Assembly (NCBI GenBank): GCA_036227345.1
Contig: CP109468.1
Coordinates: 4,154,001-4,218,000, forward strand
Reading direction: 5' to 3'
Length of the DNA stretch: 64,000 nt
Source: Streptomyces sp. NBC_01463
GTDB lineage: Bacteria; Actinomycetota; Actinomycetes; Streptomycetales; Streptomycetaceae
Every line of letters starts with the position of its first letter. Positions within the stretch are counted from its first letter, which is position 1. The position numbers were made by a program, and so were the translations under genes. A model generated the notes under the pieces. It worked only from the letters and a program-made list of their open reading frames with translations, did not search any database and was not told the origin of the DNA. Shown in pieces: positions 1-64,000 of this stretch.

Positions 1-824
1 GGGGCGAGATCTGGCGCGAGCAGGCGACCGAGCACTGGAGCCGCCGCTGTCCGGGCCTGGACGAGAAGACCGCGGCCGCGGTCGCCGAGTTCACCCGCGA
101 GCCGCGTGAGCGCGAAGAACTGCGCGCCTTCATGGGCGAGTTGACGGGTGACGCGGTGACGCCCCGCGAACTGCTCCATGTCGCCCGCGCCCTGGTGCCG
201 CTGGTGCAACCGCCGCCGTCCGGCTTCTGGCGACACCACGGCAAGGCGAGTCTGCAGTGCCACCGGGAACCGCCGGAGCTCGTCGGCCCGGCGGCGATGG
301 GCCGCTGGCTGCGCGCCTACCTGACCGCGTACGGACCCGCCGGACTGCGCGACGCGGCGAAGTTCGCGGGCCTGACCGTGGGACGGGTCCGGGCGGGTCT
401 GCCGTACGCGGACCCGGTGGAGCGGCTGGAGGGGCCCGACGGCCGGGACCTGCTGGACGTGCCGGATGCCATGGACCCGGACGAAGGGGTCCGGGTGCCG
501 TTCCGGCTGCTGCCCAAATGGGACTCGGCGCTGCTCGCCCACACCGACCGCGGCCGGATCATGGACCCGGAGGTCCAGCGCCGCGTCGTCAACCGGTCCA
601 ACGGTGACGTGGCGGCCACCTACCTGGTCGACGGCCGGGTGGCCGGCACCTGGTCGGCCGGCGAGAAGGGGTCGGCCGCCCGGCTCGTTCTCACCCCGCT
701 GGTCCGCGCGGAGCTTCCGGACGACGCCGAGCCCGAGGGCGTACGACTGCTCCGCTTCCTCCATCCCCGGGCCGCCCGGCACAGCGTCGAGGCCGCCCCG
801 TTCGACGGAGACCCGCTGCCATGA
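1..824 (+). CDS. Winged-helix DNA-binding domain protein (HTH_42-like), 5' truncated
   Basis: The reading frame is open from the first bases of the window to the stop at 822-824, so the true start lies upstream; the ATG at 132 is internal. The visible 273 or so residues resemble the C-terminal part of the winged helix DNA-binding domain family (AlkZ-like HTH_42): an RWLRAY helix, a KFAGLTVGRVRAGL segment, then a PFRLLPKWDS motif and the VNRSNGDVAATYLVDGRVAGTW hairpin region near the end. Some members of this family are DNA glycosylases for interstrand crosslinks; nothing here proves that activity. The stop codon overlaps an ATG (ATGA at 821-824) that opens a very short frame. Function is inferred from family resemblance only. 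Confidence 0.7.
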   Translation, partial: GEIWREQATEHWSRRCPGLDEKTAAAVAEFTREPREREELRAFMGELTGDAVTPRELLHVARALVPLVQPPPSGFWRHHGKASLQCHREPPELVGPAAMGRWLRAYLTAYGPAGLRDAAKFAGLTVGRVRAGLPYADPVERLEGPDGRDLLDVPDAMDPDEGVRVPFRLLPKWDSALLAHTDRGRIMDPEVQRRVVNRSNGDVAATYLVDGRVAGTWSAGEKGSAARLVLTPLVRAELPDDAEPEGVRLLRFLHPRAARHSVEAAPFDGDPLP

Positions 825-973
825 CCGCTCCCGCCGCGGTGGCCGCCCTGGTCGCCGAGTACTGCGCGGAGTCACTCGGGCCCACCATCGCGTCCAGGCA
901 ACAGAAAACCCCAGGTCACAGCACACGTGACCTGGGGTTTTCGCCGAGCCCCCTATCGGATTCGAACCGATGA
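821..973 (+). pseudogene. Short open frame running into the tRNA terminator, possible gene remnant
   Basis: An ATG at 821 overlaps the stop of the winged-helix gene in the ATGA arrangement typical of coupled genes. The frame (MTAPAAVAALVAEYCAES...) reads naturally for about 28 codons, then crosses the terminator hairpin at 904-942 and stops inside the tRNA gene. This could be the 5' end of a former downstream gene cut off next to tRNA-Thr, or a chance frame. No family was recognised. Confidence 0.2.
904..942. terminator. Terminator hairpin, 16-bp perfect stem
   Basis: GAAAACCCCAGGTCAC (904-919) and its exact complement (927-942) are separated by 7 nt. A-tract and T-tract ends on both sides make it usable in both directions. 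It ends the tRNA-Thr transcript (minus strand) and the winged-helix gene (plus strand). Confidence 0.85.
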
Positions 974-1020
974 CCTACGCATTACAAGTGCGTTGCTCTG
1001 GCCAGCTGAGCTAAGGAGGC
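947..1020 (-). tRNA. tRNA-Thr (anticodon TGT)
   Basis: The minus strand folds as a 74-nt tRNA: acceptor GCCTCCT with AGGGGGC, D stem GCTC/GAGC, anticodon stem ACGCA/TGCGT with loop CTTGTAA (anticodon TGT, decoding ACA), and T arm ATCGG-TTCGAAT-CCGAT. No CCA is encoded. A strong terminator follows directly at 904-942. Confidence 0.95.
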
Positions 1021-1131
1021 GTGCCGGAGCAGTGTAACCAACGGCGGCCCCCGCCCCGCGCAGAAATCTCACACACCTCCAACTACTGACAGATCGCAAA
1101 CCGCCAGGTAGCGTCGCTGGAAGTTCACCCA

Positions 1132-1147
1132 GGTGGACCAGACCACT
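1132..1147. promoter_or_regulatory. DasR-type operator (dre-like) upstream of msiK
   Basis: GGTGGACCAGACCACT matches 12 of 16 positions of the dre consensus ACTGGTCTAGACCACT as I recall it. It lies 54-70 nt before the msiK start. MsiK energises chitobiose and cellobiose importers, so control by the GlcNAc regulator DasR would be sensible. The match is visible; binding is inferred. Confidence 0.45.
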
Positions 1148-1201
1148 CCCTTTGCAACGGATCGTCCGGCACGTTCCTGCCGGTTGAGGAGAAGATTCAG
1201 C

Positions 1202-2338
<1,137 letters not shown>

Positions 2339-2355
2339 TCCCGCGCACGCTGTAC

Positions 2356-2388
2356 GGTGGCCCCGCACGTCTCTCGTGCGGGGCCACC
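2356..2388 (+). terminator. msiK terminator, 14-bp perfect stem
   Basis: GGTGGCCCCGCACG (2356-2369) pairs with CGTGCGGGGCCACC (2375-2388) around TCTCT, 18 nt after the msiK stop. Confidence 0.85.
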
Positions 2389-2545
2389 GCGCGTTGGGGG
2401 GTTTGGGCGGGCGGCGGCAAATTCCCCGGCACAACGGGCATTTCACTACCGGTCGTCAACACGGGATTCGAAAAACTCACTCGAACCGTCCCCCGCGAGG
2501 GTGACGAAATGTCGCCAAATCATCACTGACCGCTACGCTCGCTGC

Positions 2546-2959
2546 GTGACCCACACCGCGCGCCGTATCGGCCGAACTCTCGCATTCGTACTGCCTGTCG
2601 TCATGGTCCTGTCCGGGACCCTCGCGGTCACCGCCGTGCCGTGGGCAGCCTCCAACTCCGACGCCCAGATGCTCACCGCGTCCGCGCAGACCGTCTCCAA
2701 GCGCGCCAAGCCGCGTGCTCCGCAGGACATCCTGCGCGACAAGCTCCTCCTGGAGCTCCAGGAGAAGGACCCCGGTGCCGCGCTGACGGATCTGCAGCGC
2801 GCCGTCGAGGGGCGCCCGTCGCTCGCCCGGCACTGCATGTCGATCGCCAGGGCCCTGGGCAAGGCGGCCGTCGCGCAGTACGGACCGACCCGTGCGCACC
2901 GCTTCTCGCGGCCCGTCTGCGACACCTCCTTCGCCTCGGGTGTCGCGCAGTTCAGCTGA
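2546..2959 (+). CDS. Small secreted or membrane-anchored protein of unknown function
   Basis: A 137-residue protein with an N-terminal signal segment (RRIGRTLAFVLPVVMVLSGT) and an Ala-rich cleavage-type region (VTAVPWAAS), then a helical part (DILRDKLLLELQEKDPG) and a C-terminal half with two cysteines (ARHCMSIAR and RPVCDTSF) that could form a disulfide outside the cell. I do not recognise a named family. The GTG at 2546 is preferred because TACGCT at 2534-2539 lies 6 nt before it, the layout of a leaderless transcript; the next in-frame GTG upstream (2501) has no good ribosome-binding site. Confidence 0.65.
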   Translation: MTHTARRIGRTLAFVLPVVMVLSGTLAVTAVPWAASNSDAQMLTASAQTVSKRAKPRAPQDILRDKLLLELQEKDPGAALTDLQRAVEGRPSLARHCMSIARALGKAAVAQYGPTRAHRFSRPVCDTSFASGVAQFS

Positions 2960-2994
2960 CCGCTCCCGGCCGGGCACGGCATATCGTGCCTGGC

Positions 2995-3705
2995 ATGCAT
3001 ACGTTTCCGACGCAGGCCGTGATCCTGGCGGGTGGCCAGGGATCGCGGCTGCGCCCGTACACCGATGACCGCCCCAAGCCGATGGTCGAGATCCCGGGCA
3101 CCGGGACTCCGATCATCGGCCATCAGCTTTCCTGGCTGGCCGCCGAGGGCGTGACCGATGCCGTGGTGTCGTGCGGGCATCTCGCCGAGGTGCTGCAGGA
3201 GTGGCTGGCCGAGGCCGTGCTGCCGCTGCGGGTCACCACGGTGGTGGAGTCCGAGCCGCTGGGGCGTGGTGGCGGGCTGAAGTACGCGGCGGCCCGGCTG
3301 CCCGATCCGGAGCAGCCCTGGTACGCGACGAACGGTGATATCTGGACCCGTTTCTCGTTGCGCGAGATGGCCGCGTTCCATGCCGAGCGCGATGCGACCG
3401 CGACGCTGGCGCTGGCCCGGCCGCGCATTCCGTGGGGTGCGGTGGAGACGGATGCGTTCGGGCACATCACGGACTTCATCGAGTCCCCGCCTTCGCCGTA
3501 TCTGATCAATGCGGGGGTGTACGTGTTCTCCCCCGCGTTCACGGGGCTGCTGCCGGACCGGGGCGACCACGAGCGGACGACGTTCCCCCGGCTCGCGCGC
3601 GAGCGCAGGCTGGCCGGGTATCCGTTGCCGCACGGGGCGTACTGGCGGGCCATCGACACCGCGAAGGACCTGACGGAGGCGGCGAAGGAGCTGGACGGGC
3701 AGTAG
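2995..3705 (+). CDS. Nucleotidyltransferase family protein (sugar-1-phosphate NTP-transferase type)
   Basis: A 236-residue cytosolic enzyme of the NTP_transferase fold that joins a nucleoside triphosphate to a sugar-1-phosphate. The signature loop AVILAGGQGSRLRPYT, the KPMVEI lysine motif, NGDIW (metal-binding Asp) and the INAGVYVFSP segment are visible. The length is short, with no left-handed beta-helix domain, like the mannose-1-phosphate guanylyltransferase-like group. The substrate cannot be read from sequence. The start is ATG 2995, with a possible leaderless -10 just upstream. It is followed by a strong shared terminator. Confidence 0.8.
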   Translation: MHTFPTQAVILAGGQGSRLRPYTDDRPKPMVEIPGTGTPIIGHQLSWLAAEGVTDAVVSCGHLAEVLQEWLAEAVLPLRVTTVVESEPLGRGGGLKYAAARLPDPEQPWYATNGDIWTRFSLREMAAFHAERDATATLALARPRIPWGAVETDAFGHITDFIESPPSPYLINAGVYVFSPAFTGLLPDRGDHERTTFPRLARERRLAGYPLPHGAYWRAIDTAKDLTEAAKELDGQ

Positions 3706-3710
3706 CGCGC

Positions 3711-3766
3711 ACACGCCGAAGGGGCGGGTACCGGAGCCGTTTCCGGTACCCGCCCCTTCGGCGTGC
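3711..3766. terminator. Bidirectional terminator, 24-bp stem
   Basis: Arms 3712-3735 and 3742-3765 are perfect complements (core GGGGCGGGTACCGG) around a 6-nt loop. It lies between two convergent genes and serves both. Confidence 0.9.
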
Positions 3767-3775
3767 TCGTGGGGG

Positions 3776-5455
3776 TCAGCCGAGGAGGCCGCCGATGGGG
3801 TTGCGGCCACCACCGCCGCCGCCACCACCGCCACCGGTGTCGCCGCCGCCGGTGGAGCCGCCCGTGGAGCCGCTGCCGGGGGCGGTGCCGCCGGTGGACG
3901 AACCGCCGCCGCTGCCGGCGGGGCCGGATGAGCTGGGGCCGGAGCTGCCTGCCGGGGACTGCTGCTGGGGGGTGGTCCGCTGCGGGGTACCGGGGCCGGT
4001 GCCCTGGGTCTGGCTGGGCTGTCCGGCACTCGCGCCGGCCGCCTGGCCGGACTCGCGGACGCTGTCCGTGGCGGGCGTGGAGGCCTTCGCGGACGGGGTG
4101 CGGGGAGCGGTGCTGCGGGAGGGCGCGGGCCGCTGTCCGGCGGGGGACTTGGAGGCCTTGCCGCCGCGGGACTCCCCGGGGAGCGGGGAGCCGGGGAGCT
4201 GGTTGGTCGGGACGCCGTTCGGGCCGGGGACGGTGACGACCTCGGAGGAGCGGACGGCGCCGCCGAGCATGGAGCCGATGAGGAGGGTGAGGCCGACGAC
4301 GACGGTGGCGACGACGCCGCCCCGGCGCAGGACGCGGCGGCGGAGGTCCCAGATCTCGGAGCGGGGGCCGAGCTTGCGCCAGGCCTCTCCGGCGAGGCGT
4401 CCGTCGACGGAGTAGACGGGGGCGCCCGCGATGATCAGGGGGCTCCAGGCGGCGAGGTAGATGATGTCGGGCGCGTCGTACACGGCGACGGTGCGCCAGC
4501 TGACGGTCACCAGGAGGGCGGCGGACAGCAGGGCGCCGACGGAGGCCGCGACGCGCTGCCAGAGGCCGAGGACGGTCAGGACGCCGACGACGACCTGGAG
4601 GAAGGCGATCGTGAGTCCGGCGCCGACGGGGTGCGAGAGCGCGAAGTCGCGCAGGGGTCCGGCGAGGGCCCACGGGTGCAGCGAGGTCAGCCACTTGACC
4701 ATGGAGCCGCGGTCTCCGCCGTCGAAGTAGACGGGGTCGCAGAGCTTGCCCATGCCGGCGTAGATGGAGATGAAGCCGAGGAAGACGCGCATCGGCAGCA
4801 GGACGACGCCGAGGTTCATGCGGCGGCCGGGGTAGTACGCGTGCCGGACGGCGTCGGCGCCCTGGCGCCGGCCGCGGGTGTCGGTGATGTCGTCGGCGTA
4901 GTCGTCGTACGCGTCCGGGTCGGGCCCGTCCTGGTCGTACCGGCCGGGCTCGACGGCGTCGTAGGCGCCCACAGCCTGGCGCATGGGCGGCAGCAGCGGG
5001 CCGCCGGGACGGCCGGGCCCCTGCGGCGCGGTGACGACCGGGTTGGGCTGGGTCTCTTCGAGGCGCGGGATGACCTGGGTGCCGGCGCCGCCGCGGCCGC
5101 TTTCGAACTCGTAGGAGGCGTACGGCTCGTAGGGGTCGTACGCGGTGTCGGGCCGGCCGGCGGTGGAGTTCCGGACGGCCTGGAGGAGTCCGGTGGCGCC
5201 GGGGTCGCCGGGGGCGGACCTGCCGCTCCACACGACGGGGGCGCGCCGGCCGCGGCCGGCTCCGCTGCCGCTCATGGCGGGGATCCTGGGCGCACCGGCG
5301 GGGGTCACACCGCGCAGCCGTGCGCGCTGGCCGGGGGCGAGCTGCACCCGGAAGCTGGCGTGGTTGACGATGACCTGCGCAGGGTCGCAGTCCACCTTGG
5401 TCATGCTCAGGGCGGGTTGTTCGTCGAACCGAGGCGTTCTGGTGTCCACACTCAT
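3776..5455 (-). CDS. DoxX family membrane protein with long disordered flanks
   Basis: A 559-residue protein. Residues 1-210 are soluble and of mixed composition, with Tyr/Asp/Pro repeats such as AYDPYEPYASYEFE. Residues 213-355 form a DoxX-type four-helix membrane domain (RVFLGFISIYAGMGKL, FLQVVVGVLTVLGLW, ASVGALLSAALLVTVSW, IIYLAAWSPLIIAG). One more membrane helix follows at about 381-400, then a Ser/Pro/Gly tail ending in ten consecutive glycines. DoxX proteins are linked to redox or quinone-related functions; the flanks are typical of the streptomycete version and of unknown role. The start at 5455 gives a sequence-like N-terminus; an alternative ATG is at 5275. Confidence 0.8.
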   Translation of the reverse strand: MSVDTRTPRFDEQPALSMTKVDCDPAQVIVNHASFRVQLAPGQRARLRGVTPAGAPRIPAMSGSGAGRGRRAPVVWSGRSAPGDPGATGLLQAVRNSTAGRPDTAYDPYEPYASYEFESGRGGAGTQVIPRLEETQPNPVVTAPQGPGRPGGPLLPPMRQAVGAYDAVEPGRYDQDGPDPDAYDDYADDITDTRGRRQGADAVRHAYYPGRRMNLGVVLLPMRVFLGFISIYAGMGKLCDPVYFDGGDRGSMVKWLTSLHPWALAGPLRDFALSHPVGAGLTIAFLQVVVGVLTVLGLWQRVAASVGALLSAALLVTVSWRTVAVYDAPDIIYLAAWSPLIIAGAPVYSVDGRLAGEAWRKLGPRSEIWDLRRRVLRRGGVVATVVVGLTLLIGSMLGGAVRSSEVVTVPGPNGVPTNQLPGSPLPGESRGGKASKSPAGQRPAPSRSTAPRTPSAKASTPATDSVRESGQAAGASAGQPSQTQGTGPGTPQRTTPQQQSPAGSSGPSSSGPAGSGGGSSTGGTAPGSGSTGGSTGGGDTGGGGGGGGGGRNPIGGLLG

Positions 5456-5631
5456 CTAACCGAGTGATGTGTGTTTAGGACACTGCCTTGACGGTGTCGA
5501 AGTGTCCGAGGCCCGTCAACAGGGGGTGGCGGGGTGCGCCGGGGCGTGCGCGGGTCCGGATGCGCCCCCGGTGTGACCCGTGCGGAGGCGGCCCGGGGGC
5601 CGGTCGGGCGCCGCCCGGGCGGGTGGTCCCG

Positions 5632-5657
5632 CGGGACGGGCCGTGCGGCCCGTCCCG
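5632..5657 (-). terminator. rlmB terminator, 11-bp perfect stem
   Basis: CGGGACGGGCC and GGCCCGTCCCG flank a GTGC loop just beyond the rlmB stop codon. Confidence 0.7.
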
Positions 5658-5665
5658 GTGGCGGA

Positions 5666-6622
5666 TCAGGCGCGGCGGCGCGCGACCTCGTACATCACGA
5701 TGCCGGCGGCGACACCGGCGTTGAGGGACTCGGCGCCGCCCGGCATGGAGATGCGGACGCGGTAGTCGCAGGTCTCGCCGACGAGGCGGCCGAGGCCCTT
5801 GCCCTCGCTGCCGATGACGATGACGACGGGGCCGCCGAGGGCTTCGAGGTCCTCGACGGTGTGCTCGCCGTCCGCGGCGAGGCCGACGACGGCGATGCCC
5901 TCCTTCTTGTACGCCTCCAGTGCCCGGGTCAGGTTGGTGACGCGGGAGACGGGCGTACGGGCGGCGGTGCCGGCGGAGGACTTCCAGGCCCCGGCGGTCA
6001 TGCCGGCCGCGCGGCGCTCGGGCACGACGACGCCGTGGCCGCCGAAGGCGGAGACGGAGCGGACGATGGCGCCGAGGTTGCGCGGGTCCGTGACGCCGTC
6101 GAGCGCGACGATGAGGGGGTCCTCGCCGTTGTCGTAGGCGGCGGCGGTGAGGTCCTGCGGGTCCGCGTACTCGTACGGCGGGACCTGGAGGACGAGGCCC
6201 TGGTGGTTGAGCCCGTTCGTCATGCGGTCGAGCTCGGGGCGCGGGGCTTCCATCAGGTTGATGTTGCCGCGGGCGCCGGCGAGCTGGAGGGCCTCGCGGA
6301 CGCGCTCGTCGTTGTCGATGTACTGCTGGACGTACAGCGTGGTGGCGGGCACGCCGTCGCGCAGGGCCTCGAAGACCGGGTTGCGGCCGACGACCATTTC
6401 GGAGGTGCCCTTGACGCCGCCGCGGCGGGGCGCGGGACGGCGGTTGGCGGCCTGCTTGGCCTTGGCGGTCGCGATGCGGTTCTTCTTGTGCTTCTTGCGC
6501 TCCTCGGCGGGCGGCGTCGGTCCCCTGCCTTCGAGAGCGCGGCGTCGGTTACCGCCGCTGCCGACCTGCATGCCCTTCTTGTTGGACGTGCGGCGGTTCC
6601 TGCGCTGGCTGTTCCCGGCCAT
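5666..6622 (-). CDS. rlmB: 23S rRNA 2'-O-ribose guanosine methyltransferase (SpoU/TrmH family)
   Basis: A 318-residue SPOUT methyltransferase that methylates a ribose of 23S rRNA using S-adenosylmethionine. The N-terminal 70 residues are basic (RRNRRTSNKKG and RPAPRRGGVKG), as in actinobacterial members. They are followed by the substrate-binding SpoU_sub_bind domain (VVGRNPVFEALRDG) and the knotted catalytic domain with its three motifs: DPRNLGAIVRS, VIGSEGKGL and SMPGGAESLNAGVAAG. It lies downstream of cysS on the same strand, a conserved actinobacterial pair, but a hairpin separates the two. Confidence 0.92.
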   Translation of the reverse strand: MAGNSQRRNRRTSNKKGMQVGSGGNRRRALEGRGPTPPAEERKKHKKNRIATAKAKQAANRRPAPRRGGVKGTSEMVVGRNPVFEALRDGVPATTLYVQQYIDNDERVREALQLAGARGNINLMEAPRPELDRMTNGLNHQGLVLQVPPYEYADPQDLTAAAYDNGEDPLIVALDGVTDPRNLGAIVRSVSAFGGHGVVVPERRAAGMTAGAWKSSAGTAARTPVSRVTNLTRALEAYKKEGIAVVGLAADGEHTVEDLEALGGPVVIVIGSEGKGLGRLVGETCDYRVRISMPGGAESLNAGVAAGIVMYEVARRRA

Positions 6623-6670
6623 GACCTACCTGTTTCGTTGCTTCAGACGTGCATGCGTATAAGTGAAAGT

Positions 6671-6696
6671 GTGCCGCCCGGCGGGCCGGGCGGCAC
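6671..6696 (-). terminator. Hairpin between cysS and rlmB
   Basis: GTGCCGCCCGG and CCGGGCGGCAC pair around CGGG, 9 nt after the cysS stop. It could end the cysS transcript or reduce read-through into rlmB. Confidence 0.65.
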
Positions 6697-6704
6697 ATGG
6701 AGGA

Positions 6705-8108
6705 CTACTGGCGCGGGCCGAGTGTCCACCGTGGTCCGGTCGGGCTGTCCTCGATGACGAGGCCGGACTGGTTGAGCTGGTCGCGGATGGCGTCGGCCGC
6801 GGTCCAGTCCTTGCGCTCGCGGGCGGACTGGCGCTGGTCGAGGACGAGCCGGACGAGGGTGTCGACGACGCCGTGCAGATCGTCGCCGCGGTCGCTCTCG
6901 CCGGCCCAGTGCTCGTCGAGCGGGTCGAGACCGAGGACGCCGAGCATGGCACGGACCTCGGCGAGGCGGGCGACGGCCGCTTCCTTGTCGTCGGCGGCGA
7001 GGGCGGAGTTGCCCTGACGGACGGTGGTGTGGACGATCGCGAGGGCCTGCGGGACGCCCATGTCGTCGTCCATCGCCTCGGCGAAGGCGGGCGGCACCTC
7101 GGCGGCCGGCTCGACGGTCTCGCCGGCCTTCTCGGTGACGCGCTGGACGAAGCCCTCGATGCGCGCGAACGCGGACTCCGCCTCGCGCAGGGCGTCCTCG
7201 CTGTACTCGATCATCGACCGGTAGTGCGGGGTGCCGAGGTAGTAGCGCAGCACGATGGGGCGCCAGGCCTTGACCATCTCGCTGACCAGCACGGAGTTGC
7301 CCAGCGACTTCGACATCTTCTCGCCGGCCATGGTGACCCAGCCGTTGTGCACCCAGTACTTCGCGAACTCGTCGCCGAAGGCCTTGGCCTGGGCGATCTC
7401 GTTCTCGTGGTGCGGGAAGATCAGGTCGATGCCGCCGCCGTGGATGTCGAAGGCGGTGCCGAGGTACTTGTGCGCCATCGCGGAGCATTCGAGGTGCCAG
7501 CCGGGGCGGCCGCGGCCCCAGGGGGTCTCCCAGCTGGGCTCGCCGGGCCTGGATGCCTTCCACATGGCGAAGTCGCGCTGGTCGCGCTTGCCGGTCTCGC
7601 CGTCGCCGGAGGGCTGGCGCAGGTCGTCCAGGTCCTGGTTGGAGAGCTCCAGGTAGCCGGGGAAGGAGCGGACGTCGAAGTAGACGTTGCCGTCGGCCGC
7701 GTAGGCGTGGCCGCGCTCGATGAGGCCGCGCATCATCTCGATCATCTCGGTGATGTGGCCGGTGGCGCGGGGCTCGTACGTGGGCGGCAGGCAGCCGAGC
7801 GCGGCGTAGCCGTCGTTGAACGCGCGCTCGTTCTCGTAGCCGATGGCCCACCAGGGGCGGCCCTGCTCGGCCGACTTCTTGATGATCTTGTCGTCGATGT
7901 CGGTGACGTTCCGGACGAACGTCACGTCGTAACCGCGGTGGGCGAACCAGCGGCGCATGATGTCGAAGTTCAGTCCGGACCTGATGTGCCCGATGTGCGG
8001 GGCGGCCTGGACAGTAGCGCCACAGAGGTAGATCGAGACACAGCCCGCTGTGAGCGGGACGAAGTCACGGATCTGCCGGGCGCTGGTGTCGTACAGGCGA
8101 ATAGTCAC
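6705..8108 (-). CDS. cysS: Cysteinyl-tRNA synthetase
   Basis: A 467-residue class I aminoacyl-tRNA synthetase that charges tRNA-Cys. The zinc ligand region YLCGATV and the HIGH motif (PHIGHIRSG, residues 37-45) are present, with WHLECSAM, HGGGIDLIFPHHENE and KMSKSLGN further on, and the helical anticodon-binding region at the C-terminus. It is the tRNA ligase rather than the mycothiol ligase MshC, judged by the full-length C-terminal domain. The GTG at 8108 follows TACCCT (8115-8120) by 6 nt, so the mRNA is probably leaderless. Confidence 0.95.
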   Translation of the reverse strand: MTIRLYDTSARQIRDFVPLTAGCVSIYLCGATVQAAPHIGHIRSGLNFDIMRRWFAHRGYDVTFVRNVTDIDDKIIKKSAEQGRPWWAIGYENERAFNDGYAALGCLPPTYEPRATGHITEMIEMMRGLIERGHAYAADGNVYFDVRSFPGYLELSNQDLDDLRQPSGDGETGKRDQRDFAMWKASRPGEPSWETPWGRGRPGWHLECSAMAHKYLGTAFDIHGGGIDLIFPHHENEIAQAKAFGDEFAKYWVHNGWVTMAGEKMSKSLGNSVLVSEMVKAWRPIVLRYYLGTPHYRSMIEYSEDALREAESAFARIEGFVQRVTEKAGETVEPAAEVPPAFAEAMDDDMGVPQALAIVHTTVRQGNSALAADDKEAAVARLAEVRAMLGVLGLDPLDEHWAGESDRGDDLHGVVDTLVRLVLDQRQSARERKDWTAADAIRDQLNQSGLVIEDSPTGPRWTLGPRQ

Positions 8109-8174
8109 GCCTCAAGGGTAGTGGGCGCGCACCAGTGCCCAGCGACCCCTTGGGCGATTGCGTGGACAGTTGTT

Positions 8175-8199
8175 ACGGCTCCGGGCGGGCCGGAGCCGT
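8175..8199 (-). terminator. Hairpin downstream of the PPOX gene
   Basis: ACGGCTCCGG and CCGGAGCCGT pair around GCGGG, in the gap between the PPOX gene and cysS. Confidence 0.65.
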
Positions 8200-8221
8200 G
8201 ACAGGTGATCGTCCGGGGTGC

Positions 8222-8626
8222 TCAGACGGCTCCGACGACCTTCCGGGGCGTGATCCGGACGACGACCCGGGGGTCGTCGGCACCGGAGGTGGGGTTGAAG
8301 TCGGCGTACTTCTTGCCGGTGTACTTCAGGGACAGCTCGTCGATGAGTTCCTGTCCGCCCTCGGTGGTGAGGGTGGCGGTGCCGCGGATCTCGGCGTACG
8401 TGTACGGGGCGTCGAAGGGCTGGACGACGACGGAGACGCGCGGGTCGCGGGCGAGGTTCTGTTCCTTGCGGCGGCCGGTGGTCGTGGAGATGAGGACGTC
8501 GTCGCCGTCCCGCTTCACCCAGACCGGGGACACCTGGGGGCTGCCGTCGGGCTGGACGGTGGCCACGGTGACGAAGACCGGGGTGTCGAGCAGCGCCTTG
8601 AGTTCGGGGGAGAGTGCGGCGGTCAT
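8222..8626 (-). CDS. PPOX-class F420-dependent oxidoreductase-type protein
   Basis: A 134-residue split beta-barrel protein of the pyridoxamine-phosphate oxidase-like class. Its pattern (VFVTVATVQPDGSPQVSPVWV, DVLISTTTGRRKEQNL, DPRVSVVV, EIRGTATL) matches the actinobacterial F420-dependent group. It is preceded by AGGAGG, and its ATG overlaps the stop of the fused permease gene (ATGA at 8623-8626), so translation is probably coupled to that transporter. The substrate is unknown. Coupling to a metal-box-flanked ABC system is unusual. Confidence 0.8.
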   Translation of the reverse strand: MTAALSPELKALLDTPVFVTVATVQPDGSPQVSPVWVKRDGDDVLISTTTGRRKEQNLARDPRVSVVVQPFDAPYTYAEIRGTATLTTEGGQELIDELSLKYTGKKYADFNPTSGADDPRVVVRITPRKVVGAV

Positions 8627-10518
8627 GGCGTACGTCCTCCTGAGCGGGTCGGTGATGCCTCTACCCCTACCCCAACCACGCCTCCCCCGCCCCGCTTCCC
8701 GCTTCCGGCGCCGCGTACCGCCGCCGCGGTGAGGACGGCCAGGGCGCCGAGGACGGCGAGGGCGGCCGCGGGGGCGAGGACGGACCAGGGGGCGCGTTCG
8801 GCGTAGGGGAGGTTCTCGGAGAGCATGCGCCCCCATTCGGGTGAGGGGGGTGCGGTGCCGAGGCCGAGGAAGCCGAGGGAGGCGAGGGCCAGGGCGATGG
8901 CGGGGACGCGCAGGACGGCGTGGCGGGCGATGGGCGGCAGGACGCCGGGCAGGAGGTGGCGGCGCAGCAGGTGGAGCGGTCCGGCGCCGAGTGCGCGGGC
9001 GGCGGCCAGGTGCGGGGCGGCGCGTTCCTGGGCGTGCAGGGCGCTGGTGTGGGCGGCGAGGGGCGCCCAGGCCACGGCGGTGACGGCGGCCGCGGCCCCC
9101 CAGGGACCGGGGCCCGCGACGCCGGCGACGACGAGGCCGGTGAGGATCGCGGGCAGCGCGTTGGCGGTCTCGGTGAGCGCTCCGGCGCGTACGGCTCCGA
9201 TGACGAGGCCGATGAGCAGGGTGGCGGCGGAGACGGCGACGGCGGTCAGGACGGTGCGGGCGGCGCCGTGGCCGAGGCGGGCGAGGATGTCGCGGCCCAG
9301 CGAGTCCGTGCCGAAGGGGTGGGCGGCGGAGGGTCCGGCGAGGCGGGCGGCGGCGTCGATGTGGAGCGGGTCGCGCAGGAGTCCGGCGGCGGTCACGGCG
9401 GCGAAGAGCGCGGCGAGGAGGAGTGCGCCGGCGATCAAGGACCGGCGTGCGCGGGCGGCCGGCGGGACGAGCGCGGGCAGGGCGTCCTCGTGGAGGGCGG
9501 GGCCGAGCAGCGCGCGGGTGGTGAGGCGGGCCGCGAGGCCGGCGGCGGTGCCCAGGACCAGCAGGATCAGGACGCAGGCCTGGAGGACGGGGAGGTCCTG
9601 GGCGAGGGCGGCGGCCAGCGCGGTGGAGCCGAGTCCGGGGACGGCGTAGAGGGTCTCGACGGCGACGGCTCCGCCGGTGAGCCCGACGACGACCATGCCG
9701 AGCTGGGGCAGCAGGCCGGGCAGGGTGCGGCGCAGGGCGTGGCGGGCGGTGCGGTGTCCGGGCAGGCCGGCCGCGGTGGCGGCGCGGGCCCACGGCTCGG
9801 CGAACGCGGCGGGCAGTGCGTCGTCCAGCAGCCGGCCGAGGAGTGCGCCCGCCGGGATACCCATGGCGAGGGCGGGCAGCACGGCCTGTGCGGGGGTGCC
9901 CCAGCCGAGGGCGGGGAGCCAGTCGAGGCGGACGGCGACGACCGCGGCGAGGACGGCGGCGATCAGGAACTCGGGGAGCGCGGCGAGGACGGCGGCGCCG
10001 GTGCCGGCCCCGGCGGTGACGATCCGGCTGCGCGCCCCGCGCCGCAGGGTGCGGGCGGCGAGCGCGGCGGCGGTCAGGAGGGCGACGGCGAGTGAGACGC
10101 CCATCAGGGTCAGGGACACCCCGAGGGCGGATATCGCGTCGGGGGCGACGGGCTGCCCGGAGACCCAGGAGGTGCCGAGGTCGCCGCGGAGGAGCCCGCC
10201 GAGCCAGCCGCCGAGTACGTGGAGCGGCCCGCCGTCGAGGCCGGTGTCGGCGCGGATGGCGTCGAGGGTCTCGGCGGTGGGCGGCCGGTCGGCGTACCGG
10301 GCGTGCAGGATCGTCAGTGCGGGATCGGTCCGGGTCAGCCGGGGCAGCAGCCCGATGACGGCGACGACCGCGAGGAGTGCGGCGAGCCGCCCGGCCAGTG
10401 CCGCGGCCGGCAGCGTCGGCCCGCGGCGGAGCGGCGTCCGGCGCGTGCGCGCGGCGGGAGTGCGTGCCGGGCGTCGCGGCGGGGCCGGCGTCTCCCGCCG
10501 CTGCACCGGGTGCTTCAC
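8623..10518 (-). CDS. ABC transporter permease, two Dpp/Nik-type permeases fused in one chain
   Basis: A 631-residue integral membrane protein. Residues 1-340 form a DppB/NikB-type permease (GDLGTSWVSGQPV, an EAA-type loop at about 241-270, ETLYAVPGLGSTAL). Residues 345-620 form a DppC/NikC-type permease (HPFGTDSLGRDILARLGHG, a second EAA loop at about 502-530, LGFLGLGTAPPSPEWGRML). Family members are normally two genes of about 300 residues each. The GTG at 10518 is 4 nt beyond the stop of the binding-protein gene. No ATPase gene is adjacent, so the ATP-binding subunits must come from elsewhere. Substrate could be a peptide, nickel or a metal-chelate; the flanking metal boxes favour the latter two. 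Confidence 0.85.
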   Translation of the reverse strand: MKHPVQRRETPAPPRRPARTPAARTRRTPLRRGPTLPAAALAGRLAALLAVVAVIGLLPRLTRTDPALTILHARYADRPPTAETLDAIRADTGLDGGPLHVLGGWLGGLLRGDLGTSWVSGQPVAPDAISALGVSLTLMGVSLAVALLTAAALAARTLRRGARSRIVTAGAGTGAAVLAALPEFLIAAVLAAVVAVRLDWLPALGWGTPAQAVLPALAMGIPAGALLGRLLDDALPAAFAEPWARAATAAGLPGHRTARHALRRTLPGLLPQLGMVVVGLTGGAVAVETLYAVPGLGSTALAAALAQDLPVLQACVLILLVLGTAAGLAARLTTRALLGPALHEDALPALVPPAARARRSLIAGALLLAALFAAVTAAGLLRDPLHIDAAARLAGPSAAHPFGTDSLGRDILARLGHGAARTVLTAVAVSAATLLIGLVIGAVRAGALTETANALPAILTGLVVAGVAGPGPWGAAAAVTAVAWAPLAAHTSALHAQERAAPHLAAARALGAGPLHLLRRHLLPGVLPPIARHAVLRVPAIALALASLGFLGLGTAPPSPEWGRMLSENLPYAERAPWSVLAPAAALAVLGALAVLTAAAVRGAGSGKRGGGGVVGVGVEASPTRSGGRTP

Positions 10519-10522
10519 CCGG

Positions 10523-12049
10523 TCACCCGACGCGGGTGTCTGCGGTGATGAGGGTGCGCTCCATCGGGTCGAGCGAGACGCCGTGGACGCGGCTGTCGTC
10601 GTAGCCCTGGACGAAGCGTTCGTGGAGGAGCGGTACGAGGGCGTCGGTGCCGAGTACGTCTGCCTCGGCGGCCGCGGCGGCGGCGTGGCGGGCGTCGGTC
10701 CCGGCGGTGCCCGCGGCCTTGTCCACGGCGGCGTCGACGCGCTCGTCGCAGAGCTGGGAGATGTTGAAGCTGCCGTCGCAGGTGAAGTCGGAGGCGAGGT
10801 AGGAGACCGGGTCGGCGGTGTCCAGGAGGGTGTTGCGGGCCTGGATGAAGGCGTCGTACTTCCCGGCGAGGGCGTCGGCCTCCAGCTGGGCGTAGTCGCG
10901 GACGACCTGCCTGACGGTGAAGCCGCGCCCGGTGAGCTGCTGCTGGACGACGGTGGCGACCTCGGGGAGCTCGGGCCGGTTGGTGTACGTCGCGAGGACG
11001 ATCTCCTTCGTCTTCGCCACCTGCGCCCGGTCCGCGGCCGCCGCCCGGCCGACGGGGGCCTTGCGGGCGGCGGCCGCCCACGGGACACCGGGGCCGAGCA
11101 GGCCCTGCGCGGTGTCGGCGCGGCCTTCGTGGACGGCCTTGACGAGGGCCTCGGAGTCGATGGCCGAACGGGCGGCGGCGCGCATCGCCGGGTCGGCGAA
11201 GACACCGTGCCGGGTGTTGAGGGAGAGGCCGTTGGTGCGGGCGGAGGGGAATGCGTGGACGAGCCCGTCACCGAGGAGGGAGGCCTGGGAGATGGGTACG
11301 TACTCGGCGACGTCGACGGCGCCCGTGCGCAGGGCGTTGGCACGGGCGGTGCCGTCGGCGACGAACGTGACGTCGGCGCCGGGGGACTCGGCCCTGCCGC
11401 CCCAGTAGGTGTCGTTGCGCTCCAGCGTGGCGCTGACGGCGCCCTTGACCGCGGCGAGGGTGAAGGGTCCGGTGGCGTGCCCGGCCGGGTTCACCTTGCC
11501 GTCGCGGTAGGCGGCGGCGGACAGGATGGTGAGGGAGGGGTTGGCCAGGCGCTGGGGCAGCAGCGGGTCGGCCTCGTCGGTGACGATCCGTACGGCGCCG
11601 GCACCCGCCGCGCTCGCGGTGATACCGGTGTCGGACAGGACGCGGGGCTTGGGCGACGCCTTCTCGGCGGCGTTCAGCGACCGGACGACGGCGGCCGGGT
11701 CGACCTTCGTGCCGTCCTGGAAGACCGCATCGCGCAGGGTGAAGGTCCACTCCTTGGCGCTGTCCCGCTTCCAGGAGGAGGCGAGTGCGGGCTCGGCCGC
11801 GCCGTCGCGGCCGAGGCCGGTGAGGCCCTCGATGACCGCGAGGCGGCTGAGGGTGACGGCGTCGTCGCCGTAGGGGGACATCGCCTGGGCGGGCGGGAAG
11901 GCCATGACGACCCGGAGGCGTTTCCCGTCGTCCGCCGCGCCATCGGTGCCGGACGCGCCGCCGGAGCAGGCGGTGGCGAGCGGGACGAGGAGGGCGGTCG
12001 CGGACAGGGTCAGCGGCAGCGCGGAGCGACGGCGTCGGGGCGTGGGCAT
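10523..12049 (-). CDS. ABC transporter solute-binding lipoprotein, peptide/nickel family (SBP_bac_5)
   Basis: A 508-residue extracellular lipoprotein. A basic N-terminus and hydrophobic stretch end in the lipobox LATAC with Cys28 as the lipidated residue. Family features include YGDDAVTLSRLAVIEGL, the WTFTLRDAVFQDGTKVDPAAVV strand-turn region and TGPFTLAAVK. The gene heads an operon with the fused permease (4-nt gap) and the PPOX gene. A Zur-type 15-bp box lies 16-30 nt before the start, across the spacer of a promoter with -10 TATAAG (12058-12063). Ligand class (peptide, nickel, opine-type metallophore) is not readable from sequence. Confidence 0.85.
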   Translation of the reverse strand: MPTPRRRRSALPLTLSATALLVPLATACSGGASGTDGAADDGKRLRVVMAFPPAQAMSPYGDDAVTLSRLAVIEGLTGLGRDGAAEPALASSWKRDSAKEWTFTLRDAVFQDGTKVDPAAVVRSLNAAEKASPKPRVLSDTGITASAAGAGAVRIVTDEADPLLPQRLANPSLTILSAAAYRDGKVNPAGHATGPFTLAAVKGAVSATLERNDTYWGGRAESPGADVTFVADGTARANALRTGAVDVAEYVPISQASLLGDGLVHAFPSARTNGLSLNTRHGVFADPAMRAAARSAIDSEALVKAVHEGRADTAQGLLGPGVPWAAAARKAPVGRAAAADRAQVAKTKEIVLATYTNRPELPEVATVVQQQLTGRGFTVRQVVRDYAQLEADALAGKYDAFIQARNTLLDTADPVSYLASDFTCDGSFNISQLCDERVDAAVDKAAGTAGTDARHAAAAAAEADVLGTDALVPLLHERFVQGYDDSRVHGVSLDPMERTLITADTRVG

Positions 12050-12064
12050 GGCAACGACCTTATA

Positions 12065-12079
12065 TGAAAATGATTGTCA
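12065..12079 (-). promoter_or_regulatory. Zur-type metalloregulator box
   Basis: TGAAAAT-G-ATTGTCA is a 7-1-7 inverted repeat with one mismatch, matching the streptomycete Zur consensus TGaaAatgatTttCA as I recall it. It sits directly upstream of the -10 of the ABC lipoprotein gene and overlaps the stop codon of the acetyltransferase gene. Zur (zinc) is favoured over iron regulators, whose streptomycete boxes look different. Confidence 0.6.
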
Positions 12080-12703
12080 TTTAACGGGCGGGGTGACCGT
12101 GGCGCCCGCGCCGACGGCGGCGCCCTCGCGCGGCCCGGCCCCCGGGAACGGCAGCTCGAAGTGGACGATGCCCTGGCCGCCGCCCGGCAGTGCGCGCTCG
12201 TCGCACACCTCCGTCGCCAGCGACCGCCAGAACGGCTCGGCGCCCGGCACGGCGGGATCGGTGTGCAGGTAGACCGCCTCGTACCCGCCGGCGTCCGCCA
12301 CGAAGGCGCACAGCTCGCGCACCATCCGGCGCGCGAGCCCGCGCCTGCGGTGCTCCGGCCTGACGTAGATCCGGCAGAGCTGGGCGGTGGTGCCGGACGG
12401 GAAGCGGTCGGCGACCCACTGCGGATTGGGCGGCGCCTGGGGGCCCCGGTCGCGCACGGCACCCGTGGCGACGATCTCGCCCGCGTGCTCGGCCACCAGC
12501 AGCGTGCAGCGCCCGGGGCTCAGGTAGGCGGCCCCGGGATCGATGATGTCGGCGTGCCAGCGCGGTACGTAACCGGACCGCAGGTCGCGGTAGACGGTGT
12601 CGAGCATGACGGCCCGGGCCCCGCCGACGTCCTGCGGACCGGCGGTGCGCAGGACGTACCCGTCGGCGTCGGCCCCTGCCGGAGCGATCGTCGTCGTGCT
12701 CAT
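12077..12703 (-). CDS. GNAT family N-acetyltransferase
   Basis: A 208-residue cytosolic acetyl-CoA-dependent acetyltransferase. The GNAT core is visible as ARAVMLDTVYRDL, LLVAEHAGEIVATGAV, and the pyrophosphate-binding motif A CRIYVRPEHRRRGLARRMV; the C-terminal strands (AVYLHTDPAVPGAEPFW) complete the fold. It precedes the ABC lipoprotein gene on the same strand. Its promoter region carries a Nur-box-like element. The substrate is unknown; the context could suggest modification of a chelator or a resistance role. Confidence 0.8.
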   Translation of the reverse strand: MSTTTIAPAGADADGYVLRTAGPQDVGGARAVMLDTVYRDLRSGYVPRWHADIIDPGAAYLSPGRCTLLVAEHAGEIVATGAVRDRGPQAPPNPQWVADRFPSGTTAQLCRIYVRPEHRRRGLARRMVRELCAFVADAGGYEAVYLHTDPAVPGAEPFWRSLATEVCDERALPGGGQGIVHFELPFPGAGPREGAAVGAGATVTPPVK

Positions 12704-12754
12704 CCCGGAGCTTCACCGTCCCTTGCGCGCCGCATCATTGCCGTATCAGCGTAC

Positions 12755-12771
12755 GTGCAAGTGATGTGCAA
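12755..12771 (-). promoter_or_regulatory. Nur-box-like element over the acetyltransferase promoter
   Basis: On the minus strand the sequence is TTGCAC-ATCAC-TTGCAC, close to the published Nur-box form tTGCaa-N5-ttGCAA. The first TTGCAC also fits a -35 hexamer, with TGATAC 17 nt further as the -10. Bound Nur would cover the -35 and spacer. The window itself encodes Nur near its right end. Confidence 0.5.
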
Positions 12772-12828
12772 CAAGGCCGCGGGTTCCGGGTAGCCCCAGG
12801 TCAGGCCGTCGGCACCACGACGACCCGC

Positions 12829-13341
12829 TCAGCCCGTGCGGTAGACCAGGGCCGTCGCGATGCCCGCGATGCCCTCGCCGCGGCCGGTGAAGCCGAGCCC
12901 GTCGGACGTGGCGGCGGAGAGCGAGACCGGTGCGCCCACGGCCGCGGACAGCACCTTCTGCGCCTCGTCGCGGCGCTTGCCGATCTTCGGCCGCACACCG
13001 ACGACCTGGACGGCGACGTTGCCGATCTCGAAGCCCTCGGACCGGACGATGCGGGCCGCCTCCGTCAGCAGCGTGACGCCCGCGGCGCCGGACCACTCGG
13101 GGCGCCCGGTGCCGAAGTGCTGCCCGAGGTCGCCGAGACCGGCGGCCGAGAACAGCGCGTTGCACGCGGCGTGCGCGACGACGTCGGCGTCGGAGTGCCC
13201 GGCCAGGCCGGGGCCCTCGCCGTCCCAGCGGAGACCCGCGCACCACAGCTCGCGGCCCTCCTCGAAGGCGTGGATGTCGGTGCCGATCCCGACGAGCGGG
13301 ATCACGGGTGCGCTGCGCCCCTCGGAGCTCTCAGAAACCAT
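12829..13341 (-). CDS. ispF: 2-C-methyl-D-erythritol 2,4-cyclodiphosphate synthase
   Basis: A 170-residue enzyme of the MEP isoprenoid pathway that cyclises CDP-methylerythritol phosphate. The metal ligands Asp22 and His24 in GTDIHAF, the [11 protein letters not shown] motif, DLGQHFG and the [14 protein letters not shown] segment are all present. Its start overlaps the end of ispD by 11 bp on the same strand, so the two are translated as a unit. Confidence 0.95.
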
Positions 13342-14077
13342 CGTTCGCCCTCCTGCGTGCGAGTACCGCCTCGGCCAGGACCAGATCCAGCGGCCGGGTC
13401 ACCTTGAACGCCTCCTCGTGCCCCGGCACGACCACGACGGGCGCGCCGAGCTGCTCGACCATGCCCGCGTCGTCGGTCGCGCCCTCGCCGCTGACGGCGA
13501 CCTGCTCATGGGCGCGCACCAGGGTGGCGCGGTCGAAGCCCTGCGGCGTCTGTACGGCCCGCAGCCTGGCCCGTACCGGAGTGGAGAGCACCGGCTCGGG
13601 CTCCCCCGGCGCTCCGGGCTCGACCTCCTTGACGGTGTCGGCGAGCGGCAGCGCGGGGACGACGGCGGGTGCCCCGTCCCGTACGGCCTCGATCACCGCG
13701 TCCACCGTGTCGACGGGCACCAGCGGGCGGGCCGCGTCGTGGACCAGGACGGCGGTGACATCGGCGGGCAGCGCGTCCAGCCCGAGCCGCACCGACTCCT
13801 GCCGGGTCTCGCCGCCGGGCACCACCAGGAAGTCGGTGCGCTCGGGCAGGGCGTGCTCGTCGAGGAGGTTCCGCACCTCAGGAGCGCCGTCCGGCGGCGC
13901 GACGACCACGACCAGGGACACATGGCGGGAGGCCGCCATGGCCCGCACGGCGTGGACGAGCATCGGGGTCCCGCCCAGCGCGCGGAGCGCTTTGGGGGCG
14001 CCCGGGCCGAGCCGTACGCCGCGGCCGGCCGCGGGAATCACGGCGGCGGTGCGGTAAGGACGCGGTTGTTCAGACAT
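13331..14077 (-). CDS. ispD: 2-C-methyl-D-erythritol 4-phosphate cytidylyltransferase
   Basis: A 248-residue enzyme that transfers CMP from CTP to methylerythritol phosphate in the MEP pathway. The nucleotide-binding loop [28 protein letters not shown] and the QTPQGF segment are characteristic. The ATG at 14077 is used because GGAG lies 8 nt upstream; the longer frame to 14137 has an unrelated composition. It overlaps ispF by 11 bp. The carD-ispD-ispF order is conserved in streptomycetes. Confidence 0.93.
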
Positions 14078-14509
14078 CGGTTGCACTCCGAAGCATCGGC
14101 ATGTTTGTCTCCACGGCCGACGTGGGTATGGCCACAAGCGAGCCGGGCGCTGCGCCCTGACCCGACCGGGACCCTTTCCGTGACCCCGGGCGAGACGGGT
14201 ACCGCCCCGGCCGCTCGGGATCGACGCCGCACGTCGTCTTCACAAGATCGCGAGCAAAGTACCGGGGGATCGTCGACGAGGCCAACGCGTCGGCGCTTCG
14301 CGAAGAACATCCGGGTTCGCCGGGCCGCGCCGCCCGCAGGAGTCCCGCGAGCGTGCCTTCCTGCCCGGATTCCCCGCAGGGAACGCCCTCCCCGTGGGAG
14401 CCCCGCGTCATGACCGCGCCCGGACATGCCGCAGCGCCCGACGACACACCGTGTGAACGGCTGGTCAGCGGGCACCGCGGCACATTATTTACGACCGGTG
14501 CGATCCGGT
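14078..14509. other. Intergenic region between carD and ispD, nothing recognised
   Basis: The 432 bp contain several overlapping frames on both strands, but their products are Arg-rich and low in secondary-structure pattern, so I do not call a gene. The ispD ribosome-binding site lies at the left edge. No convincing terminator follows carD, so read-through into ispD is possible. Confidence 0.4.
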
Positions 14510-14992
14510 TCAGGACGCGAGGACCTCGTCGAGAAGAGCCTCGGCCTTGTCCTCGTTCGTGTTCTCCGCGAGAGCGAGCTCGCTCACCAGGATCTGGCGA
14601 GCCTTGGCGAGCATGCGCTTCTCACCTGCGGAGAGTCCACGCTCGCGCTCACGACGCCACAGGTCACGGACAACTTCCGCGACCTTGATGACATCGCCGG
14701 ATGCGAGCTTCTCGAGATTTGCCTTGTAGCGTCGGGACCAGTTCGTCGGCTCCTCGGCATACGGTGCGCGCAGCACCTCGAAGACCCGGTCCAGCCCTTC
14801 CTGCCCGACCACGTCGCGCACACCCACGAACTCCGCATTGTCCGCTGGTACACGCACCGTCAAGTCGCCCTGAGCGACCTTGAGCACCAAGTAGGTCTTG
14901 TCCACGCCTTTGATCTGGCGAGTTTCGATAGCCTCGATCAGCGCGGCCCCGTGATGGGGATAGACCACGGTGTCGCCAACCTTGAACGTCAT
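14510..14992 (-). CDS. carD: CarD-family RNA polymerase-binding regulator (CdnL-like)
   Basis: A 160-residue global regulator that binds the RNA polymerase beta subunit and stabilises open promoter complexes, notably at rRNA promoters. The N-terminal Tudor-like RNAP-interaction domain begins [15 protein letters not shown], followed by the LTVRVPADN strand. The C-terminal helical DNA-interaction domain contains [13 protein letters not shown] and [28 protein letters not shown] lies about 10 nt before the ATG. It lies upstream of ispD-ispF, as in other actinobacteria. Confidence 0.95.
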
Positions 14993-15611
14993 GTGACAGG
15001 TACCCCTTCCGTGGCTATCAAGAGTAACACGAGAACTGCTTCTCCTGAATGGCGTTTTCGCAGGTCAGGGCATATCTCGGGGCTTGACAACTGCAACACG
15101 GACGTGCTGCGGAAGGCCCGCGGAGGACGGTATTCGCAGGTCGGAGCCGCTGTACGGGCGAGGAGAAACGCGGACGTTACACCTACCGGAACCCGCTCGG
15201 AAGTGACGAGAAGTCCCGTTTTGCCGGGTTCCGGATGATGAACAATCCGTACTCCGTTCGGGCATCGATCACCCGTACGGCGGTAAGTGCCGATGGCCAA
15301 TGAAATTGATCAACGCCGGACGCCGTGGAAGCTCCGCGCGGATTAAGCGCAATGAATGCGCCACGGCACGTGAACAGCGGCGCGAAGCGCGTGGCGAACG
15401 CGCGGCGGAATTGATCAAGCGTGTTATGTGAACGGCGTGCGAATGATCAGCCCCGTGACGGCCCGCGATCCCCGGGCCCGTGAGGGGCGGGTCGGGTGCG
15501 GGGCGGGGACGGGGGCTCGGTAACCTGGCCGCTGACACACCCTTAGGGCGGCTTTACACCGCTCGCCCGACCCCGTCCGCACGTCCGCTCGTTCAAGGAG
15601 TTGCCGCCGCC
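14993..15611. other. Divergent promoter region between carD and a lipoprotein gene
   Basis: About 620 bp. On the minus strand TACTCT (around 15025) is a plausible carD -10. On the plus strand AAGGAG at 15595-15600 serves the lipoprotein gene. Open frames in this region lack coding character. The stretch around 15040-15430 is less GC-rich than its surroundings and has no motif I recognise. Confidence 0.35.
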
Positions 15612-16289
15612 GTGAGCCGCAGCCTTCGACACGGCGCCCTCGCCGCCACTGCCATCGCGTTCTCGATCGCCGCGCTCTCCGCATGTGGTGCGGGCAACAA
15701 CGCGCAGACGCTCGAGGTCAGGCCTGACAACGCCGCCACTTCGTCCGGCGACATCAAGATCCAGAACGCCAATGTCGTCACCCAGCCGGTGCGCGGCGCC
15801 AACGGTCCGGCCGTGGTCACCGCCACGGTGTTCAACAACGGCTCGAAGGCCGAGACCCTCGACGCCATCACCCTGACGGGCAGCAGCGGCTCCGTGCAGC
15901 TGCACGCCGCCAAGGGCTCGGGCCCGGTCGTGGTGCCGGCCGGCGGCCGGGTCGTCCTCGGCGGCAAGGGCAACGCGTCCGCCGTGATCGAGAACGGCAA
16001 CGAGGCCACGAAGAACGGCAACGTGCAGCCGCTGGTCTTCAAGTTCAGCCGGACCGGCGCCCTCACGCTGGGCGCGTCCGTCGTGCCCTCCGACAACTAC
16101 TTCAGGGGCTTCGGCCCCAGCTCGCTGCCGAAGGCGCCGAAGCTGCCGGAGAAGACGCCCGAGGCGTCGGCCGGCGGTTCCGCGTCCGAGACCCCGGACG
16201 CGTCCACCACGCCCTCGGGCTCGGCCTCCGCGAGCGACTCGGGCACCCCGACCGACGCGGCGTCCGACTCGGCGCAGCCGAACGGCTGA
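15612..16289 (+). CDS. Secreted lipoprotein of unknown function
   Basis: A 225-residue lipoprotein: signal segment ALAATAIAFSIAALSAC with Cys25 as the lipidated residue. The middle is a beta-rich domain (IKIQNANVVTQPV, VVTATVFNNGS, LDAITLTGS, VVVPAGGRVVLGG) that resembles copper-chaperone-like or DUF461-type Ig folds, but no conserved metal-binding Met/His cluster is evident. From about residue 175 the sequence becomes a Ser/Thr/Pro/Asp-rich linker, typical of exposed tails. The GTG at 15612 is preceded by AAGGAG. It faces phoP and shares a terminator with it. Confidence 0.75.
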   Translation: MSRSLRHGALAATAIAFSIAALSACGAGNNAQTLEVRPDNAATSSGDIKIQNANVVTQPVRGANGPAVVTATVFNNGSKAETLDAITLTGSSGSVQLHAAKGSGPVVVPAGGRVVLGGKGNASAVIENGNEATKNGNVQPLVFKFSRTGALTLGASVVPSDNYFRGFGPSSLPKAPKLPEKTPEASAGGSASETPDASTTPSGSASASDSGTPTDAASDSAQPNG

Positions 16290-16310
16290 CCGCACACCCC
16301 GCACGCGCAC

Positions 16311-16351
16311 ACGGCTGAGGCGCCTCCCGGACCGGGAGGCGCCTCAGCCGT
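16311..16351. terminator. Bidirectional terminator, 20-bp palindrome
   Basis: Arms 16311-16330 and 16332-16351 are perfect complements (core GAGGCGCCTCCCGG). It lies between the convergent lipoprotein and phoP genes. Confidence 0.85.
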
Positions 16352-16384
16352 ATCCATGACCCCCGCAGGCGGCCGTGGGCCGGT

Positions 16385-17065
16385 TTACGGCTCGAACTTG
16401 TACCCGAGCCCCCGCACCGTCACGAGGAACCGCGGGGCGCCCGGGTCCGGCTCGATCTTGGCGCGCAGCCGCTTCACGTGGACGTCGAGGGTCTTGGTGT
16501 CACCCACGTAGTCCGCGCCCCAGACCCGGTCGATCAGCTGCATCCGGGTCAGCACCCGGCCGGCGTTGCGCAGCAGCATCTCCAGCAGGTCGAACTCCTT
16601 CAGCGGCAGGTCGACCTTGCCGCCGGAGACCGTGACGACGTGACGGTCCACGTCCATCCGGACCGGTCCCGCCTCCAGGGCGGCCGGGGTGACCTCCTCC
16701 GGCTCCCCGCGGCGGCGCAGCACCGCGCGGATGCGGGCGACGAGCTCCCGCGAGGAGAAGGGCTTGGTCACGTAGTCGTCGGCTCCTATTTCCAGGCCGA
16801 CGACCTTGTCGATCTCACTGTCCTTGGCCGTGACCATGATCACGGGAACGTTGGACCTGCTGCGCAGCTGCCGGCACACCTCGGTGCCGGGGAGGCCGGG
16901 CAGCATCAGGTCGAGGAGCACGAGGTCGGCGCCGTTGCGCTCGAACTCGTCCAGGCCGTCGGGTCCGGTGGCCGCGATGGCGACCTCGAAGCCTTCCTTG
17001 CGGAGCATGTAGGACAGGACGTCGCTGAAGGATTCCTCATCCTCGACGACAAGCACTCGGGTCAC
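16385..17065 (-). CDS. phoP: PhoP, phosphate-starvation response regulator
   Basis: A 226-residue OmpR-type response regulator controlling the pho regulon, and through it antibiotic production, in Streptomyces. The receiver has Asp9/Glu10, phosphorylated Asp52 (VLLDLMLPG), Thr79 and Lys101 (VTKPF). The C-terminal winged helix ends VTVRGLGYKFEP, with the recognition segment DTKTLDVHVKRLR. The GTG start overlaps the phoR stop (GTGA). A divergent phoU and a PHO box upstream of phoR confirm the identity. Confidence 0.95.
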   Translation of the reverse strand: MTRVLVVEDEESFSDVLSYMLRKEGFEVAIAATGPDGLDEFERNGADLVLLDLMLPGLPGTEVCRQLRSRSNVPVIMVTAKDSEIDKVVGLEIGADDYVTKPFSSRELVARIRAVLRRRGEPEEVTPAALEAGPVRMDVDRHVVTVSGGKVDLPLKEFDLLEMLLRNAGRVLTRMQLIDRVWGADYVGDTKTLDVHVKRLRAKIEPDPGAPRFLVTVRGLGYKFEP

Positions 17066-18336
17066 GGAAGAGCCTCCGGGGCAGGGAACGAATCAAAAGT
17101 GTCGGGTGCGGCGTCCTGGTAGGACGCCTCGTCGCCGTTGACGATGAGCGGGCCGCCGGATGTGCGGTCCCGGTCCCGTGCGGAGCCCGCTTCGGGCAGC
17201 CGCAGGGTGAAGGTGGAGCCCTGTCCCTCCGAGCTCCAGACGGTGACCTCCCCGCCGTGCGAGGCGGCCACGTGCTTGACGATGGCGAGGCCGAGGCCGG
17301 TGCCACCGGTGGCGCGCGAGCGGGCCGGGTCGACGCGGTAGAAGCGTTCGAAGACCCGTTCCCGGTCCTTCTCGGAGATGCCGAAACCCTGGTCGGTCAC
17401 GGCGATCTCGATCTCGTCCCCGCCGGGTACGACCACCCGGCGGACGGCGATGCCGACGCGGGTGCGGGCGGGGCTGTAGTTGACGGCGTTCTCGACGAGG
17501 TTGCCGAGCGCGGCGGCGAGCTGGCCGCGGTTGCCCCATATCCGGAGCTCGGCGGTGCCGCCCGCGGCCATGGTGATCTGCTTGGAGCCGGCCTGCTGCC
17601 GGCAGCGGTCGATGGCCTCGGCGACCAGCTCGTCCACCCGGACCGGTTCGGCGTCCTCCAGCGGGTCGTCGTTCTGCACCCGGGAGAGGTCGATGAGCTC
17701 CTGTACGAGGTTGGTGAGCCTGGTCGCCTCTATCTGCATCCGGCCCGCGAACCGTTCCACCGCCTCCGGATCGTCGGAGGCGTCCATGACGGCCTCCGAG
17801 AGCAGGGACAGCGCACCGGTCGGCGTCTTGAGCTCATGGCTGACGTTGGCGACGAAGTCGCGCCGGACCGCCTCGATGCGGCGGGCCTCGGTGAGGTCCT
17901 CGACCAGCAGCAGCACCAGCCGGGACCCCAGCGGGGCGACCCGGGCGGAGACCGCGAGGGCCTCGCCCCGGCCGGTGCCGCGCCGGGGCAGGTCCAGTTC
18001 GACCTGCCGTATCTCGCCGTCGCGCCGGGTGTCCCTCGCCATGTTCAGCATCGGCTCGACGGCCAGCCGCCCTCCCCTGACCAGTCCCAGCGCATACGCG
18101 GCGGAGCTGGCCTTGACGACGCTGTCGCTCTCGTCGAGCACGACCGCGGAGGAGCTGAGCACGGAAAGGACCGTGTCGACCCCGGGGGGAAGGGGCGTAC
18201 CGCTGTCGGGCCGCAGGGACGTACGCGTGGGTTTCTTCTGTTCGCGCTCGCTCCAGCGGAACGCCAGCATGGCGATCACACCGGTGCACACCCCGGCGAT
18301 CGCTGCAGCTGCGGCGACCGCCGCGTTCACGTCCAT
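17062..18336 (-). CDS. phoR: PhoR, phosphate-sensing histidine kinase
   Basis: A 424-residue membrane sensor kinase for PhoP. It has a single N-terminal membrane helix (about residues 5-26), a PAS-like linker, and a HisKA domain with phospho-acceptor His167 in FVANVSHELKTP. The ATPase domain carries NLVENAVNYSP (N box), VTDQGFGI (G1) and GTGLGLAIVKH (G2). The single helix and short N-terminus are usual for streptomycete PhoR. TAACCT ends 6 nt before the ATG at 18336, suggesting a leaderless mRNA; a GTG at 18330 with GGAGG upstream is an alternative. It is co-translated with phoP. Confidence 0.95.
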   Translation of the reverse strand: MDVNAAVAAAAAIAGVCTGVIAMLAFRWSEREQKKPTRTSLRPDSGTPLPPGVDTVLSVLSSSAVVLDESDSVVKASSAAYALGLVRGGRLAVEPMLNMARDTRRDGEIRQVELDLPRRGTGRGEALAVSARVAPLGSRLVLLLVEDLTEARRIEAVRRDFVANVSHELKTPTGALSLLSEAVMDASDDPEAVERFAGRMQIEATRLTNLVQELIDLSRVQNDDPLEDAEPVRVDELVAEAIDRCRQQAGSKQITMAAGGTAELRIWGNRGQLAAALGNLVENAVNYSPARTRVGIAVRRVVVPGGDEIEIAVTDQGFGISEKDRERVFERFYRVDPARSRATGGTGLGLAIVKHVAASHGGEVTVWSSEGQGSTFTLRLPEAGSARDRDRTSGGPLIVNGDEASYQDAAPDTFDSFPAPEALP

Positions 18337-18409
18337 GCCTCCAGGTTATGCGGCACGGCGGACACTCTCCCAGCCGTCCGGGTGCCTGTCCGAACACTCG
18401 TCGCCCAGA

Positions 18410-18442
18410 GTTCACCGAGGGGCAAGCACCGGTTCACTTGGC
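18410..18442. promoter_or_regulatory. PHO box, three 11-bp direct repeat units
   Basis: GTTCACCGAGG, GGCAAGCACCG and GTTCACTTGGC follow one another exactly at 11-bp spacing. The outer two match the streptomycete PHO repeat GTTCACC and the middle one is degenerate, which is usual. It lies in the divergent phoR/phoU promoter region, so phosphorylated PhoP should control both directions. Confidence 0.9.
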
Positions 18443-18534
18443 CGGTCGGAACCCGACGCGTACGGCCGTCACGGTGGCACCGTGGGGTGCAGAGCTGGCC
18501 CCGGCCTCGGTTCAGGACTGGAGAGGGACATCCC

Positions 18535-19212
18535 ATGCGTGACGCGTACCACGAGGAACTCGACTCGATCGGCGAGGGGCTGGTCGAGATGGCCCGGCTC
18601 GTCGGATCGGCGATCGGCCGGGCGACGACGTCCATGCTCGACGCCGATCTCAAGCTCGCGGAGACGGTGATCGCCGCGGACCAGAAGGTCGACGACCTGC
18701 AGCACGACCTGGAGGCCAGGGCCATCGCACTGCTGGCCCGCCAGCAGCCGGTGGCGACCGATCTGCGGATCGTGGTGACCTCGCTGCGGATGAGCGCCGA
18801 CCTGGAGCGCTCCGGCGACCTCGCCCAGCACGTCGCCAAGCTGGCCCGGCTGCGCTTCCCGCAGTCGGCCGTCCCGCACGACCTGCACGCCACCATCCTG
18901 GAGATGGGCCAGCTCGCGCAGCGCCTGATGGCCAAGGCCGCCGAGGTGATCATCACCAAGGACGTCGACCTGGCGCTCCAGCTGGAGCAGGACGACGACG
19001 AGATGGACCTGCTGCACCGCACGCTGTTCCAGCACCTGATGGACGACCGCTGGAAGCACGGCATCGAGACGGCGGTCGACGTGACGCTGCTCGGCCGCTA
19101 CTACGAGCGGTTCGCCGACCACGCCGTCTCCGTGGCCAAGCGCGTCGTCTACCTGGTGACGGGCGAGCACGCGGACGACATCCAGCAGCCGACACCGGTC
19201 GACGGCGCGTAA
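18535..19212 (+). CDS. phoU: PhoU, phosphate-signalling regulator
   Basis: A 225-residue helical protein with two PhoU repeats. It links phosphate status to the PhoR/PhoP pair and prevents activation when phosphate is plentiful. Typical features are MRDAYHEELDSI, the metal-contact type motifs RMSADLERSGDLAQHV and LLGRYYERFADHAVSVAKRVVYLVTG. GGAGAGGG lies about 8 nt before the ATG. It is divergent from phoRP and downstream of the PHO box. The pst transporter genes are not in this window. Confidence 0.95.
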   Translation: MRDAYHEELDSIGEGLVEMARLVGSAIGRATTSMLDADLKLAETVIAADQKVDDLQHDLEARAIALLARQQPVATDLRIVVTSLRMSADLERSGDLAQHVAKLARLRFPQSAVPHDLHATILEMGQLAQRLMAKAAEVIITKDVDLALQLEQDDDEMDLLHRTLFQHLMDDRWKHGIETAVDVTLLGRYYERFADHAVSVAKRVVYLVTGEHADDIQQPTPVDGA

Positions 19213-19413
19213 CGCTCCACGAAGTCACATAACGGCAGACACGGAACATATCCAGCACATCCGGATACGCACATTCGTTCCTGCGCGTGTGCGCCGTTGA
19301 TGCGCCCGCCCGGGTGGGCATGCAATGGGGTGGGGCGGCACGACTTGTCCGTACGCCCCGGTCGTGGGTCCCGCGCGGGCACACGGCCCTGTCGTACGTC
19401 CTGAGGAGGAACC

Positions 19414-19563
19414 ATGGCCGATTCCCCCACGACCGAACCCCAGCGGGAGACACCCGTCGATGCGGCGCACGGCGGCGTCCTCGGCGCCTGCGGCTGCGGC
19501 TCGGGCTGCGGGTGCGGCTGCCAGTCCGGAGCGCCGTGCCAGTGCGGCGGCTGCTCCGGCTGA
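19414..19563 (+). CDS. Small cysteine-rich, metallothionein-like protein
   Basis: A 49-residue protein translated from an ATG with an excellent GAGGAGGA site 5 nt upstream. The first 23 residues are polar; the C-terminal half holds eight cysteines in CxC, CxCxC and CxC patterns interleaved with Gly and Ser. This composition implies binding of a soft metal (zinc, copper, cadmium) or an iron-sulfur cluster. It is not a member of the SmtA or MymT families I know, though MymT-like brevity is similar. A terminator follows. Function is inferred from composition only. Confidence 0.65.
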   Translation: MADSPTTEPQRETPVDAAHGGVLGACGCGSGCGCGCQSGAPCQCGGCSG

Positions 19564-19571
19564 CCGGCGCC

Positions 19572-19608
19572 GGGGCGCCCCCGCGGAAGTCTCCGCGCGG
19601 GGCGCCCC
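19572..19608. terminator. Terminator hairpin between convergent genes
   Basis: GGGGCGCCCCCGCGGA (19572-19587) pairs with TCCGCGCGGGGCGCCCC (19592-19608) with a single bulged base. Confidence 0.75.
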
Positions 19609-19629
19609 ATTCCGCGTCCCGGCCGGCCC

Positions 19630-20961
19630 TCAGGCCATCCGCTCCACGGCGGGCTCCGGCCCGGTGGTCCCGGCGACGATCCCGTCCGCCGCACCAGCGG
19701 GCCCGCTCTCCACGACCGCGGGGACCGCGGCCGCCCCCTCCTTCGGCAGGCTCCGCATCAGCAGCCAGTAGCCGAGGGCCGCCAGGGTGCCCAGTACCGC
19801 GCACGTCCCCCACAGCCAGCCGGCCCCGAAGTGGTCGATCACCACACCGGACATCAGCGGGGCGACGAGTGCGGCGGCCGACCACGACAGGGTGTACATG
19901 CCCTGGTAGCGGCCCCGGCCGTGGGCCGGCGAGAGCCGGACGACCAGGCCGTTCTGCACGGGCGCGTTGACGATCTCGGCGACGGTCCAGACGCAGATGG
20001 TCAGCGCGTAGACCGCGACCGATCCGGCGAAGGCGGTCAGCCCGAAGCCGTACCCGGCGAGCAGCGACGACACGATGAGCAGCCGGCGAGGGTCGCGGCT
20101 CTGGATGAACCGGGTGACCGGGATCTGCAGGACCACGATCAGTACGCCGTTGACGGCGACCGCCGTACCGAAGTCGGAGCTGCTGAACCCGTCCGCCCCC
20201 ATGGCCACCGGCAGCCCCACGTACCCCTGCTGGAAGATCAGGGCGATCACGAACGACAGCCCGACGACCCCCATGAACCGCCCGTCGCGCAGCACCGTCC
20301 CCAGCCGTACGTCGTCGGAGGCGACGGCTGCGGAGGCGTTGCCCGGCACCGCGGACACGGTCTTCCGCGGCCGGGACTCGGGCACCTTCATGAAGACGAC
20401 GACCGCGCAGACCAGCGTCATCACCGCCTCGGCGACGAAGCCCGCGAGATAGCTGTACTCGGCGACGAAGCCGGCCCCCGCGGACGAGACCGCGAACCCG
20501 AGGTTGATCGCCCAGTAGTTGAGCGAGAAGGCCCGCACCCGGTCCTTCGCCGGAACGATGTCGGCGATCATCGCCTGGACGGCCGGACGCGAGGCGTTGC
20601 TCGCCATGCCGACGACGAAGGCGACGGCGGCGATCGCCACCGGATGGACCATGAAGCCGAGCACGGCGACCGACACGGCGGTCGAGACCTGCGCGGCCAG
20701 CATCGTGGGCCGCCGGCCGATCCGGTCCGTCATCACCCCGGCCCCCAGCGAGGAGACGACCCCGCCGAGCCCGTGCAGGGCGGCGACCAGACCGGCGTAC
20801 GAGGCGGAGTAGCCCCGGTCCAGGGTCAGGTACAGGGCCATGAAGGTGGCGACGAACGCCCCGAGGCGGTTGACCAGCGTGCTGGTCCACAGCCACCAGA
20901 ACTCCCTGGGGAGACCGGACACGGTTTCACGGGCAGCCCGTCTGAGACCGGCGACAGGCAT
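19630..20961 (-). CDS. Major facilitator superfamily transporter, MdtH-like
   Basis: A 443-residue transporter with about 12 membrane helices. The MFS signature between helices 2 and 3 is visible as [16 protein letters not shown], and a second copy region as [12 protein letters not shown]. The organisation ([18 protein letters not shown] at the N-terminus) is like the MdtH/YajR drug or metabolite efflux group. ATG 20961 follows GGGGGGAA; the longer frame to 21054 is less likely. The exported compound is unknown. Confidence 0.85.
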
Positions 20962-21154
20962 GTGGGTTCCCCCCGGGACGTACGGATCGAAGACCGACGG
21001 TAAGAGGCCCGCCAGCCGTCCGAACATTACAAATCCGGGATTCCGGCCTGCCACTCATTTGACGGCAGCCGTCAATCGGCGCCGCCGCCGCCCCACCTGT
21101 CCGCCCTGTGGCCGGGCGCGCGCTGCCCGTACGGGTTCGATTACGCTCGGACCC

Positions 21155-21913
21155 ATGGCCGACGCACCGTACAAGCTGATCCTCCTCCGCCACGGCGAGA
21201 GCGAATGGAACGCGAAGAACCTGTTCACCGGATGGGTGGACGTCAACCTCACCGAGAAGGGCGAGAAGGAGGCGGTCCGCGGCGGTGAGCTGCTCAAGGA
21301 CGCCGGCCTGCTCCCCGATGTACTGCACACCTCGCTCCAGAAGCGCGCGATCCGCACCGCCCAGCTCGCGCTGGAGTCCGCGGACCGTCACTGGATCCCC
21401 GTCCACCGCTCCTGGCGGCTGAACGAGCGCCACTACGGCGCCCTGCAGGGCAAGGACAAGGCGCAGACGCTCGCCGAGTTCGGCGAGGAGCAGTTCATGC
21501 TCTGGCGCCGCTCCTACGACACCCCGCCGCCCGCCCTCGAGGACGGCACCGAGTTCTCCCAGAGCGACGACGCGCGCTACGCGACGATCCCGCCGGAGCT
21601 GCGCCCGCGCACGGAGTGCCTGAAGGACGTCGTCGACCGCATGCTGCCGTACTGGTACGACGGCATCGTCCCGGACCTCCTCGCCGGCAAGACCGTCCTG
21701 ATCGCCGCCCACGGCAACAGCCTCCGGGCCCTGGTCAAGCACCTCGACGGCGTCTCCGACGCCGACATCGCGGGCCTGAACATCCCGACGGGCATCCCGC
21801 TCGCCTACGAACTGGACGAGAACTTCCGTCCGTTGAAGCCGGGCGGCACCTACCTCGACCCGGACGCGGCGAAGGCCGCCATCGAGGCCGTGAAGAACCA
21901 GGGCAAGAAGTAG
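21155..21913 (+). CDS. gpmA: 2,3-bisphosphoglycerate-dependent phosphoglycerate mutase
   Basis: A 252-residue glycolytic enzyme interconverting 3- and 2-phosphoglycerate. It shows the RHGESEWN catalytic loop with phosphorylated His13, [25 protein letters not shown] (acid residue), and the second catalytic His in [14 protein letters not shown]. Length fits the dPGM family. TACGCT at 21142-21147 lies 7 nt before the ATG, so the mRNA is probably leaderless. A strong terminator follows. Confidence 0.96.
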
Positions 21914-21928
21914 CGGACAGCCCCGAAG

Positions 21929-21967
21929 AAGCCCCCTGCCCGCGGATGCTCCGCGGGCAGGGGGCTT
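21929..21967 (+). terminator. gpmA terminator, 18-bp perfect stem
   Basis: AAGCCCCCTGCCCGCGGA and its complement flank TGC, followed by a short T-rich stretch. Confidence 0.9.
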
Positions 21968-21996
21968 TCTTGGTCTACCGGGTCGCGCTGTGGGGA

Positions 21997-22350
21997 TCAG
22001 GTGCGGCGGTGGCTCCGGTAGTAGCCGCCGACCTGCTCGTGGTAGCCGGCGTCACCGACGTGCTTGTCCTTGTCGAATTCCGGGGAATGCTTGATCTGGT
22101 CCTTGGTCAGGTCGACAAAGACCTTCCGCTGCTCGGTGTCCACGGTGAGTACCGTGCCCGCCGGCAGCAGGACGTGCTTTCCGAAGATCCAGACACCGGT
22201 ATCCACAACGAGATACGAGGAGTTGACTTCGTCCGAGTGCTTGTCGACCGATCCGATACTTCCGTCGGTCGCCTCTACCTTGTAGCCGATCAGGTCAGCG
22301 CCCGCGGTGTGGCCGGCGGCCGGCTGATAGCCCCAAATGTTGTCACTCAT
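21997..22350 (-). CDS. PRC-barrel domain protein
   Basis: A 117-residue soluble protein with a PRC-barrel in the first 75 residues (DLIGYKVEATDGSIGSVDKHS, SSYLVVDTGVWIFGKHVLLPAGTV). This fold is shared with RimM and photosynthetic reaction-centre H subunits. The C-terminal part is rich in charged residues, Tyr and His (HEQVGGYYRSHRR). Such proteins in streptomycetes often belong to the SigB osmotic-stress group, but I could not find a clear SigB promoter here. AAGGAG precedes the ATG. Confidence 0.85.
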   Translation of the reverse strand: MSDNIWGYQPAAGHTAGADLIGYKVEATDGSIGSVDKHSDEVNSSYLVVDTGVWIFGKHVLLPAGTVLTVDTEQRKVFVDLTKDQIKHSPEFDKDKHVGDAGYHEQVGGYYRSHRRT

Positions 22351-22573
22351 GGAAAAACAGCTCCTTCTTCGAGATTCTGCGCCCCTCCACCGGATAGTCC
22401 GGGGAGTCGCGTCTTGGTGCTGACCGAAAGGCCGGCACCCTCTCGGAAGATCGCCTGCCCTGCATCAAGAGCCCTACACACGTTCGCGGCAGAAGAAGCT
22501 CCGGGCCCTGTGGCGACGGGCGTCACGGCCCTGGTCCCGGCTCCGGGCCCAGCACCCTTTTCGCTGGAGCGCG

Positions 22574-22626
22574 CAATAACGCGGGGTGGGCCACGACGAA
22601 TTGTCGTGGCCCACCCCGCGTTATTG
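22574..22626 (-). terminator. Very strong terminator, 24-bp perfect stem
   Basis: Arms 22574-22597 and 22603-22626 (core AACGCGGGGTGGGCCACGAC) are exact complements around GAATT, just after the stop of the small hydrophobic gene. Confidence 0.9.
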
Positions 22627-22648
22627 TGCGGTCAGTCTTCATGCCGCG

Positions 22649-22819
22649 TCACCACCGGTACCAGCGGCCTCGCTTACCGCCGGATGCGGTCGGACGGATA
22701 ACGAATCCGAGCAGCCACACCACCAGCACGATGACGGCTATCCACCACAGAGCCTTCAGTGCGAAACCGGCACCGAAGAGAAGCAGCGCGAGCAGAAGAA
22801 CAAGAATGATAGGAACCAT
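22649..22819 (-). CDS. Small hydrophobic membrane protein (lmo0937-like)
   Basis: A 56-residue protein with two membrane segments, VPIILVLLLALLLFGAGFAL and LWWIAVIVLVVWLLGFV, and a basic tail (GGKRGRW). The second segment has the W-x-I-A-V-x-L-V-x-W-L-L-G pattern of the lmo0937/hydrophobic-protein group, commonly stress-induced. The ATG at 22819 is preceded by GGAGG at 9 nt. The adjacent PRC-barrel gene, also on the minus strand, supports a stress role; this is inference. Confidence 0.8.
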   Translation of the reverse strand: MVPIILVLLLALLLFGAGFALKALWWIAVIVLVVWLLGFVIRPTASGGKRGRWYRW

Positions 22820-23000
22820 GGGTATCAACCTCCGAGGCGTCATGTGCCCCGGTATTCGCGCCCTACTCACCCCGGGTCCACAAGTTCGCCGCAAAGCCCG
22901 TTCCGTGTGTGGTGGTTCGCGGTACCGGCGTGGCCGGACGTGACGCGCCTCACTCGCCGTCGTACCCTGTGGCGCATGCGGGGAGAGCGGGGAGAGAGCC

Positions 23001-23249
23001 ATGAGTGAGCCCCTGAAGACCTTTGTCGGCGGCGCCGAGGTCGAGGTGCCCAACAGCATCCCGGCCATCCGTGACGCCCTGCCCGAGGCGAGACGCGAGG
23101 AGTTCGACCACGCGATCAACGAGGCCGGGGTGCACGAGATCCAGTCCGTGATGCGGCACTGGATGCTGGAGGCCGTACCCGATCCGGAGGCCGAGCGGAT
23201 CCTGGACCGGCTGGCGCAGGACGAGGCCGAGAGGCGGAGCGTCGCTTGA
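23001..23249 (+). CDS. Candidate antitoxin, small acidic helical protein
   Basis: An 82-residue protein, predicted mostly helical and acidic (SIPAIRDALPEARREEFDHAI, PDPEAERILDRLAQDEAERR). The pattern resembles DUF6247-type antitoxins found in streptomycetes. It is followed, with a 4-bp overlap, by a small RelE-like gene, the usual antitoxin-toxin order. GGGGAGAG lies before the ATG. The pairing is an inference from size, order and overlap. Confidence 0.6.
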   Translation: MSEPLKTFVGGAEVEVPNSIPAIRDALPEARREEFDHAINEAGVHEIQSVMRHWMLEAVPDPEAERILDRLAQDEAERRSVA

Positions 23250-23488
23250 GCTTCCGCATCTCCTACGCGCCGCCCGCCGACGACACCCTGGCCAAGATGC
23301 GGGACGGCGACACCTTCCGGGACGAGATGGCGCGCACGCTGGGCCGGGACCCGTACGGGCACGCCTCGTCCGCCGTCAAGAGTGAGCACGATCGCCGTGA
23401 GGCCACGGTCGCCGGGGCGATCGTGCTCTATTACGTCTCCGGATCGGTCCTCACCGTCACCGTGGTGCGGCTCGTCCCGCTGCCCTGA
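23246..23488 (+). CDS. Candidate RelE/ParE-like toxin
   Basis: An 80-residue protein beginning with TTG overlapping the upstream stop (TTGA). The order of elements, helical N-terminal half (PADDTLAKMRDGDTF) then strands (VAGAIVLYYVSGSVLTVTVVRLV), fits a RelE/ParE-type barrel, in which the last strands carry the inhibitory residues. No catalytic set typical of RelE is obvious apart from basic residues near KSEHDRR. It ends 7 bp from the next, convergent gene. Confidence 0.55.
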   Translation: MSFRISYAPPADDTLAKMRDGDTFRDEMARTLGRDPYGHASSAVKSEHDRREATVAGAIVLYYVSGSVLTVTVVRLVPLP

Positions 23489-23495
23489 CCGCGCT

Positions 23496-24293
23496 TCAGG
23501 CGAGCTTGGCGGCCTGGGCGTCGATCACGGCGGTCGGCAGCTCGAAGTCGCCGCCCGCGCCGGCCGCGCCCAGGTTGAGCGAGGTCAGCGAGGCGACCGT
23601 GGCGCCCTGACGGATCTCGATCAGCTTCATCGCACTCTTCTCGCCCTCCGCCTCGACCGTCACCGACCAGGCCACGGCCTCCTCGCCGCCCTTGACCGGC
23701 ACCTCCGCGATCTTGACGATCTTCTGCTTCGAGCCGGCCGCGGTGAGCGTGAAGCCGGAGGCGCACTCGGTCGCGGCGGTCCGCAGGCCCGACAGCGTCT
23801 TCTCGGCGCCCCCGTCCTCGTACGAGGCGAGGGTGACGAGCGTCGTCGTGATGTCGAAGGCGGCCTTGAAGGCCTCCGCCGGGTCGTCGCTCTCCTTGTC
23901 GCCGCCCTTCTTCGGCTCGCTGACCACCTTGCGCTGTGTGGACGCGGCCGGCTGTCCGGCCTTGGCGCCCATCAGGGCGTCGGCGAAGGCGTCACAGGCC
24001 GCCTTGTCCGTGGTGACGTCGTCCCCCGAGATCGCGTCGGCGGGACCGGCCTTGGCGATCTTGTGGCCCTTGACGTCGCCCTGCGCCAGCGAGACCTTCT
24101 CCAGCTCGGCCGCGCTCAGCGCCTTCGCGCCGGCCTTGTCCGCGGGCTTCGCGGACGAGGAGGCGCCCGCCTTGCCGCTGTCCTTGTTCGCCGCGTCGCC
24201 GTCCGCGGTGTCCGAACCGCAGGCGGCGGTGAGGAGGGCCAGGGACATCACGGTGGCGGCAACGGCGGTACGGCGTATGGCAGTGGGTCGCAT
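23496..24293 (-). CDS. Lipoprotein of unknown function
   Basis: A 265-residue lipoprotein: signal TAVAATVMSLALLTAAC with Cys25 as the lipidation site, a Lys/Ala/Ser linker to about residue 60, then a globular domain with a conserved-looking Cys pair (DKAACDAFADAL and TAATECASGF). It resembles soluble lipoproteins of actinobacteria with a PknH-sensor-like fold, though I cannot assign it. ATG 24293 follows AAGGACGG; a longer frame to 24314 is possible. No partner gene is adjacent. Confidence 0.75.
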   Translation of the reverse strand: MRPTAIRRTAVAATVMSLALLTAACGSDTADGDAANKDSGKAGASSSAKPADKAGAKALSAAELEKVSLAQGDVKGHKIAKAGPADAISGDDVTTDKAACDAFADALMGAKAGQPAASTQRKVVSEPKKGGDKESDDPAEAFKAAFDITTTLVTLASYEDGGAEKTLSGLRTAATECASGFTLTAAGSKQKIVKIAEVPVKGGEEAVAWSVTVEAEGEKSAMKLIEIRQGATVASLTSLNLGAAGAGGDFELPTAVIDAQAAKLA

Positions 24294-24657
24294 GGCCCGT
24301 CCTTCTTGTCTCAAGGTGTTTCGCCCGCACGAGAGCGGCCGCCACCGGGTTCGGCGCGGCTGTGGGGTCGTGGGGGTTTGCCAACTCTATGAGCACGCTG
24401 TGGTTTGGCGATCCGTCAAAGCGGGCATCGCACGTGATCGTGACGACGTCGTGATCACTCCGGCAGGGCCCTGAACGGGGCATCCGGCACAAACGGCAGC
24501 AACCCGCGCCGGAAGACGTCCGGGGAGCAGCTGGAGTGGACGTGGAACGAGGTGGTGCCGCAGCTCGAAGCGGCGCTCGGTGAGGTGGAGTCGGCACTGC
24601 GCGGACGAGGGACCCCGGACAGGGCCCGAGGGCCGCGGCAGCGCCGGCTCCCGTTCC
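24294..24657. other. Intergenic region with a protein-like fragment, possible gene remnant
   Basis: In the plus frame from about 24444 to 24620 the translation includes a very protein-like helix (GEQLEWTWNEVVPQLEAALG) but has no start codon with a ribosome-binding site. In a different frame, an ATG at 24389 opens only 21 codons (MSTLWFGDPSKR...). The two could be pieces of one frameshifted gene. Otherwise the region holds the promoter of the lipoprotein gene at its left edge. Confidence 0.25.
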
Positions 24658-26382
24658 TCAGCGCCCGAGGGCCCGTTGGGCGTCGTGCAGGTTGGCCGGC
24701 CGGACCGCGCCCGGGGTTCCGTAAGCCTCCAGGCGGGTGTGCAGTTCGCCGGTGAAGTCGGGGACGTCGATCTGGTCGAACTCCGTCACCTCGCTGACGC
24801 CCACGGTCGCGCTGTACGGGGCGAGGCCGTCGATCCGCATCAGGCCGGCCCGGCCGTTGGTGACGCGGATGTTCCAGTGCGTGAAGCGGGCGCCGAACAG
24901 CGGTCCGGCGCTCGCGTCACCGCCGTGCCGCCCGTTGTTGTTCACGGTGATGTCGGTGCGGACGTTGGCGAACGGCATCCCGCGGTGCGAGTCGAACGTG
25001 CCCATCTCCATCACCCCGCGCGACCACACGTTGTGGCTGGACAGGCCCTCGACGTTGATGCCGTGCAGCTGGGTCCCGTCGGGCGCGGGGACGGTGCGCT
25101 GCTCGATGGTGAAGTCCTCGACCAGGTTGTCGTGGCTGCCCTCGCGGCAGTAGTACGGGTGGTGCGAGCCGCGCCCCGCGACCCTCGTGCGGCGCAGGGT
25201 GCAGGCGGAGGCGCCGATGAGGCCGAAGCCGTTGTCGACGTGGCGGACGGTGATGTCTTCGGCCCAGCAGTCGTACGCGCACTGGAACGCGACGCCGTTG
25301 TACCCCTTGTCGAGCAGGTGCTGCGACTGCGGGGTCTCGACCGCTTCGAGCGTGAGCCCTTCGACGCCTGAACCGGTGAGCGGGGTGGCCAGGGTGGTCA
25401 GGCGCGGGTCCCACTCGGGGCGGACGTCGAGCGGGAGGGGCCGCTCCAGGGTGACCTGGCGGCCGTGCACGGCGGTGATGCGGACCGGCCATTCGTAGGG
25501 GACGTACGAGGTCAGCTTCGTCTTGTCGTCCCAGTAGTACGCCTCCGGGCCCGCGCCGCCGCCCGCCATGTGCTCCAGGAGGGTGTGCGCGGAGTCGTCG
25601 GCGAGGCGCAGCAGGACGAGCGCGCCGCGCTTCAGCTTCCGGGCGTCGTCGACGGTGATCGTGCGGTCGCCGAGCCGGGCGGGGGCGACGGTGGTCAGGG
25701 TGCGCCACTCGTCGCGCTTGTTGCCGGTCCACCCCTCGAAGGGCCAGGCCTTCGCCTTGATGGCGTCGGTGAGCGAGGTCCAACGGGCCTCGGGGCAGAG
25801 CCAGATGAGCCCGCCCGCCCAGGACCAGCTGGACTTGTCGCCGCCGTAGCGGCTGCCGTACACGCCGATGAGCTCGGTGAGGTTCTTCGTCGCGTACAGG
25901 GTGGTGCGGCCGCTGCCCGCGCCGCGCACGACGACGTCGCTGTGACCGATGCGGATGACGTCGTCGATGCGGTACGTGCCCTCGGGGATGAGGACCGTGC
26001 CACCGCCGCGCTCTCCGGCAGCGGCGATGGCACGGTTGATCGCGGGGGCGGCGTCGGCGGAGTTGTCCGGCCTCGCGCCGTAGTGCAGGACGTTGGCGGT
26101 GAAGCCGTGGCCGCCCCGGGGGCGGGGCAGGGCGGAGCCGCCGCGGTAGCCGGCCCGGCCGATGAACGGGATCTGCGGGTGGGTGAAGGGCTCCGCGGCG
26201 AACTCCCCCCAGAGCGGGGTGAACCGGGGCCCGCCGCCGGCCGTCGCGGCGGTGGCGGCGCCGTCCGCGGCGAGGGCCGTCCCGCCGCCGAACGTGCCGG
26301 TCGCCGCGGCCGCGGCGACGGCCACCGCGCCGCCGAGCAGTCCACGCCTGCTGATGTCCGCCCTGTTCCCCATGGTCACCAT
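24658..26382 (-). CDS. Tat-exported right-handed beta-helix protein (pectate-lyase_3 type)
   Basis: A 574-residue secreted protein. The twin-arginine signal ISRRGLLGGAVAVAAAA directs folded export. The mature part starts a pectate-lyase-like superhelix at about residue 95 (NVLHYGARPDNSADAAPAINRAI, GGGTVLIPEGTYRID), with later rungs such as EDITVRHVDNGFGLIG, HNVWSRGVMEMG and RTDITVNNNGR. Such proteins bind or cleave polysaccharide. A cluster of aromatic and acidic residues (YYWDDKTK, FDSHRG) may line the active groove. The start at 26382 is preceded by AAAGGCGG; Met at 26373 is an alternative. Substrate unknown. Confidence 0.8.
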   Translation of the reverse strand: MVTMGNRADISRRGLLGGAVAVAAAAATGTFGGGTALAADGAATAATAGGGPRFTPLWGEFAAEPFTHPQIPFIGRAGYRGGSALPRPRGGHGFTANVLHYGARPDNSADAAPAINRAIAAAGERGGGTVLIPEGTYRIDDVIRIGHSDVVVRGAGSGRTTLYATKNLTELIGVYGSRYGGDKSSWSWAGGLIWLCPEARWTSLTDAIKAKAWPFEGWTGNKRDEWRTLTTVAPARLGDRTITVDDARKLKRGALVLLRLADDSAHTLLEHMAGGGAGPEAYYWDDKTKLTSYVPYEWPVRITAVHGRQVTLERPLPLDVRPEWDPRLTTLATPLTGSGVEGLTLEAVETPQSQHLLDKGYNGVAFQCAYDCWAEDITVRHVDNGFGLIGASACTLRRTRVAGRGSHHPYYCREGSHDNLVEDFTIEQRTVPAPDGTQLHGINVEGLSSHNVWSRGVMEMGTFDSHRGMPFANVRTDITVNNNGRHGGDASAGPLFGARFTHWNIRVTNGRAGLMRIDGLAPYSATVGVSEVTEFDQIDVPDFTGELHTRLEAYGTPGAVRPANLHDAQRALGR

Positions 26383-26450
26383 GAGCCCGATCCGCCTTTC
26401 ATGGATGTGAACGACGTTCATGTCCTCGTCGGCGGTGAGCATGCCACGAG

Positions 26451-26484
26451 TCCCCGGCACGGCGAAAGAGCCGTGCACCGGGGA
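26451..26484 (-). terminator. ybjN-side terminator hairpin
   Basis: TCCCCGGCACGGC pairs with GCCGTGCACCGGGG across GAAAGA with a two-base bulge, between the YbjN-type gene and the beta-helix gene. Confidence 0.6.
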
Positions 26485-26527
26485 AATCAGACAGGGGAAC
26501 CGGGCGGGAACCGCCGGGCAATGAGCG

Positions 26528-27136
26528 TCAGTTGGCGGGACGCTGGGTCAGATGCGTGAACGCGTCCAGATTCCGCGTGGACTCGCCGTTCGCCACCCGC
26601 CAGGCGTACTCCTTGCGGATCGCACTGGCGAAACCGAGCTCCAGGAGGGAGTTGAAGGCGCCGTCGGCGGCCTCCAGGACGGCACCCAGCAGCCGGTCCA
26701 GCTCCTCAGGCGTGACCACGGAGAGGGGCAGCTTGCCGACGAGGTAGACGTCCCCGAGCGAGTCGATCGCGTAACTCACCGCGAAGAGCCGGAGGTTGCG
26801 CTCCAGCAGCCAGCGGTGGACCGCCGCGTCGTTCTCGTCGGGGTGGCGGATGACGAAGGCGTTGAGGGAGAGCGCGTGCGCGCCGACGATGAGCGAGCAG
26901 GTGGTGGCGAGCTTGCGGGTGCCGGGCAGCTGGACGACGTAACTGCCGGGCGCGGGGCTCTCCCAGTCGAGTCCGGCGTCCTCGAACGTCGCCTCGATGA
27001 TCCGCAAGACCTGCGCGGCCTGCCCGCCCGCCTCGGCCTGCCCGCCCGCCTCGGCCTGCTCGCCCTGCTCGACAGCCTCGGCCTGCTCGCCCTGCTCGAC
27101 CTGTGTCTTTGCCGCTTCGCCGGGTACGTCAGCCAT
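26528..27136 (-). CDS. YbjN domain protein
   Basis: A 202-residue cytosolic protein. Residues 1-40 are a Glu/Gln/Ala/Gly repeat (EQGEQAEAVEQGEQAEAGG). The rest is a YbjN domain (LRIIEATFEDAGLDW, RNLRLFAVSYAIDSLGDVYLVGKLPLS, ELDRLLGAVLEAAD), structurally like type III secretion chaperones and of unclear role. It lies 62 bp downstream of mshA on the same strand, a pairing seen in other streptomycetes. ATG 27136 is chosen because the upstream part of the long frame lacks YbjN similarity. Confidence 0.85.
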   Translation of the reverse strand: MADVPGEAAKTQVEQGEQAEAVEQGEQAEAGGQAEAGGQAAQVLRIIEATFEDAGLDWESPAPGSYVVQLPGTRKLATTCSLIVGAHALSLNAFVIRHPDENDAAVHRWLLERNLRLFAVSYAIDSLGDVYLVGKLPLSVVTPEELDRLLGAVLEAADGAFNSLLELGFASAIRKEYAWRVANGESTRNLDAFTHLTQRPAN

Positions 27137-27198
27137 GGAACGAGCGTACGTCAGGCACCGGACGCCCGTCCGGCGGGAAGCCTGCGGGCGGGCACCCC

Positions 27199-28563
27199 TC
27201 AGGCGTGGTGCGACCGCGTCCGCCGCCGGTGTTCCTGCATCGCCGCGCCGTACACGTCCGCCGTCGCCGACGCCGCCGTGTCCCAGCCGAAGCGCTGGGC
27301 GTGCTCCGCCGCCGCGCGGCCCATCCGGCCGACCAGCTCGGGCGCCACGGCGAAGCGTTCGAGCGCGCGGGCGTACGCCTGCGGGTCGTGCCCCGGGATC
27401 AGGAAGCCGCTGACCTCGTCGCGCACCGCCACCGGCAGCCCGCCGACGGCCGCGGCGACGACCGGGGTGCCGGCCGCCTGGGCCTCTATGGCGACCAGGC
27501 CGAAGGACTCGCTGTACGAGGGCATGACCAGCACGGACGCGGCCCGGAACCAGTCGGCGAGCTGGTCCTGCCCGACCGGTGGATGGAAGCGCACGACATC
27601 CGCGATCCCGAGCCGGGCGGCCAGCTTCTGCAGCCCCTCCGGCTTGGCGAGGCCGCTGCCGCTGGGGCCGCCGACGACCGGCACGACGATCCGGGAGCGC
27701 AGCGAGGGGTCGCGGTCCAGCAGGACGGCGACGGCGCGCAGCAGCACGTCCGGGGCCTTCAGCGGCTGGATGCGGCCCGCGAAGAGCGGGATCAGGGCGT
27801 CCTGGGGCAGCCCCAGGCGGTCCCGGGCCGCGGCGCGCCCGTCGGCGGGGCGGAAGCGGTCCAGGTTGACGCCGGGATGGACGACGGCGACGGATCCCGG
27901 ATCGGCCTCGTAGAAGCGGACGAGCTCGTCCGCCTCCTCCGCGGTGTTCGCGATCAGCCGGTCGGCCGCGCTGACGATCTGCGTCTCGCCGATGACCCGG
28001 GCGGCGGGTTCGGGGGTGTCGCCCTCGGCGAGCGAGGCGTTCTTGACCTTGGCCATGGTGTGCATGGCGTGGACGAGCGGGACGCCCCAGCGCTGGGCGG
28101 CGAGCCAGCCGACGTGGCCGGAGAGCCAGTAGTGGGAGTGCACCAGGTCGTAGTAGCCGGGGCGCTGGCCGGCCCATGCCTGCATCACGCCGTGCGTGAA
28201 GGCGCAGAGCTGGGCGGGCAGCTCCTCCTTGGCCAGGCCCTCGTACGGGCCCGCGTCGACGTGCCGGACCAGGACGCCGGGCGACAGCTCGACGGCCGGC
28301 GGCAGCGCGCCGGTGGTGGAGCGGGTGAAGATCTCGACCTCGATGTTGATCGCGGCCAGGCGCTTGGCGAGCTCCACGATGTACACGTTCATGCCGCCCG
28401 CGTCGCCCGTCCCCGGCTGGTGCAGCGGGGAGGTGTGCACGGAGAGCATCGCGATCCGGCGCGGCTTGCGGGGGCCGCCCGCGAAGGTGCCGGTGAGACC
28501 GGCGGGGAACCTGAGACGCGGTGCGACGCGGCTGCTGCCGAGCCGAGAGACGTACTGGCTCAC
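27199..28563 (-). CDS. mshA: D-inositol-3-phosphate glycosyltransferase, first mycothiol enzyme
   Basis: A 454-residue GT-B glycosyltransferase (GT4) joining GlcNAc from UDP-GlcNAc to inositol-3-phosphate, the first step of mycothiol synthesis. Diagnostic segments are [21 protein letters not shown] at the N-domain, [42 protein letters not shown] and the nucleotide-binding [16 protein letters not shown] motif. The GTG at 28563 follows GAGGAGGA. A SigR-type promoter lies 90-116 nt upstream, fitting thiol-oxidative-stress control of mycothiol synthesis. Confidence 0.95.
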
Positions 28564-28620
28564 GTCGTCCGGTCCTCCTCGCTCAGGGCACTGGTACCGA
28601 CTTCGTTCAAGGCATGGCAC

Positions 28621-28643
28621 CGAAGGGACACAGGGTCCCTTCG
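28621..28643 (-). promoter_or_regulatory. Perfect hairpin in the mshA leader
   Basis: CGAAGGGAC and GTCCCTTCG pair around a 5-nt loop, 58-80 nt before the mshA start and just downstream of the SigR-type promoter. It would be the first element of the transcript. Confidence 0.5.
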
Positions 28644-28652
28644 AAGGTCTGG

Positions 28653-28679
28653 AACAGCGGAACTCCTCCTTTCATTTCC
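28653..28679 (-). promoter_or_regulatory. SigR-type promoter of mshA
   Basis: On the minus strand GGAAAT is followed after 18 nt by GTT, matching the SigR form GGAAT-N18-GTT. Mycothiol genes are known SigR targets in Streptomyces. Confidence 0.75.
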
Positions 28680-28799
28680 GCTTTGCCAAATCATTACGGT
28701 CGGGCTCCGGCGTGTCGCCGCAACGGCTGCCGCACCCCCGCGACCGCGTCACGGCGGTCCCGGGGCGGGCCGTCCGCCGGGATCGTTACGCTCTGTGTC

Positions 28800-29576
28800 A
28801 TGCGCCCGATCGGCACCGCGACCCGCGGGACCACCAACCCGAACCGGCTGCGCCGCATGGACCGCTGGATCGCCGCCACGCACGGCCCCGCCCTGCGCCG
28901 CGCCGACGCCCCCGTGGCGGTCGACCTCGGGTACGGCGCCGCCCCCTGGACCGCCGTGGAGCTGCTGGAGCGCCTGCGCACCGCCGAACCGCGCACCTCG
29001 GTGGTCGGTATCGAGATCTCCCCCGAGCGGGTCGTGGCGGCGCGTCCGTACGAGCGCGAGGGCCTCACCTTCCGGCACGGCGGCTTCGAGATCCCGCTGC
29101 CGCAGCGGCCCGCCCTGATCCGGGCGGCGAACGTGCTGCGCCAGTACGACGAGGGCGAGGTCGCCGCCGTCTGGCAGCGGCTGTGCGAACGGCTCGCTCC
29201 GGGCGGACTGCTGGTGGAGGGCACCTGCGACGAGATCGGGCGCCGCCACGTCTGGGTGGCGCTGGGCCCGGAGGGCCCCCGTACGGTCACGTTCGCGACC
29301 CGGCTCGGCTCCCTCGGCCGGCCGTCCGACCTCGCCGAGCGGCTGCCCAAGGCGCTGATCCACCGCAATGTGCCGGGCGAGCCCGTCCACGCGTTCCTGC
29401 GCGACTTCGACCGCGCCTGGGCGGCCGCGGCGCCGTACGCCTCGCTGGGCGCCCGGCAGCGCTGGATCACCGCGGTGCGGGCGCTGTCCGGCGACTGGCC
29501 GCTGACGGACGGCGTACGGCGGTGGCGCCAGGGCGAAGTGACGGTGAAATGGGCGGCACTGCGACCCGAGCAGTAG
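28800..29576 (+). CDS. Class I SAM-dependent methyltransferase family protein
   Basis: A 258-residue protein with a Rossmann methyltransferase core: motif I VDLGYGAAPWTAVELLERL, the acidic loop VVGIEISPERV, and ANVLRQYDEGEV, APGGLLVEGTCDE in later motifs. The substrate is unknown. The ATG at 28800 lies 7 nt after TACGCT (28787-28792), so the transcript is probably leaderless. It is divergent from mshA, an arrangement that streptomycetes keep, and there is no proof that it acts in mycothiol metabolism. Confidence 0.8.
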   Translation: MRPIGTATRGTTNPNRLRRMDRWIAATHGPALRRADAPVAVDLGYGAAPWTAVELLERLRTAEPRTSVVGIEISPERVVAARPYEREGLTFRHGGFEIPLPQRPALIRAANVLRQYDEGEVAAVWQRLCERLAPGGLLVEGTCDEIGRRHVWVALGPEGPRTVTFATRLGSLGRPSDLAERLPKALIHRNVPGEPVHAFLRDFDRAWAAAAPYASLGARQRWITAVRALSGDWPLTDGVRRWRQGEVTVKWAALRPEQ

Positions 29577-29817
29577 CCCAACACATGGAGAACGGGGAGG
29601 AATCCCCCTCCAACGGGAACACCGGCCCGGCATCGTTCGTCCCAGAACAGGGAAGCCGGATCACGGGAGCCGGGCCATTGGAGTGACACGAGGGGCGCGG
29701 ACCGGCGGAGATGTGTCTGCCTCTGTTGCTTTTCGGTAGGGCATGGCACGATCTCGTCGGCACCATAAGTTACTGACGGTAAATCAGATTCATGGGATCT
29801 GCTCGGAGGGGGAGTTC

Positions 29818-30879
29818 GTGTACCGACGTCACTGCGCCGCTGCCGCGATGACTCTGGTGTGCGCCATGGCCGTACTGGCCGCGCCGGTCCAGGCTTTCGC
29901 CGCACCCGCCCCTCCCTCGCCGGCTCCCCCCGCCGAGCCGGGGAAGAAGAGCCTCGAAGAGGTGCGCCAGGAGATCGACGGCCTGTACCGGGCGGCGGGA
30001 TCGGCCACGGACGCGTACAACCTCGCCGAGGAGAAGGCCAAGAAGCAGTCGGGCGAGATCGTCAAGCTGGCCCAGGCCATAGTCGAGGGCCAGGCGAAGA
30101 TCGCCGACCTCAAGAGCAGGGCGGGTGCCCAGGCCCGCGAGCAGTACCGCAACGCCGGACTCCCGGCGGGCGCCCAGCTGATGCTCAGCGGCGACCCGCG
30201 GCTCTTCCTGGACGGCGTCAGCCGCGCCCGCCAGGGCCAGCAGGCCACCAAGGGACTGCTGGGTGAACTGAACAGGACCCAGCAGGACCTGGAGACGTAC
30301 ACCCAGGACGCGAGCACCAACTGGACCAAGCTCGAAGCCAATCGCGTCAAGCAGGCCAAGGCCAAGAAGAAGATCAACGAGCAGATCGCGGCGGCGAAGA
30401 AGCTGGAGTCCCGGCTGGAGAAGAAGGAGCGCGCGCGGCTCCTCCAGCTGGAGCAGGAGGCGGAGTACAAGTCGCAGACCGCCTGGCTGAGCTCCGGCGC
30501 CCTGAAGGAGATCAACCGCGAGGCGAGTGCGAGCGGCAAGAAGGCGGTGGCCTTCGCCACCGCCAAGATCGGACTGCCGTACGTGTGGGGGGCCGAGGGC
30601 CCCAAGTCGTACGACTGCTCCGGGCTGACCTCCCAGGCGTGGGCGTCGGCGGGCCGGCCCATCCCGCGCACCTCGCAGGAGCAGTGGGCGCAGCTGCCGC
30701 ACATCGCGATCGAGGACATGCGCCCCGGCGACCTGATCATCTACCACGGCGACGCCAGCCATGTCGGGATGTACATCGGCGACGGCGCGATCGTGCACGC
30801 CCCGCGCCCCGGCCGCAACGTCACGCTCGCCGGTGCGGGCTCGATGGAGATCCTCGGCGTCGTCCGCCCGGACAAGTAG
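29818..30879 (+). CDS. Secreted NlpC/P60 peptidoglycan endopeptidase
   Basis: A 353-residue cell-wall hydrolase that cleaves stem peptides. A signal segment (AMTLVCAMAVLAAPVQAFA) is followed by a coiled coil over about residues 45-240 (EEVRQEIDGLYRAAG, KQAKAKKKINEQIAAAKK). The C-terminal NlpC/P60 domain has the catalytic Cys in SYDCSGLTSQAW, the His in DASHVGMYIGDG, and the third polar residue in IVHAPRPG. This RipA-like layout, with an inhibitory coiled coil, is common in Streptomyces. GTG 29818 follows GGAGGGGGA. A possible MtrA-like repeat (GTTAC-N5-GTAAA, 29768-29783) lies upstream; tentative. Confidence 0.9.
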   Translation: MYRRHCAAAAMTLVCAMAVLAAPVQAFAAPAPPSPAPPAEPGKKSLEEVRQEIDGLYRAAGSATDAYNLAEEKAKKQSGEIVKLAQAIVEGQAKIADLKSRAGAQAREQYRNAGLPAGAQLMLSGDPRLFLDGVSRARQGQQATKGLLGELNRTQQDLETYTQDASTNWTKLEANRVKQAKAKKKINEQIAAAKKLESRLEKKERARLLQLEQEAEYKSQTAWLSSGALKEINREASASGKKAVAFATAKIGLPYVWGAEGPKSYDCSGLTSQAWASAGRPIPRTSQEQWAQLPHIAIEDMRPGDLIIYHGDASHVGMYIGDGAIVHAPRPGRNVTLAGAGSMEILGVVRPDK

Positions 30880-31194
30880 GGCTCCCGGACCCGTCCGTCC
30901 GGACGAGCGGACGCATCCGGGCGCCGACGACTCCTCCCCCGCGGCCACCGGCGTGAGCGGTGCCACTGCGGCCCGGACGGCCGGCGTGACCTTTGTCATG
31001 CCGTCCCGGGCGGCCGCGGACGGCACATCGCGCCGGATCCGTGACCTGACGCGGCTTATGGCGGTGCATATGCCGGAGGCGGAGTGCCGCGCGCCATTCC
31101 GTTCCCGTATCCGGTACCGCTATCGTCCCCGTCTGGCGGGTCGTCGATCGTCGTTCCGCCGCGCCCTCGGGGGGAGGGAAGGAAACCCGAACCG
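30880..31194. other. Intergenic region, weak hairpin only
   Basis: The 315 bp between two plus-strand genes hold a loose hairpin near 30893-30931 that may end the NlpC/P60 transcript, and the ribosome-binding site GGAAGGAAA of the next gene. No open frame has coding character. Confidence 0.4.
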
Positions 31195-32538
31195 ATGCCC
31201 GTACCCGTACCGCAGCAACGTGCCGCTCCCGCTGCGGAGGCCAGCTCCGGCACCGACCTCACCCTCCTGGTGATCGAGGACGACCCGGCGGGCACCTTCA
31301 CCGTCCCGGAGCTCTCCACCGCCGCGGGCACTCGGGTCCGCATCCGCGCCGCCCGCAACCTGACCGAGGCGGGCCGCCTCCTCACCGACGACGTGGACTG
31401 CATCCTGCTGGACCTGGCCCTGCCGACCGGCGCCGAGACACGCGGCGAGCGGGGCACGGAGCCGGACGGTCTCGCCACCCTCAAGCACGTGCTGCGCATC
31501 GCGCCCCGGCACGCCGTCCTCGCGCTCACCGCGGAGGACGACGCCGAGCTGGCCGCCGAGGCGGTACGGGTCGGCGCGCAGGACTACCTCTTCCGCGACG
31601 AGCTCGACGGCAGGCTGCTGAGCCGCGCCATCCGCTACGCCGTCGAACGCAAACGCGCCGACGTCGCCCAGCACCAGCTCACCGAGTCCCGGCTGCGCGC
31701 CCAGGAGAACGCCCGGCTGGAGCGCGGACTGCTGCCCACGCCCCTGCTGGACGGCTCCGATCTGCACTTCGCGGCCCGCTACCGCCCCGGCCGCAGCCGC
31801 GCGCTGCTCGGCGGGGACTTCTACGACACGGTCCGCACACCGGACGGCACGGTCCACGCGATGATCGGCGACGTCTGCGGGCACGGCCCGGACGAGGCGG
31901 CCCTCGGCGTCGAACTGCGCATCGCCTGGCGCGCCCTGACCCTGGCCGGGCTCTGCGGCGACGAACTGCTCTCCACCCTCCAGCAGGTCCTGGAGCACGA
32001 GCGGGAGAGCGAGGAGATCTTCGCGACGCTCTGCACCGTCGACATCGCGCCGGACGGCCGCCGTGCGGGCCTGTGCCTGGCGGGCCACCCCGCACCGCTG
32101 ATCGCCCGGCAGGGACGGGCCGCGCATCTGCTGCCGTACGAGGACGGCGGCCCGGCGCTCGGGCTGCTGCCGCGCGCCCGCTGGCCGCGCCGGCAGGTGG
32201 AGCTCGGCGGCTCCTGGAGCCTGATGATGTACACGGACGGACTGATCGAGGGCCGTGTCGGCAACGGCACCCAGCGCCTGGGCCAGGACGGCATGGTCGC
32301 GATGATCAACCGTCAGCTGTCCGAGGGCCTGACCGGCGAGGACCTGCTGGAAGCGGCGGTGACCCACGTCCGGGAGCTGAACGGCGGCGAACTCACCGAC
32401 GACGTCGCGGTCCTGCTGCTCGACCGCGACCAGGAAGCCGTCCGCCGCCGGGCGCAGCAGTGCGACCGGGGCCGGAGCATCCCGCGCCCCCGCCCCGGAC
32501 AGGTGTCACCCGCGGGTGCTCAACGCCCGCCGTTGTAG
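31195..32538 (+). CDS. Fused receiver and PP2C-type (SpoIIE) phosphatase
   Basis: A 447-residue regulator. Residues 18-150 form a response-regulator receiver (LLVIEDDPAG, CILLDLALP with the acceptor Asp, LALTAEDD), in which the usual conserved Lys is replaced in GAQDYLFRDEL by Arg. A helical linker (AIRYAVERKRADVAQHQL) leads to a PP2C/SpoIIE domain with metal-binding Asp residues in GGDFYDTV, MIGDVCGHGPDEA, MMYTDGLIEGR and LTDDVAVLLL. Such proteins dephosphorylate anti-anti-sigma factors. The basic C-tail overlaps the convergent DUF2516 gene by 19 bp. Confidence 0.9.
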   Translation: MPVPVPQQRAAPAAEASSGTDLTLLVIEDDPAGTFTVPELSTAAGTRVRIRAARNLTEAGRLLTDDVDCILLDLALPTGAETRGERGTEPDGLATLKHVLRIAPRHAVLALTAEDDAELAAEAVRVGAQDYLFRDELDGRLLSRAIRYAVERKRADVAQHQLTESRLRAQENARLERGLLPTPLLDGSDLHFAARYRPGRSRALLGGDFYDTVRTPDGTVHAMIGDVCGHGPDEAALGVELRIAWRALTLAGLCGDELLSTLQQVLEHERESEEIFATLCTVDIAPDGRRAGLCLAGHPAPLIARQGRAAHLLPYEDGGPALGLLPRARWPRRQVELGGSWSLMMYTDGLIEGRVGNGTQRLGQDGMVAMINRQLSEGLTGEDLLEAAVTHVRELNGGELTDDVAVLLLDRDQEAVRRRAQQCDRGRSIPRPRPGQVSPAGAQRPPL

Positions 32539-32852
32539 GGCCCGTACGGACCGTCGCTGCTGGAACCGCCGCGACGCCCGCCGCCGGAGACGGCCTTGAG
32601 CGCGGGCCGCACGTCCACGAAGAACACGATGGACGCGATCAGCCCGGCGATCTGCACGAAGAGGAACGGCACCCAGAGGTTCACCACCACCGCGATGCCG
32701 AGGATGATCAGCCAGAACGACTTCTTCTGCTTGTCCGCGGCACGGTAGGCGTCCTCGCGGGCGACCGCGGCCATGACCAGCGCGACCACGGCGAGGACGA
32801 GCATGGCCGTGTAGATCAGCCCGAGGAACGTGTTGAAGCCTTCGAGCAACAT
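32520..32852 (-). CDS. DUF2516 membrane protein
   Basis: A 110-residue protein with three membrane segments (TFLGLIYTAMLVLAVVALVM, SFWLIILGIAVVVNLWVPFL, IAGLIASIVFFVDVRPAL) and a Gly/Ser/Tyr tail (SSSDGPYGPYNGG). Family DUF2516 has no known function. ATG 32852 is preferred because AGGCGG lies 8 nt upstream; a GTG at 32861 is too close to it. It follows the HbhA-like and Xre genes on the same strand, an order also present in mycobacteria. Confidence 0.85.
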   Translation of the reverse strand: MLLEGFNTFLGLIYTAMLVLAVVALVMAAVAREDAYRAADKQKKSFWLIILGIAVVVNLWVPFLFVQIAGLIASIVFFVDVRPALKAVSGGGRRGGSSSDGPYGPYNGGR

Positions 32853-32973
32853 GATGTGCACCGCCTAGTGAGTGAATGAGCGCCTCGCGGCCAAGGTACC
32901 GGGACAACGACCGGCACACCCCGAAAGGTGCCCGCCCGTCCTCCCGGCACACCTGCCGGGCACCGCGCCGCCG

Positions 32974-33618
32974 CTACTTGGCGGTGGGCGGCGTGGTCTT
33001 CTTGGCCGCGGGCTTGCGGGCGGGCGCCTTCTTGGCGGCGGGCGACGGCTTGGCCTCGGCCTTCACCGTCTTCGCGGCGGGCGCGGGCTTGGCCGGCGCC
33101 GGCTTGGGCGCGGGCTTCGGCGCGGCCTTGGGCTCCGCCTTCACCGTCTCCGGCTTCGACTCCTTGCGCGGCTCGACGACGACGGCGATCTCGACGATCT
33201 CCTCGGCCGTCTCGCCACGCCAGGTCCGCACGGTCTGCTCGCCGCGCTCGGCGACCTTCTCGTACGTCTCCCGGGCCCTGACCGCGTACTCCGCGGCCAC
33301 GCCGACGCTGCGCAGCGCCAGGTCCTGGGCGCTCTCGCCCAGCTTCTTCAGGTCGGTGTCGAACGCCCCGATCACCTCGGTGACCTTGGCCTGCAGGGTG
33401 GCCTGCGCCTCCTTGGCCTGCCCGGCGACCTTCTCCTGGACGGCCTTGGGGTCGGTGTTGCGCACGGCCTCGATGCGCTCCGGCGCGTCGGCCCGCAGCT
33501 GCTCGATCAGGGCCGGAACCTTCCGGGCCTGCTGCACGGCGAGATCGGCCGTACCGGCGGCGAAGTAGAGGGGGGTCGGGTCGGTGAGGGTCTTGCGCAG
33601 GTCATCGGTGATGGCCAT
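32974..33618 (-). CDS. HbhA-like protein with Lys/Ala/Pro-rich tail
   Basis: A 214-residue protein. Residues 1-140 are helical and apolipoprotein-like (DLRKTLTDPTPLYFAAGTADL, KVTEVIGAFDTDLKKLGESAQ). The C-terminal 60 residues are a basic Lys-Ala-Pro repeat, as in the mycobacterial heparin-binding haemagglutinin HbhA, where the tail binds sulfated glycans. In a soil streptomycete a host-adhesion role is unlikely; envelope or DNA binding are alternatives. The gene lies between the Xre and DUF2516 genes. Confidence 0.8.
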   Translation of the reverse strand: MAITDDLRKTLTDPTPLYFAAGTADLAVQQARKVPALIEQLRADAPERIEAVRNTDPKAVQEKVAGQAKEAQATLQAKVTEVIGAFDTDLKKLGESAQDLALRSVGVAAEYAVRARETYEKVAERGEQTVRTWRGETAEEIVEIAVVVEPRKESKPETVKAEPKAAPKPAPKPAPAKPAPAAKTVKAEAKPSPAAKKAPARKPAAKKTTPPTAK

Positions 33619-33645
33619 GACTGTGGTCCTCCCGGATCATCAGAC

Positions 33646-34113
33646 TCAGTGTGAGGGTTTTGAGGGCTTTGAAGCTGTATCGGCAGCACTGCCGTCGACA
33701 CTGAAGGGCGCATCCGCACCGGACGCACGCCCCTCCTCGTCCACTGGCTCGTCCACGGGCTCGTCCTCGAACCCGTTCTCCTTGCGGAAGGAGGCGTAGA
33801 TCTGCAGCAGCACGCTCTTCTGCCGCTCGTTGATCGACGGATCGGCCAGGATCACCGCCCGCGTCTCCAGCTCCTCCCGCTCCCGCTCGTCCAGGATCCC
33901 GGCCCGCACGTACAGGGTCTCGGCGGAGATCCGCAGCGCCTTGGCGACCTGCTGCAGGACCTCGGCGCTGGGCTTGCGCAGCCCGCGCTCGATCTGGCTG
34001 AGATAGGGATTGGACACGCCGGCCGCCTCGGCGAGCTGCCGCAGCGACAGCTGCGCGGTACGGCGCTGCTCGCGCAGGTACTCGCCGAGATTGCCGACGT
34101 TGAGTGATGCCAT
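33646..34113 (-). CDS. Xre-family transcriptional regulator of the hbhA-like locus
   Basis: A 155-residue regulator. The HTH_3 domain covers residues 10-65 (LGEYLREQRRTAQLSLRQLAE, GVSNPYLSQIERG with the recognition helix, LRISAETLYVRAGI). The C-terminal half is helical, then acidic and Ser/Lys-rich. ATG 34113 follows CAGTAT by 6 nt, so the transcript is likely leaderless; the -35 (TTGCAA) is part of a perfect palindrome at 34140-34167, suggesting autorepression. Confidence 0.88.
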   Translation of the reverse strand: MASLNVGNLGEYLREQRRTAQLSLRQLAEAAGVSNPYLSQIERGLRKPSAEVLQQVAKALRISAETLYVRAGILDEREREELETRAVILADPSINERQKSVLLQIYASFRKENGFEDEPVDEPVDEEGRASGADAPFSVDGSAADTASKPSKPSH

Positions 34114-34139
34114 GACCCGATACTGGACCCTCGTTGCTA

Positions 34140-34167
34140 ACTTTTGCAAGCAGGTGCTTGCAAAAGT
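34140..34167. promoter_or_regulatory. Perfect 12-4-12 palindrome over the Xre promoter
   Basis: ACTTTTGCAAGC and GCTTGCAAAAGT flank AGGT. The right arm on the minus strand supplies the -35 TTGCAA, with CAGTAT 18 nt downstream. Confidence 0.8.
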
Positions 34168-34271
34168 GTTCCGTACCACTCGTACGGGTGACCCATGCGG
34201 GGCACGACCGGCGCCGCTGTCCCCTCGCACGCCGTCCGCCACCTGCTCCCGTGCCACCCTTCCTCGCGCAC

Positions 34272-34316
34272 GAGCTACGAGCTACGAGCTACGAGCTACG
34301 AGCTACGAGCTACGAG
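34272..34316. repeat. Heptanucleotide tandem repeat, six GAGCTAC units
   Basis: Six exact copies of GAGCTAC (34272-34313) plus a partial GAG, between the Xre promoter and a kinase gene start. Seven is not a multiple of three, so copy changes would shift any frame through it. Confidence 0.95.
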
Positions 34317-34366
34317 ACGACGAAAGTCGCTGGCCTTCCGCTCCGGCCGGCGATGAGACTTCCGGT

Positions 34367-35275
34367 GTGACGCTTCACGAGAACGAGATCCCGGTCGACG
34401 AGACGCTGGTCCGATCGCTGCTGAGGGCGCAGCGCCCGGAATGGGCCGCCCTGCCGCTGTCGCCCGCGGGCGCGGGTACGGACAACACCATGTACCGGCT
34501 GGGCGACGACCTGCTCGTACGCCTTCCACGAACCGCCGGCAACGCACAGTCCGTGCGGAAGGAACAGGAATGGCTTCCCCGTCTGGCCCCCCACCTTTCG
34601 TGTCCGGTTCCTGAACCCGTCCACGCCGGGACGCCCACCGACGCCTTCCCGCTGGTCTGGTCGGTCTACCGCTGGATCGACGGGGACGAGGCGGGCCCCG
34701 GCACCGTCCGGGACTGGGCCGGCTTCGGGGCCGACCTGGCGGCGGTCGTGAGGGAGCTCCACCGCATCGACCTCATGGGCGCGACTCGCACGGACGGCCT
34801 CAGCTGGTACCGCGGAGGCGGCCTGACGCCGTGCGACCAGTGGATCAGCGGGTGCCTCGACGACTGCCGGACCACCGTGGGTCAGGAGCTCGACGTCGAC
34901 ACCCTGGAACGGTTGTGGCGAGCCGCACTCGCACTGCCCGAGCCCTCCGGGCCTCACGTGTGGCTCCACGGCGATCTCAAGCCGACCAACCTCCTGGTCC
35001 GGGACGGCAGACTCCACGCGGTGATCGACTTCGGCGGGCTGTCGGTCGGCTTCCCCGACGCCGAGCACTCCACGCTCTGGGACCTGCCGCCGCAAGCCCG
35101 ACAGGCCTACTGGAACGCCCTGGACCTCGACACCGTGACCTGGACCCGTGCCCGCGCCTGGGCGATCGCGGTGGGCGTCAGCGGGATCTCCTACTACTGG
35201 GACACGTTCCCCGCCTTCGTCGCCGAATGCCGAGCCCGGCTTCAGGCGATCCTCACTGACGCGACCACGCGCTGA
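34367..35275 (+). CDS. Aminoglycoside phosphotransferase-family kinase (APH fold)
   Basis: A 302-residue kinase-fold protein. The nucleotide loop region is TDNTMYRLGDDLLVRLPR, with the ATP-binding Lys replaced by Arg (RLPR) as in several members. The catalytic loop is LHGDLKPTNLL and the metal Asp is in VIDFGG. It resembles the streptomycete APH group that acts on small molecules. The GTG at 34367 lacks a strong ribosome-binding site. It is the first of four APH-type kinases in the accessory stretch. Confidence 0.85.
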   Translation: MTLHENEIPVDETLVRSLLRAQRPEWAALPLSPAGAGTDNTMYRLGDDLLVRLPRTAGNAQSVRKEQEWLPRLAPHLSCPVPEPVHAGTPTDAFPLVWSVYRWIDGDEAGPGTVRDWAGFGADLAAVVRELHRIDLMGATRTDGLSWYRGGGLTPCDQWISGCLDDCRTTVGQELDVDTLERLWRAALALPEPSGPHVWLHGDLKPTNLLVRDGRLHAVIDFGGLSVGFPDAEHSTLWDLPPQARQAYWNALDLDTVTWTRARAWAIAVGVSGISYYWDTFPAFVAECRARLQAILTDATTR

Positions 35276-35292
35276 GTCACTGAGCAACTGAG

Positions 35293-35335
35293 TCTCTGCG
35301 TGTCCGCGTCTCTGCGTGTCCGCGTCTCTGCGTCT
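35293..35335. repeat. 16-bp tandem repeat, about 2.6 copies
   Basis: The unit TCTCTGCGTGTCCGCG repeats exactly twice, followed by TCTCTGCGTC. It lies just after the kinase stop codon. Confidence 0.85.
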
Positions 35336-35398
35336 CAGAGGGGACTCCGGGCCGGGGGCGAGGCACAGCGCAGGCAGTGTCACAACAACTCTTTCGAA

Positions 35399-35409
35399 AC
35401 AACTGTTGT
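35399..35409. promoter_or_regulatory. Candidate operator of the ArsR-like regulator
   Basis: ACAAC-T-GTTGT is a 5-1-5 inverted repeat. An extra ACAAC lies at 35382-35386, and CACAAC (35381-35386) pairs with GTTGTG (35405-35410). TACTCT at 35415-35420 is the -10, 8 nt before the ATG. Confidence 0.6.
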
Positions 35410-35428
35410 GGGTCTACTCTCTGCGGCC

Positions 35429-36046
35429 ATGACCCCTTCGCCCGCACCGCCCGACCAGCCCGCCGGGACCCAGGACATCCGGCTCGACACCGCCAGACTC
35501 CGCGTGCTCGCCCACCCGTTGCGCCTGAACGTGCTGGCCCTGCTCCGGCAGCGCGGCCCGTCCACGGCGACCCGGATCGCCGCCGAGCTCGGCATCAACC
35601 CCGGTTCGGCCAGCTATCACCTGCGCCGGCTGGCGGCGGGCGGGCTCATCGTGGAGACGCCGGGTCGCGGCACGGGGCGTGAACGATGGTGGGAGTCCGT
35701 GCACCGTCAGTCGATCCACGACCCGGCCGACGAACCCGAGCACGAGCGCGCGGCCGGGCGCGCCTACGCCCATGCTGTCGCCCTCGCCGCCGTCGAACGC
35801 CTGCGGAAGGCCGCCGACGAGGTGCCGCTGCTTCCGGCGGAGTGGTACGAGGCCAGCGTGTACAGCGACTTCACGATGCGGCTGGCCCCGCAGGACGTCG
35901 AGCGGATGCGCGCCGAGATCTTCGAGGTGATCTCGGCCTACCGGCAGGGCGAGGCCGGAGCGCCGCATGGGGCCGTCCCGGTGTCACTCCAGGTGCAGGC
36001 GTTTCCCGTGCCCGGCACCGTGGATCTCGACGTGGGTGACGCATGA
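35429..36046 (+). CDS. ArsR-like winged-helix transcriptional regulator
   Basis: A 205-residue regulator. The N-terminal winged helix (LRVLAHPLRLNVLALLRQRGP, ATRIAAELGINPGSASYHLRRL) is the HTH_20/ArsR type; the C-terminal half is helical with aromatic residues (LLPAEWYEASVYSDF). It lacks the paired cysteines of metal-sensing ArsR proteins, so a small-molecule or drug signal is likely. Translation of the following MFS gene is coupled (ATGA overlap at 36043-36046). The promoter is leaderless with an inverted repeat over the -35 region. Confidence 0.85.
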   Translation: MTPSPAPPDQPAGTQDIRLDTARLRVLAHPLRLNVLALLRQRGPSTATRIAAELGINPGSASYHLRRLAAGGLIVETPGRGTGRERWWESVHRQSIHDPADEPEHERAAGRAYAHAVALAAVERLRKAADEVPLLPAEWYEASVYSDFTMRLAPQDVERMRAEIFEVISAYRQGEAGAPHGAVPVSLQVQAFPVPGTVDLDVGDA

Positions 36047-37323
36047 CCCCGCAGGGCGTCCCGGTGCCCGGACCGCCCGCGTACCGGGACGCCGACGTCC
36101 TGCGCTGGCTCGCCGCCTACACCGCCTCCGTCACCGGTGACGTGGTCTACTTCCTCGCCCTCTCCTGGTCCGCGGCCAGGGTCGCGGGGCCGTCGCAGGT
36201 GGGGCTCGTGATCGCCGCCGGGGCGTTGCCACGGGCGGTGCTCATGCTCGGCGGGGGTGTGGTGGCGGACCGGTTCGGGCCGCGCCGGGTCGCCGTCGCG
36301 AGCGACGCGACGCGCAGCGTCGTGATTCTCGCCGCCGCGGCGGCCGTGCTGCTGATCTCGCCGGGCCTCTGGCTGCTCGTCCCGGTGGCCGTGGTGTTCG
36401 GCGTGGTCGACGCGGTGTTCATGCCGGCCGTGGGCGCCCTTCCGCCGCGCATCGCGGCCCCGGAACAGCTCGCCCGCGTCCAGGGGATGCGCGGCCTCTC
36501 GATCCGGCTCAGCAATGCCGCGGGCCCTCTCCTGGCGGGGGTCGTGCTCGCCGTGGGCGGCGCGGCGGGCGCGTTCGCCGCCGCCGGTGCGCTGTTCGCC
36601 CTCTCGCTCGCCCTGCTGCTCACCGTCAGGGTGCCGCCCCTGCCTTCCCTTCCGTCGACGGACGACCGTGCTTCCGCCGTGAGCGAGTTGCGTGACGGGC
36701 TGCGCTACGTCCGACGCCATCGGATGCTGGCGCCACTGGTCACGGTGATCGGGCTGAGCGAGATGTGTTTCAGCGGTCCGGTCGCCGCCGGTCTGGTGCT
36801 CCTGGCGGACGAACGCGGTTGGGGTGCCGCGGGGATGGGGTGGATCGCGAGCGCGTTCAGCGTCGGCGCCGCGGCCGCCGCGCTGCTGCTGACGGTGGGC
36901 TCCCGTGTCCCGCGCGCCGGAATGACCGTGTCGGGCGCACTGTTCGTCACGGCCGCGGGAACCGTCGCCCTGGGGCACGCCCGATCCCTGCCGCTCGCCG
37001 TCGCGTTCGGCGCGCTGGTCGGGCTGACCAGCGGCGTCACCGCGACGGTGACCGGCGCCCTGGTCCAGACGGAGACCGACCCCCGGTACCTGGGCCGGGT
37101 CACCTCGGTCACGACGCTCTGCGCGCTGGGTCTCGCCCCGGTCCTCTTCCCCGTGGCCGGCGTCACCGTGGACGTGTGGGGCGCCGCCATGTTCTTCACC
37201 GTGTGCGGTGGAATCTGCCTGCTCGCGGCGGTGTTCGGTGTCGCGGCCCCGGCGCTGCGCCGCGCCGAACTCCGTGGCGATGGAGCCGAATCCACGCCCG
37301 CACCCTCGTCATCCCCGGCATGA
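36043..37323 (+). CDS. MFS transporter coupled to the ArsR-like regulator
   Basis: A 426-residue transporter with about 12 membrane helices and the signature GGVVADRFGPRRVAVASDAT between helices 2 and 3. It belongs to the MFS_3 (enterobactin exporter-like/tetracycline efflux) group. The start overlaps the regulator stop, so the pair forms a local efflux operon. The exported compound is unknown. Confidence 0.88.
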   Translation: MTPQGVPVPGPPAYRDADVLRWLAAYTASVTGDVVYFLALSWSAARVAGPSQVGLVIAAGALPRAVLMLGGGVVADRFGPRRVAVASDATRSVVILAAAAAVLLISPGLWLLVPVAVVFGVVDAVFMPAVGALPPRIAAPEQLARVQGMRGLSIRLSNAAGPLLAGVVLAVGGAAGAFAAAGALFALSLALLLTVRVPPLPSLPSTDDRASAVSELRDGLRYVRRHRMLAPLVTVIGLSEMCFSGPVAAGLVLLADERGWGAAGMGWIASAFSVGAAAAALLLTVGSRVPRAGMTVSGALFVTAAGTVALGHARSLPLAVAFGALVGLTSGVTATVTGALVQTETDPRYLGRVTSVTTLCALGLAPVLFPVAGVTVDVWGAAMFFTVCGGICLLAAVFGVAAPALRRAELRGDGAESTPAPSSSPA

Positions 37324-37527
37324 CGGGCCGGGGCGCCGGGGCGCCGCAGTGACGTGGACCGAGGGGGTGGCACCTGCCGAAACGCCCTTGCTCCTCGGCC
37401 CCGGCGCTCCGTAACGTGGATCAGGTGGCTTGATCTCCGTTGCCGCCGGCCCGACCGGCGGCCGACGCATGCGCCCCGCCGCCGTCAGCGCCCGACCGCG
37501 GCCCGTTCGACGTGCCAGGAGATCCCC

Positions 37528-38436
37528 GTGCCCCGGAACAACCCGCCCGGCCGAGCCGATGCCCGTACGGCGCAGGCCGTCCTGACCGAGGCCAACCGTA
37601 CGCATCACACCCGGTTCCGGCTCGACCACCGGTTCGACGACGGTTTCCAGTCAGGAGCCTGGCTCCTGACCGATGACACCGGCCGACAGGCGGTACTCAA
37701 ATGGAACCCCGCCCGCGACCTGGCCCGCCGGATCGAGCGCGCCGCCGAGGGAGTCGCGAGGATCCGCGCCGCCGGATATCCGACGCCGGCCTGGCTCGCC
37801 GTCGGCACGAGCGCGGACGGATTCGGATACCAGGTCCAGGAGTACGTCGTCGGACACAGCCCCCAACAAGTGGGCGCGTCTGAGGCCAGGTTGCTGATCG
37901 GTCTGCTGGAGACGCACACCGGTCTCGATCCCGACCCCGGGAGGTGCTGGTCGCGGTTCGTCACCGGCCGCATCGCCGACCGTCGCGGCGACCTGTGGCG
38001 GCAGGCGGACGGGACCGGCCCGGTCGGGCGGGAACTCGTCCGTATCTGCGAACGGCTCCTCGCCCTCCACGGACCGGTGGTTCTGCCCACCGGAGACCTG
38101 GTCCACGGCGACTTCCGCCCCGGCAACATCCTCCTGCACGCCGATCGCGTCAGCGGTGTCATCGACATCGAAGCCCTGGGCAGTGGAACGAGGGTCTTCG
38201 ACTACGCGACGCTGCTGAGCGCCCACGGCATCACGCCCGACGCGGTGCGGATGCTCTGCGCCGCCGGCGAGCACGTGGCCGGCCCCGGCGTGCTGGCGTA
38301 CTGCTTCGCGCAAGTCGCCCTCGATCTCACCGTCTTCGTCCACAGCCGAGGCCTTGAGCCGGGAATCCGGAACGTGAGCGAGCTCCTCGATCGCGCAGCG
38401 ATCCTGCTCGGCCGTGCGGAGGCCACGACCGCCTGA
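37528..38436 (+). CDS. Phosphotransferase-family protein (APH fold)
   Basis: A 302-residue kinase-fold protein. It shows WLLTDDTGRQAVLKWN with the ATP-binding Lys, LVHGDFRPGNILLHAD as the catalytic loop, and VIDIEALGSG in the metal site. The pattern is close to fructosamine/APH kinases but too diverged to name. AGGAG lies 6 nt before the GTG start. It is not clearly in an operon with the upstream MFS gene, which ends 204 bp before. Confidence 0.82.
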   Translation: MPRNNPPGRADARTAQAVLTEANRTHHTRFRLDHRFDDGFQSGAWLLTDDTGRQAVLKWNPARDLARRIERAAEGVARIRAAGYPTPAWLAVGTSADGFGYQVQEYVVGHSPQQVGASEARLLIGLLETHTGLDPDPGRCWSRFVTGRIADRRGDLWRQADGTGPVGRELVRICERLLALHGPVVLPTGDLVHGDFRPGNILLHADRVSGVIDIEALGSGTRVFDYATLLSAHGITPDAVRMLCAAGEHVAGPGVLAYCFAQVALDLTVFVHSRGLEPGIRNVSELLDRAAILLGRAEATTA

Positions 38437-38452
38437 AGCCGCCCGACGCCGG

Positions 38453-39571
38453 TCAGCCGTACAGCGCGACGCGGTACAGCTCCGCGAGTGCGGCGTCGAT
38501 GGGGTGGGGCTGCGGCCGGCCGGCGGAGTCCAGCCTGTTCCACCGCTGCATGTTCACCGCGACCGCCATCCGGCGCCCGCCGTCGGCCCGGGCCATGGCC
38601 AGCGCGCCCCCGCCCCAGACGGTGCCGCCGTGGCCCCAGAAGTCGCCCTGCCCGGAGCCCTCCATCGGGTGCAGCCCGAGTCCGTACTCGATGATCCTGC
38701 CCTCCTGGGAGACGACCGGGACCGTACGTCGCATCTGCTCCAGCGACGACGGGCCGACGATCTCCCCGGCCAGCAGCAGCCCGTAGAAGCGGTTGAGGTC
38801 CGCGACGGTCGATATCAGCGATGCCGAAGGGCCCACCCAGGACATGTCGTACACGCTGTAGTCGCGCGGCGGGTCGATCATGCCGAACCAGGACTCGTAG
38901 AGACGCGAGTGCGGGCCGTCGACGTGCGTCCCGGCGGGGAGTTCGGTGTCCCGGAGCCCGGCCCGCTCGATGACGTTCCGGGTGATGCACTGCTCGGCCG
39001 TGCCGCCGGTCACCTGTTCCAGGAGCTGGACGAGGAGCAGGTAGTTGGTGTTGGAGTACACCCCCGGACTGCCGCCCGGGGTGCCGACGGCGGGGGCGGT
39101 GACGCCCATCGCGATCAGCTCGACGGGGTCGAACCGCGTGAACCGGTGGTCGTCCAGGCTCTCGGGTCCGGTCTCCGCGAGGACGGGGAACGCCTTGAGC
39201 GACGGATAGGCGTACGGGAGGTACTCGGCGAGGCCGCTCGTGTGGTTCAGCAGCATCCGGACCGTGATCGCGTCACCGCGCTCCCCCGGAACGAGCTTCG
39301 GCAGGTACCGGCCGACCGGCGTGTCCAGGCCGATCCGGCCGGCCTCGACCTGTTGCAGGACCGCGGCGGCGGTGAAGGTCTTGGTGATGGAGCCGACGCG
39401 GTGCCGCATCCCGGCGGTGACGGGGCGGCGGGTGGAGACATCGGCGACCCCGGCGGCGCCCTGCCAGACCTGGTCGCCGTCCCGCACCTCGGCGAACAGT
39501 CCCGGCATCCCGGCGCGGTGGACGTTGTCGACGGCCGCGTTCAGCGCTGCGGTGTCCAGTGGGTTCTTCAC
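38453..39571 (-). CDS. Serine hydrolase, class C beta-lactamase fold
   Basis: A 372-residue protein with the catalytic SxxK motif in VGSITKTFTAAAVL, the YxN motif in GVYSNTNYLLLVQLLEQV and the HGG triad in WGHGGTVWGGG. No signal peptide is present, so it is more likely a cytosolic esterase or D-aminopeptidase-like enzyme than a secreted beta-lactamase. GTG 39571 follows AAGGA. It is divergent from a TetR gene and shares its operator region. Confidence 0.85.
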   Translation of the reverse strand: MKNPLDTAALNAAVDNVHRAGMPGLFAEVRDGDQVWQGAAGVADVSTRRPVTAGMRHRVGSITKTFTAAAVLQQVEAGRIGLDTPVGRYLPKLVPGERGDAITVRMLLNHTSGLAEYLPYAYPSLKAFPVLAETGPESLDDHRFTRFDPVELIAMGVTAPAVGTPGGSPGVYSNTNYLLLVQLLEQVTGGTAEQCITRNVIERAGLRDTELPAGTHVDGPHSRLYESWFGMIDPPRDYSVYDMSWVGPSASLISTVADLNRFYGLLLAGEIVGPSSLEQMRRTVPVVSQEGRIIEYGLGLHPMEGSGQGDFWGHGGTVWGGGALAMARADGGRRMAVAVNMQRWNRLDSAGRPQPHPIDAALAELYRVALYG

Positions 39572-39693
39572 GTCATGCGTCCTTCCGTAATCCCCGGGGC
39601 GAGCTCCGCATCGGTCGCCCGGCCCGGGACAACAGGGCACGAGTGGCATGCCGGCCCGTCCTTGCCCGGCCGTCCGGCACACTCATGTCCCCA

Positions 39694-39728
39694 TTATGCA
39701 CGCGGTGCGTGCAACACCAAGTGCATAA
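39694..39728. promoter_or_regulatory. Nested palindromes, candidate TetR operator
   Basis: TGCACGC-GGT-GCGTGCA (39697-39713) is a perfect 7-3-7 repeat. TTATGCAC (39694-39701) and GTGCATAA (39721-39728) form an outer pair. Both lie between the divergent hydrolase and TetR genes. Confidence 0.75.
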
Positions 39729-39769
39729 GCTAGGCTGAAGGCAGTCGAGAGGCAGTGGCGAGGAGCGAA

Positions 39770-40468
39770 ATGGCAGGCCGAAGGCGTTGGTCGACCGAAG
39801 AGATCCTGGATGCGGCGGCGGAGCTGCTGCGCACGAGCGACGCGGACTCGTTCAGCGTGCGCAAGCTGGCCGCGGTGCTCGGGACCGATTCCTCCAGCCT
39901 CTACCGGCACTTCCGCAGCAAGACCGAACTGCTGCGCGCGGTCGCCGACCGGATCATCCTGGCCGCCATGGAGGAGCACAGCGCCGAGGGCGACTGGAAG
40001 CAGCGCATCAGGGCCCTGGCCCTGTGCATGCGCGAGGCCTTCGGCCAACAGCCGCAGCTCGCCGCCGTCTGGGGGCGTTACGCGTCGAGCGGCACCGGTT
40101 CCCGGCTGGTCATGGAGGAGGTGCTGCAGGCGCTGCGCGCCTCGGGCCTGCCCGACGCGGAGATCCCGGTGCGCTACCACCGGATCGCCGTGCTCATCTC
40201 CGCGCTGATCGCTTCCGAGGCCGGGGGCAGCACGGTCACGCCGGAGGAGCACGAGCAGGGCATGGAGCTGTTCCGCGTGGCGGTGCTGGGCGCCGACCCC
40301 GAGCGCTTCCCGGCCCTGGCCCACTTCGCCCGCGACGTCCGCCCGCTCGGCGCGGACCGCCGCGCCGCGTTCGAGGAGATCCTGGCCGCGCAGCTCGCCG
40401 GGATCGAAGCGGAGGTCGAAGCGAAGGCCGGGGCGGCCGTCGGAACCGCGGACGGAAGCCGGGGCTGA
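39770..40468 (+). CDS. TetR-family regulator
   Basis: A 232-residue repressor. The N-terminal HTH is TEEILDAAAELLRTSDADSF, VRKLAAVLGTDSSSLYRHFRS; the C-terminal ligand domain is helical and large (LAAVWGRYASSGTGSRLVMEEV). AGGAGCGA precedes the ATG at 39770. The stop codon lies inside a 12-bp tandem repeat. It likely controls the divergent serine hydrolase and itself. Confidence 0.88.
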   Translation: MAGRRRWSTEEILDAAAELLRTSDADSFSVRKLAAVLGTDSSSLYRHFRSKTELLRAVADRIILAAMEEHSAEGDWKQRIRALALCMREAFGQQPQLAAVWGRYASSGTGSRLVMEEVLQALRASGLPDAEIPVRYHRIAVLISALIASEAGGSTVTPEEHEQGMELFRVAVLGADPERFPALAHFARDVRPLGADRRAAFEEILAAQLAGIEAEVEAKAGAAVGTADGSRG

Positions 40469-40544
40469 ATCCGGGACTAACCCCAGGGCTGAATCCGAGG
40501 CTGAACCCAGGACTGAACCCGGGGCTGAATCCAGTCTTGGCCCC
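40461..40544. repeat. 12-bp minisatellite, seven degenerate units
   Basis: Units follow the pattern GGGGCTGAATCC with variants such as AGGACTGAACCC. The array begins across the TetR stop codon. Read in other frames it encodes four-residue repeats (GLNP on the plus strand, GFSP on the minus strand). Confidence 0.9.
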
Positions 40545-40630
40545 GGGAGCATCGGATACGGGCCTGAGGCCCGGTGGGGCGGGACCGGAGGGCAGGCCCC
40601 GGGGCCGCGACGGCCACCCGTCCGGCCCCG

Positions 40631-41578
40631 TCAGACCGCGTGCGTGCTGCGGAACGCGCGCCGATAGGCGTCCGGCGGAACCCCCACGATCCGCTTGAAC
40701 TGGCGCCGGAGCGTCGTCGCCGTCCCCATGCCCGTGGCAACGGCGACCGCCTCGATGCTCTCGTCGGTGGCCTCCAGCAGCTCCTGCGCGCGGCGCACGC
40801 GCTGGATCAGGAGCCACTGGATCGGCGTCTGTCCGATCACGGACCGGAACTGCCGCCCGAGGTGGCGCGGGCTCGTGTTCGCCTTGCGCGCCATGTCGGT
40901 GACCGACAGCGGCTGGTCCAGCCGCTGCTGGACCCAGGCGAGCAGCTGGGCGAGGGCGTGGTCGCCCGAGACCTGCACCGGCGTGGCGACGAACTGGGCC
41001 TGGCCGCCCGGCCGGTGCGGCTGCATGACCAGGCGGCGGGCGACCGCGTTGGCGACGGCAGCGCCGTGGTCGAGGTGGATCAGGTGCAGGCAGAGGTCCA
41101 CGGCGGCGGCCTTGCCCGCGGACGTGAGCACGCTGCCGTTGTCCGTGTACAGGACGTCCGGGTCGACCACGGCCTGTGGATGGCGGCTGCCCAGCTCGGC
41201 GGCGTGCGCCCAGTGGGTGGTGGCCCGCCGGCCGTCCAGCAGCCCCGCGGCACCGAGCACGAACGCCCCGGTGCACAGCGAGGCGACCCGCGCGCCCGCC
41301 TCGTGCGCCGCGCGCACCGCCTCGACCAGTTCGGCCGGCGGCGGCACGTCGATGTCGACGCACGCGGGCACGATCACCGTGTCGGCGCCGGCCGCCCGCT
41401 CCAGCCCGTGGTCCGGCTCGACCGTGAAGGGGCCGACCCGCACCGGACCGGGCCCGCAGAGCAGTACGTCGTACCAGCCGTCCGACGCCTCGCGCGGCGG
41501 GTTGCCGAAGATCTCGTACGCCACCCCCAGTTCGAAGTGGAGCAGGTCACCGGCCGTCAGCAGCGCGACAGTTGGCAT
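40631..41578 (-). CDS. GlxA-type transcriptional regulator (DJ-1/PfpI and AraC domains)
   Basis: A 315-residue regulator. Residues 1-180 are a DJ-1/PfpI-like domain (ALLTAGDLLHFELGVAYEIF, ASLCTGAFVLGAAGLLDGRRATTHW). Residues 210-315 are the AraC DNA-binding domain with two HTHs (SVTDMARKANTSPRHLGRQFRS, AVAVATGMGTATTLRRQFKRI). The ATG at 41578 is divergent from an oxidoreductase gene, its probable target. Confidence 0.9.
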   Translation of the reverse strand: MPTVALLTAGDLLHFELGVAYEIFGNPPREASDGWYDVLLCGPGPVRVGPFTVEPDHGLERAAGADTVIVPACVDIDVPPPAELVEAVRAAHEAGARVASLCTGAFVLGAAGLLDGRRATTHWAHAAELGSRHPQAVVDPDVLYTDNGSVLTSAGKAAAVDLCLHLIHLDHGAAVANAVARRLVMQPHRPGGQAQFVATPVQVSGDHALAQLLAWVQQRLDQPLSVTDMARKANTSPRHLGRQFRSVIGQTPIQWLLIQRVRRAQELLEATDESIEAVAVATGMGTATTLRRQFKRIVGVPPDAYRRAFRSTHAV

Positions 41579-41687
41579 GTCCGAAAGTGTACGCATGCTG
41601 TCGGTCCGGACCCTCACGGCCGGACACCGCACGCACCGAGACTGGACACCTCAGCACACCGAACCACCAGGTCGAGAGCGGGAAACC

Positions 41688-42719
41688 ATGAGTACAGCGA
41701 CTGCGGTCGTGGTCTACGGGGCGACGGGACACACCGGTCGCTTCATCGTCGCCGAGCTCCGGCGGCGCGGATTCACCCCGGTCCTCTCCGGCCGGAACGC
41801 GGCACGGCTGGAGGCGCTGGCGGCCGAGTGGGGCGAGGCGGAGGTACGGCCGGCCGGCGTGGACGACGCGGGCGCGCTCGACCGGGCGCTCGCCGGCGCG
41901 GCGGCCGTCATCAACTGCGCCGGCCCCTTCGCGGTGACCGGCGGCCCGGTCGTCGAGGCCGCCCTGCGGGCGGGGATCCCGTACGTCGACGTCGCGGCGG
42001 AGATCGAGGCGAACGCCGCGATGTTCGCCGACCACACGGAGGCGGCCCTGCGGGCGGGCACTCCCGTGGTGCCGGCCATGGCCTTCTACGGCGGGCTGGG
42101 CGACCTGCTGGTCACCGCGGCGATGGGCGGGGCGACGTCCGCCGATTCGGTGGACGTCGCGTACGGACTGAGCAGTTGGCGCCCCACGGCGGGCACCCGG
42201 GAGGCGGGACAGGTCTCCCACGACCGCCGCGCGGGCCGTCGGGTGCGGTACGCGGACGGCGCGCTGCGCTACCACGACGACGCGGTGTCGCAGGGCGACT
42301 GGCTGTTCCCCGAACCGCTGGGCCGGCGCGCGGTGATCACGGAGTTCACCATGGCCGACGTCGTCACCGTGCCCAGCCATGTGAAGGTGTCCGAGGTCCG
42401 TACCCACATGTCCGTCGAGGCGGCGGGCGACCTGGCGGGGAAGGACACTCCGGCACCGGAGGCGGTCGACACGCTGGGGCGCTCGGACCAGACGTTCGTC
42501 GTCGACGTCCTGGTCCGCGCGGACGGCGTCGAGCGCCGCGCCACGGCACGCGGCCAGGACATCTACGCCGTCACCGCACCCCTGGCGGTGGAGGCCGTCG
42601 CACGCATCCTGACCGGCCGCACGCGGACCACGGGGGTGGCCTCGGCCGGGGCGATGTTCGACGCGGCGGACTTCCTCCGCGCGCTGGCCCCGTACGTGAC
42701 GGTCGAGTTGCCGGCCTGA
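41688..42719 (+). CDS. Saccharopine dehydrogenase-like NAD(P)-binding oxidoreductase
   Basis: A 343-residue enzyme with an N-terminal Rossmann fold (VVVYGATGHTGRFIVAELRRRG, VINCAGPFAVTGGPVVEAAL, YVDVAAEIEANAAM), as in saccharopine dehydrogenase-like and trans-acting enoyl reductase proteins. The middle region is strand-rich and likely forms the substrate domain (EFTMADVVTVPSHV). The substrate is unknown. It lies divergent from the GlxA-type regulator, which probably controls it. Confidence 0.8.
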   Translation: MSTATAVVVYGATGHTGRFIVAELRRRGFTPVLSGRNAARLEALAAEWGEAEVRPAGVDDAGALDRALAGAAAVINCAGPFAVTGGPVVEAALRAGIPYVDVAAEIEANAAMFADHTEAALRAGTPVVPAMAFYGGLGDLLVTAAMGGATSADSVDVAYGLSSWRPTAGTREAGQVSHDRRAGRRVRYADGALRYHDDAVSQGDWLFPEPLGRRAVITEFTMADVVTVPSHVKVSEVRTHMSVEAAGDLAGKDTPAPEAVDTLGRSDQTFVVDVLVRADGVERRATARGQDIYAVTAPLAVEAVARILTGRTRTTGVASAGAMFDAADFLRALAPYVTVELPA

Positions 42720-42788
42720 CCGGCCGCGCCTCGGGCGTGAGGGCCGAGCCGCCGGCCCGGCCCTGCCCGCCTGGCAGGATCCCCTCCC

Positions 42789-43610
42789 ATGACTGCCGAT
42801 TCCTGGAGCACGCACGGTCTCGACCTCGGGCCGGACACCGTGATCAAGACGTTCCGTCCCGGCCACCACGAGCAGAGCGAGCGCGAATGGCGGGCGCTCA
42901 CGCTGCTCGGCGCCCACGCTCCCGGGCTCGCCCCCGCGCCCCGGCACGCGGATCTCACCTCCGACGAACCGACCGTGGCGATGTTCCGCCTCCCGGGCCT
43001 GCCGCTCCGCGGGCAACGGATCGACGGCCCCCGGCTCGACGCCCTGGTCTCGGCGGTGACCGAGGTGCACGACTGCGTGCCCGCGCACCTGCTGGACGAG
43101 GTGCCCGTCAGGCCGGGGCACCGGCAGTACCTGGCCCGTCGGATCGAGGCCTGGGCGCCGCGGACCCGCCCCCGGGTCGGGCCCGGGGTGGGCGGGGCCA
43201 TGGACCGCGGCCTGGAGTGGCTGGCGGGCGCGGACCCGTGGCACGCGGGAGACCGGCCGGGCATCCGGCCGGTGTTCGGCCCGGGGGACGGCAACCTCGC
43301 CAACTACCTGTGGGACGGCTCCCGGGTACGGATCGTCGACTTCGAGGAGTCCGGCCGCAGCGACCGTCCCCTCGAACTGGCGGAGATCACCGAGCACGTG
43401 TCCGCCTGGGTCGGCGAACCCCTCGACGCCGAGGAGTTCATCGGCCGTTTCGAACTGGACGCCGCGGAGCGGGCCCTGCTGCTCGACACCCGTCGGCTGG
43501 TCGCCCTCGTATGGCTGTTCCTGCTCTCGTTCGACGACCCCGAGCACCCCCGCAATCCGCCGGGGACGGCCGAACGTCAGGCGGTTCGGCTGTCCCGGCT
43601 GCTGGACTGA
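42789..43610 (+). CDS. Phosphotransferase-family protein with variant catalytic loop
   Basis: A 273-residue APH-like protein. It retains VIKTFRPGHHEQSEREWRAL at the ATP-binding strand and IVDFEESGRSDRPLEL at the metal site, but the usual HGDxxxxN loop reads FGPGDGNLANYL, lacking the His. The catalytic Asp and Asn are kept in this variant. CAGGAT at 42775-42780 lies 8 nt before the ATG, so the transcript is probably leaderless. Confidence 0.8.
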   Translation: MTADSWSTHGLDLGPDTVIKTFRPGHHEQSEREWRALTLLGAHAPGLAPAPRHADLTSDEPTVAMFRLPGLPLRGQRIDGPRLDALVSAVTEVHDCVPAHLLDEVPVRPGHRQYLARRIEAWAPRTRPRVGPGVGGAMDRGLEWLAGADPWHAGDRPGIRPVFGPGDGNLANYLWDGSRVRIVDFEESGRSDRPLELAEITEHVSAWVGEPLDAEEFIGRFELDAAERALLLDTRRLVALVWLFLLSFDDPEHPRNPPGTAERQAVRLSRLLD

Positions 43611-43656
43611 GACCGGGCGGGCGCGATCCCGTACGGTCCGGCGAGGCGCGCCGGCC

Positions 43657-44484
43657 CTATGCCAGGAACGCCGACACCAGCTCCGTGAACCGGTCGGCGT
43701 CATCGACCCACGGGTAGTGCCCCGCCCCCTCCTGGACGACGAGTGTCGCGTCGGGGAACAGGGCGGCGAAGTCGGCCGCCGAGCGGGGCGGGCTGTTCAG
43801 GTCGAACTCCCCGGCGAGCAGCAGGACGGGCGCCCCGAAGGCGGCGAGCGCGGCACGGGTGGCGGGCGGGTCGAAGGCGCCCTCGGCCCCGAAGCCCGCG
43901 ACTGCGTCCGGGTTGTCGGGCCGGCTCGCCGCGTGGTGGGCGCGGGCGGCCTCGTCCCACCGGCCGTAGAAGAACGGGTCGACGGCCGCCCAGTCCGTGC
44001 CCGTCCCCCGGGTGATCGCCTCCAGCGCGGCGAACGCCGCCGGGAACCACGGCTCGCCGCTCCGCAGCCGGGCGAGCGCACGCCGCTCCTCCCCGCCGAT
44101 GTCGATGCCGACGGCCCGGGCCCCGGGGGTGATCAGGGCGAGGCGGCCGACGCGCGACGGGTGGCGGGCCGCGTACTGGACGGCGATGTTCGCTCCGGCG
44201 GAGTGCCCGAGCAGGTCCGTACGCGCGAGACCGAGGTGAGCGCGGAGGGCCTCGATGTCGTCGACGAGCCGGTCGCAGCGGTAGCCGGCGGTGTCCTCGG
44301 GGACCGCCGAGCGGCCTGTGCCGCGCAGGTCCGGGACGATCAGACGGCGATGGGCGGAGAGGCCGCCGAGCTCGCCCAGGTAGCGGGAGTCCGCGGGGCC
44401 GCCGGGGATGCAGACGAGCGGATCGCCGGCTCCGTACGTGCGGTAGGCGAGCTGGGTTCCGTCGGAGGCGCAGAAGGTGGACAC
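43657..44484 (-). CDS. Alpha/beta hydrolase
   Basis: A 275-residue hydrolase of the proline-iminopeptidase/haloperoxidase-like group. The nucleophile elbow is LLGHSAGANIAVQYA (Ser), the oxyanion region CIPGGPADSRYLGEL, the acid near LLAGEFDLNSPP and the His in EGAGHYPWVDD. It is divergent from an HTH regulator, with three copies of a 13-bp motif between them, and is probably repressed by that regulator. Confidence 0.88.
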   Translation of the reverse strand: MSTFCASDGTQLAYRTYGAGDPLVCIPGGPADSRYLGELGGLSAHRRLIVPDLRGTGRSAVPEDTAGYRCDRLVDDIEALRAHLGLARTDLLGHSAGANIAVQYAARHPSRVGRLALITPGARAVGIDIGGEERRALARLRSGEPWFPAAFAALEAITRGTGTDWAAVDPFFYGRWDEAARAHHAASRPDNPDAVAGFGAEGAFDPPATRAALAAFGAPVLLLAGEFDLNSPPRSAADFAALFPDATLVVQEGAGHYPWVDDADRFTELVSAFLA

Positions 44485-44502
44485 AGGGCGATCCTGTCAC
44501 TC

Positions 44503-44560
44503 ATAACCCGGTTATACAACTCGGTTATGACGTATGGAGCAGGGTATATAACTGGGTTGT
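44503..44560. promoter_or_regulatory. Three copies of a 13-bp palindromic operator
   Basis: ATAACCCGGTTAT (44503-44515), ACAACTCGGTTAT (44516-44528, directly adjacent) and ATAACTGGGTTGT (44548-44560) share ATAACYSGGTTRT. The third overlaps the start codon of the HTH gene at 44559 and its -10 region. Confidence 0.8.
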
Positions 44561-45200
44561 GGCAGCAGCCGAAGAGAACACACGACACACCCCGCGCACC
44601 CCGGCGGCCGCGGCGGGCACCGGCGGTACCCCCGCTCTGACCGAGGAGCAGGCCGGGCGGATGTTCGCCGGGATGAACGACGTGATCCGCGCCGGCGAGG
44701 AGATGCGCAGGCTCCGCGCCGAGATGATCCAGGTGCTCACCGGCTTCGGCTGGACCCAGGAGCGCATCGCCCGGCTCACCGACATGAGCCAGCCCGCCGT
44801 GTCCAAGCAGGTGGCGAAGTACCGGGACGCCGGTCCCGGACCCTCCATGGACGTCTCCCTCGGCCAGCACGACCTGCCGTGGCTGGAGGGACGCCTGTGG
44901 GGGCTCGCCGAGGACCTCTCGGAGACGTACGACGGAGCCGCCCGCTGCACTCCCTGCGTCGGCGCACTCGCGCGCGGGAAGAAGCGCTTCACCGAGCGGA
45001 CCGTCGACGAACTGCGCCGGCTCGTCGAGGAGGACCTGCGGCTGCACGCCGCGGAACTGCCCGCCGGCCACCGCGAGGCGTACGACGAGATCAGCCGCGG
45101 CCTCGACGTACCGGCCGGGACCGCCACCGCCCCGGCCGGCTCGGCCTCCGTGCGCCGCGCCCTCGCCCACCGGATCCAGCGCGACCGGCTGAGGGGCTAG
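44559..45200 (+). CDS. Helix-turn-helix DNA-binding protein
   Basis: A 213-residue protein. An HTH is visible at about residues 65-90 (FGWTQERIARLTDMSQPAVSKQVAKY), of the sigma-70 region 4/Xre-like type. A CxxC motif (ARCTPCVGAL) in the middle could bind a metal or respond to redox. The C-terminal third is helical and basic at the end. GTG 44559 lies 8 nt after TATATA, so the transcript is leaderless. The gene is divergent from the hydrolase and overlaps the third operator copy. Target assignment is inferred. Confidence 0.75.
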   Translation: MAAAEENTRHTPRTPAAAAGTGGTPALTEEQAGRMFAGMNDVIRAGEEMRRLRAEMIQVLTGFGWTQERIARLTDMSQPAVSKQVAKYRDAGPGPSMDVSLGQHDLPWLEGRLWGLAEDLSETYDGAARCTPCVGALARGKKRFTERTVDELRRLVEEDLRLHAAELPAGHREAYDEISRGLDVPAGTATAPAGSASVRRALAHRIQRDRLRG

Positions 45201-45224
45201 ACGGCCCCGGCGCGCCCCCCTCCT

Positions 45225-46658
45225 TCAGGCTTCGCGGGCCCTGACCGCGAGCGTCGCCGCCAGGACGCTCGGCACGAGCAGCAGGCCGAAGGCGGCGGCA
45301 TAGGCCGCCAGGTCGGCGGAGCCGAAGCCCAGGAAGAGGTTGAACAGGGCCGCGGCCACCCCCATCACCGCCATCTGGCCCAGGTTCTGACTGGTCTGCA
45401 TGGCGCTGCTGGCGTACCCCTGCCGGCCCGGCGGGCTGTGGGTGAGCGAGAGCAGGGTGAGGGAGGGCGTGGCCATGCCCATGCCGACGGCCGCGAGGAC
45501 CATGGCCCCGGCGGCGGTGAGGGCGGGCAGCGCGGGCAGCGTGCCCACCGCGGCGAGCGCCACCGCCGCCCCCATCACCAGGGCCCCGGCCGTGACCAAC
45601 CGGTGGCGGGAGACCCGGCCCTGGAGCCGCCCCTGGAGCCAGGAGGAGCCGGCCCAGGCGATGGCGGCCCCCGTGAAGGCCAGTCCGGTCTGCACGGGCG
45701 GCACGCGCCTCGCGGTGTTCAGCAGCAGCGGCACGAAGGCCTCCAGCGTGAAGTACGCCCCCGAGGTGAGGCCGCGCAGCAGCACGGCGGCGGGCAGTCC
45801 GCGCGCGGCACGCCACGTGCCCGCCGGGAGCAGCCTCGGCACGAACACCACCAGCAGGGCGACTCCCGCCACCCCGCACAGCAGATGGCGTACGTCCCAG
45901 CCCGAGACGGCGTACTGCCCGAGCGCCGCCCCCACGCTCACGGCCGCCGCGACCATCAGCGCGGGCCGCGGCGTCACGTCCGCCGCCGGACCGGTTTCCT
46001 GCTTCGACCGCGCCCGGGACCGCCCCTGCCCCTGTCCCTGTCCCTGTCCCTGCCAGGATGGGTTGCGGAGCATGACGACGACGACCAGCGACGGGATCAC
46101 GGTGAGGGCGGCCAGCCCGAAGAACACCAGGCGCCAGGACCACCAGGCGGCCACCAGGCCCGCGAGCGGCGGGCCGGCCAGTGACGGGATGATCCAGCAG
46201 GTGCTCATCAACGCCAGGGCGCGCGCCCGCAGCCGGTCCGGATAGGCGTGGGCGATGGCCGTGTTGATGGCCACCGCGATCATCCCGGCCGCCACCCCGT
46301 CCAGGAAGCGCCCCGCCGCCAGTTGCCAGATGGTGGTGCTGGTGGCCGAGACGACCAGGGTGACCACCGCGAGCACCACGCCCGCCGCCAGCGGGCGGCC
46401 CGGCCCCGCACGGTCCGCCCAGTCACCGCCCAGCACCCCGCCGAACAGGCTCGCCGCGACGAAACAGCCCGCCACCAGCGGGTAGAGCGGCACCCCGTCC
46501 AAGTCGCGGGCGGCCACCGGCAGCATGGGCACGACGGCGAGTGCGGCGAACCCGGTCAGGAACATGACCGCGGCGAAGCTGAACGTGGCGGCCGCGTACG
46601 TCCGGGAGAACAGCCGCTCATCGGCGGCCGCGGGCCGCACCGCCGCCTGGCCGGTCAT
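45225..46658 (-). CDS. MFS transporter with Gln-Gly repeat in the central loop
   Basis: A 477-residue transporter with about 12 helices; the signature is GGVLGGDWADRAGPGRPLAAG. The cytosolic loop between helices 6 and 7 contains five Gln-Gly dipeptides (WQGQGQGQGQGRSRARSK) from a hexanucleotide repeat. ATG 46658 is followed by MTGQAAVRPAAADERLFSR; the site before it is weak. The compound exported is unknown. Confidence 0.85.
   Translation of the reverse strand: MTGQAAVRPAAADERLFSRTYAAATFSFAAVMFLTGFAALAVVPMLPVAARDLDGVPLYPLVAGCFVAASLFGGVLGGDWADRAGPGRPLAAGVVLAVVTLVVSATSTTIWQLAAGRFLDGVAAGMIAVAINTAIAHAYPDRLRARALALMSTCWIIPSLAGPPLAGLVAAWWSWRLVFFGLAALTVIPSLVVVVMLRNPSWQGQGQGQGQGRSRARSKQETGPAADVTPRPALMVAAAVSVGAALGQYAVSGWDVRHLLCGVAGVALLVVFVPRLLPAGTWRAARGLPAAVLLRGLTSGAYFTLEAFVPLLLNTARRVPPVQTGLAFTGAAIAWAGSSWLQGRLQGRVSRHRLVTAGALVMGAAVALAAVGTLPALPALTAAGAMVLAAVGMGMATPSLTLLSLTHSPPGRQGYASSAMQTSQNLGQMAVMGVAAALFNLFLGFGSADLAAYAAAFGLLLVPSVLAATLAVRAREA
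46025..46054 (-). repeat. Hexanucleotide repeat inside the MFS gene
   Basis: Five tandem units of CCTGTC/CCTGCC encode the Gln-Gly run. The unit length is a multiple of three, so copy changes keep the frame. Confidence 0.85.
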
Positions 46659-46884
46659 CGCCTGCCGCCGGTCATCGACCGGCCGAATCCCTCGCCGCGG
46701 ACGGGAGTTGGCACGAACTCGGTGCGGGCGGGAGCATGCGCGCACCCGTCGGCGAAGGCTTTCGGATCATGGGTCACGGGCGTCCAAACTAGGCGGAGCG
46801 CACGAAGGCCCGCCACCGGATTTCATGCCGTCCGAAGCCGCACCGCCGACCGCGGCCGCCGCCCTCGGATCCGGGCCGTACGCC

Positions 46885-48003
46885 TCAGCGTCCGCCCACC
46901 GCCGCACTCGCCGCCCGCAGCGCGTCCCCGTCCCTCCCCATGAGCAGGTCGGTGCTGTCCGCCCACTGGTCGACGACCCCGGTCAGCGGCAGCCCGCGCA
47001 GGTCCGGGTCGGTGACCGAGGCGGCCAGCGGGCGGGCGAAGCGTTCCGCGTGCAGGACGAGGAACGGACGGCCGTGGTACGGGCGGGGCGACGGGTCCAC
47101 CGGGTCGGTCAGCCCGGCCGCGTTCTGCCGGACCGCCACCGCTTCGTACGCCGCGCACAGGTGCCGCTCCCGCTCCGGGTACTCCGTCGCCGCCAGCGCT
47201 CCCCGCAGCGACGGCGTCAGCTCCCCGGCCGCCTCCAGCCGGGCGAACGCGCTGCCCAGCCACTTGCCGTACGGCGGGTAGCGCCGCTCCAGCAGCAGGC
47301 ACAGCCGCATGAGGTCGCGGACCAGCCGCCCGGCGACGACGGCCGAACCGAGGTCGTCGCCGGCCTCGGCGCAGCGTCCGACGAACGCCTCCTCCTGGGA
47401 GATCCGCTGCCACTGGCAGGCCAGGACGTGGCGCCACACCTGTTCGGGGTAGCGGGCCAGCCGCGCGCGTGCGGTGGTGAGGAGACCGGGGCCGTCGTGG
47501 AACACGGCGCCGGCGGTGACCTGGGCGAGCCTCTGCTGCGGCATGGCGAGCCAGTCCCGTACGGCGGGTTCCGTGGTGGAGGCGTCGAGGCCCACCTCCC
47601 GGACCAGCCAGGCGCCGGTGTCGTGCGCGACCACGCGGTGGTCGACGGGTCCGTCGGTCATCGCCATGTGGCCGACCGGGTCGAGCGGGTCGGCGGCCGG
47701 GCGGAAATGGGTGGGCCAGCCGCGGATCTCCTTGGGCAGCCGGTCCGCCAGCAGCCGCCGGATCGCGTCGCCGTGGGCCGCCGCGTCGTCCGGCGCGAGG
47801 AAGAGGTCCAGGCACGGGCCCCAGTCGTGGTCGGTCGAGCGCGCGGTGTCGAAGCCGAGCACCTCCGATCCGGCGCCGATCCGCGCGGCGGCGTACGGCA
47901 GGCCGGGGAAGGCGTCGTCGAGGACGGGCCGCACCGCGGTCTCGTACAGAATCCTGGAGAGCTCCAGACCGGGCAGGAACGCGGCTTCGACGGGGATCGG
48001 CAT
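46885..48003 (-). CDS. DUF4037 (nucleotidyltransferase-like) protein
   Basis: A 372-residue protein. The N-terminal part has a nucleotidyltransferase-type pattern: ARIGAGSEVLGFDTARSTDHDWGPCLDLFL, in which GSEVLGFD and DHDWG parallel the GS-x-DxD motif. The rest is helical (QQRLAQVTAGAVFHDGPG, RRYPPYGKWLGSAF), typical of DUF4037. The substrate is unknown; relatives are often found with resistance genes. Confidence 0.8.
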   Translation of the reverse strand: MPIPVEAAFLPGLELSRILYETAVRPVLDDAFPGLPYAAARIGAGSEVLGFDTARSTDHDWGPCLDLFLAPDDAAAHGDAIRRLLADRLPKEIRGWPTHFRPAADPLDPVGHMAMTDGPVDHRVVAHDTGAWLVREVGLDASTTEPAVRDWLAMPQQRLAQVTAGAVFHDGPGLLTTARARLARYPEQVWRHVLACQWQRISQEEAFVGRCAEAGDDLGSAVVAGRLVRDLMRLCLLLERRYPPYGKWLGSAFARLEAAGELTPSLRGALAATEYPERERHLCAAYEAVAVRQNAAGLTDPVDPSPRPYHGRPFLVLHAERFARPLAASVTDPDLRGLPLTGVVDQWADSTDLLMGRDGDALRAASAAVGGR

Positions 48004-48101
48004 ACGGTCGACTCTGCCGCCGCCGGAAGGGGCCCGCCAGCGATTATCCGGCGACCCTGCCGGGCGGAGGGGCAGGAAGCAAGACGTCCACTTGCGGACG
48101 A

Positions 48102-48133
48102 TCTGCCACAGACCGAATTGTTACGCTGGCAGA
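48102..48133. promoter_or_regulatory. Candidate MarR operator over its own promoter
   Basis: TCTGCCA (48102-48108) and TGGCAGA (48127-48133) form an inverted repeat with an 18-nt spacer. The -10 TACGCT (48122-48127) is 7 nt before the ATG and lies between or within the arms. Confidence 0.5.
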
Positions 48134-48134
48134 C

Positions 48135-48623
48135 ATGACCGCCATGGCACCCACCCGCACCGCACCGGACCTCTCCTACCTCCTGGACCACACCAGTCAC
48201 GTCCTGCGGACCCAGATGTCGGCGGCGCTCGCCGAGATCGGGCTCACCGCACGCATGCACTGCGTCCTGGTCCACGCCCTGGAGGAGGAGCGCACCCAGA
48301 TCCAGCTCGCCGAGATCGGCGACATGGACAAGACCACCATGGTGGTGACGGTGGACGCGCTGGAGAGCGCGGGCCTCGCCGAGCGCCGCCCTTCCAGCCG
48401 GGACCGGCGGGCGCGGATCATCGCCGTCACCGAGCAGGGCGCGGCCCTGGCCGCGCGGAGCCAGGAGATCGTCGACCGGGTGCACGAGGAGGCGCTGGGC
48501 AGCCTGGCCCGGGCGGACCGGGAGACGCTCCTGCGCGCGCTGAGCCAGCTGGCCGGCGAGCACCTGGCCACCCCGGCCGAGAACCCGCGGGCGGTCCGCA
48601 GGGCCCGCCAGAGCCAGAAGTAG
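48135..48623 (+). CDS. MarR-family regulator
   Basis: A 162-residue winged-helix regulator. The core is IGLTARMHCVLVHALEEE, TQIQLAEIGDMDKTTMVVTVDALESAGLAERRPSSRDRRARII (wing with the conserved DxRxR). It lies 159 bp before a DHA2-type exporter gene on the same strand and probably controls it, along with itself. The transcript is leaderless. Confidence 0.9.
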   Translation: MTAMAPTRTAPDLSYLLDHTSHVLRTQMSAALAEIGLTARMHCVLVHALEEERTQIQLAEIGDMDKTTMVVTVDALESAGLAERRPSSRDRRARIIAVTEQGAALAARSQEIVDRVHEEALGSLARADRETLLRALSQLAGEHLATPAENPRAVRRARQSQK

Positions 48624-48782
48624 GCGACACCACCGGCCCAGCACCCATCCCCCACCCCGCCACCCACGGGCGCAGCACGGCGGAAGCCGCGCCATCCGCG
48701 GAAAATAGAACCGAAAGAAATAGTCCGCAACAAAACCATCTGCTACGTTCTCTCTTGTCGAACCGACCGACAGGAGAGCCCG

Positions 48783-50273
48783 ATGTCCGCGCCCGCTCGC
48801 CCCGTTCCCGCCCCGGCCCCCGCCCCGCCCGTCGCCCGCTCGCGCCACCTCGCTCTCGGCGTGATCGCCACCGGTCTGCTGATGACCGTGCTCGACGGCT
48901 CGATCGTGACCGTGGCGATGCCCGCCATCCAGAACGACCTCGGCTTCACTCCCGGCGGCCTCAGCTGGGTCGTCAACGCGTACCTGATCGCCTTCGGCGG
49001 CCTGCTGCTGCTCTCGGGGCGGCTCGGTGACCTCATCGGCCGCAAGCGAATGTTCCTGGCCGGCACGGCGGTCTTCACCGCCGCCTCCGTACTGGCGGGA
49101 GCGGCCGGTACCCCCGCCCTGCTGATCGCCGCCCGCTTCCTCCAGGGCGCCGGCAGCGCCATGGCGTCCGCGGTCGGCCTGGGCATCCTGGTCACCCTCT
49201 TCACCGAGAGCCGCGAACGGGCCCGCGCCATCGCCGTGTTCAGCTTCACCGGCGCGGCCGGGGCCTCGATCGGGCAGGTGCTCGGCGGGATCCTCACCGA
49301 CGCGCTCGGCTGGCACTGGATCTTCTTCATCAACCTGCCGATCGGACTCGCGGCGCTGCTCGTCGCGGCGCGCGTCCTGCCCGGCGACCGCGGGCCCGGC
49401 CTCACCGCGGGCGCGGACGCCGTCGGCGCACTCCTGGTCACCGCGGGGGTGATGGTGGGCATCTACTCCGTCGTCGAGGTCGAGTCGTACGACTGGGTGT
49501 CACCGCACACGCTCGGGCTCGGCGCCCTCGCGGTGGCCCTGCTCGCCGCGTTCTTCGTCCGCCAGGCCACGGCCGCGACCCCGCTCCTTCCGCTGCGCAT
49601 CCTGCGCTCGCGCAGTGTCGCGGGCGCCAATCTGGTCCAGATCCTCATGGTGGCCGCGCTGTTCTCGTTCCAGATCCTGGTCGCGCTGTATCTGCAGCGG
49701 GTGCTCGGCTACGGGGCCACAGCCACCGGGCTCGCCATGCTGCCGGCGGCCGCGGTCATCGGTGCCGTGTCGCTGGGGATATCGGCCCGGCTGAGCACAC
49801 GGTTCGGCGACCGGAGCGTGCTGCTGGCGGGGCTGGTCCTGCTGATCGGCGTGCTCGGCCTCCTCACCCGGCTCCCCGTCCACGCGCACTACGCCACGGA
49901 TCTGCTGCCGGTGATGTTCCTCGCCGCGGGATTCGGCCTCGCCCTCCCGGCGCTGACCACGCTCGGCATGTCGGGGGCGGGCGAGGAGGACGCCGGACTC
50001 GCGTCCGGACTGTTCAACACCACCCAGCAGATCGGCATGGCGATGGGCGTCGCCGTCCTGTCCACGCTGGCCGCCTCCCGTACCGACACCCTGCTCGCCG
50101 ACGGCAGCAGCCGGGCCGAGGCGCTGACCGGCGGCTACCACCTGGCCTTCGCCGTGGGAGCCGGACTGCTCACCGCCGCGTTCCTCGTCGCGCTGGTGGT
50201 GCTCGGACGGCCGGACCGCCACACGGCCACGGCGGCAACAGCCGCACCGACAAGTCCCGCACCTTCCGCCTGA
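48783..50273 (+). CDS. DHA2-family drug exporter (EmrB/QacA type, 14 helices)
   Basis: A 496-residue transporter. Helix 1 carries the LDGSIVTVAMPAIQNDLGF motif of the 14-helix DHA2 group, then SGRLGDLIGRKRMFLAGTAVFT (motif A) and GAAGASIGQVLGGILTDALGWHWIF (motif C, antiporter). GACAGGAG precedes the ATG. It is the third MFS exporter in the accessory stretch. A MarR gene lies upstream and a PPOX gene downstream. Confidence 0.9.
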   Translation: MSAPARPVPAPAPAPPVARSRHLALGVIATGLLMTVLDGSIVTVAMPAIQNDLGFTPGGLSWVVNAYLIAFGGLLLLSGRLGDLIGRKRMFLAGTAVFTAASVLAGAAGTPALLIAARFLQGAGSAMASAVGLGILVTLFTESRERARAIAVFSFTGAAGASIGQVLGGILTDALGWHWIFFINLPIGLAALLVAARVLPGDRGPGLTAGADAVGALLVTAGVMVGIYSVVEVESYDWVSPHTLGLGALAVALLAAFFVRQATAATPLLPLRILRSRSVAGANLVQILMVAALFSFQILVALYLQRVLGYGATATGLAMLPAAAVIGAVSLGISARLSTRFGDRSVLLAGLVLLIGVLGLLTRLPVHAHYATDLLPVMFLAAGFGLALPALTTLGMSGAGEEDAGLASGLFNTTQQIGMAMGVAVLSTLAASRTDTLLADGSSRAEALTGGYHLAFAVGAGLLTAAFLVALVVLGRPDRHTATAATAAPTSPAPSA

Positions 50274-50313
50274 CCACTGCCCACCGGTCCCCGCCGGCCC
50301 TGAGGAGAAACCC

Positions 50314-50850
50314 ATGCCGCCCCTTCCCACCACCCCCGTCGAGAACGAACCACAGTCCGTCACCGACACCGGCTCCGACTCCGGTCCGGGCGCAGGTCCG
50401 GGGCCGCGCGTGCTCACCGAAGCGGAACTGTCCCGGCTGCTCCGGGAGCAGCAGTTCGGCGTCCTGGCGAGCGTGCGGCGCACCGGGCACCCCCATCTGA
50501 CGACGGTGCTCTACTCCTGGGACGCCGAAGAGCGTGTGGTGCGCGTGTCCAGCACCGCCGACCGCCTCAAGCCGCGTCAGCTGCGCACCGATCCGCATGC
50601 GGCGCTGCACGTCAGCGGCCCGGACGTGTTCTCGTTCGCGGTCGCCGAGGGCGAGGCGGAGGTGTCGGCTCCGGCGGCCGTGCCCGGGGACGACGTCAGT
50701 CGCGAACTCCTCTCCCTGACACCGGGTTTCGCGGACCCGGCCGAGGAGGCGGCCTTCCTGGCCCAGGTGGTCGCGGACCGGCGCGTGGTGATCCGGATCC
50801 GCGTCTCCCGGCTGTACGGAACGGCGCTGGACATCCCGGCCGCGGACTGA
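50314..50850 (+). CDS. PPOX-class probable F420-dependent enzyme
   Basis: A 178-residue protein. After a Pro/Ser/Gly-rich N-terminal 30 residues, the split barrel begins with LLREQQFGVLASVRRTGHPHLTTVLYSWD and continues with RVSSTADRLKPRQLR and HVSGPDVFSFAVAEG. It follows the exporter gene by 40 bp with GAGGAGAAA as ribosome-binding site, so the two may be co-transcribed. A detoxification role with the exporter is a plausible inference. Confidence 0.8.
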   Translation: MPPLPTTPVENEPQSVTDTGSDSGPGAGPGPRVLTEAELSRLLREQQFGVLASVRRTGHPHLTTVLYSWDAEERVVRVSSTADRLKPRQLRTDPHAALHVSGPDVFSFAVAEGEAEVSAPAAVPGDDVSRELLSLTPGFADPAEEAAFLAQVVADRRVVIRIRVSRLYGTALDIPAAD

Positions 50851-50914
50851 GCTCGGCGGCCGGGCCCCACCCGGGGCCACATGAGCACCTCCCGGAAGCT
50901 CTAGGATCCCGCCC

Positions 50915-51433
50915 ATGGCTACCGACCCCGGCTACACCTGCTCCCGCTGCGGCGAACACCACACGGAACTCCCGATGGGGTACTCGACCATGGCGCCCGA
51001 CGTCTGGGACGCGAGCCTGGAGAGCGACCCCGACAGCATGCTCTCGTCGGACCAGTGCATCGTCAGACACGAGCACTACTTCATCAAGGGCCTGATCGAG
51101 ATACCCGTGGCCGGCAGCCCGGAGCCGTTCTCCTGGGGTGTCTGGGTGTCGCTGAGCCGGGAGAACTTCGGCCGCGCCCTCGATGTGTGGGAGACGCCGG
51201 GCCGGGAGTCCGAGAAGCCGTACTTCGGCTGGCTCACCACCGAGTTGGGGCTCTACACCCCCCGTACGACCAACCTCAAGACCAATGCGCACACCCGTCC
51301 GATCGGCCGGCGCCCGTTCATCGAGCTGGAGCCCACCGATCATCCGCTGGCCGTCGAGCAGCGCACGGGCATCACGTTCGACCGGGTCCGGGAGATAGCG
51401 GAAGCGGTGCAGCATGCCGTGGACGGCCAGTAG
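50915..51433 (+). CDS. DUF2199 domain protein
   Basis: A 172-residue protein that begins with a zinc-ribbon-like CSRCGEHHTELP and continues with DQCIVRHEHYFIKGLIEIPV and FSWGVWVSLSRENF, the DUF2199 pattern. Function unknown. TAGGAT at 50902-50907 lies 7 nt before the ATG, so it has its own leaderless transcript. Confidence 0.85.
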   Translation: MATDPGYTCSRCGEHHTELPMGYSTMAPDVWDASLESDPDSMLSSDQCIVRHEHYFIKGLIEIPVAGSPEPFSWGVWVSLSRENFGRALDVWETPGRESEKPYFGWLTTELGLYTPRTTNLKTNAHTRPIGRRPFIELEPTDHPLAVEQRTGITFDRVREIAEAVQHAVDGQ

Positions 51434-51475
51434 CGGAGCAGCCCGGGAGCCGGGCGCCAGGGCGGCGGGGCCGGA

Positions 51476-52171
51476 CTACCGCCGCTCCCCCAGCCCCGAC
51501 CGCAGCTGCGCGAAGCCCCGTTCCGCCTCCTCGACCGCCGCCCCGTACACCTGGTCCGCGCTGCGGCCCTCGCTGATCCGCCGCCAGTTCTCCATGGCCA
51601 GGATGCGCAGGACCGCGATGATCTGGCCCGCGGCCAGCCGGTCCGTCACCCGGTCACCGAGCGCGCGGGCGAGCGCGGCCTCGGAGCGGCTCTGGTACGC
51701 GTGGAGCCGGGCCACCAGGGACGGTGTCCCGTACAGCAGCCGGTGGAACGCCAGCACCTGCGGGACGTCGCACAGCCCCGTGACCGGGTCGCGCCGCTCC
51801 AGGCCGTCCAGGTAGTGGCGGCGCAGCGCGTCCAGCGGGGATTCGCCGTCGGCGCGGCCGGCGACGACCCGGGCGGACTCGTCCTCGTGGTCGGCGAACC
51901 GGTGCAGCGCCAGGTCCTCCTTGGCCGGGAAGTACCGGAACAGCGTCGGCTTGGAGATATCCGCGGCGGCCGCGATCTCCGCCACCGAGACCTTGTCGAA
52001 GCCGCGTTCCAGGAACAGGGAGATCGCGGCCTCGGACACCGCCTGGTACGTCAGCTGCTTCTTCCGCTCCCGCAGACTCGTCGGCGCATCCGGCGCGGCC
52101 CGCCCGGCCGCTCCCCCGCCCGTCGCCGCCGCATCCGCCGATGTCCCTGACCCGGGCTTCTCTGCGCTCAT
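51476..52171 (-). CDS. TetR-family regulator
   Basis: A 231-residue repressor with the HTH LTYQAVSEAAISLFLERGFDKVSVAEIAAAADISKPTLFRYFPAKEDL. The C-terminal domain resembles the TetR_C_33-type (mycofactocin MftR-like) helical fold (LDALRRHYLDGLERRD). ATG 52171 is preferred over 52177 because TACGCT lies 8 nt before it. Overlapping inverted repeats at 52190-52210 form the probable operator. The target may be itself or the neighbouring PPOX/exporter genes. Confidence 0.85.
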   Translation of the reverse strand: MSAEKPGSGTSADAAATGGGAAGRAAPDAPTSLRERKKQLTYQAVSEAAISLFLERGFDKVSVAEIAAAADISKPTLFRYFPAKEDLALHRFADHEDESARVVAGRADGESPLDALRRHYLDGLERRDPVTGLCDVPQVLAFHRLLYGTPSLVARLHAYQSRSEAALARALGDRVTDRLAAGQIIAVLRILAMENWRRISEGRSADQVYGAAVEEAERGFAQLRSGLGERR

Positions 52172-52189
52172 GACCATGCAGCGTACGCC

Positions 52190-52210
52190 CTTGACCTCAA
52201 GCGGACTTGA
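52190..52210. promoter_or_regulatory. Overlapping inverted repeats, candidate TetR operator
   Basis: CTTGA-CC-TCAAG (52190-52201) and TCAAG-CGGA-CTTGA (52197-52210) share a half-site, giving three half-sites before the TetR gene at 52171. Confidence 0.6.
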
Positions 52211-52246
52211 CGTCCAAAGCCCCGCAACCGGTACGACACCCGTCCC

Positions 52247-53041
52247 CTACCGCCGGGACCGGACCAGCGCCTCGATCCCGTCCAGCACGCGTTCGAGGCC
52301 GAACGTGAACTCGTAGTCGGGTGCGTCCGGCGCCCACATCACCTCGGAGGCCAGCAGCCGGGTGAGCGAGGGATGGCGTACGGGATCGACCAGCCGGTCC
52401 AGCGTGCGGGCGTAGCCCTCCATGACCTCCGTCTCCGAGACGCCGCGGGCCTCGACGGCGGCGCCGAGATCGCCCGTCACCAGCGCCTCGTTCCGCACGA
52501 AACCACTGACCAGAAGGATGACGGAGACTTCCTCGCCCGGCCCCAGACCGGTGCCGTCGAGGGCCTGGAGGCCCTGTTCCCACCAGGCGACCGAGTGGGG
52601 GCTCGCGGGCGGTCCCGCGATGGGGATGCGGAGCATCCAGAGGTTGGCGTGGTAGACGCGGCGCATCGCCCCGGCCCACTGCGCGAGGGCCTCGCGCCAG
52701 CCCGCGTTCTCCTCCAGGGCGGGCAGCGGGGGCGGCGGGCCCATGGCCGCCTCCTGCATGAGCACGTAGAGCTCGTCCTTGGCGGCGACGTACCGGTAGA
52801 GCGACATCGTCGAGGCGCCGAGGTCCTTGGCGACCCGGCCCATCGACACCGCGCCGAGCCCCTCGGCCGCCGCCACCGCCACCGCGGCGTCCACGATGCG
52901 CTCCAGCGTCAGTCCGGGCTTGGGCCCCTTGACCGGGCGCGCCCGCAGTCCCCAGGCCGCCTCGATGCTGGCCGGCAGGCCCGTACCGCCCTGCGAACCG
53001 TTCCCTCGCGTCACCTGAACCCACCTTCCCTTGACGTCCAT
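52247..53041 (-). CDS. TetR-family regulator of the DrrAB-like exporter
   Basis: A 264-residue TetR/AcrR protein with a C-terminal TetR_C_1 (tetracycline-repressor-like) domain. The HTH is TLERIVDAAVAVAAAEGLGAVSMGRVAKDLGASTMSLYRYV, and the ligand domain includes AMRRVYHANLWMLRIPIAGPP. It is divergent from the ABC genes with a perfect 7-3-7 palindrome between them, so the exporter is its likely target. The ATG at 53041 is 8 nt after TACGCA, suggesting a leaderless transcript. Confidence 0.9.
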   Translation of the reverse strand: MDVKGRWVQVTRGNGSQGGTGLPASIEAAWGLRARPVKGPKPGLTLERIVDAAVAVAAAEGLGAVSMGRVAKDLGASTMSLYRYVAAKDELYVLMQEAAMGPPPPLPALEENAGWREALAQWAGAMRRVYHANLWMLRIPIAGPPASPHSVAWWEQGLQALDGTGLGPGEEVSVILLVSGFVRNEALVTGDLGAAVEARGVSETEVMEGYARTLDRLVDPVRHPSLTRLLASEVMWAPDAPDYEFTFGLERVLDGIEALVRSRR

Positions 53042-53049
53042 CCTAGTTA

Positions 53050-53066
53050 TGCGTAACCCTTACGCA
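53050..53066. promoter_or_regulatory. Perfect 7-3-7 palindrome, TetR operator
   Basis: TGCGTAA-CCC-TTACGCA lies in the divergent gap and overlaps the -10 region of the TetR gene. A third partial copy (ATACGCA) is at 53081-53087. Confidence 0.85.
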
Positions 53067-53099
53067 CTACCACGTACCACATACGCAGAAGGGGAAGTC

Positions 53100-54053
53100 A
53101 TGCCGTCGTCCGCCATGATCGAGGCCCACGGCCTCACCAAGTCGTACGGAAGATCCGCGCCACCCGTCCTGCACGGCATCGACCTACGGGTGGACCGCGC
53201 CACCGTCTTCGCCCTGCTCGGCCCCAACGGCGCGGGCAAGACCACCGTCGTCCGCATCCTGGCCACGCTCACCGCGGCCGACAGCGGCACGGCCCGTGTC
53301 GCCGGGTACGACGTCGTCGCCGACCGGAGCCGGGTCCGCCGCGCGATCAGCCTGACCGGCCAGTACGCCGCCGTCGACGAGGCCCAGACCGGCGAGGAGA
53401 ACCTGCGCATGATGGCCCGGCTGGCCGGCCGCTCCCGCGCGGACGCCCGCCGCCGCGCCGCCGACCTCCTCGAACGCTTCGGCCTGACCGAGGCGGCCCG
53501 CCGCCCCGCCCGTACGTACTCCGGCGGCATGAGGCGCAGGCTCGACCTGGCGGCCGGGCTCGTCGGCAGCCCGCTGCCGGAGGTGTTCTTCCTGGACGAG
53601 CCGACGACCGGCCTCGATCCGCGCAGCCGCCAGGAACTCTGGCAGGTGGTCCGCGACCTCGCCGCCGAGGGCGCCACGGTCCTGCTCACCACCCAGTACC
53701 TGGAGGAGGCCGACCGGCTGGCCGACCGCATCGCCGTCCTGGACCACGGACGCACGGTCGCCGAGGGCACCGCCGAGACCCTCAAGTCCCGCGTCGCCGG
53801 TCACCGCCTCGACGTGGTCCTGGCCGACCGGGCGGCCTACCTCCGCCTCACCCACCGCGCGGTGCACCACGCACCCTCGACGCTCACCCTCGGCCTGCCG
53901 ACCGACGGCTCGGCGGCCCATGTCCGGGCCCTGCTCGACGAGATCGACCCGGCCGGGACGGCGGTCGAACGGTTCTCCCTGCACAGCGCCACGCTCGACG
54001 ACGTCTTCCTGGCCCTCACCACGACGAAGGAGACCCGGACCGCCCATGTCTGA
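53100..54053 (+). CDS. ABC exporter ATP-binding subunit (DrrA-like)
   Basis: A 317-residue ATPase of the daunorubicin-resistance type. Walker A is LLGPNGAGKTTVVRIL, the Q-loop SLTGQYAAVDE, signature YSGGMRRRLDLAAGL, Walker B VFFLDEPTTGLDPRSR and the switch TTQYLEEADRLADRI. The C-terminal 90 residues form the DrrA-type extension (LHSATLDDVFLALT). AAGGGGAAG precedes the ATG. The gene overlaps the permease gene by 8 bp. Confidence 0.93.
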   Translation: MPSSAMIEAHGLTKSYGRSAPPVLHGIDLRVDRATVFALLGPNGAGKTTVVRILATLTAADSGTARVAGYDVVADRSRVRRAISLTGQYAAVDEAQTGEENLRMMARLAGRSRADARRRAADLLERFGLTEAARRPARTYSGGMRRRLDLAAGLVGSPLPEVFFLDEPTTGLDPRSRQELWQVVRDLAAEGATVLLTTQYLEEADRLADRIAVLDHGRTVAEGTAETLKSRVAGHRLDVVLADRAAYLRLTHRAVHHAPSTLTLGLPTDGSAAHVRALLDEIDPAGTAVERFSLHSATLDDVFLALTTTKETRTAHV

Positions 54054-54822
54054 GACCCTCACCGCGCCCCTGGCCCGCGCCGGCACCATGGCGGGCCGAT
54101 CTCTGCGGATCAGCAGGCGCAACACCGACGCGCTCATCACCTCGCTGATGCTGCCGGTCCTGCTGATGCTGATCTTCGTCTACTTCTTCGGCGGCGCGAT
54201 CGACACCGGCGCCCCGCACTCCTCGTACGTCACCTACGTCGTCCCCGGTGTCCTGCTCATGTGCGCGGGCTTCGGCTCCGCGAGCACCGCCGTGGCCGTC
54301 AGCGAGGACATGCAGAACGGCATCATCGACCGCTTCCGCTCCCTGGACATCGGCGGCGCCGCCATCCTGGCCGGCCATGTCGCCGCGAGCACGGCCCGCA
54401 ATCTGGTCTCCACCACCGTGGTCCTGGGCGTCGCCCTCCTGATCGGCTTCCGCCCCAGCGCCACCCCCACCGGCTGGCTCACCGCACTCGCCGTCCTGAC
54501 CACGTACATCGTCGCGCTGTCCTGGCTCTCCGCGGCCATCGGCCTGCTCGCCAGGACCCCCGAGGCGGCAGGCGGATTCACCTTCCTGATGTCGTTCCTC
54601 CCCTACCCGAGCAGCGCCTTCGTCCCGGTCGACTCCATGCCCACCTGGCTCCACGCCTTCGCCGACCACCAGCCGGTCACCCCGGCCATCGAGTCCCTGC
54701 GCGCCCTCCTCCTGAACCAGCCGGCCGGCAACACCCCCTGGATCGCCCTCGGCTGGGCCACGGGCCTGCTGCTGCTCGCGATCGGCCTGTCGGGGGCACT
54801 GTTCAGGGTGCGGACGCGGTGA
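54046..54822 (+). CDS. ABC exporter permease subunit (DrrB-like)
   Basis: A 258-residue ABC-2 type permease with about six membrane helices (LITSLMLPVLLMLIFVYFFGG, VPGVLLMCAGFGSASTAVAV, STTVVLGVALLIGF and others). The DrrB motif is present as EDMQNGIIDRFRSLDIGGAAILAGH. It acts with the upstream ATPase to export a lipophilic compound. Its 3' end overlaps a convergent kinase gene by 20 bp. Confidence 0.9.
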   Translation: MSETLTAPLARAGTMAGRSLRISRRNTDALITSLMLPVLLMLIFVYFFGGAIDTGAPHSSYVTYVVPGVLLMCAGFGSASTAVAVSEDMQNGIIDRFRSLDIGGAAILAGHVAASTARNLVSTTVVLGVALLIGFRPSATPTGWLTALAVLTTYIVALSWLSAAIGLLARTPEAAGGFTFLMSFLPYPSSAFVPVDSMPTWLHAFADHQPVTPAIESLRALLLNQPAGNTPWIALGWATGLLLLAIGLSGALFRVRTR

Positions 54823-55969
54823 CGGCGGGCGGTCGGTCGCCGAACCACCGGACATACACGGCGGCCACCTCGTCCGCGGAGAGCTCACAGGTGAGCCCGA
54901 GGGTCCGGCGCGCGGCCCCCAGCGCCCTCTCGATCCGCCGGGCCGCCCGGGGCAGCTGCCGTCGCCGCTGCTCCTCCGTGAGCCCGCCGAGGGCCAGCGC
55001 CGCCCGGATCACATCCGTGTAGACGGACTGCGCCTGCTTGTAGGCGAGGAGCACCGGGAGGTCCGTCTCCCACCCGTCCGAGCTCCCGGGCCGGGCGTTC
55101 TCGACCGCGCGGCGCCAGATGCCGGTGATCCGCGCCCGCTGCCCGGGCGGGTAGTGCATCAGATGGAGGTGGGTGGCCAGGTCGTAGAGCGGATCACCGA
55201 TCATGGCCAGCTCCCAGTCGATCGTCCACAGGTCGTCGCGGGCGTCGACGATGAAGTTCTCCCGGTGCAGATCGCCGTGGAGCAGGGCGAAGGGGCGGGA
55301 CACGAGATCCCCGGCCGCCGCACGGAGACCGTCGAGGGCGCCGCCGGGTATGCCGAGGTCCCGGAAGAGCGGGTGGTAGCGCGGCAGATGCCGTTGGTAG
55401 ATGTGGGCATCCGTGAAGTCGATCAGCCGGGCGAGGAAGGCGGCGGAGTCGTTCTGCCGTCCGGCGGGACGGAGCCCTGCCGCCCGGCCGGCCGACGCGA
55501 CCACCGACTCGGGCCGGACGGAGACGAGTTCGCCGAACAGGGCCCCGAGCTGCCCCGCGTGACGCCCCGAAAGCGGCTGCCCGGGAGGGCATGCCTCGCC
55601 GAGCGTCCGCCCCTCGACGAAGGTGTAGAGGGAGACCCCCTCCCGCTCGATCACCACGGGGATGCGGGTGATGCTCCCCTGCAGGGCCCGTACGAGCTCC
55701 TTCTCCGAGGCGAACGCGCGCAGATCGAACCAGAACAGGCCGGCGCGCGGATCCCGGCACTTCCACCAGGTCTGCCGTCCCGAGCCGTCGGCGTCCGGAA
55801 GCGGAAAGGCGTACGTCTCATGGTGGTAGCCCTTGAGCGGGCCCACCAGGAGCCGCTCGTCGGAGACGAGCGCGGCCGCACGCCGCCGGGCCGCCGACAC
55901 TTGGGCGTCCACCCGCCCGGCGGGCAGCGCCAGGTCGCCGGACAGGTGGTCCTGCGTCACCGCCGCCAC
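54803..55969 (-). CDS. APH-family kinase of the GntR-HAD cassette
   Basis: A 388-residue protein. ATP-binding strands are YHHETYAFPLPDADG and TWWKCRDPRAG (Lys). The catalytic loop is LLHGDLHRENFIVDA and the metal site IDWELAMIGDPLYDLATHLHLM. The C-terminal 90 residues are helical and unusual for APH proteins (LAYKQAQSVYTDVIRAALALGG). The GTG at 55969 is possible; the gene lies 116 bp after the HAD gene. Its 3' end overlaps the convergent permease gene by 20 bp. Confidence 0.82.
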   Translation of the reverse strand: MAAVTQDHLSGDLALPAGRVDAQVSAARRRAAALVSDERLLVGPLKGYHHETYAFPLPDADGSGRQTWWKCRDPRAGLFWFDLRAFASEKELVRALQGSITRIPVVIEREGVSLYTFVEGRTLGEACPPGQPLSGRHAGQLGALFGELVSVRPESVVASAGRAAGLRPAGRQNDSAAFLARLIDFTDAHIYQRHLPRYHPLFRDLGIPGGALDGLRAAAGDLVSRPFALLHGDLHRENFIVDARDDLWTIDWELAMIGDPLYDLATHLHLMHYPPGQRARITGIWRRAVENARPGSSDGWETDLPVLLAYKQAQSVYTDVIRAALALGGLTEEQRRRQLPRAARRIERALGAARRTLGLTCELSADEVAAVYVRWFGDRPPAVTASAP

Positions 55970-56085
55970 CGGCCGGGGGTGACCGGCGCCGTGGGTGGCG
56001 GCGCCGGCTGCCGGCCGCGGACCGTCGGGGTACGGCGTCCCCCCGCGTTGAGACCCATACAGGGACGGTACAACTTCCCGCCGGT

Positions 56086-56874
56086 TCAGCGCACTTGCGC
56101 CGACAACGCCTCGGCGGCATCGGCCAGCACCGCCATGGAGCCCACGACCGTACGCGCACCGGCCGCCGTCAGGGCGTCCCGCCCCGCCCGATCCCGGTGA
56201 TAGCCGATGAACGGCATGCCGATCGCACCGGCCGCCCCCAGATCGGCGGTGGAGTCGCCGATCATCACATGGCCGTCGACACCGAGACCCGTCGCGGCGA
56301 CGACCCCGTTCAGCACCCAGGGATCGGGCTTCATCCGCCGGGTGTCGGCATCGCAGCGCCCGATGACCGGTGCGCCCCCGAAGTACCGGTCCAGCGAAGT
56401 GCGTTCCAGATAGCGCCGCACCGCGTCCGCATGGTTGTTGGACGCCACGGCGAGCCCTCGGCCGAGCGCGTGCCAGGCCCTGACGAGCCGGTCCGCCCCG
56501 GGGGTGGGGGTAGCGTGTTCGGCGGCCTTCAGCTCCCGGGCGGTGAGCGCGTGGCGCATCTCCACCACGATCGCGCGCGCCCGTTCCGTGGCACCCGGCC
56601 GATGCGCCAGCCGGTCGTACCGCCGGAAGACACCGTGCGGGTCCGGATTACCCCGCACCTCGTCCGGCACGGGGCCGTGCTGCGCGGCGATGCCGATGAG
56701 CTCGTCGGCGATCAGGTGCGCCTCGCTGTCCCCGCTCCCCTGCTCGCTGACGAAGAGCCGGACCATGGGCCCGTCGAAGTCCCAGACGAGGCACTGGGCA
56801 CGGGCGAGCAGATTCCGCGCACGCCGGACGGCCTGGGCCTCGTCACGTACAGGGGCAGCAACTGGGGACAGCAC
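56086..56874 (-). CDS. HAD-family hydrolase
   Basis: A 262-residue phosphatase-like protein. Motif I CLVWDFDGPMVRLF (both Asp), motif II GLAVASNNH, motif III RMKPDPWVL and motif IV VMIGDSTADLGAAGAIG place it in the Gph-like HAD group with a helical cap. The substrate is unknown. GTG 56874 lies 2 nt after the GntR stop, so the two genes are coupled. Confidence 0.88.
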   Translation of the reverse strand: MLSPVAAPVRDEAQAVRRARNLLARAQCLVWDFDGPMVRLFVSEQGSGDSEAHLIADELIGIAAQHGPVPDEVRGNPDPHGVFRRYDRLAHRPGATERARAIVVEMRHALTARELKAAEHATPTPGADRLVRAWHALGRGLAVASNNHADAVRRYLERTSLDRYFGGAPVIGRCDADTRRMKPDPWVLNGVVAATGLGVDGHVMIGDSTADLGAAGAIGMPFIGYHRDRAGRDALTAAGARTVVGSMAVLADAAEALSAQVR

Positions 56875-56876
56875 GA

Positions 56877-57836
56877 TCAGAGATCCACCCTCGTGGCCTG
56901 GTGATTCCAGTACGAATCGAAGAACGCCTGGCACTCCTGCACGATGTCGCGCTGTCCGCTCCCGGCGGTCTTCGCCGTCGCCGCGACACGGTACGGAAAG
57001 AGGGTGGCTCCCGTGCCGTACGCGTCGTATATCCGGACCTCCTCACGTCCCGGAGGGAGCGGGATGCTGCCCACATCCACGACGTAGAAGCCCTGCAGCG
57101 CCAGGCTGCGGTTCAGAATGTACAACTTCATCTGGGGCGAGCACGGCACCACTCGCACCTCGACGTCCACTTCCGGCGCGGGGTCGCAGCGCTGGAGCTC
57201 GAACAACGCCTCCTGGAACATCGTCGCGTGGCTCTGCAGGATCGACTTCAACCGCTGCCGCACGCGGGGGTCGTCCTCGCCGTCGACCCTGCGGGGAATG
57301 GTCAGCATCGGGGAGTCGCAGTCCGGAAGCATCAGCCGGGCCTTGATGCTGCGGGGCGGCGGGATGTTCTCCTGGATGAACCGGTCCTTCAGGTCCGACA
57401 CCCGCTTGGCCAGCGTCTCCGTGGTCATCGAGAAGACATCGAGCGTCACCTCGGACGCCTCGAACGCCTCGGCCAGATACGGTCCGAGCTTCACGGGCTT
57501 GACGCCCTCGGCCATCACGGCCCAGGGACCGCCCGGCCCCCCGGCGCCCTCACCGGCACGGGCCCCCTGCGACGCCGCACGCCCGTCACCATGCGGTCCG
57601 CCGCGGACGAAGGTGCCACTGCCCTGCCGGGTGACGATCAGGCCCTCGCCGCGCAAGCGCTTCAGCGCCTCGTTGATCGTGGCGGGCGAGACGTCGAACC
57701 GCTCGGCGAGCTGGGCGCGCGTGGGCAGACGGTCGCCCGGCCCCCACTCCTCGCCGCTGATGCCCTGACGCAGCTCGTCGGCGACGCGCTGATAGATGAA
57801 GTCACCTTCAGCCAAGTCATGCTCACGATTCGTCAC
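56877..57836 (-). CDS. GntR-family regulator of the kinase-HAD cassette
   Basis: A 319-residue regulator. The N-terminal winged helix is GDFIYQRVADELRQGI, LPTRAQLAERFDVSPATINEALKRL, GLIVTRQGSGTFVRGG. After a Gly-rich linker, a C-terminal domain of about 200 residues has no clear match to UTRA or FCD (KLYILNRSLALQGFYVVDVG, RIYDAYGTGATLFPYRV). The GTG at 57836 is 6 nt after TATGGT; a TTG at 57851 is an alternative start. The operator TTGTATGGTTG lies over the -10 region. Confidence 0.85.
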   Translation of the reverse strand: MTNREHDLAEGDFIYQRVADELRQGISGEEWGPGDRLPTRAQLAERFDVSPATINEALKRLRGEGLIVTRQGSGTFVRGGPHGDGRAASQGARAGEGAGGPGGPWAVMAEGVKPVKLGPYLAEAFEASEVTLDVFSMTTETLAKRVSDLKDRFIQENIPPPRSIKARLMLPDCDSPMLTIPRRVDGEDDPRVRQRLKSILQSHATMFQEALFELQRCDPAPEVDVEVRVVPCSPQMKLYILNRSLALQGFYVVDVGSIPLPPGREEVRIYDAYGTGATLFPYRVAATAKTAGSGQRDIVQECQAFFDSYWNHQATRVDL

Positions 57837-57840
57837 ATCA

Positions 57841-57851
57841 CAACCATACAA
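57841..57851 (-). promoter_or_regulatory. GntR operator candidate, copy 1, over the -10
   Basis: On the minus strand TTGTATGGTTG includes the -10 TATGGT. An identical 11-mer occurs 88 bp upstream. Confidence 0.6.
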
Positions 57852-57928
57852 CTGGTCGCCAGACAGGGAGACTTCGGGTGAGCAACCATGAAAATCACAT
57901 GACCATCACGACAACCAACCAATCCAGG

Positions 57929-57939
57929 CAACCATACAA
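57929..57939 (-). promoter_or_regulatory. GntR operator candidate, copy 2
   Basis: An exact second copy of TTGTATGGTTG, in a notably AT-rich stretch (57850-58020) unlike the rest of the window. Confidence 0.5.
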
Positions 57940-58092
57940 GTTTACGACTACTCATTCGTAGGGAAACCTACAGTCAAGCCAACCAGTCAAATCTAAGAGG
58001 TTAATCGGTTGTTCTAGGTACACAGGCAGCGTCCTCTCGACACAACGGAGTGCGAGCATCGACGCCCCTTCACCGCCGGAGGAGTGATCGTC

Positions 58093-58260
58093 ATGCCATT
58101 CGTCACGCTGGGCATCGAGCAGATCGTGCAGTGGAAGTACGGGCTGATGGGGACGGTGGGCTTCGCCCTGCTGTCCTTCGGCCTCAAGGCGGGAAGCCCC
58201 AACTGCGCCTGTGCGGGGGCCCTGATCCTGGCCCTGCTCCTGGTCCCGACCGACTCCTGA
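58093..58260 (+). CDS. Small hydrophobic membrane protein
   Basis: A 55-residue protein with GGAGGAG upstream at the right distance. An amphipathic start (MPFVTLGIEQIVQWKYG) is followed by two short hydrophobic segments (LMGTVGFALLSFGL and AGALILALLLVP) around a CxC motif (SPNCACAG). No family recognised. It is divergent from the GntR gene across the AT-rich region. Confidence 0.6.
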   Translation: MPFVTLGIEQIVQWKYGLMGTVGFALLSFGLKAGSPNCACAGALILALLLVPTDS

Positions 58261-58297
58261 CCCGCGCTCGCACGGTCAGGCACCGCCCCCCGCCGCC

Positions 58298-59551
58298 CTA
58301 GAACACATCCGGGCACCAGGCCCGCCGCCCCGCCCTCAGCACCCCGTCCGCGCGAGCCGCGGCGCCCGGGGTCAGCTCCTCGATGCGGCCCAGGGCCGCC
58401 AGCCGCAGGGGCGACTCGTCGCCGAGGTACAGCGTGCCCAGCTCCCGTACGTCCATCGCCAGATCGGCCGACCGCGTCGTCGGGGTGCACGTCGCGCCCT
58501 CGCGCGTGGCATCCAGGTGGAAGCGGCCCGCGGTGAGGCCCGTCGAGTCGTGGATGTCCAGGACGAGCGAGCCGGGGACCGCGTAGGTACGGGCCTCCAG
58601 GGCGCGTACGACGTCGAGGACGCGGACCCACATGAAGTCGGCGTGCGTCACCACGCGGGCCGCGCGCGGGTCCGGGAGGAGGAGCGGGAGCAGGTCGTCG
58701 GGGGCGCGGTGGCCGGTGCGGATCGTGGAGATCCAGTCGATGGAGCACAGGAAGTGCCACAGTGCCCGCTCCGCCGCCGGGGTCACCGCGATCAGGCTGC
58801 GCACCGTCGCCCGGTTCAGCGGCTGCTTGGCGTCGCCCCAGTTGTCGTCGGAGCGGTAGACCAGCAGGCCGTCGACGGTGCCATCGGCCCCGCGGTAGAC
58901 GGCGTAGAACGGCTCGGTCCAGGTGTCGTGCGGGAAGAGCACCTCACCGGTGACGAGGTCCCACCAGCGTTCGCCGCGGCTCACCGCCCCGTGCTGCCGG
59001 GCCCGCAGCCGGTCGTGGAGCACCGGCCCCAGCTTGCGGACCTCCGCGCCGTCGACCAGGTCGATCCGGCCGCCGTCCTCGGCCGACGGGACCCTGCGGT
59101 GCGGGTCGAGGCCCGTCCGGGGGACGTCGACCTCCCACTCGGTGGTCCACGCCGCCGGGCCGAAGCCGTACCGCCCGTAGATCGGGTACTCGGCGGCGAT
59201 CAGCGTGGCCGCCACATCGCCGCGCTCCTTCGCCGCCGCCAGGTCCGTCGCCATCATCCGCGAGAGCAGCCCGCGGCGGCGGTGCGTGGGCGTCACCGTG
59301 ACGTTGGTGACCGCGTCCGTCGGCACCGTGGCACCGCCGACGACCGTCATCTCCTGCGCGAACGAACGGAACGTCGCCACGCACCGCCCCTCGTCGAACA
59401 CCCCTTGCATGCGTGCCAGGTCCAGGTACGGCAACCGGCCTGCCACCTCCTCGTCCGACGGTGTCGGCGCCCGCAGGAAACCGGTGTTCAGAGCGCGGAG
59501 CCAGTCGTGGAGCTCGGATTCGGCGACGGTACGGACATCGAGGCTGGTCAT
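58298..59551 (-). CDS. Eis-like GNAT acetyltransferase
   Basis: A 417-residue protein with the three-part Eis layout: an N-terminal GNAT domain with acetyl-CoA motif [15 protein letters not shown], a second GNAT-like domain, and a C-terminal sterol-carrier-like domain ([13 protein letters not shown]). It ends in Phe (CPDVF), the terminal carboxylate used in catalysis by mycobacterial Eis. Eis acetylates amino groups of aminoglycosides and other amines. TAGCGT lies 7 nt before the ATG, suggesting a leaderless transcript. Confidence 0.88.
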
Positions 59552-59673
59552 ACGCCCCACGCTAGATTCGGAGGGTCCGGATGTCGCCCGGTTTTCGGCC
59601 GGGTGGTACGGGGACGGGCACGGGCAGCAAACCGGGCACGGCCGGGCTGCCCGGTCAGCGGGTCAGCGGCGGA

Positions 59674-60666
59674 TCAGAACGCCGCCCTGATCTGCCCGAC
59701 CTCCGCGCTGCCGCCCAGCAGCGGTGCCCGGCCGATCCGCGACACCACCGGCGCGTCCACGCCCAGCAGGCCCAGCGCCCGGGCCAGCACCGGACCCAGT
59801 GCCCGGGTCGAACCGTCGTCGATCTTGAAGGCCAGTGCCCGGCCGTCCGCCAGCGCCACCGCCTGGACCGCCTCCGCCCCCATCTTGGACAGCGTGCCCG
59901 GCACCTCCCGCATCAGCCAGGTGTCGGGCCGCCGGGTGCCGGCCACGTACTCGGGATGGGCGCGCATCGCGTCCGCCACCCGGCGCTCGGCCGTGCCCTG
60001 CTCCGCCGTGACGAACGTACGGAACGCCCGCGCGAGACCCACCAGCGAGATCGCCATCAGCGGCGCCCCGCAGCCGTCCGTGCCGACCGCCGCGACCGGC
60101 TCGCCCGCCGCCTCCTCCACGACCCGGTGGACCAGCTGCTGGAGCGGGTGGGCCGGGTCGAGGTAGGTGGCCGGGTCCCAGCCGTTGTGCAGGCACACCG
60201 CGAGCATCGCCGCGTGCTTGCCGGAGCAGTTCATCGTGATCCGCTCCCGGACGTGGCCCGCGGCGAGGTACGTCTCCGCCTCGACCGGGTCCAGCGGCAG
60301 ATCCGGCGGGGTCTGCAGATCGTCGGGCGACAGCCCGTGCTCGGTGAGCATCTTGCGTACGAGATCGAGGTGGAAGCCCTCGCCCGAATGGCTCGCGGCA
60401 GCCAGTGCCAGCCGCTCCCCGGACAGGTCGAGACCGGCCCGCAGCACCGCCGCGGCCTGCATCGGCTTGTTGGAGGAACGCGGGAAGACCGGGGCCGCCG
60501 GATCGCCCAGGGACAGTTCCACGCTGCCGTCGGCGGCCAGGACCACCAGGGAGCCCCGGTGACGGCCCTCCACGAAACCGGACCGGACGACCTCGGCCAG
60601 CACGGGCAGGGCGGGAGCCGGGCCGGATATGCCGGACGGGGGCGACGGGACTGCGCTGGAGGTCAT
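59674..60666 (-). CDS. Asparaginase (thermolabile/ReAII type)
   Basis: A 330-residue enzyme of the Asparaginase_II family, related to Rhizobium etli ReAII and not to the E. coli types. Characteristic segments are [27 protein letters not shown] (with the catalytic Ser-Lys), [23 protein letters not shown] and [12 protein letters not shown]. Conserved Cys residues (NCSGKH, DGCGAP) bind zinc in the studied enzyme. The ribosome-binding site GGAAGG lies in the stem of a hairpin at 60672-60706. Confidence 0.92.
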
Positions 60667-60671
60667 GGTGG

Positions 60672-60706
60672 CCTTCCGGGGACGGGCGGGACCCGCCTCC
60701 GGAAGG
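60672..60706 (-). promoter_or_regulatory. Hairpin covering the asparaginase ribosome-binding site
   Basis: CCTTCCGG pairs with CCGGAAGG, and inner GGCGGG with CCCGCC. On the minus-strand transcript the GGAAGG arm is the ribosome-binding site, 5 nt before the asparaginase ATG. The hairpin is also placed to end the rsiG transcript. Confidence 0.65.
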
Positions 60707-60712
60707 ATCGCT

Positions 60713-61351
60713 TCAGGCGAGCAGGTCGTCTACTTGTGCTTCCCCGTCACGGTACCTGCGGGCGATCTCCGCACTGCAATCGTCCGCGGTGCGCTGGAGC
60801 CGTGCCCGGCGCCGGGAGACCTGCTGTTCGTAGCGGACCAGGCGCCCCATGGCGGTGTGCAGCTCTTCGTCCGTCCGGGCGTCGAGGTCGGAGAGTTCGA
60901 CCTCGGCGAGCGTCTCGGCCGCCAGCTTCCGGTACTCGTCGCTGCGCGGCGTGCTCAGCGTGACGTGCCGGGCGGAGGAGCGGTGCAGCGACGGGGTGTC
61001 GGCGAGGATCTCCGAGAGCCGGTCCACCACCGGCGACTCGGGGTCCCGGCGCCGGGCCAGCTCGGCCCGCAGGATGTCGACGCGCCCCTGGACGAGCCGC
61101 CGCACATAGCTGAGATCGGCCTCGTCACGCTGCGAGTCGCGCCGCAGCGCACGCAGCTCCGGCAGCCGCAGCGCGCCCAGATCGGGCGCGGCCGCCCCCG
61201 CGGACCCGTCCTCGGAGCCGTGCCCGGTCCGCTGAACAGGTGGCCGCATGGTGCTCGTACTCGCAGCCGTACTCGTACTGACACTGCTGTTGACGCCGGG
61301 GCGCGCGACCGGCACTGCGCCCGGGGGCTGCCCGGTTCCATGCGTGCTCAT
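60713..61351 (-). CDS. rsiG: RsiG, c-di-GMP-dependent anti-sigma factor of WhiG
   Basis: A 212-residue protein with a Ser/Thr/Pro-rich N-terminus and two helices that each carry the RsiG c-di-GMP motif E-x3-S-x2-R-x3-Q-x3-D exactly: Glu77-Ser81-Arg84-Gln88-Asp92 and Glu175-Ser179-Arg182-Gln186-Asp190. RsiG with a c-di-GMP dimer holds the sporulation sigma factor WhiG inactive. The start at 61351 is one of several possible (61363, 61249); GAGGGG lies 13 nt before it. Confidence 0.93.
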
Positions 61352-61468
61352 GTTTGTGTCCATCCCCTCGACCGGTGCGTCGGCACACCGCCTCTTGTGC
61401 ATGGTGCCACTCCGAGGGGGCCCGTGGAGTTGCTCTGTACCCGTTCAGCCCAAGATAGGTTGGTCTGT

Positions 61469-61918
61469 ATGCGTGCAGTGGTACAGAGGGTGGACGGGGC
61501 GAGCGTCACGGTGGCCGGCGCCGGGGGCGAGGACGGCGGTCGCGAGGTCGTCGGCGAAATCGTCGGCGAGGGGCTGTGTGTGCTGGTGGGAGTCACCCAC
61601 GGCGACACCGCGGAGAAGGCGGCGCAGCTCGCCCGCAAGCTCTGGTCGGTCCGCATCCTGGAGGGCGAGAAGTCCTGCTCCGATGTGAATGCGCCACTTC
61701 TGGTGATTTCGCAGTTCACTCTCTACGGGGACGCCCGCAAGGGCCGCAGGCCCACGTGGAACGCAGCGGCGCCCGGCGAGATCGCCGAACCGCTGGTCGA
61801 CGAGGTCGTGGCGCAGCTGCGGGCGCTGGGCGCGCACGTGGAGACGGGCCGGTTCGGAGCGGACATGCGGGTCTCGCTCACGAACCACGGCCCGTTCACC
61901 GTCATCGTCGAGGTCTGA
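61469..61918 (+). CDS. dtd: D-aminoacyl-tRNA deacylase
   Basis: A 149-residue enzyme that hydrolyses D-amino acids from tRNAs. It begins [13 protein letters not shown] and includes [19 protein letters not shown] (the SQFTL motif) and [14 protein letters not shown] (the cross-subunit NHGPxT motif, a variant of GPVT). The ATG is 7 nt after TAGGTT, a probable leaderless transcript. It is divergent from rsiG. Confidence 0.93.
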
Positions 61919-61945
61919 GCCGAGGTCATCGTCGAGGTCTGGGCC
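61901..61945 (+). repeat. 24-bp tandem duplication across the dtd stop
   Basis: GTCATCGTCGAGGTCTGAGCC (61901-61921) is repeated at 61925-61945 with a single A-to-G change, which removes the stop codon in the second copy. Confidence 0.8.
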
Positions 61946-61991
61946 AAGGCCTGAACCGAGGTCCGAAACGGCCTCGGGGCGGAACCGGGCC

Positions 61992-62957
61992 CTACGGCTC
62001 GACGACCGTCTCCTGGGCCGCCGCCGTGTCCCCCGCCAGCAGCTCCGCGTCCACCGCCACGTTCCGCTTCACCAGGGCCAGGGCGATCGGCCCCAGCTCG
62101 TGGTGGCGGGCGGAGCTGGTGATGAAGCCCAGCTGACGGCCCTCGGCCCCGTCCGCGGCGAGCCGCACCGGGGTGCCGTGCCCGGGCAGCAGCACCTCGC
62201 TGCCGTCCAGGTGCAGGAAGACCAGGCGCCGCGGCGGCTTGCCGAGGTTCTGCACCCGGGCCACGGTCTCCTGGCCCCGGTAGCAGCCCTTCTGGAGGTG
62301 GACGGCGCTGCCGATCAGGCCCAGCTCGTGCGGAATCGTGCGGTGGTCGGTCTCGAAACCGAGCCGCGGACGGTGGCCCTCGACGCGCAGCGCCTCGTGG
62401 GCCAGCACCCCGGCGGCCGGGCCGTGCGCCGCCGCGTACGCCTCCAGGTCCGCGCGCGGCAGGAACAGGTCACGGCCGTACGGCGTCTCGCGTACGGCGG
62501 CACCCTCCGGCACCTCGGCGATGGAACCGGCCGGCAGGTACACGACCGCGAAGTCCTCGGTGCGGTCGGCGACCTCGACGCGGTAGAAGAACTTCATCGA
62601 CTCCAGATAGGCGATCAGCTCACCCTGGGTGCCCGGCTCGACGTGCATCCACACGGTCTCGCCGTCGTCGACGAGGTACATGGCGTGCTCGATGTGCCCG
62701 TTCGCCGTGAGGATCAGGGAATCGGTGGCCTGGCCGGGCGCGAGGTCGGTGACGTGCTGCGTGATCAGCAGGTGCAGCCAGGCCAGCCGGTCGCTCCCGG
62801 TGACGGTCACGACTCCGCGGTGCGAGAGGTCGACCAGTCCGGAACCATCGGCGAGGGCGCGCTGCTCGCGGAACAGGTCGCCGTAGTGCGCGGCGACGCC
62901 TTCGTCGCGCCCCTCGGCGGGGACGGCGCCGGGCAGGGACAGCAGGGGGCTCTTCAT
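61992..62957 (-). CDS. ygfZ: YgfZ/GcvT-like folate-binding protein
   Basis: A 321-residue protein of the YgfZ family, which supports assembly or repair of iron-sulfur proteins using tetrahydrofolate. The diagnostic motif KGCYRGQE is present, preceded by the GcvT-like folds LVDLSHRGVVTVTGSDRLAWLH and TANGHIEHAMYLVDDG. It is convergent with dtd and lies 20 bp downstream of nur on the same strand. Confidence 0.92.
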   Translation of the reverse strand: MKSPLLSLPGAVPAEGRDEGVAAHYGDLFREQRALADGSGLVDLSHRGVVTVTGSDRLAWLHLLITQHVTDLAPGQATDSLILTANGHIEHAMYLVDDGETVWMHVEPGTQGELIAYLESMKFFYRVEVADRTEDFAVVYLPAGSIAEVPEGAAVRETPYGRDLFLPRADLEAYAAAHGPAAGVLAHEALRVEGHRPRLGFETDHRTIPHELGLIGSAVHLQKGCYRGQETVARVQNLGKPPRRLVFLHLDGSEVLLPGHGTPVRLAADGAEGRQLGFITSSARHHELGPIALALVKRNVAVDAELLAGDTAAAQETVVEP

Positions 62958-62978
62958 GCGACCAGCGTACGACTCGAT

Positions 62979-63440
62979 CTAGGGCGCGGTACCGGGTGTC
63001 GCCTCCTGGGCGGCCGCGGCCGCCTTCGCCGTGCAGTCCGCACAGCGGCCGAAGATCGCGAAGTGCTTCATGTCCGTCTCGAAACCGAACGTGCCCCGAA
63101 GCTTCTCGGTGAACTCGGCGACGACGTCGACATCGGCCTCGATGACGTTCGTGCAGTCCCGGCAGACCAGATGGATGTGGTGATGGCGGTCGGCCAGGTG
63201 GTACGTCGGGGCGCCGTGGCCCAGATGGGCGTGGCTGACCAGATCCAGCTCCTCCAGGAGCTCCAGGGTCCGGTACACGGTGGAGATGTTCACGCCGGAC
63301 GCGGTCCGCCGCACCTCCGACAGGATGTCGTCGGGCGTCGCGTGTTCCAGCGTGTCGACGGCTTCCAGGACAAGCTGCCGCTGCGGCGTCAGCCGGTAGC
63401 CGCGCTGCCGAAGATCGGTCTTCCAGTCGGTGCTCACCAC
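62979..63440 (-). CDS. nur: Nur, nickel-responsive Fur-family regulator
   Basis: A 153-residue regulator of nickel uptake and superoxide dismutase genes. It carries all Nur metal ligands at their known positions: Ni site His70, His72 and His126, and M site His33, His86, His88 and His90; CRDC and CADC pairs fit the structural zinc site region. The DNA-binding domain is LRQRGYRLTPQRQLVLEAVD, NISTVYRTLELL. GTG 63440 (MVSTDWK) lies 7 nt after TACACT, as a leaderless transcript, and matches the start of characterised Nur. Confidence 0.95.
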   Translation of the reverse strand: MVSTDWKTDLRQRGYRLTPQRQLVLEAVDTLEHATPDDILSEVRRTASGVNISTVYRTLELLEELDLVSHAHLGHGAPTYHLADRHHHIHLVCRDCTNVIEADVDVVAEFTEKLRGTFGFETDMKHFAIFGRCADCTAKAAAAAQEATPGTAP

Positions 63441-63525
63441 AGGCTCCAGTGTAGGTCCGGGTGACCGCCCGGCCCGGGCTGTCCGCAGGAACGGCCGCGC
63501 GGGCGGGCGGAACGGGCCGCGCCGG

Positions 63526-64000
63526 CTACTTGAAGAACGCGATGCCGTCGTCCGGCAGGTCGTCACCGAGGCTCTTCGCCATCGCCTCGACCTCTTCCGG
63601 GGTGACGACCTTCTTCAGGTGCGCCGACATGTACGGCCGCAGCTCGACCTCGGGGGTGGCCTTCTCGCCGACCCACATGAGGTCGCTCTTCACATAGCCG
63701 TAGAGCCGCTTGCCACCGCTGTACGGGCCGGAGGCCGCGGTCCGGGCCACCGCGTCGGTGACCAGGTCGATCTGCGGCTTCTGGTCGGCCAGCTCGCCGT
63801 ACCAGATCTCGATGACGCCCTGGTCGCGGGCCATGACGACCTCGACCTTGCGGTCCTTGTCGATGCGCCAGTAGCCGGACTCGGACTCCAGCGCGCTGAC
63901 CTTGTTCCCCTCGGCGTCGAGGACCCAGGTGTGCGAGACGTACTCCAGGAAGTCCCGGCCGTCGTGGCTGAAGGAGACCTCCTGGCCGAAGTTGCACTTC
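63526..64000 (-). CDS. Nitrobindin-like FABP-family protein, 5' truncated by the window
   Basis: The frame is open to the right edge, so the N-terminus is missing; an internal Met at 63834 is not the start. The visible 157 residues form the rest of a ten-stranded beta-barrel (CNFGQEVSFSHDGRDFLEY, VIEIWYGELADQKPQIDL, KRLYGYVKSDLMWVGEKA). Nitrobindins bind haem through a C-terminal His; MSAHLKKVVTPEEVEAM contains a candidate His. Downstream of it on the same strand is nur, the gene order seen in other streptomycetes. Confidence 0.88.
   Translation of the reverse strand, partial: KCNFGQEVSFSHDGRDFLEYVSHTWVLDAEGNKVSALESESGYWRIDKDRKVEVVMARDQGVIEIWYGELADQKPQIDLVTDAVARTAASGPYSGGKRLYGYVKSDLMWVGEKATPEVELRPYMSAHLKKVVTPEEVEAMAKSLGDDLPDDGIAFFK

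What the first reader, a model, noticed from the sequence alone, without database searches (positions are those of the whole stretch)
8222..12771. Metal-box-controlled ABC system with fused permeases and no ATPase
A peptide/nickel-family binding lipoprotein, a single-chain DppB-DppC permease fusion, an overlapping PPOX enzyme and a GNAT enzyme form a compact island on one strand. A Zur-type box lies over the lipoprotein promoter and a Nur-box-like site over the GNAT promoter. The nearest ideas are nickel (Nik) or opine-metallophore (Cnt) importers, but the fusion, missing ATPases and attached F420-type enzyme do not fit either.
Basis: partly seen in the sequence, partly recalled or inferred. 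Interest (0 to 1): 0.8.

Follow-up and report, generated by a model that had tools for sequence, protein, structure and literature searches.

The report
Zinc-starvation importer without its motor
A Streptomyces genome carries an uptake system that looks controlled by the zinc repressor, whose membrane channel is one fused protein and whose energy-supplying ATPase genes are missing; the same arrangement is found in many relatives, so the channel most likely borrows a motor from another transporter.

Summary
In detail: a GNAT enzyme, a NikA-like lipoprotein (SBP) and a fused NikB-NikC-type permease sit between ispF and cysS, with a Zur box before the SBP and no ATPase. Three corrections. (1) PPOX is not part of the system: it lies between ispF and cysS in 7 of 22 Streptomyces loci without the island. 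It touches the permease because an MdtH-like MFS gene, present in 13 of 16 same-site loci that cover the spot, was deleted; the permease now ends in the lost protein's tail. (2) Fusion and missing ATPases are old: 0 of 48 type A/B loci reaching 4 kb past the SBP start hold an ATPase motif pair, both coupling loops are kept, and sister loci have SBP, fused permease and two ATPases. (3) The Zur box is one of two exact matches in the genome and conserved (16 of 18 type A, 18 of 18 type C), though not in distant same-site loci. The Nur-like box is less certain. Best reading: Zur-repressed import of chelated zinc, powered by an ATPase from elsewhere; 0 of 39 genomes examined with only ATPase-less loci hold a close copy of the cognate ATPase.

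The parts
12077..12703 (-). GNAT acetyltransferase-like protein, 208 aa; first gene of the unit
   Evidence: PF00583 56.4 bits; upstream of SBP in types A and B
12065..12079 (.). Zur box TGAAAATGATTGTCA, 15 bp before the SBP start and overlapping the GNAT stop codon
   Evidence: exact match to tGaNNatSatNNtCa, one of 2 places in the genome; conservation
12756..12770 (.). TGCA-N7-TGCA palindrome upstream of GNAT (Nur-box-like geometry)
   Evidence: upstream of or at the start of GNAT in 13 of 18 type A and 22 of 28 type B loci, 0 of 18 type C
10523..12049 (-). substrate-binding lipoprotein (SBP_bac_5, NikA-like), 508 aa, lipobox Cys28
8623..10518 (-). single-chain NikB/DppB-NikC/DppC permease fusion, 631 aa
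   Evidence: AlphaFold model pLDDT 78.8, best matches are Dpp and Opp permease chains of both kinds; EAA coupling loops starting near residues 239 and 501
8623..8703 (-). deletion scar: permease tail (about residues 606-631) like the C-terminus of the lost MFS protein
   Evidence: GVGVEASPTRSGGRTP* here against GVGVETSPTRSGGRTP* at the MFS end of sister locus L109; residues 606-631 below pLDDT 50
8222..8626 (-). PPOX/F420-class oxidoreductase (TIGR03618), neighbour and not part of the system
   Evidence: same place in 7 of 22 Streptomyces loci without the island
62979..63566 (-). Nur orthologue in the same window (candidate regulator, 50 kb away)
   Evidence: best PDB match 3eyy at 2.5e-82; 3EYY is named S. 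coelicolor Nur in PMC7055735 (passage)

Best explanation
It is a Zur-repressed importer for chelated zinc (a zinc complex with a metallophore, amino acid or peptide). When zinc is low, Zur leaves the box in front of the lipoprotein gene and SBP and permease are made. The lipoprotein binds the metal complex outside the membrane and hands it to the single-chain permease. The two ATPases (NikD/NikE-like) come from another Dpp/Opp/Nik operon of the same cell, as FhuC powers ATPase-less iron-compound importers in S. aureus and MsiK powers sugar importers in Streptomyces. In most same-site relatives an MdtH-like MFS protein, which may export the ligand, completes the unit; this strain has lost it. 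The GNAT protein is of unknown role, perhaps modifying the ligand. Shown by sequence: gene content, fusion, Zur box and its conservation, retained coupling loops, spread of the ATPase-less state, absence of a close cognate ATPase, loss of the MFS gene. Inferred: repression by Zur in vivo, zinc complex as substrate, ATPase in trans, roles of MFS and GNAT.
For: Zur box exact and one of two in the genome, conserved at one mismatch or less in 16 of 18 type A, 18 of 18 type C and 10 of 28 type B loci (21 of 28 type B at two mismatches); 51 of 56 such sites in 1.19 Mb of fetched loci lie in the 1.6 kb windows at the SBP. In 80 named loci: 8 of 14 type A, 13 of 15 type C, 7 of 29 type B, 3 of 22 others (some are the same genomes). 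The genome has a Zur-like protein (best PDB match 3mwm, 1.8e-75; 3mwm as S. coelicolor Zur is recalled) beside genes that by eye look like znuB and znuC. One relative, L042, has its SBP-permease pair beside AztA and AztB, both over their cut-offs. In Pectobacterium L237 the unit ATPase-ATPase-MFS-SBP-fused permease has an AztD-like gene two genes on (120.8 bits, cut-off 400). SBP fold closest to S. aureus NikA, one structure with a Ni-His-chelator complex. Coupling-loop residues E241, W243, G251 and G511 invariant in 32 of 32 permeases aligned and loops kept in ATPase-less types. dN/dS of permease 0.24-0.33, SBP 0.38-0.49 in four pairs. Precedents: Zur-regulated cluster C importer of unknown substrate in Paracoccus (PMC5387054, passages); FhuC (PMC10147376, passages); MsiK (PMC6167110, passages).
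Against: No ATPase partner was identified: the one DppF-like gene that by eye looked unlinked to a permease is found at E 1e-95 in 4 of 16 type A genomes (this one included) and in 1 of 8 genomes without the family. Zinc as substrate rests on regulation and neighbourhood only; the nearest folds bind nickel complexes or peptides. No metallophore synthase lies in the island. The Zur box is missing at one mismatch in L121 and L159, in 6 of 14 named type A loci including 4 of 4 at 63-65% SBP identity, in 18 of 28 type B loci and in all 7 SBP-permease pairs without GNAT of one clade, L042 among them. The deep branch of the ATPase-less clade has modest support (83/61). Azt genes were found beside only one of those 7 loci. 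The S. coelicolor row of a published Zur regulon table names no such importer (PMC6103462, passage), though I did not test whether S. coelicolor has the island; the passages seen of a Pectobacterium zur-mutant study name only znuABC among metal transporters (PMC10298282).
Confidence: 0.55

Rival explanations
1. A nickel (or cobalt) complex importer under double control: Nur senses nickel through the TGCA box, Zur adds zinc control. It works as a NikABC importer with ATPases in trans.
For: Nearest NCBIfam models are nickel SBP and permeases (far below their cut-offs), nearest fold S. aureus NikA; Nur-box geometry conserved in types A and B; Nur orthologue in this window.
Against: The TGCA box goes with the GNAT gene and is absent from 18 of 18 type C loci, while the Zur box is in 18 of 18. 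13 of 13 type A boxes lack the last A of the Nur consensus. In type B the palindrome spans the GNAT start and contains a -10-like TATGAT, so it may be a promoter or another operator (sequences; my reading).
Confidence: 0.2
2. A decaying remnant: with no ATPases of its own and now without the MFS, the island in this strain no longer transports anything.
For: MFS deleted here and reduced to fragments in L112; no MFS hit in L121; permease tail is a scar.
Against: The ATPase-less state is shared by 62 of 81 loci, so it is not decay of this strain. All frames open; dN/dS below 1 (the four partners all still have MFS, so decay since the deletion is not excluded). Zur box exact, coupling loops kept.
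Confidence: 0.15
3. Not a pump at all: SBP and permease act as a receptor or ATP-independent channel, with the MFS protein doing the transport.
For: MFS stands where the ATPases stand in type C; no close cognate ATPase in 39 of 39 genomes examined that hold only ATPase-less loci.
Against: Both EAA loops, whose known use is to dock ATPases, are kept; MFS can be lost (window, L112, L121) while SBP and permease stay.
Confidence: 0.07

Closest known systems
NikABCDE-type nickel importers (cluster C ABC importers)
   Same: SBP_bac_5 lipoprotein, NikB- and NikC-like halves, a metal-regulator box
   Different: permeases fused; no ATPases; scores far below NCBIfam cut-offs; Zur box rather than a clear Nur site in front of the SBP
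Cnt/staphylopine opine-metallophore systems
   Same: Opp-type importer plus MFS protein, as in the MFS-bearing relatives (PMC7438024 passages)
   Different: no synthase genes in the island; fused permease; no ATPase; SBP 45 bits against a CntA cut-off of 800
Paracoccus denitrificans Pden1341-1344, a Zur-regulated cluster C importer
   Same: cluster C importer directly under Zur, substrate unknown (PMC5387054 passages)
   Different: in an operon with a COG0523 gene; sequence relation was not tested here
ATPase-less metal-complex importers of S. aureus (HtsABC, SirABC, IsdEF with FhuC) and MsiK-powered sugar importers of Streptomyces
   Same: SBP and permease without own ATPase, powered by one from elsewhere (PMC10147376, PMC6167110 passages)
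   Different: other importer classes with one kind of ATPase; here two different NikD/NikE-like ATPases would be needed
Type C relatives in Streptomyces (this work)
   Same: same SBP family and fused permease, Zur box
   Different: carry their own ATPD and ATPF genes, no GNAT

Membership tests
Zur regulon (Streptomyces) | 15-bp tGaNNatSatNNtCa box at the promoter | tested here: met
Zur regulon (Streptomyces) | Zur orthologue in the genome | tested here: met
   L252, best PDB match 3mwm 1.8e-75
Zur regulon (Streptomyces) | zinc- and Zur-dependent transcription or binding | not testable with these tools
   needs experiment
Nur regulon | box tTGCaa-N5-ttGCAA | tested here: inconclusive
   spacing and TGC...GCA kept; last A missing in 13 of 13 type A boxes, present in 15 of 22 type B boxes
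NikABCDE nickel importer | NCBIfam equivalog score for NikA/NikB/NikC | tested here: not met
   81.2 of 393, 134.3 of 447, 134.3 of 358 bits
NikABCDE nickel importer | NikD and NikE ATPases in the operon | tested here: not met
   no ATPase in the island
Cnt opine-metallophore system | CntA/CntC family score | tested here: not met
   45 of 800 and 79.1 of 440 bits
Cnt opine-metallophore system | linked opine dehydrogenase / nicotianamine synthase-like genes | tested here: inconclusive
   the four genes of the island are other families; the rest of the genome was not searched for them
Cluster C (SBP_bac_5 / Dpp-Opp-Nik) ABC importer | SBP_bac_5 plus two BPD_transp_1 domains | tested here: met
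Cluster C (SBP_bac_5 / Dpp-Opp-Nik) ABC importer | own pair of ATPases | tested here: not met

The most novel reading that the evidence does not exclude
A branch of cluster C importers spread through Streptomyces gave up its ATPase genes, probably once, and now runs either on a common housekeeping NikD/NikE-like ATPase pair (a MsiK or FhuC for metal-complex importers of the peptide/nickel class) or, boldest, without ATP as a zinc-complex receptor or channel.
Probability: 0.4. Interest if true: 0.7.

Novelty: new variant of a known kind. Interest (0 to 1): 0.5.

Why it matters
If true, zinc-starved Streptomyces have an uptake route for chelated zinc that the S. coelicolor row of the Zur regulon table seen here does not name, and cluster C importers, which need two different ATPases, can share them as sugar and iron-complex importers do. 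The ATPase-bearing and ATPase-less sister types in one genus make the question testable: remove ATPase pairs one at a time and see which ATPase-less system stops. The locus also warns that a tight gene overlap (permease-PPOX) can be a deletion scar and not a sign of shared function.

Tried and rejected
PPOX as a component: rejected. It sits between ispF and cysS in 7 of 22 Streptomyces loci without the island and has no hit in 4 island loci that reach cysS (L040, L114, L117, L118).

Recent loss of ATPases in this strain: rejected, see tree and census. Supply by type C ATPases in trans: rejected for this genome and for 39 of 39 genomes examined that, as far as examined, hold only ATPase-less loci; best hits 57% identity or less, against 67-100% in 11 genomes with type C loci in the same two searches (for G022, G001 and G026 type C is read from neighbouring coordinates).

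An unlinked DppF-like ATPase (G000 C1:645036-645893) as common partner: rejected, found at E 1e-95 in 4 of 16 type A genomes (this one included), 3 of 4 type B genomes and 1 of 8 non-carriers. 'Unlinked' rests on comparing the about 30 strongest hits by eye, which scored 150 of 195 candidates.

MsiK-like ATPase 6 kb away (window 1202-2338) as partner: not tested; judged unlikely because it is of the MalK/UgpC class, not NikD/NikE.

Led nowhere: literature on this layout. Searches listed no paper whose title or abstract start names a Streptomyces Zur-controlled importer with a fused cluster C permease; only listings and found passages of some papers were seen, and supplementary tables (such as the 172 Zur ChIP sites of PMC5472717) could not be read. 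Structure search names folds but not the ligand, and its output does not say which half of the permease matched.

Limits of my counts: loci were chosen from search hits, not at random; types were set by simple rules on tblastn hits; ATPase hits under 45% identity were left out of the layouts. To cover that gap I scanned six frames from 3 kb before to 6 kb after the SBP start for a Walker A plus signature motif: none in 51 type A, B and incomplete B loci, of which L058, L110 and L111 end before 4 kb; both ATPases in 17 of 18 type C loci (not L164); among 12 others only in L042 (the Azt ATPase) and the unfused outgroup L055, which therefore has an ATPase although the layout rule missed it. The 12 others are 7 SBP-permease pairs (L129 has a divergent MFS gene upstream), 3 SBP alone, L148 and L055. 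L110 and L111 end before the MFS position and were not counted for MFS. Named loci partly repeat genomes of the sample.
Full report

Relatives fall into types. SBP homologues at E 1e-100 occur in 68 of 150 genomes of the genus sampled; 17 of these, this genome included, have one at 67% identity or more. I fetched 80 loci and sorted them with the window, 81 in all. Type A (18; ispF seen beside 17, cysS alone beside L121): GNAT-SBP-permease-MFS, no ATPase. Type B (28, plus 5 incomplete): GNAT-SBP-permease-MFS elsewhere, SBP about 55% identical, no ATPase. Type C (18): SBP-permease-ATPase-ATPase, no GNAT; two of them (L054, L164) have MFS after the ATPases. Other (12): 7 SBP-permease pairs, 3 SBP alone, L148, and L055, an unfused relative from another family that carries an ATPase. 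A motif scan confirms this: 0 of 51 type A, B and incomplete B loci show an ATPase motif pair (3 of them end before 4 kb), 17 of 18 type C show two. A tree of 81 SBPs puts all type C in one clade (99/98) and the ATPase-less rows in another (62 rows, 83/61), so one loss of the ATPases explains most of the pattern; the root is drawn at the midpoint and the outgroup branch is long. The same SBP family occurs in Saccharothrix, Lentzea, Micromonospora, Pectobacterium and Rahnella; in Pectobacterium L237 the order is ATPase-ATPase-MFS-SBP-fused permease, so fused permease, two ATPases and MFS together may be the older set.

The PPOX link is a scar. PPOX lies between ispF and cysS in 7 of 22 Streptomyces loci without the island. 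Of 16 type A loci that cover the spot, 13 have an MFS gene after the permease; the exceptions are the window, L112 and L121. In the sister locus L109 (SBP 87%) the MFS frame ends GVGVETSPTRSGGRTP and its stop overlaps the PPOX start; in the window the permease ends GVGVEASPTRSGGRTP with the same overlap. L112 holds short MFS remnants. The MFS gene was thus removed in the window's line, and the permease now runs on into the MFS tail, which the model leaves disordered.

The Zur box. The exact motif occurs at two places in the genome, one of them this box. With at most one mismatch it lies in the 1.6 kb window at the SBP in 16 of 18 type A, 18 of 18 type C, 10 of 28 type B, 3 of 5 incomplete B and 2 of 12 other loci; at two mismatches in 21 of 28 type B. 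Of 56 such sites in 1.19 Mb, 51 lie in those windows. In types A and C it stands before SBP; in the 10 type B loci it stands before GNAT in 7 and between GNAT and SBP in 5, two having both. In 80 named loci it is found in 8 of 14 type A (0 of 4 with SBP at 63-65% identity), 13 of 15 type C, 7 of 29 type B and 3 of 22 others. So it is firm near this strain and in type C, and patchy elsewhere. A Zur-like protein is encoded beside genes that look like znuBC.

The second box. TGCA-N7-TGCA lies upstream of or at the start of GNAT in 13 of 18 type A, 22 of 28 type B and 2 of 5 incomplete B loci; it is present in 4 of 12 others and 0 of 18 type C; in named loci 8 of 14 type A, 19 of 29 type B, 0 of 15 type C, 0 of 22 others. 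The spacing is that of the Nur consensus, and a Nur orthologue is encoded in this window at 62979-63566. Against Nur: the genome has 36 such palindromes, fewer than the backward control (63); type A boxes miss the last A; in type B the element spans the GNAT start and holds a -10-like TATGAT (my reading). I leave the regulator open.

Where is the motor. Coupling-loop residues are invariant in 32 permeases aligned and the loops are kept in types A and B. A cognate ATPF (67-100% identity) was found in 11 genomes with type C loci and in 0 of 39 genomes that, as far as examined, have only ATPase-less loci (18 type A, 21 type B or incomplete B; best 57%). This genome has many Dpp/Opp/Nik ATPases at 57% or less; the strongest hits lie beside their own permeases when compared by eye. 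The one that looked unlinked is not conserved with the island. The likely answer is an ATPase shared with another operon, for which FhuC and MsiK are precedents in other importer classes.

What it imports. Zinc is favoured by the Zur box, by AztA and AztB beside the SBP-permease pair in L042 (both over their cut-offs; 1 of 7 such loci) and by an AztD-like gene two genes from the Pectobacterium unit (120.8 bits, below the cut-off of 400). The SBP class points to a complexed metal or peptide rather than a bare ion (established knowledge of the family), and the MdtH-like MFS partner recalls the importer-exporter pairing of opine metallophore clusters (PMC7438024 passages). The substrate itself is not shown. 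Against: the S. coelicolor row of a Zur regulon table and the passages seen of a Pectobacterium zur-mutant study do not name such an importer.

State of the genes. Window against L109, L113, L039 and L115: permease dN/dS 0.24-0.33, SBP 0.38-0.49, GNAT 0.25-0.44, PPOX 0.23-0.33, CysS 0.07-0.17: under purifying selection, looser than CysS.

Verdict. Observation confirmed; interpretation partly right. A new variant of a known kind: a Zur-box-bearing, fused-permease, ATPase-less cluster C importer, old and widespread in Streptomyces, with its motor still to be found.

Noticed in passing
window 1202-2338 (+): MalK/UgpC-class ATPase (NF008653 462 bits, over cut-off) that by recall of its sequence and place is MsiK, the shared sugar ATPase, 6 kb from the ATPase-less island.
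   Followed up: partly
G000:C1:4516465-4516479: The only other exact Zur-motif site of the genome (TGAGGATGATCTTCA).
   Followed up: no
L171 (G000:C1:496000-511000): A second Nik-type unit in the same genome, with SBP, permease and fused ATPase near another MdtH-like MFS gene.
   Followed up: partly
L044, L045, L135: Type B-like SBP genes with Zur-like (one or two mismatches) and TGCA boxes in front but no permease hit beside them.
   Followed up: no
L159 (G083:C10): Island at the type A site with GNAT 81% but SBP only 57% identical: a deep branch or exchanged genes.
   Followed up: no
window 10523-12049, residues Cys424 and Cys434: A cysteine pair: Cys in 27 of 43 SBPs at each of the two columns, seen in the type A and B rows and not in the type C rows: possible disulphide or metal site.
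   Followed up: no
L116, L039 upstream of GNAT: A second, inverted copy of the TGCA element about 28 bp downstream of the first (complete in L116, nearly so in L039), suggesting two operators.
   Followed up: no
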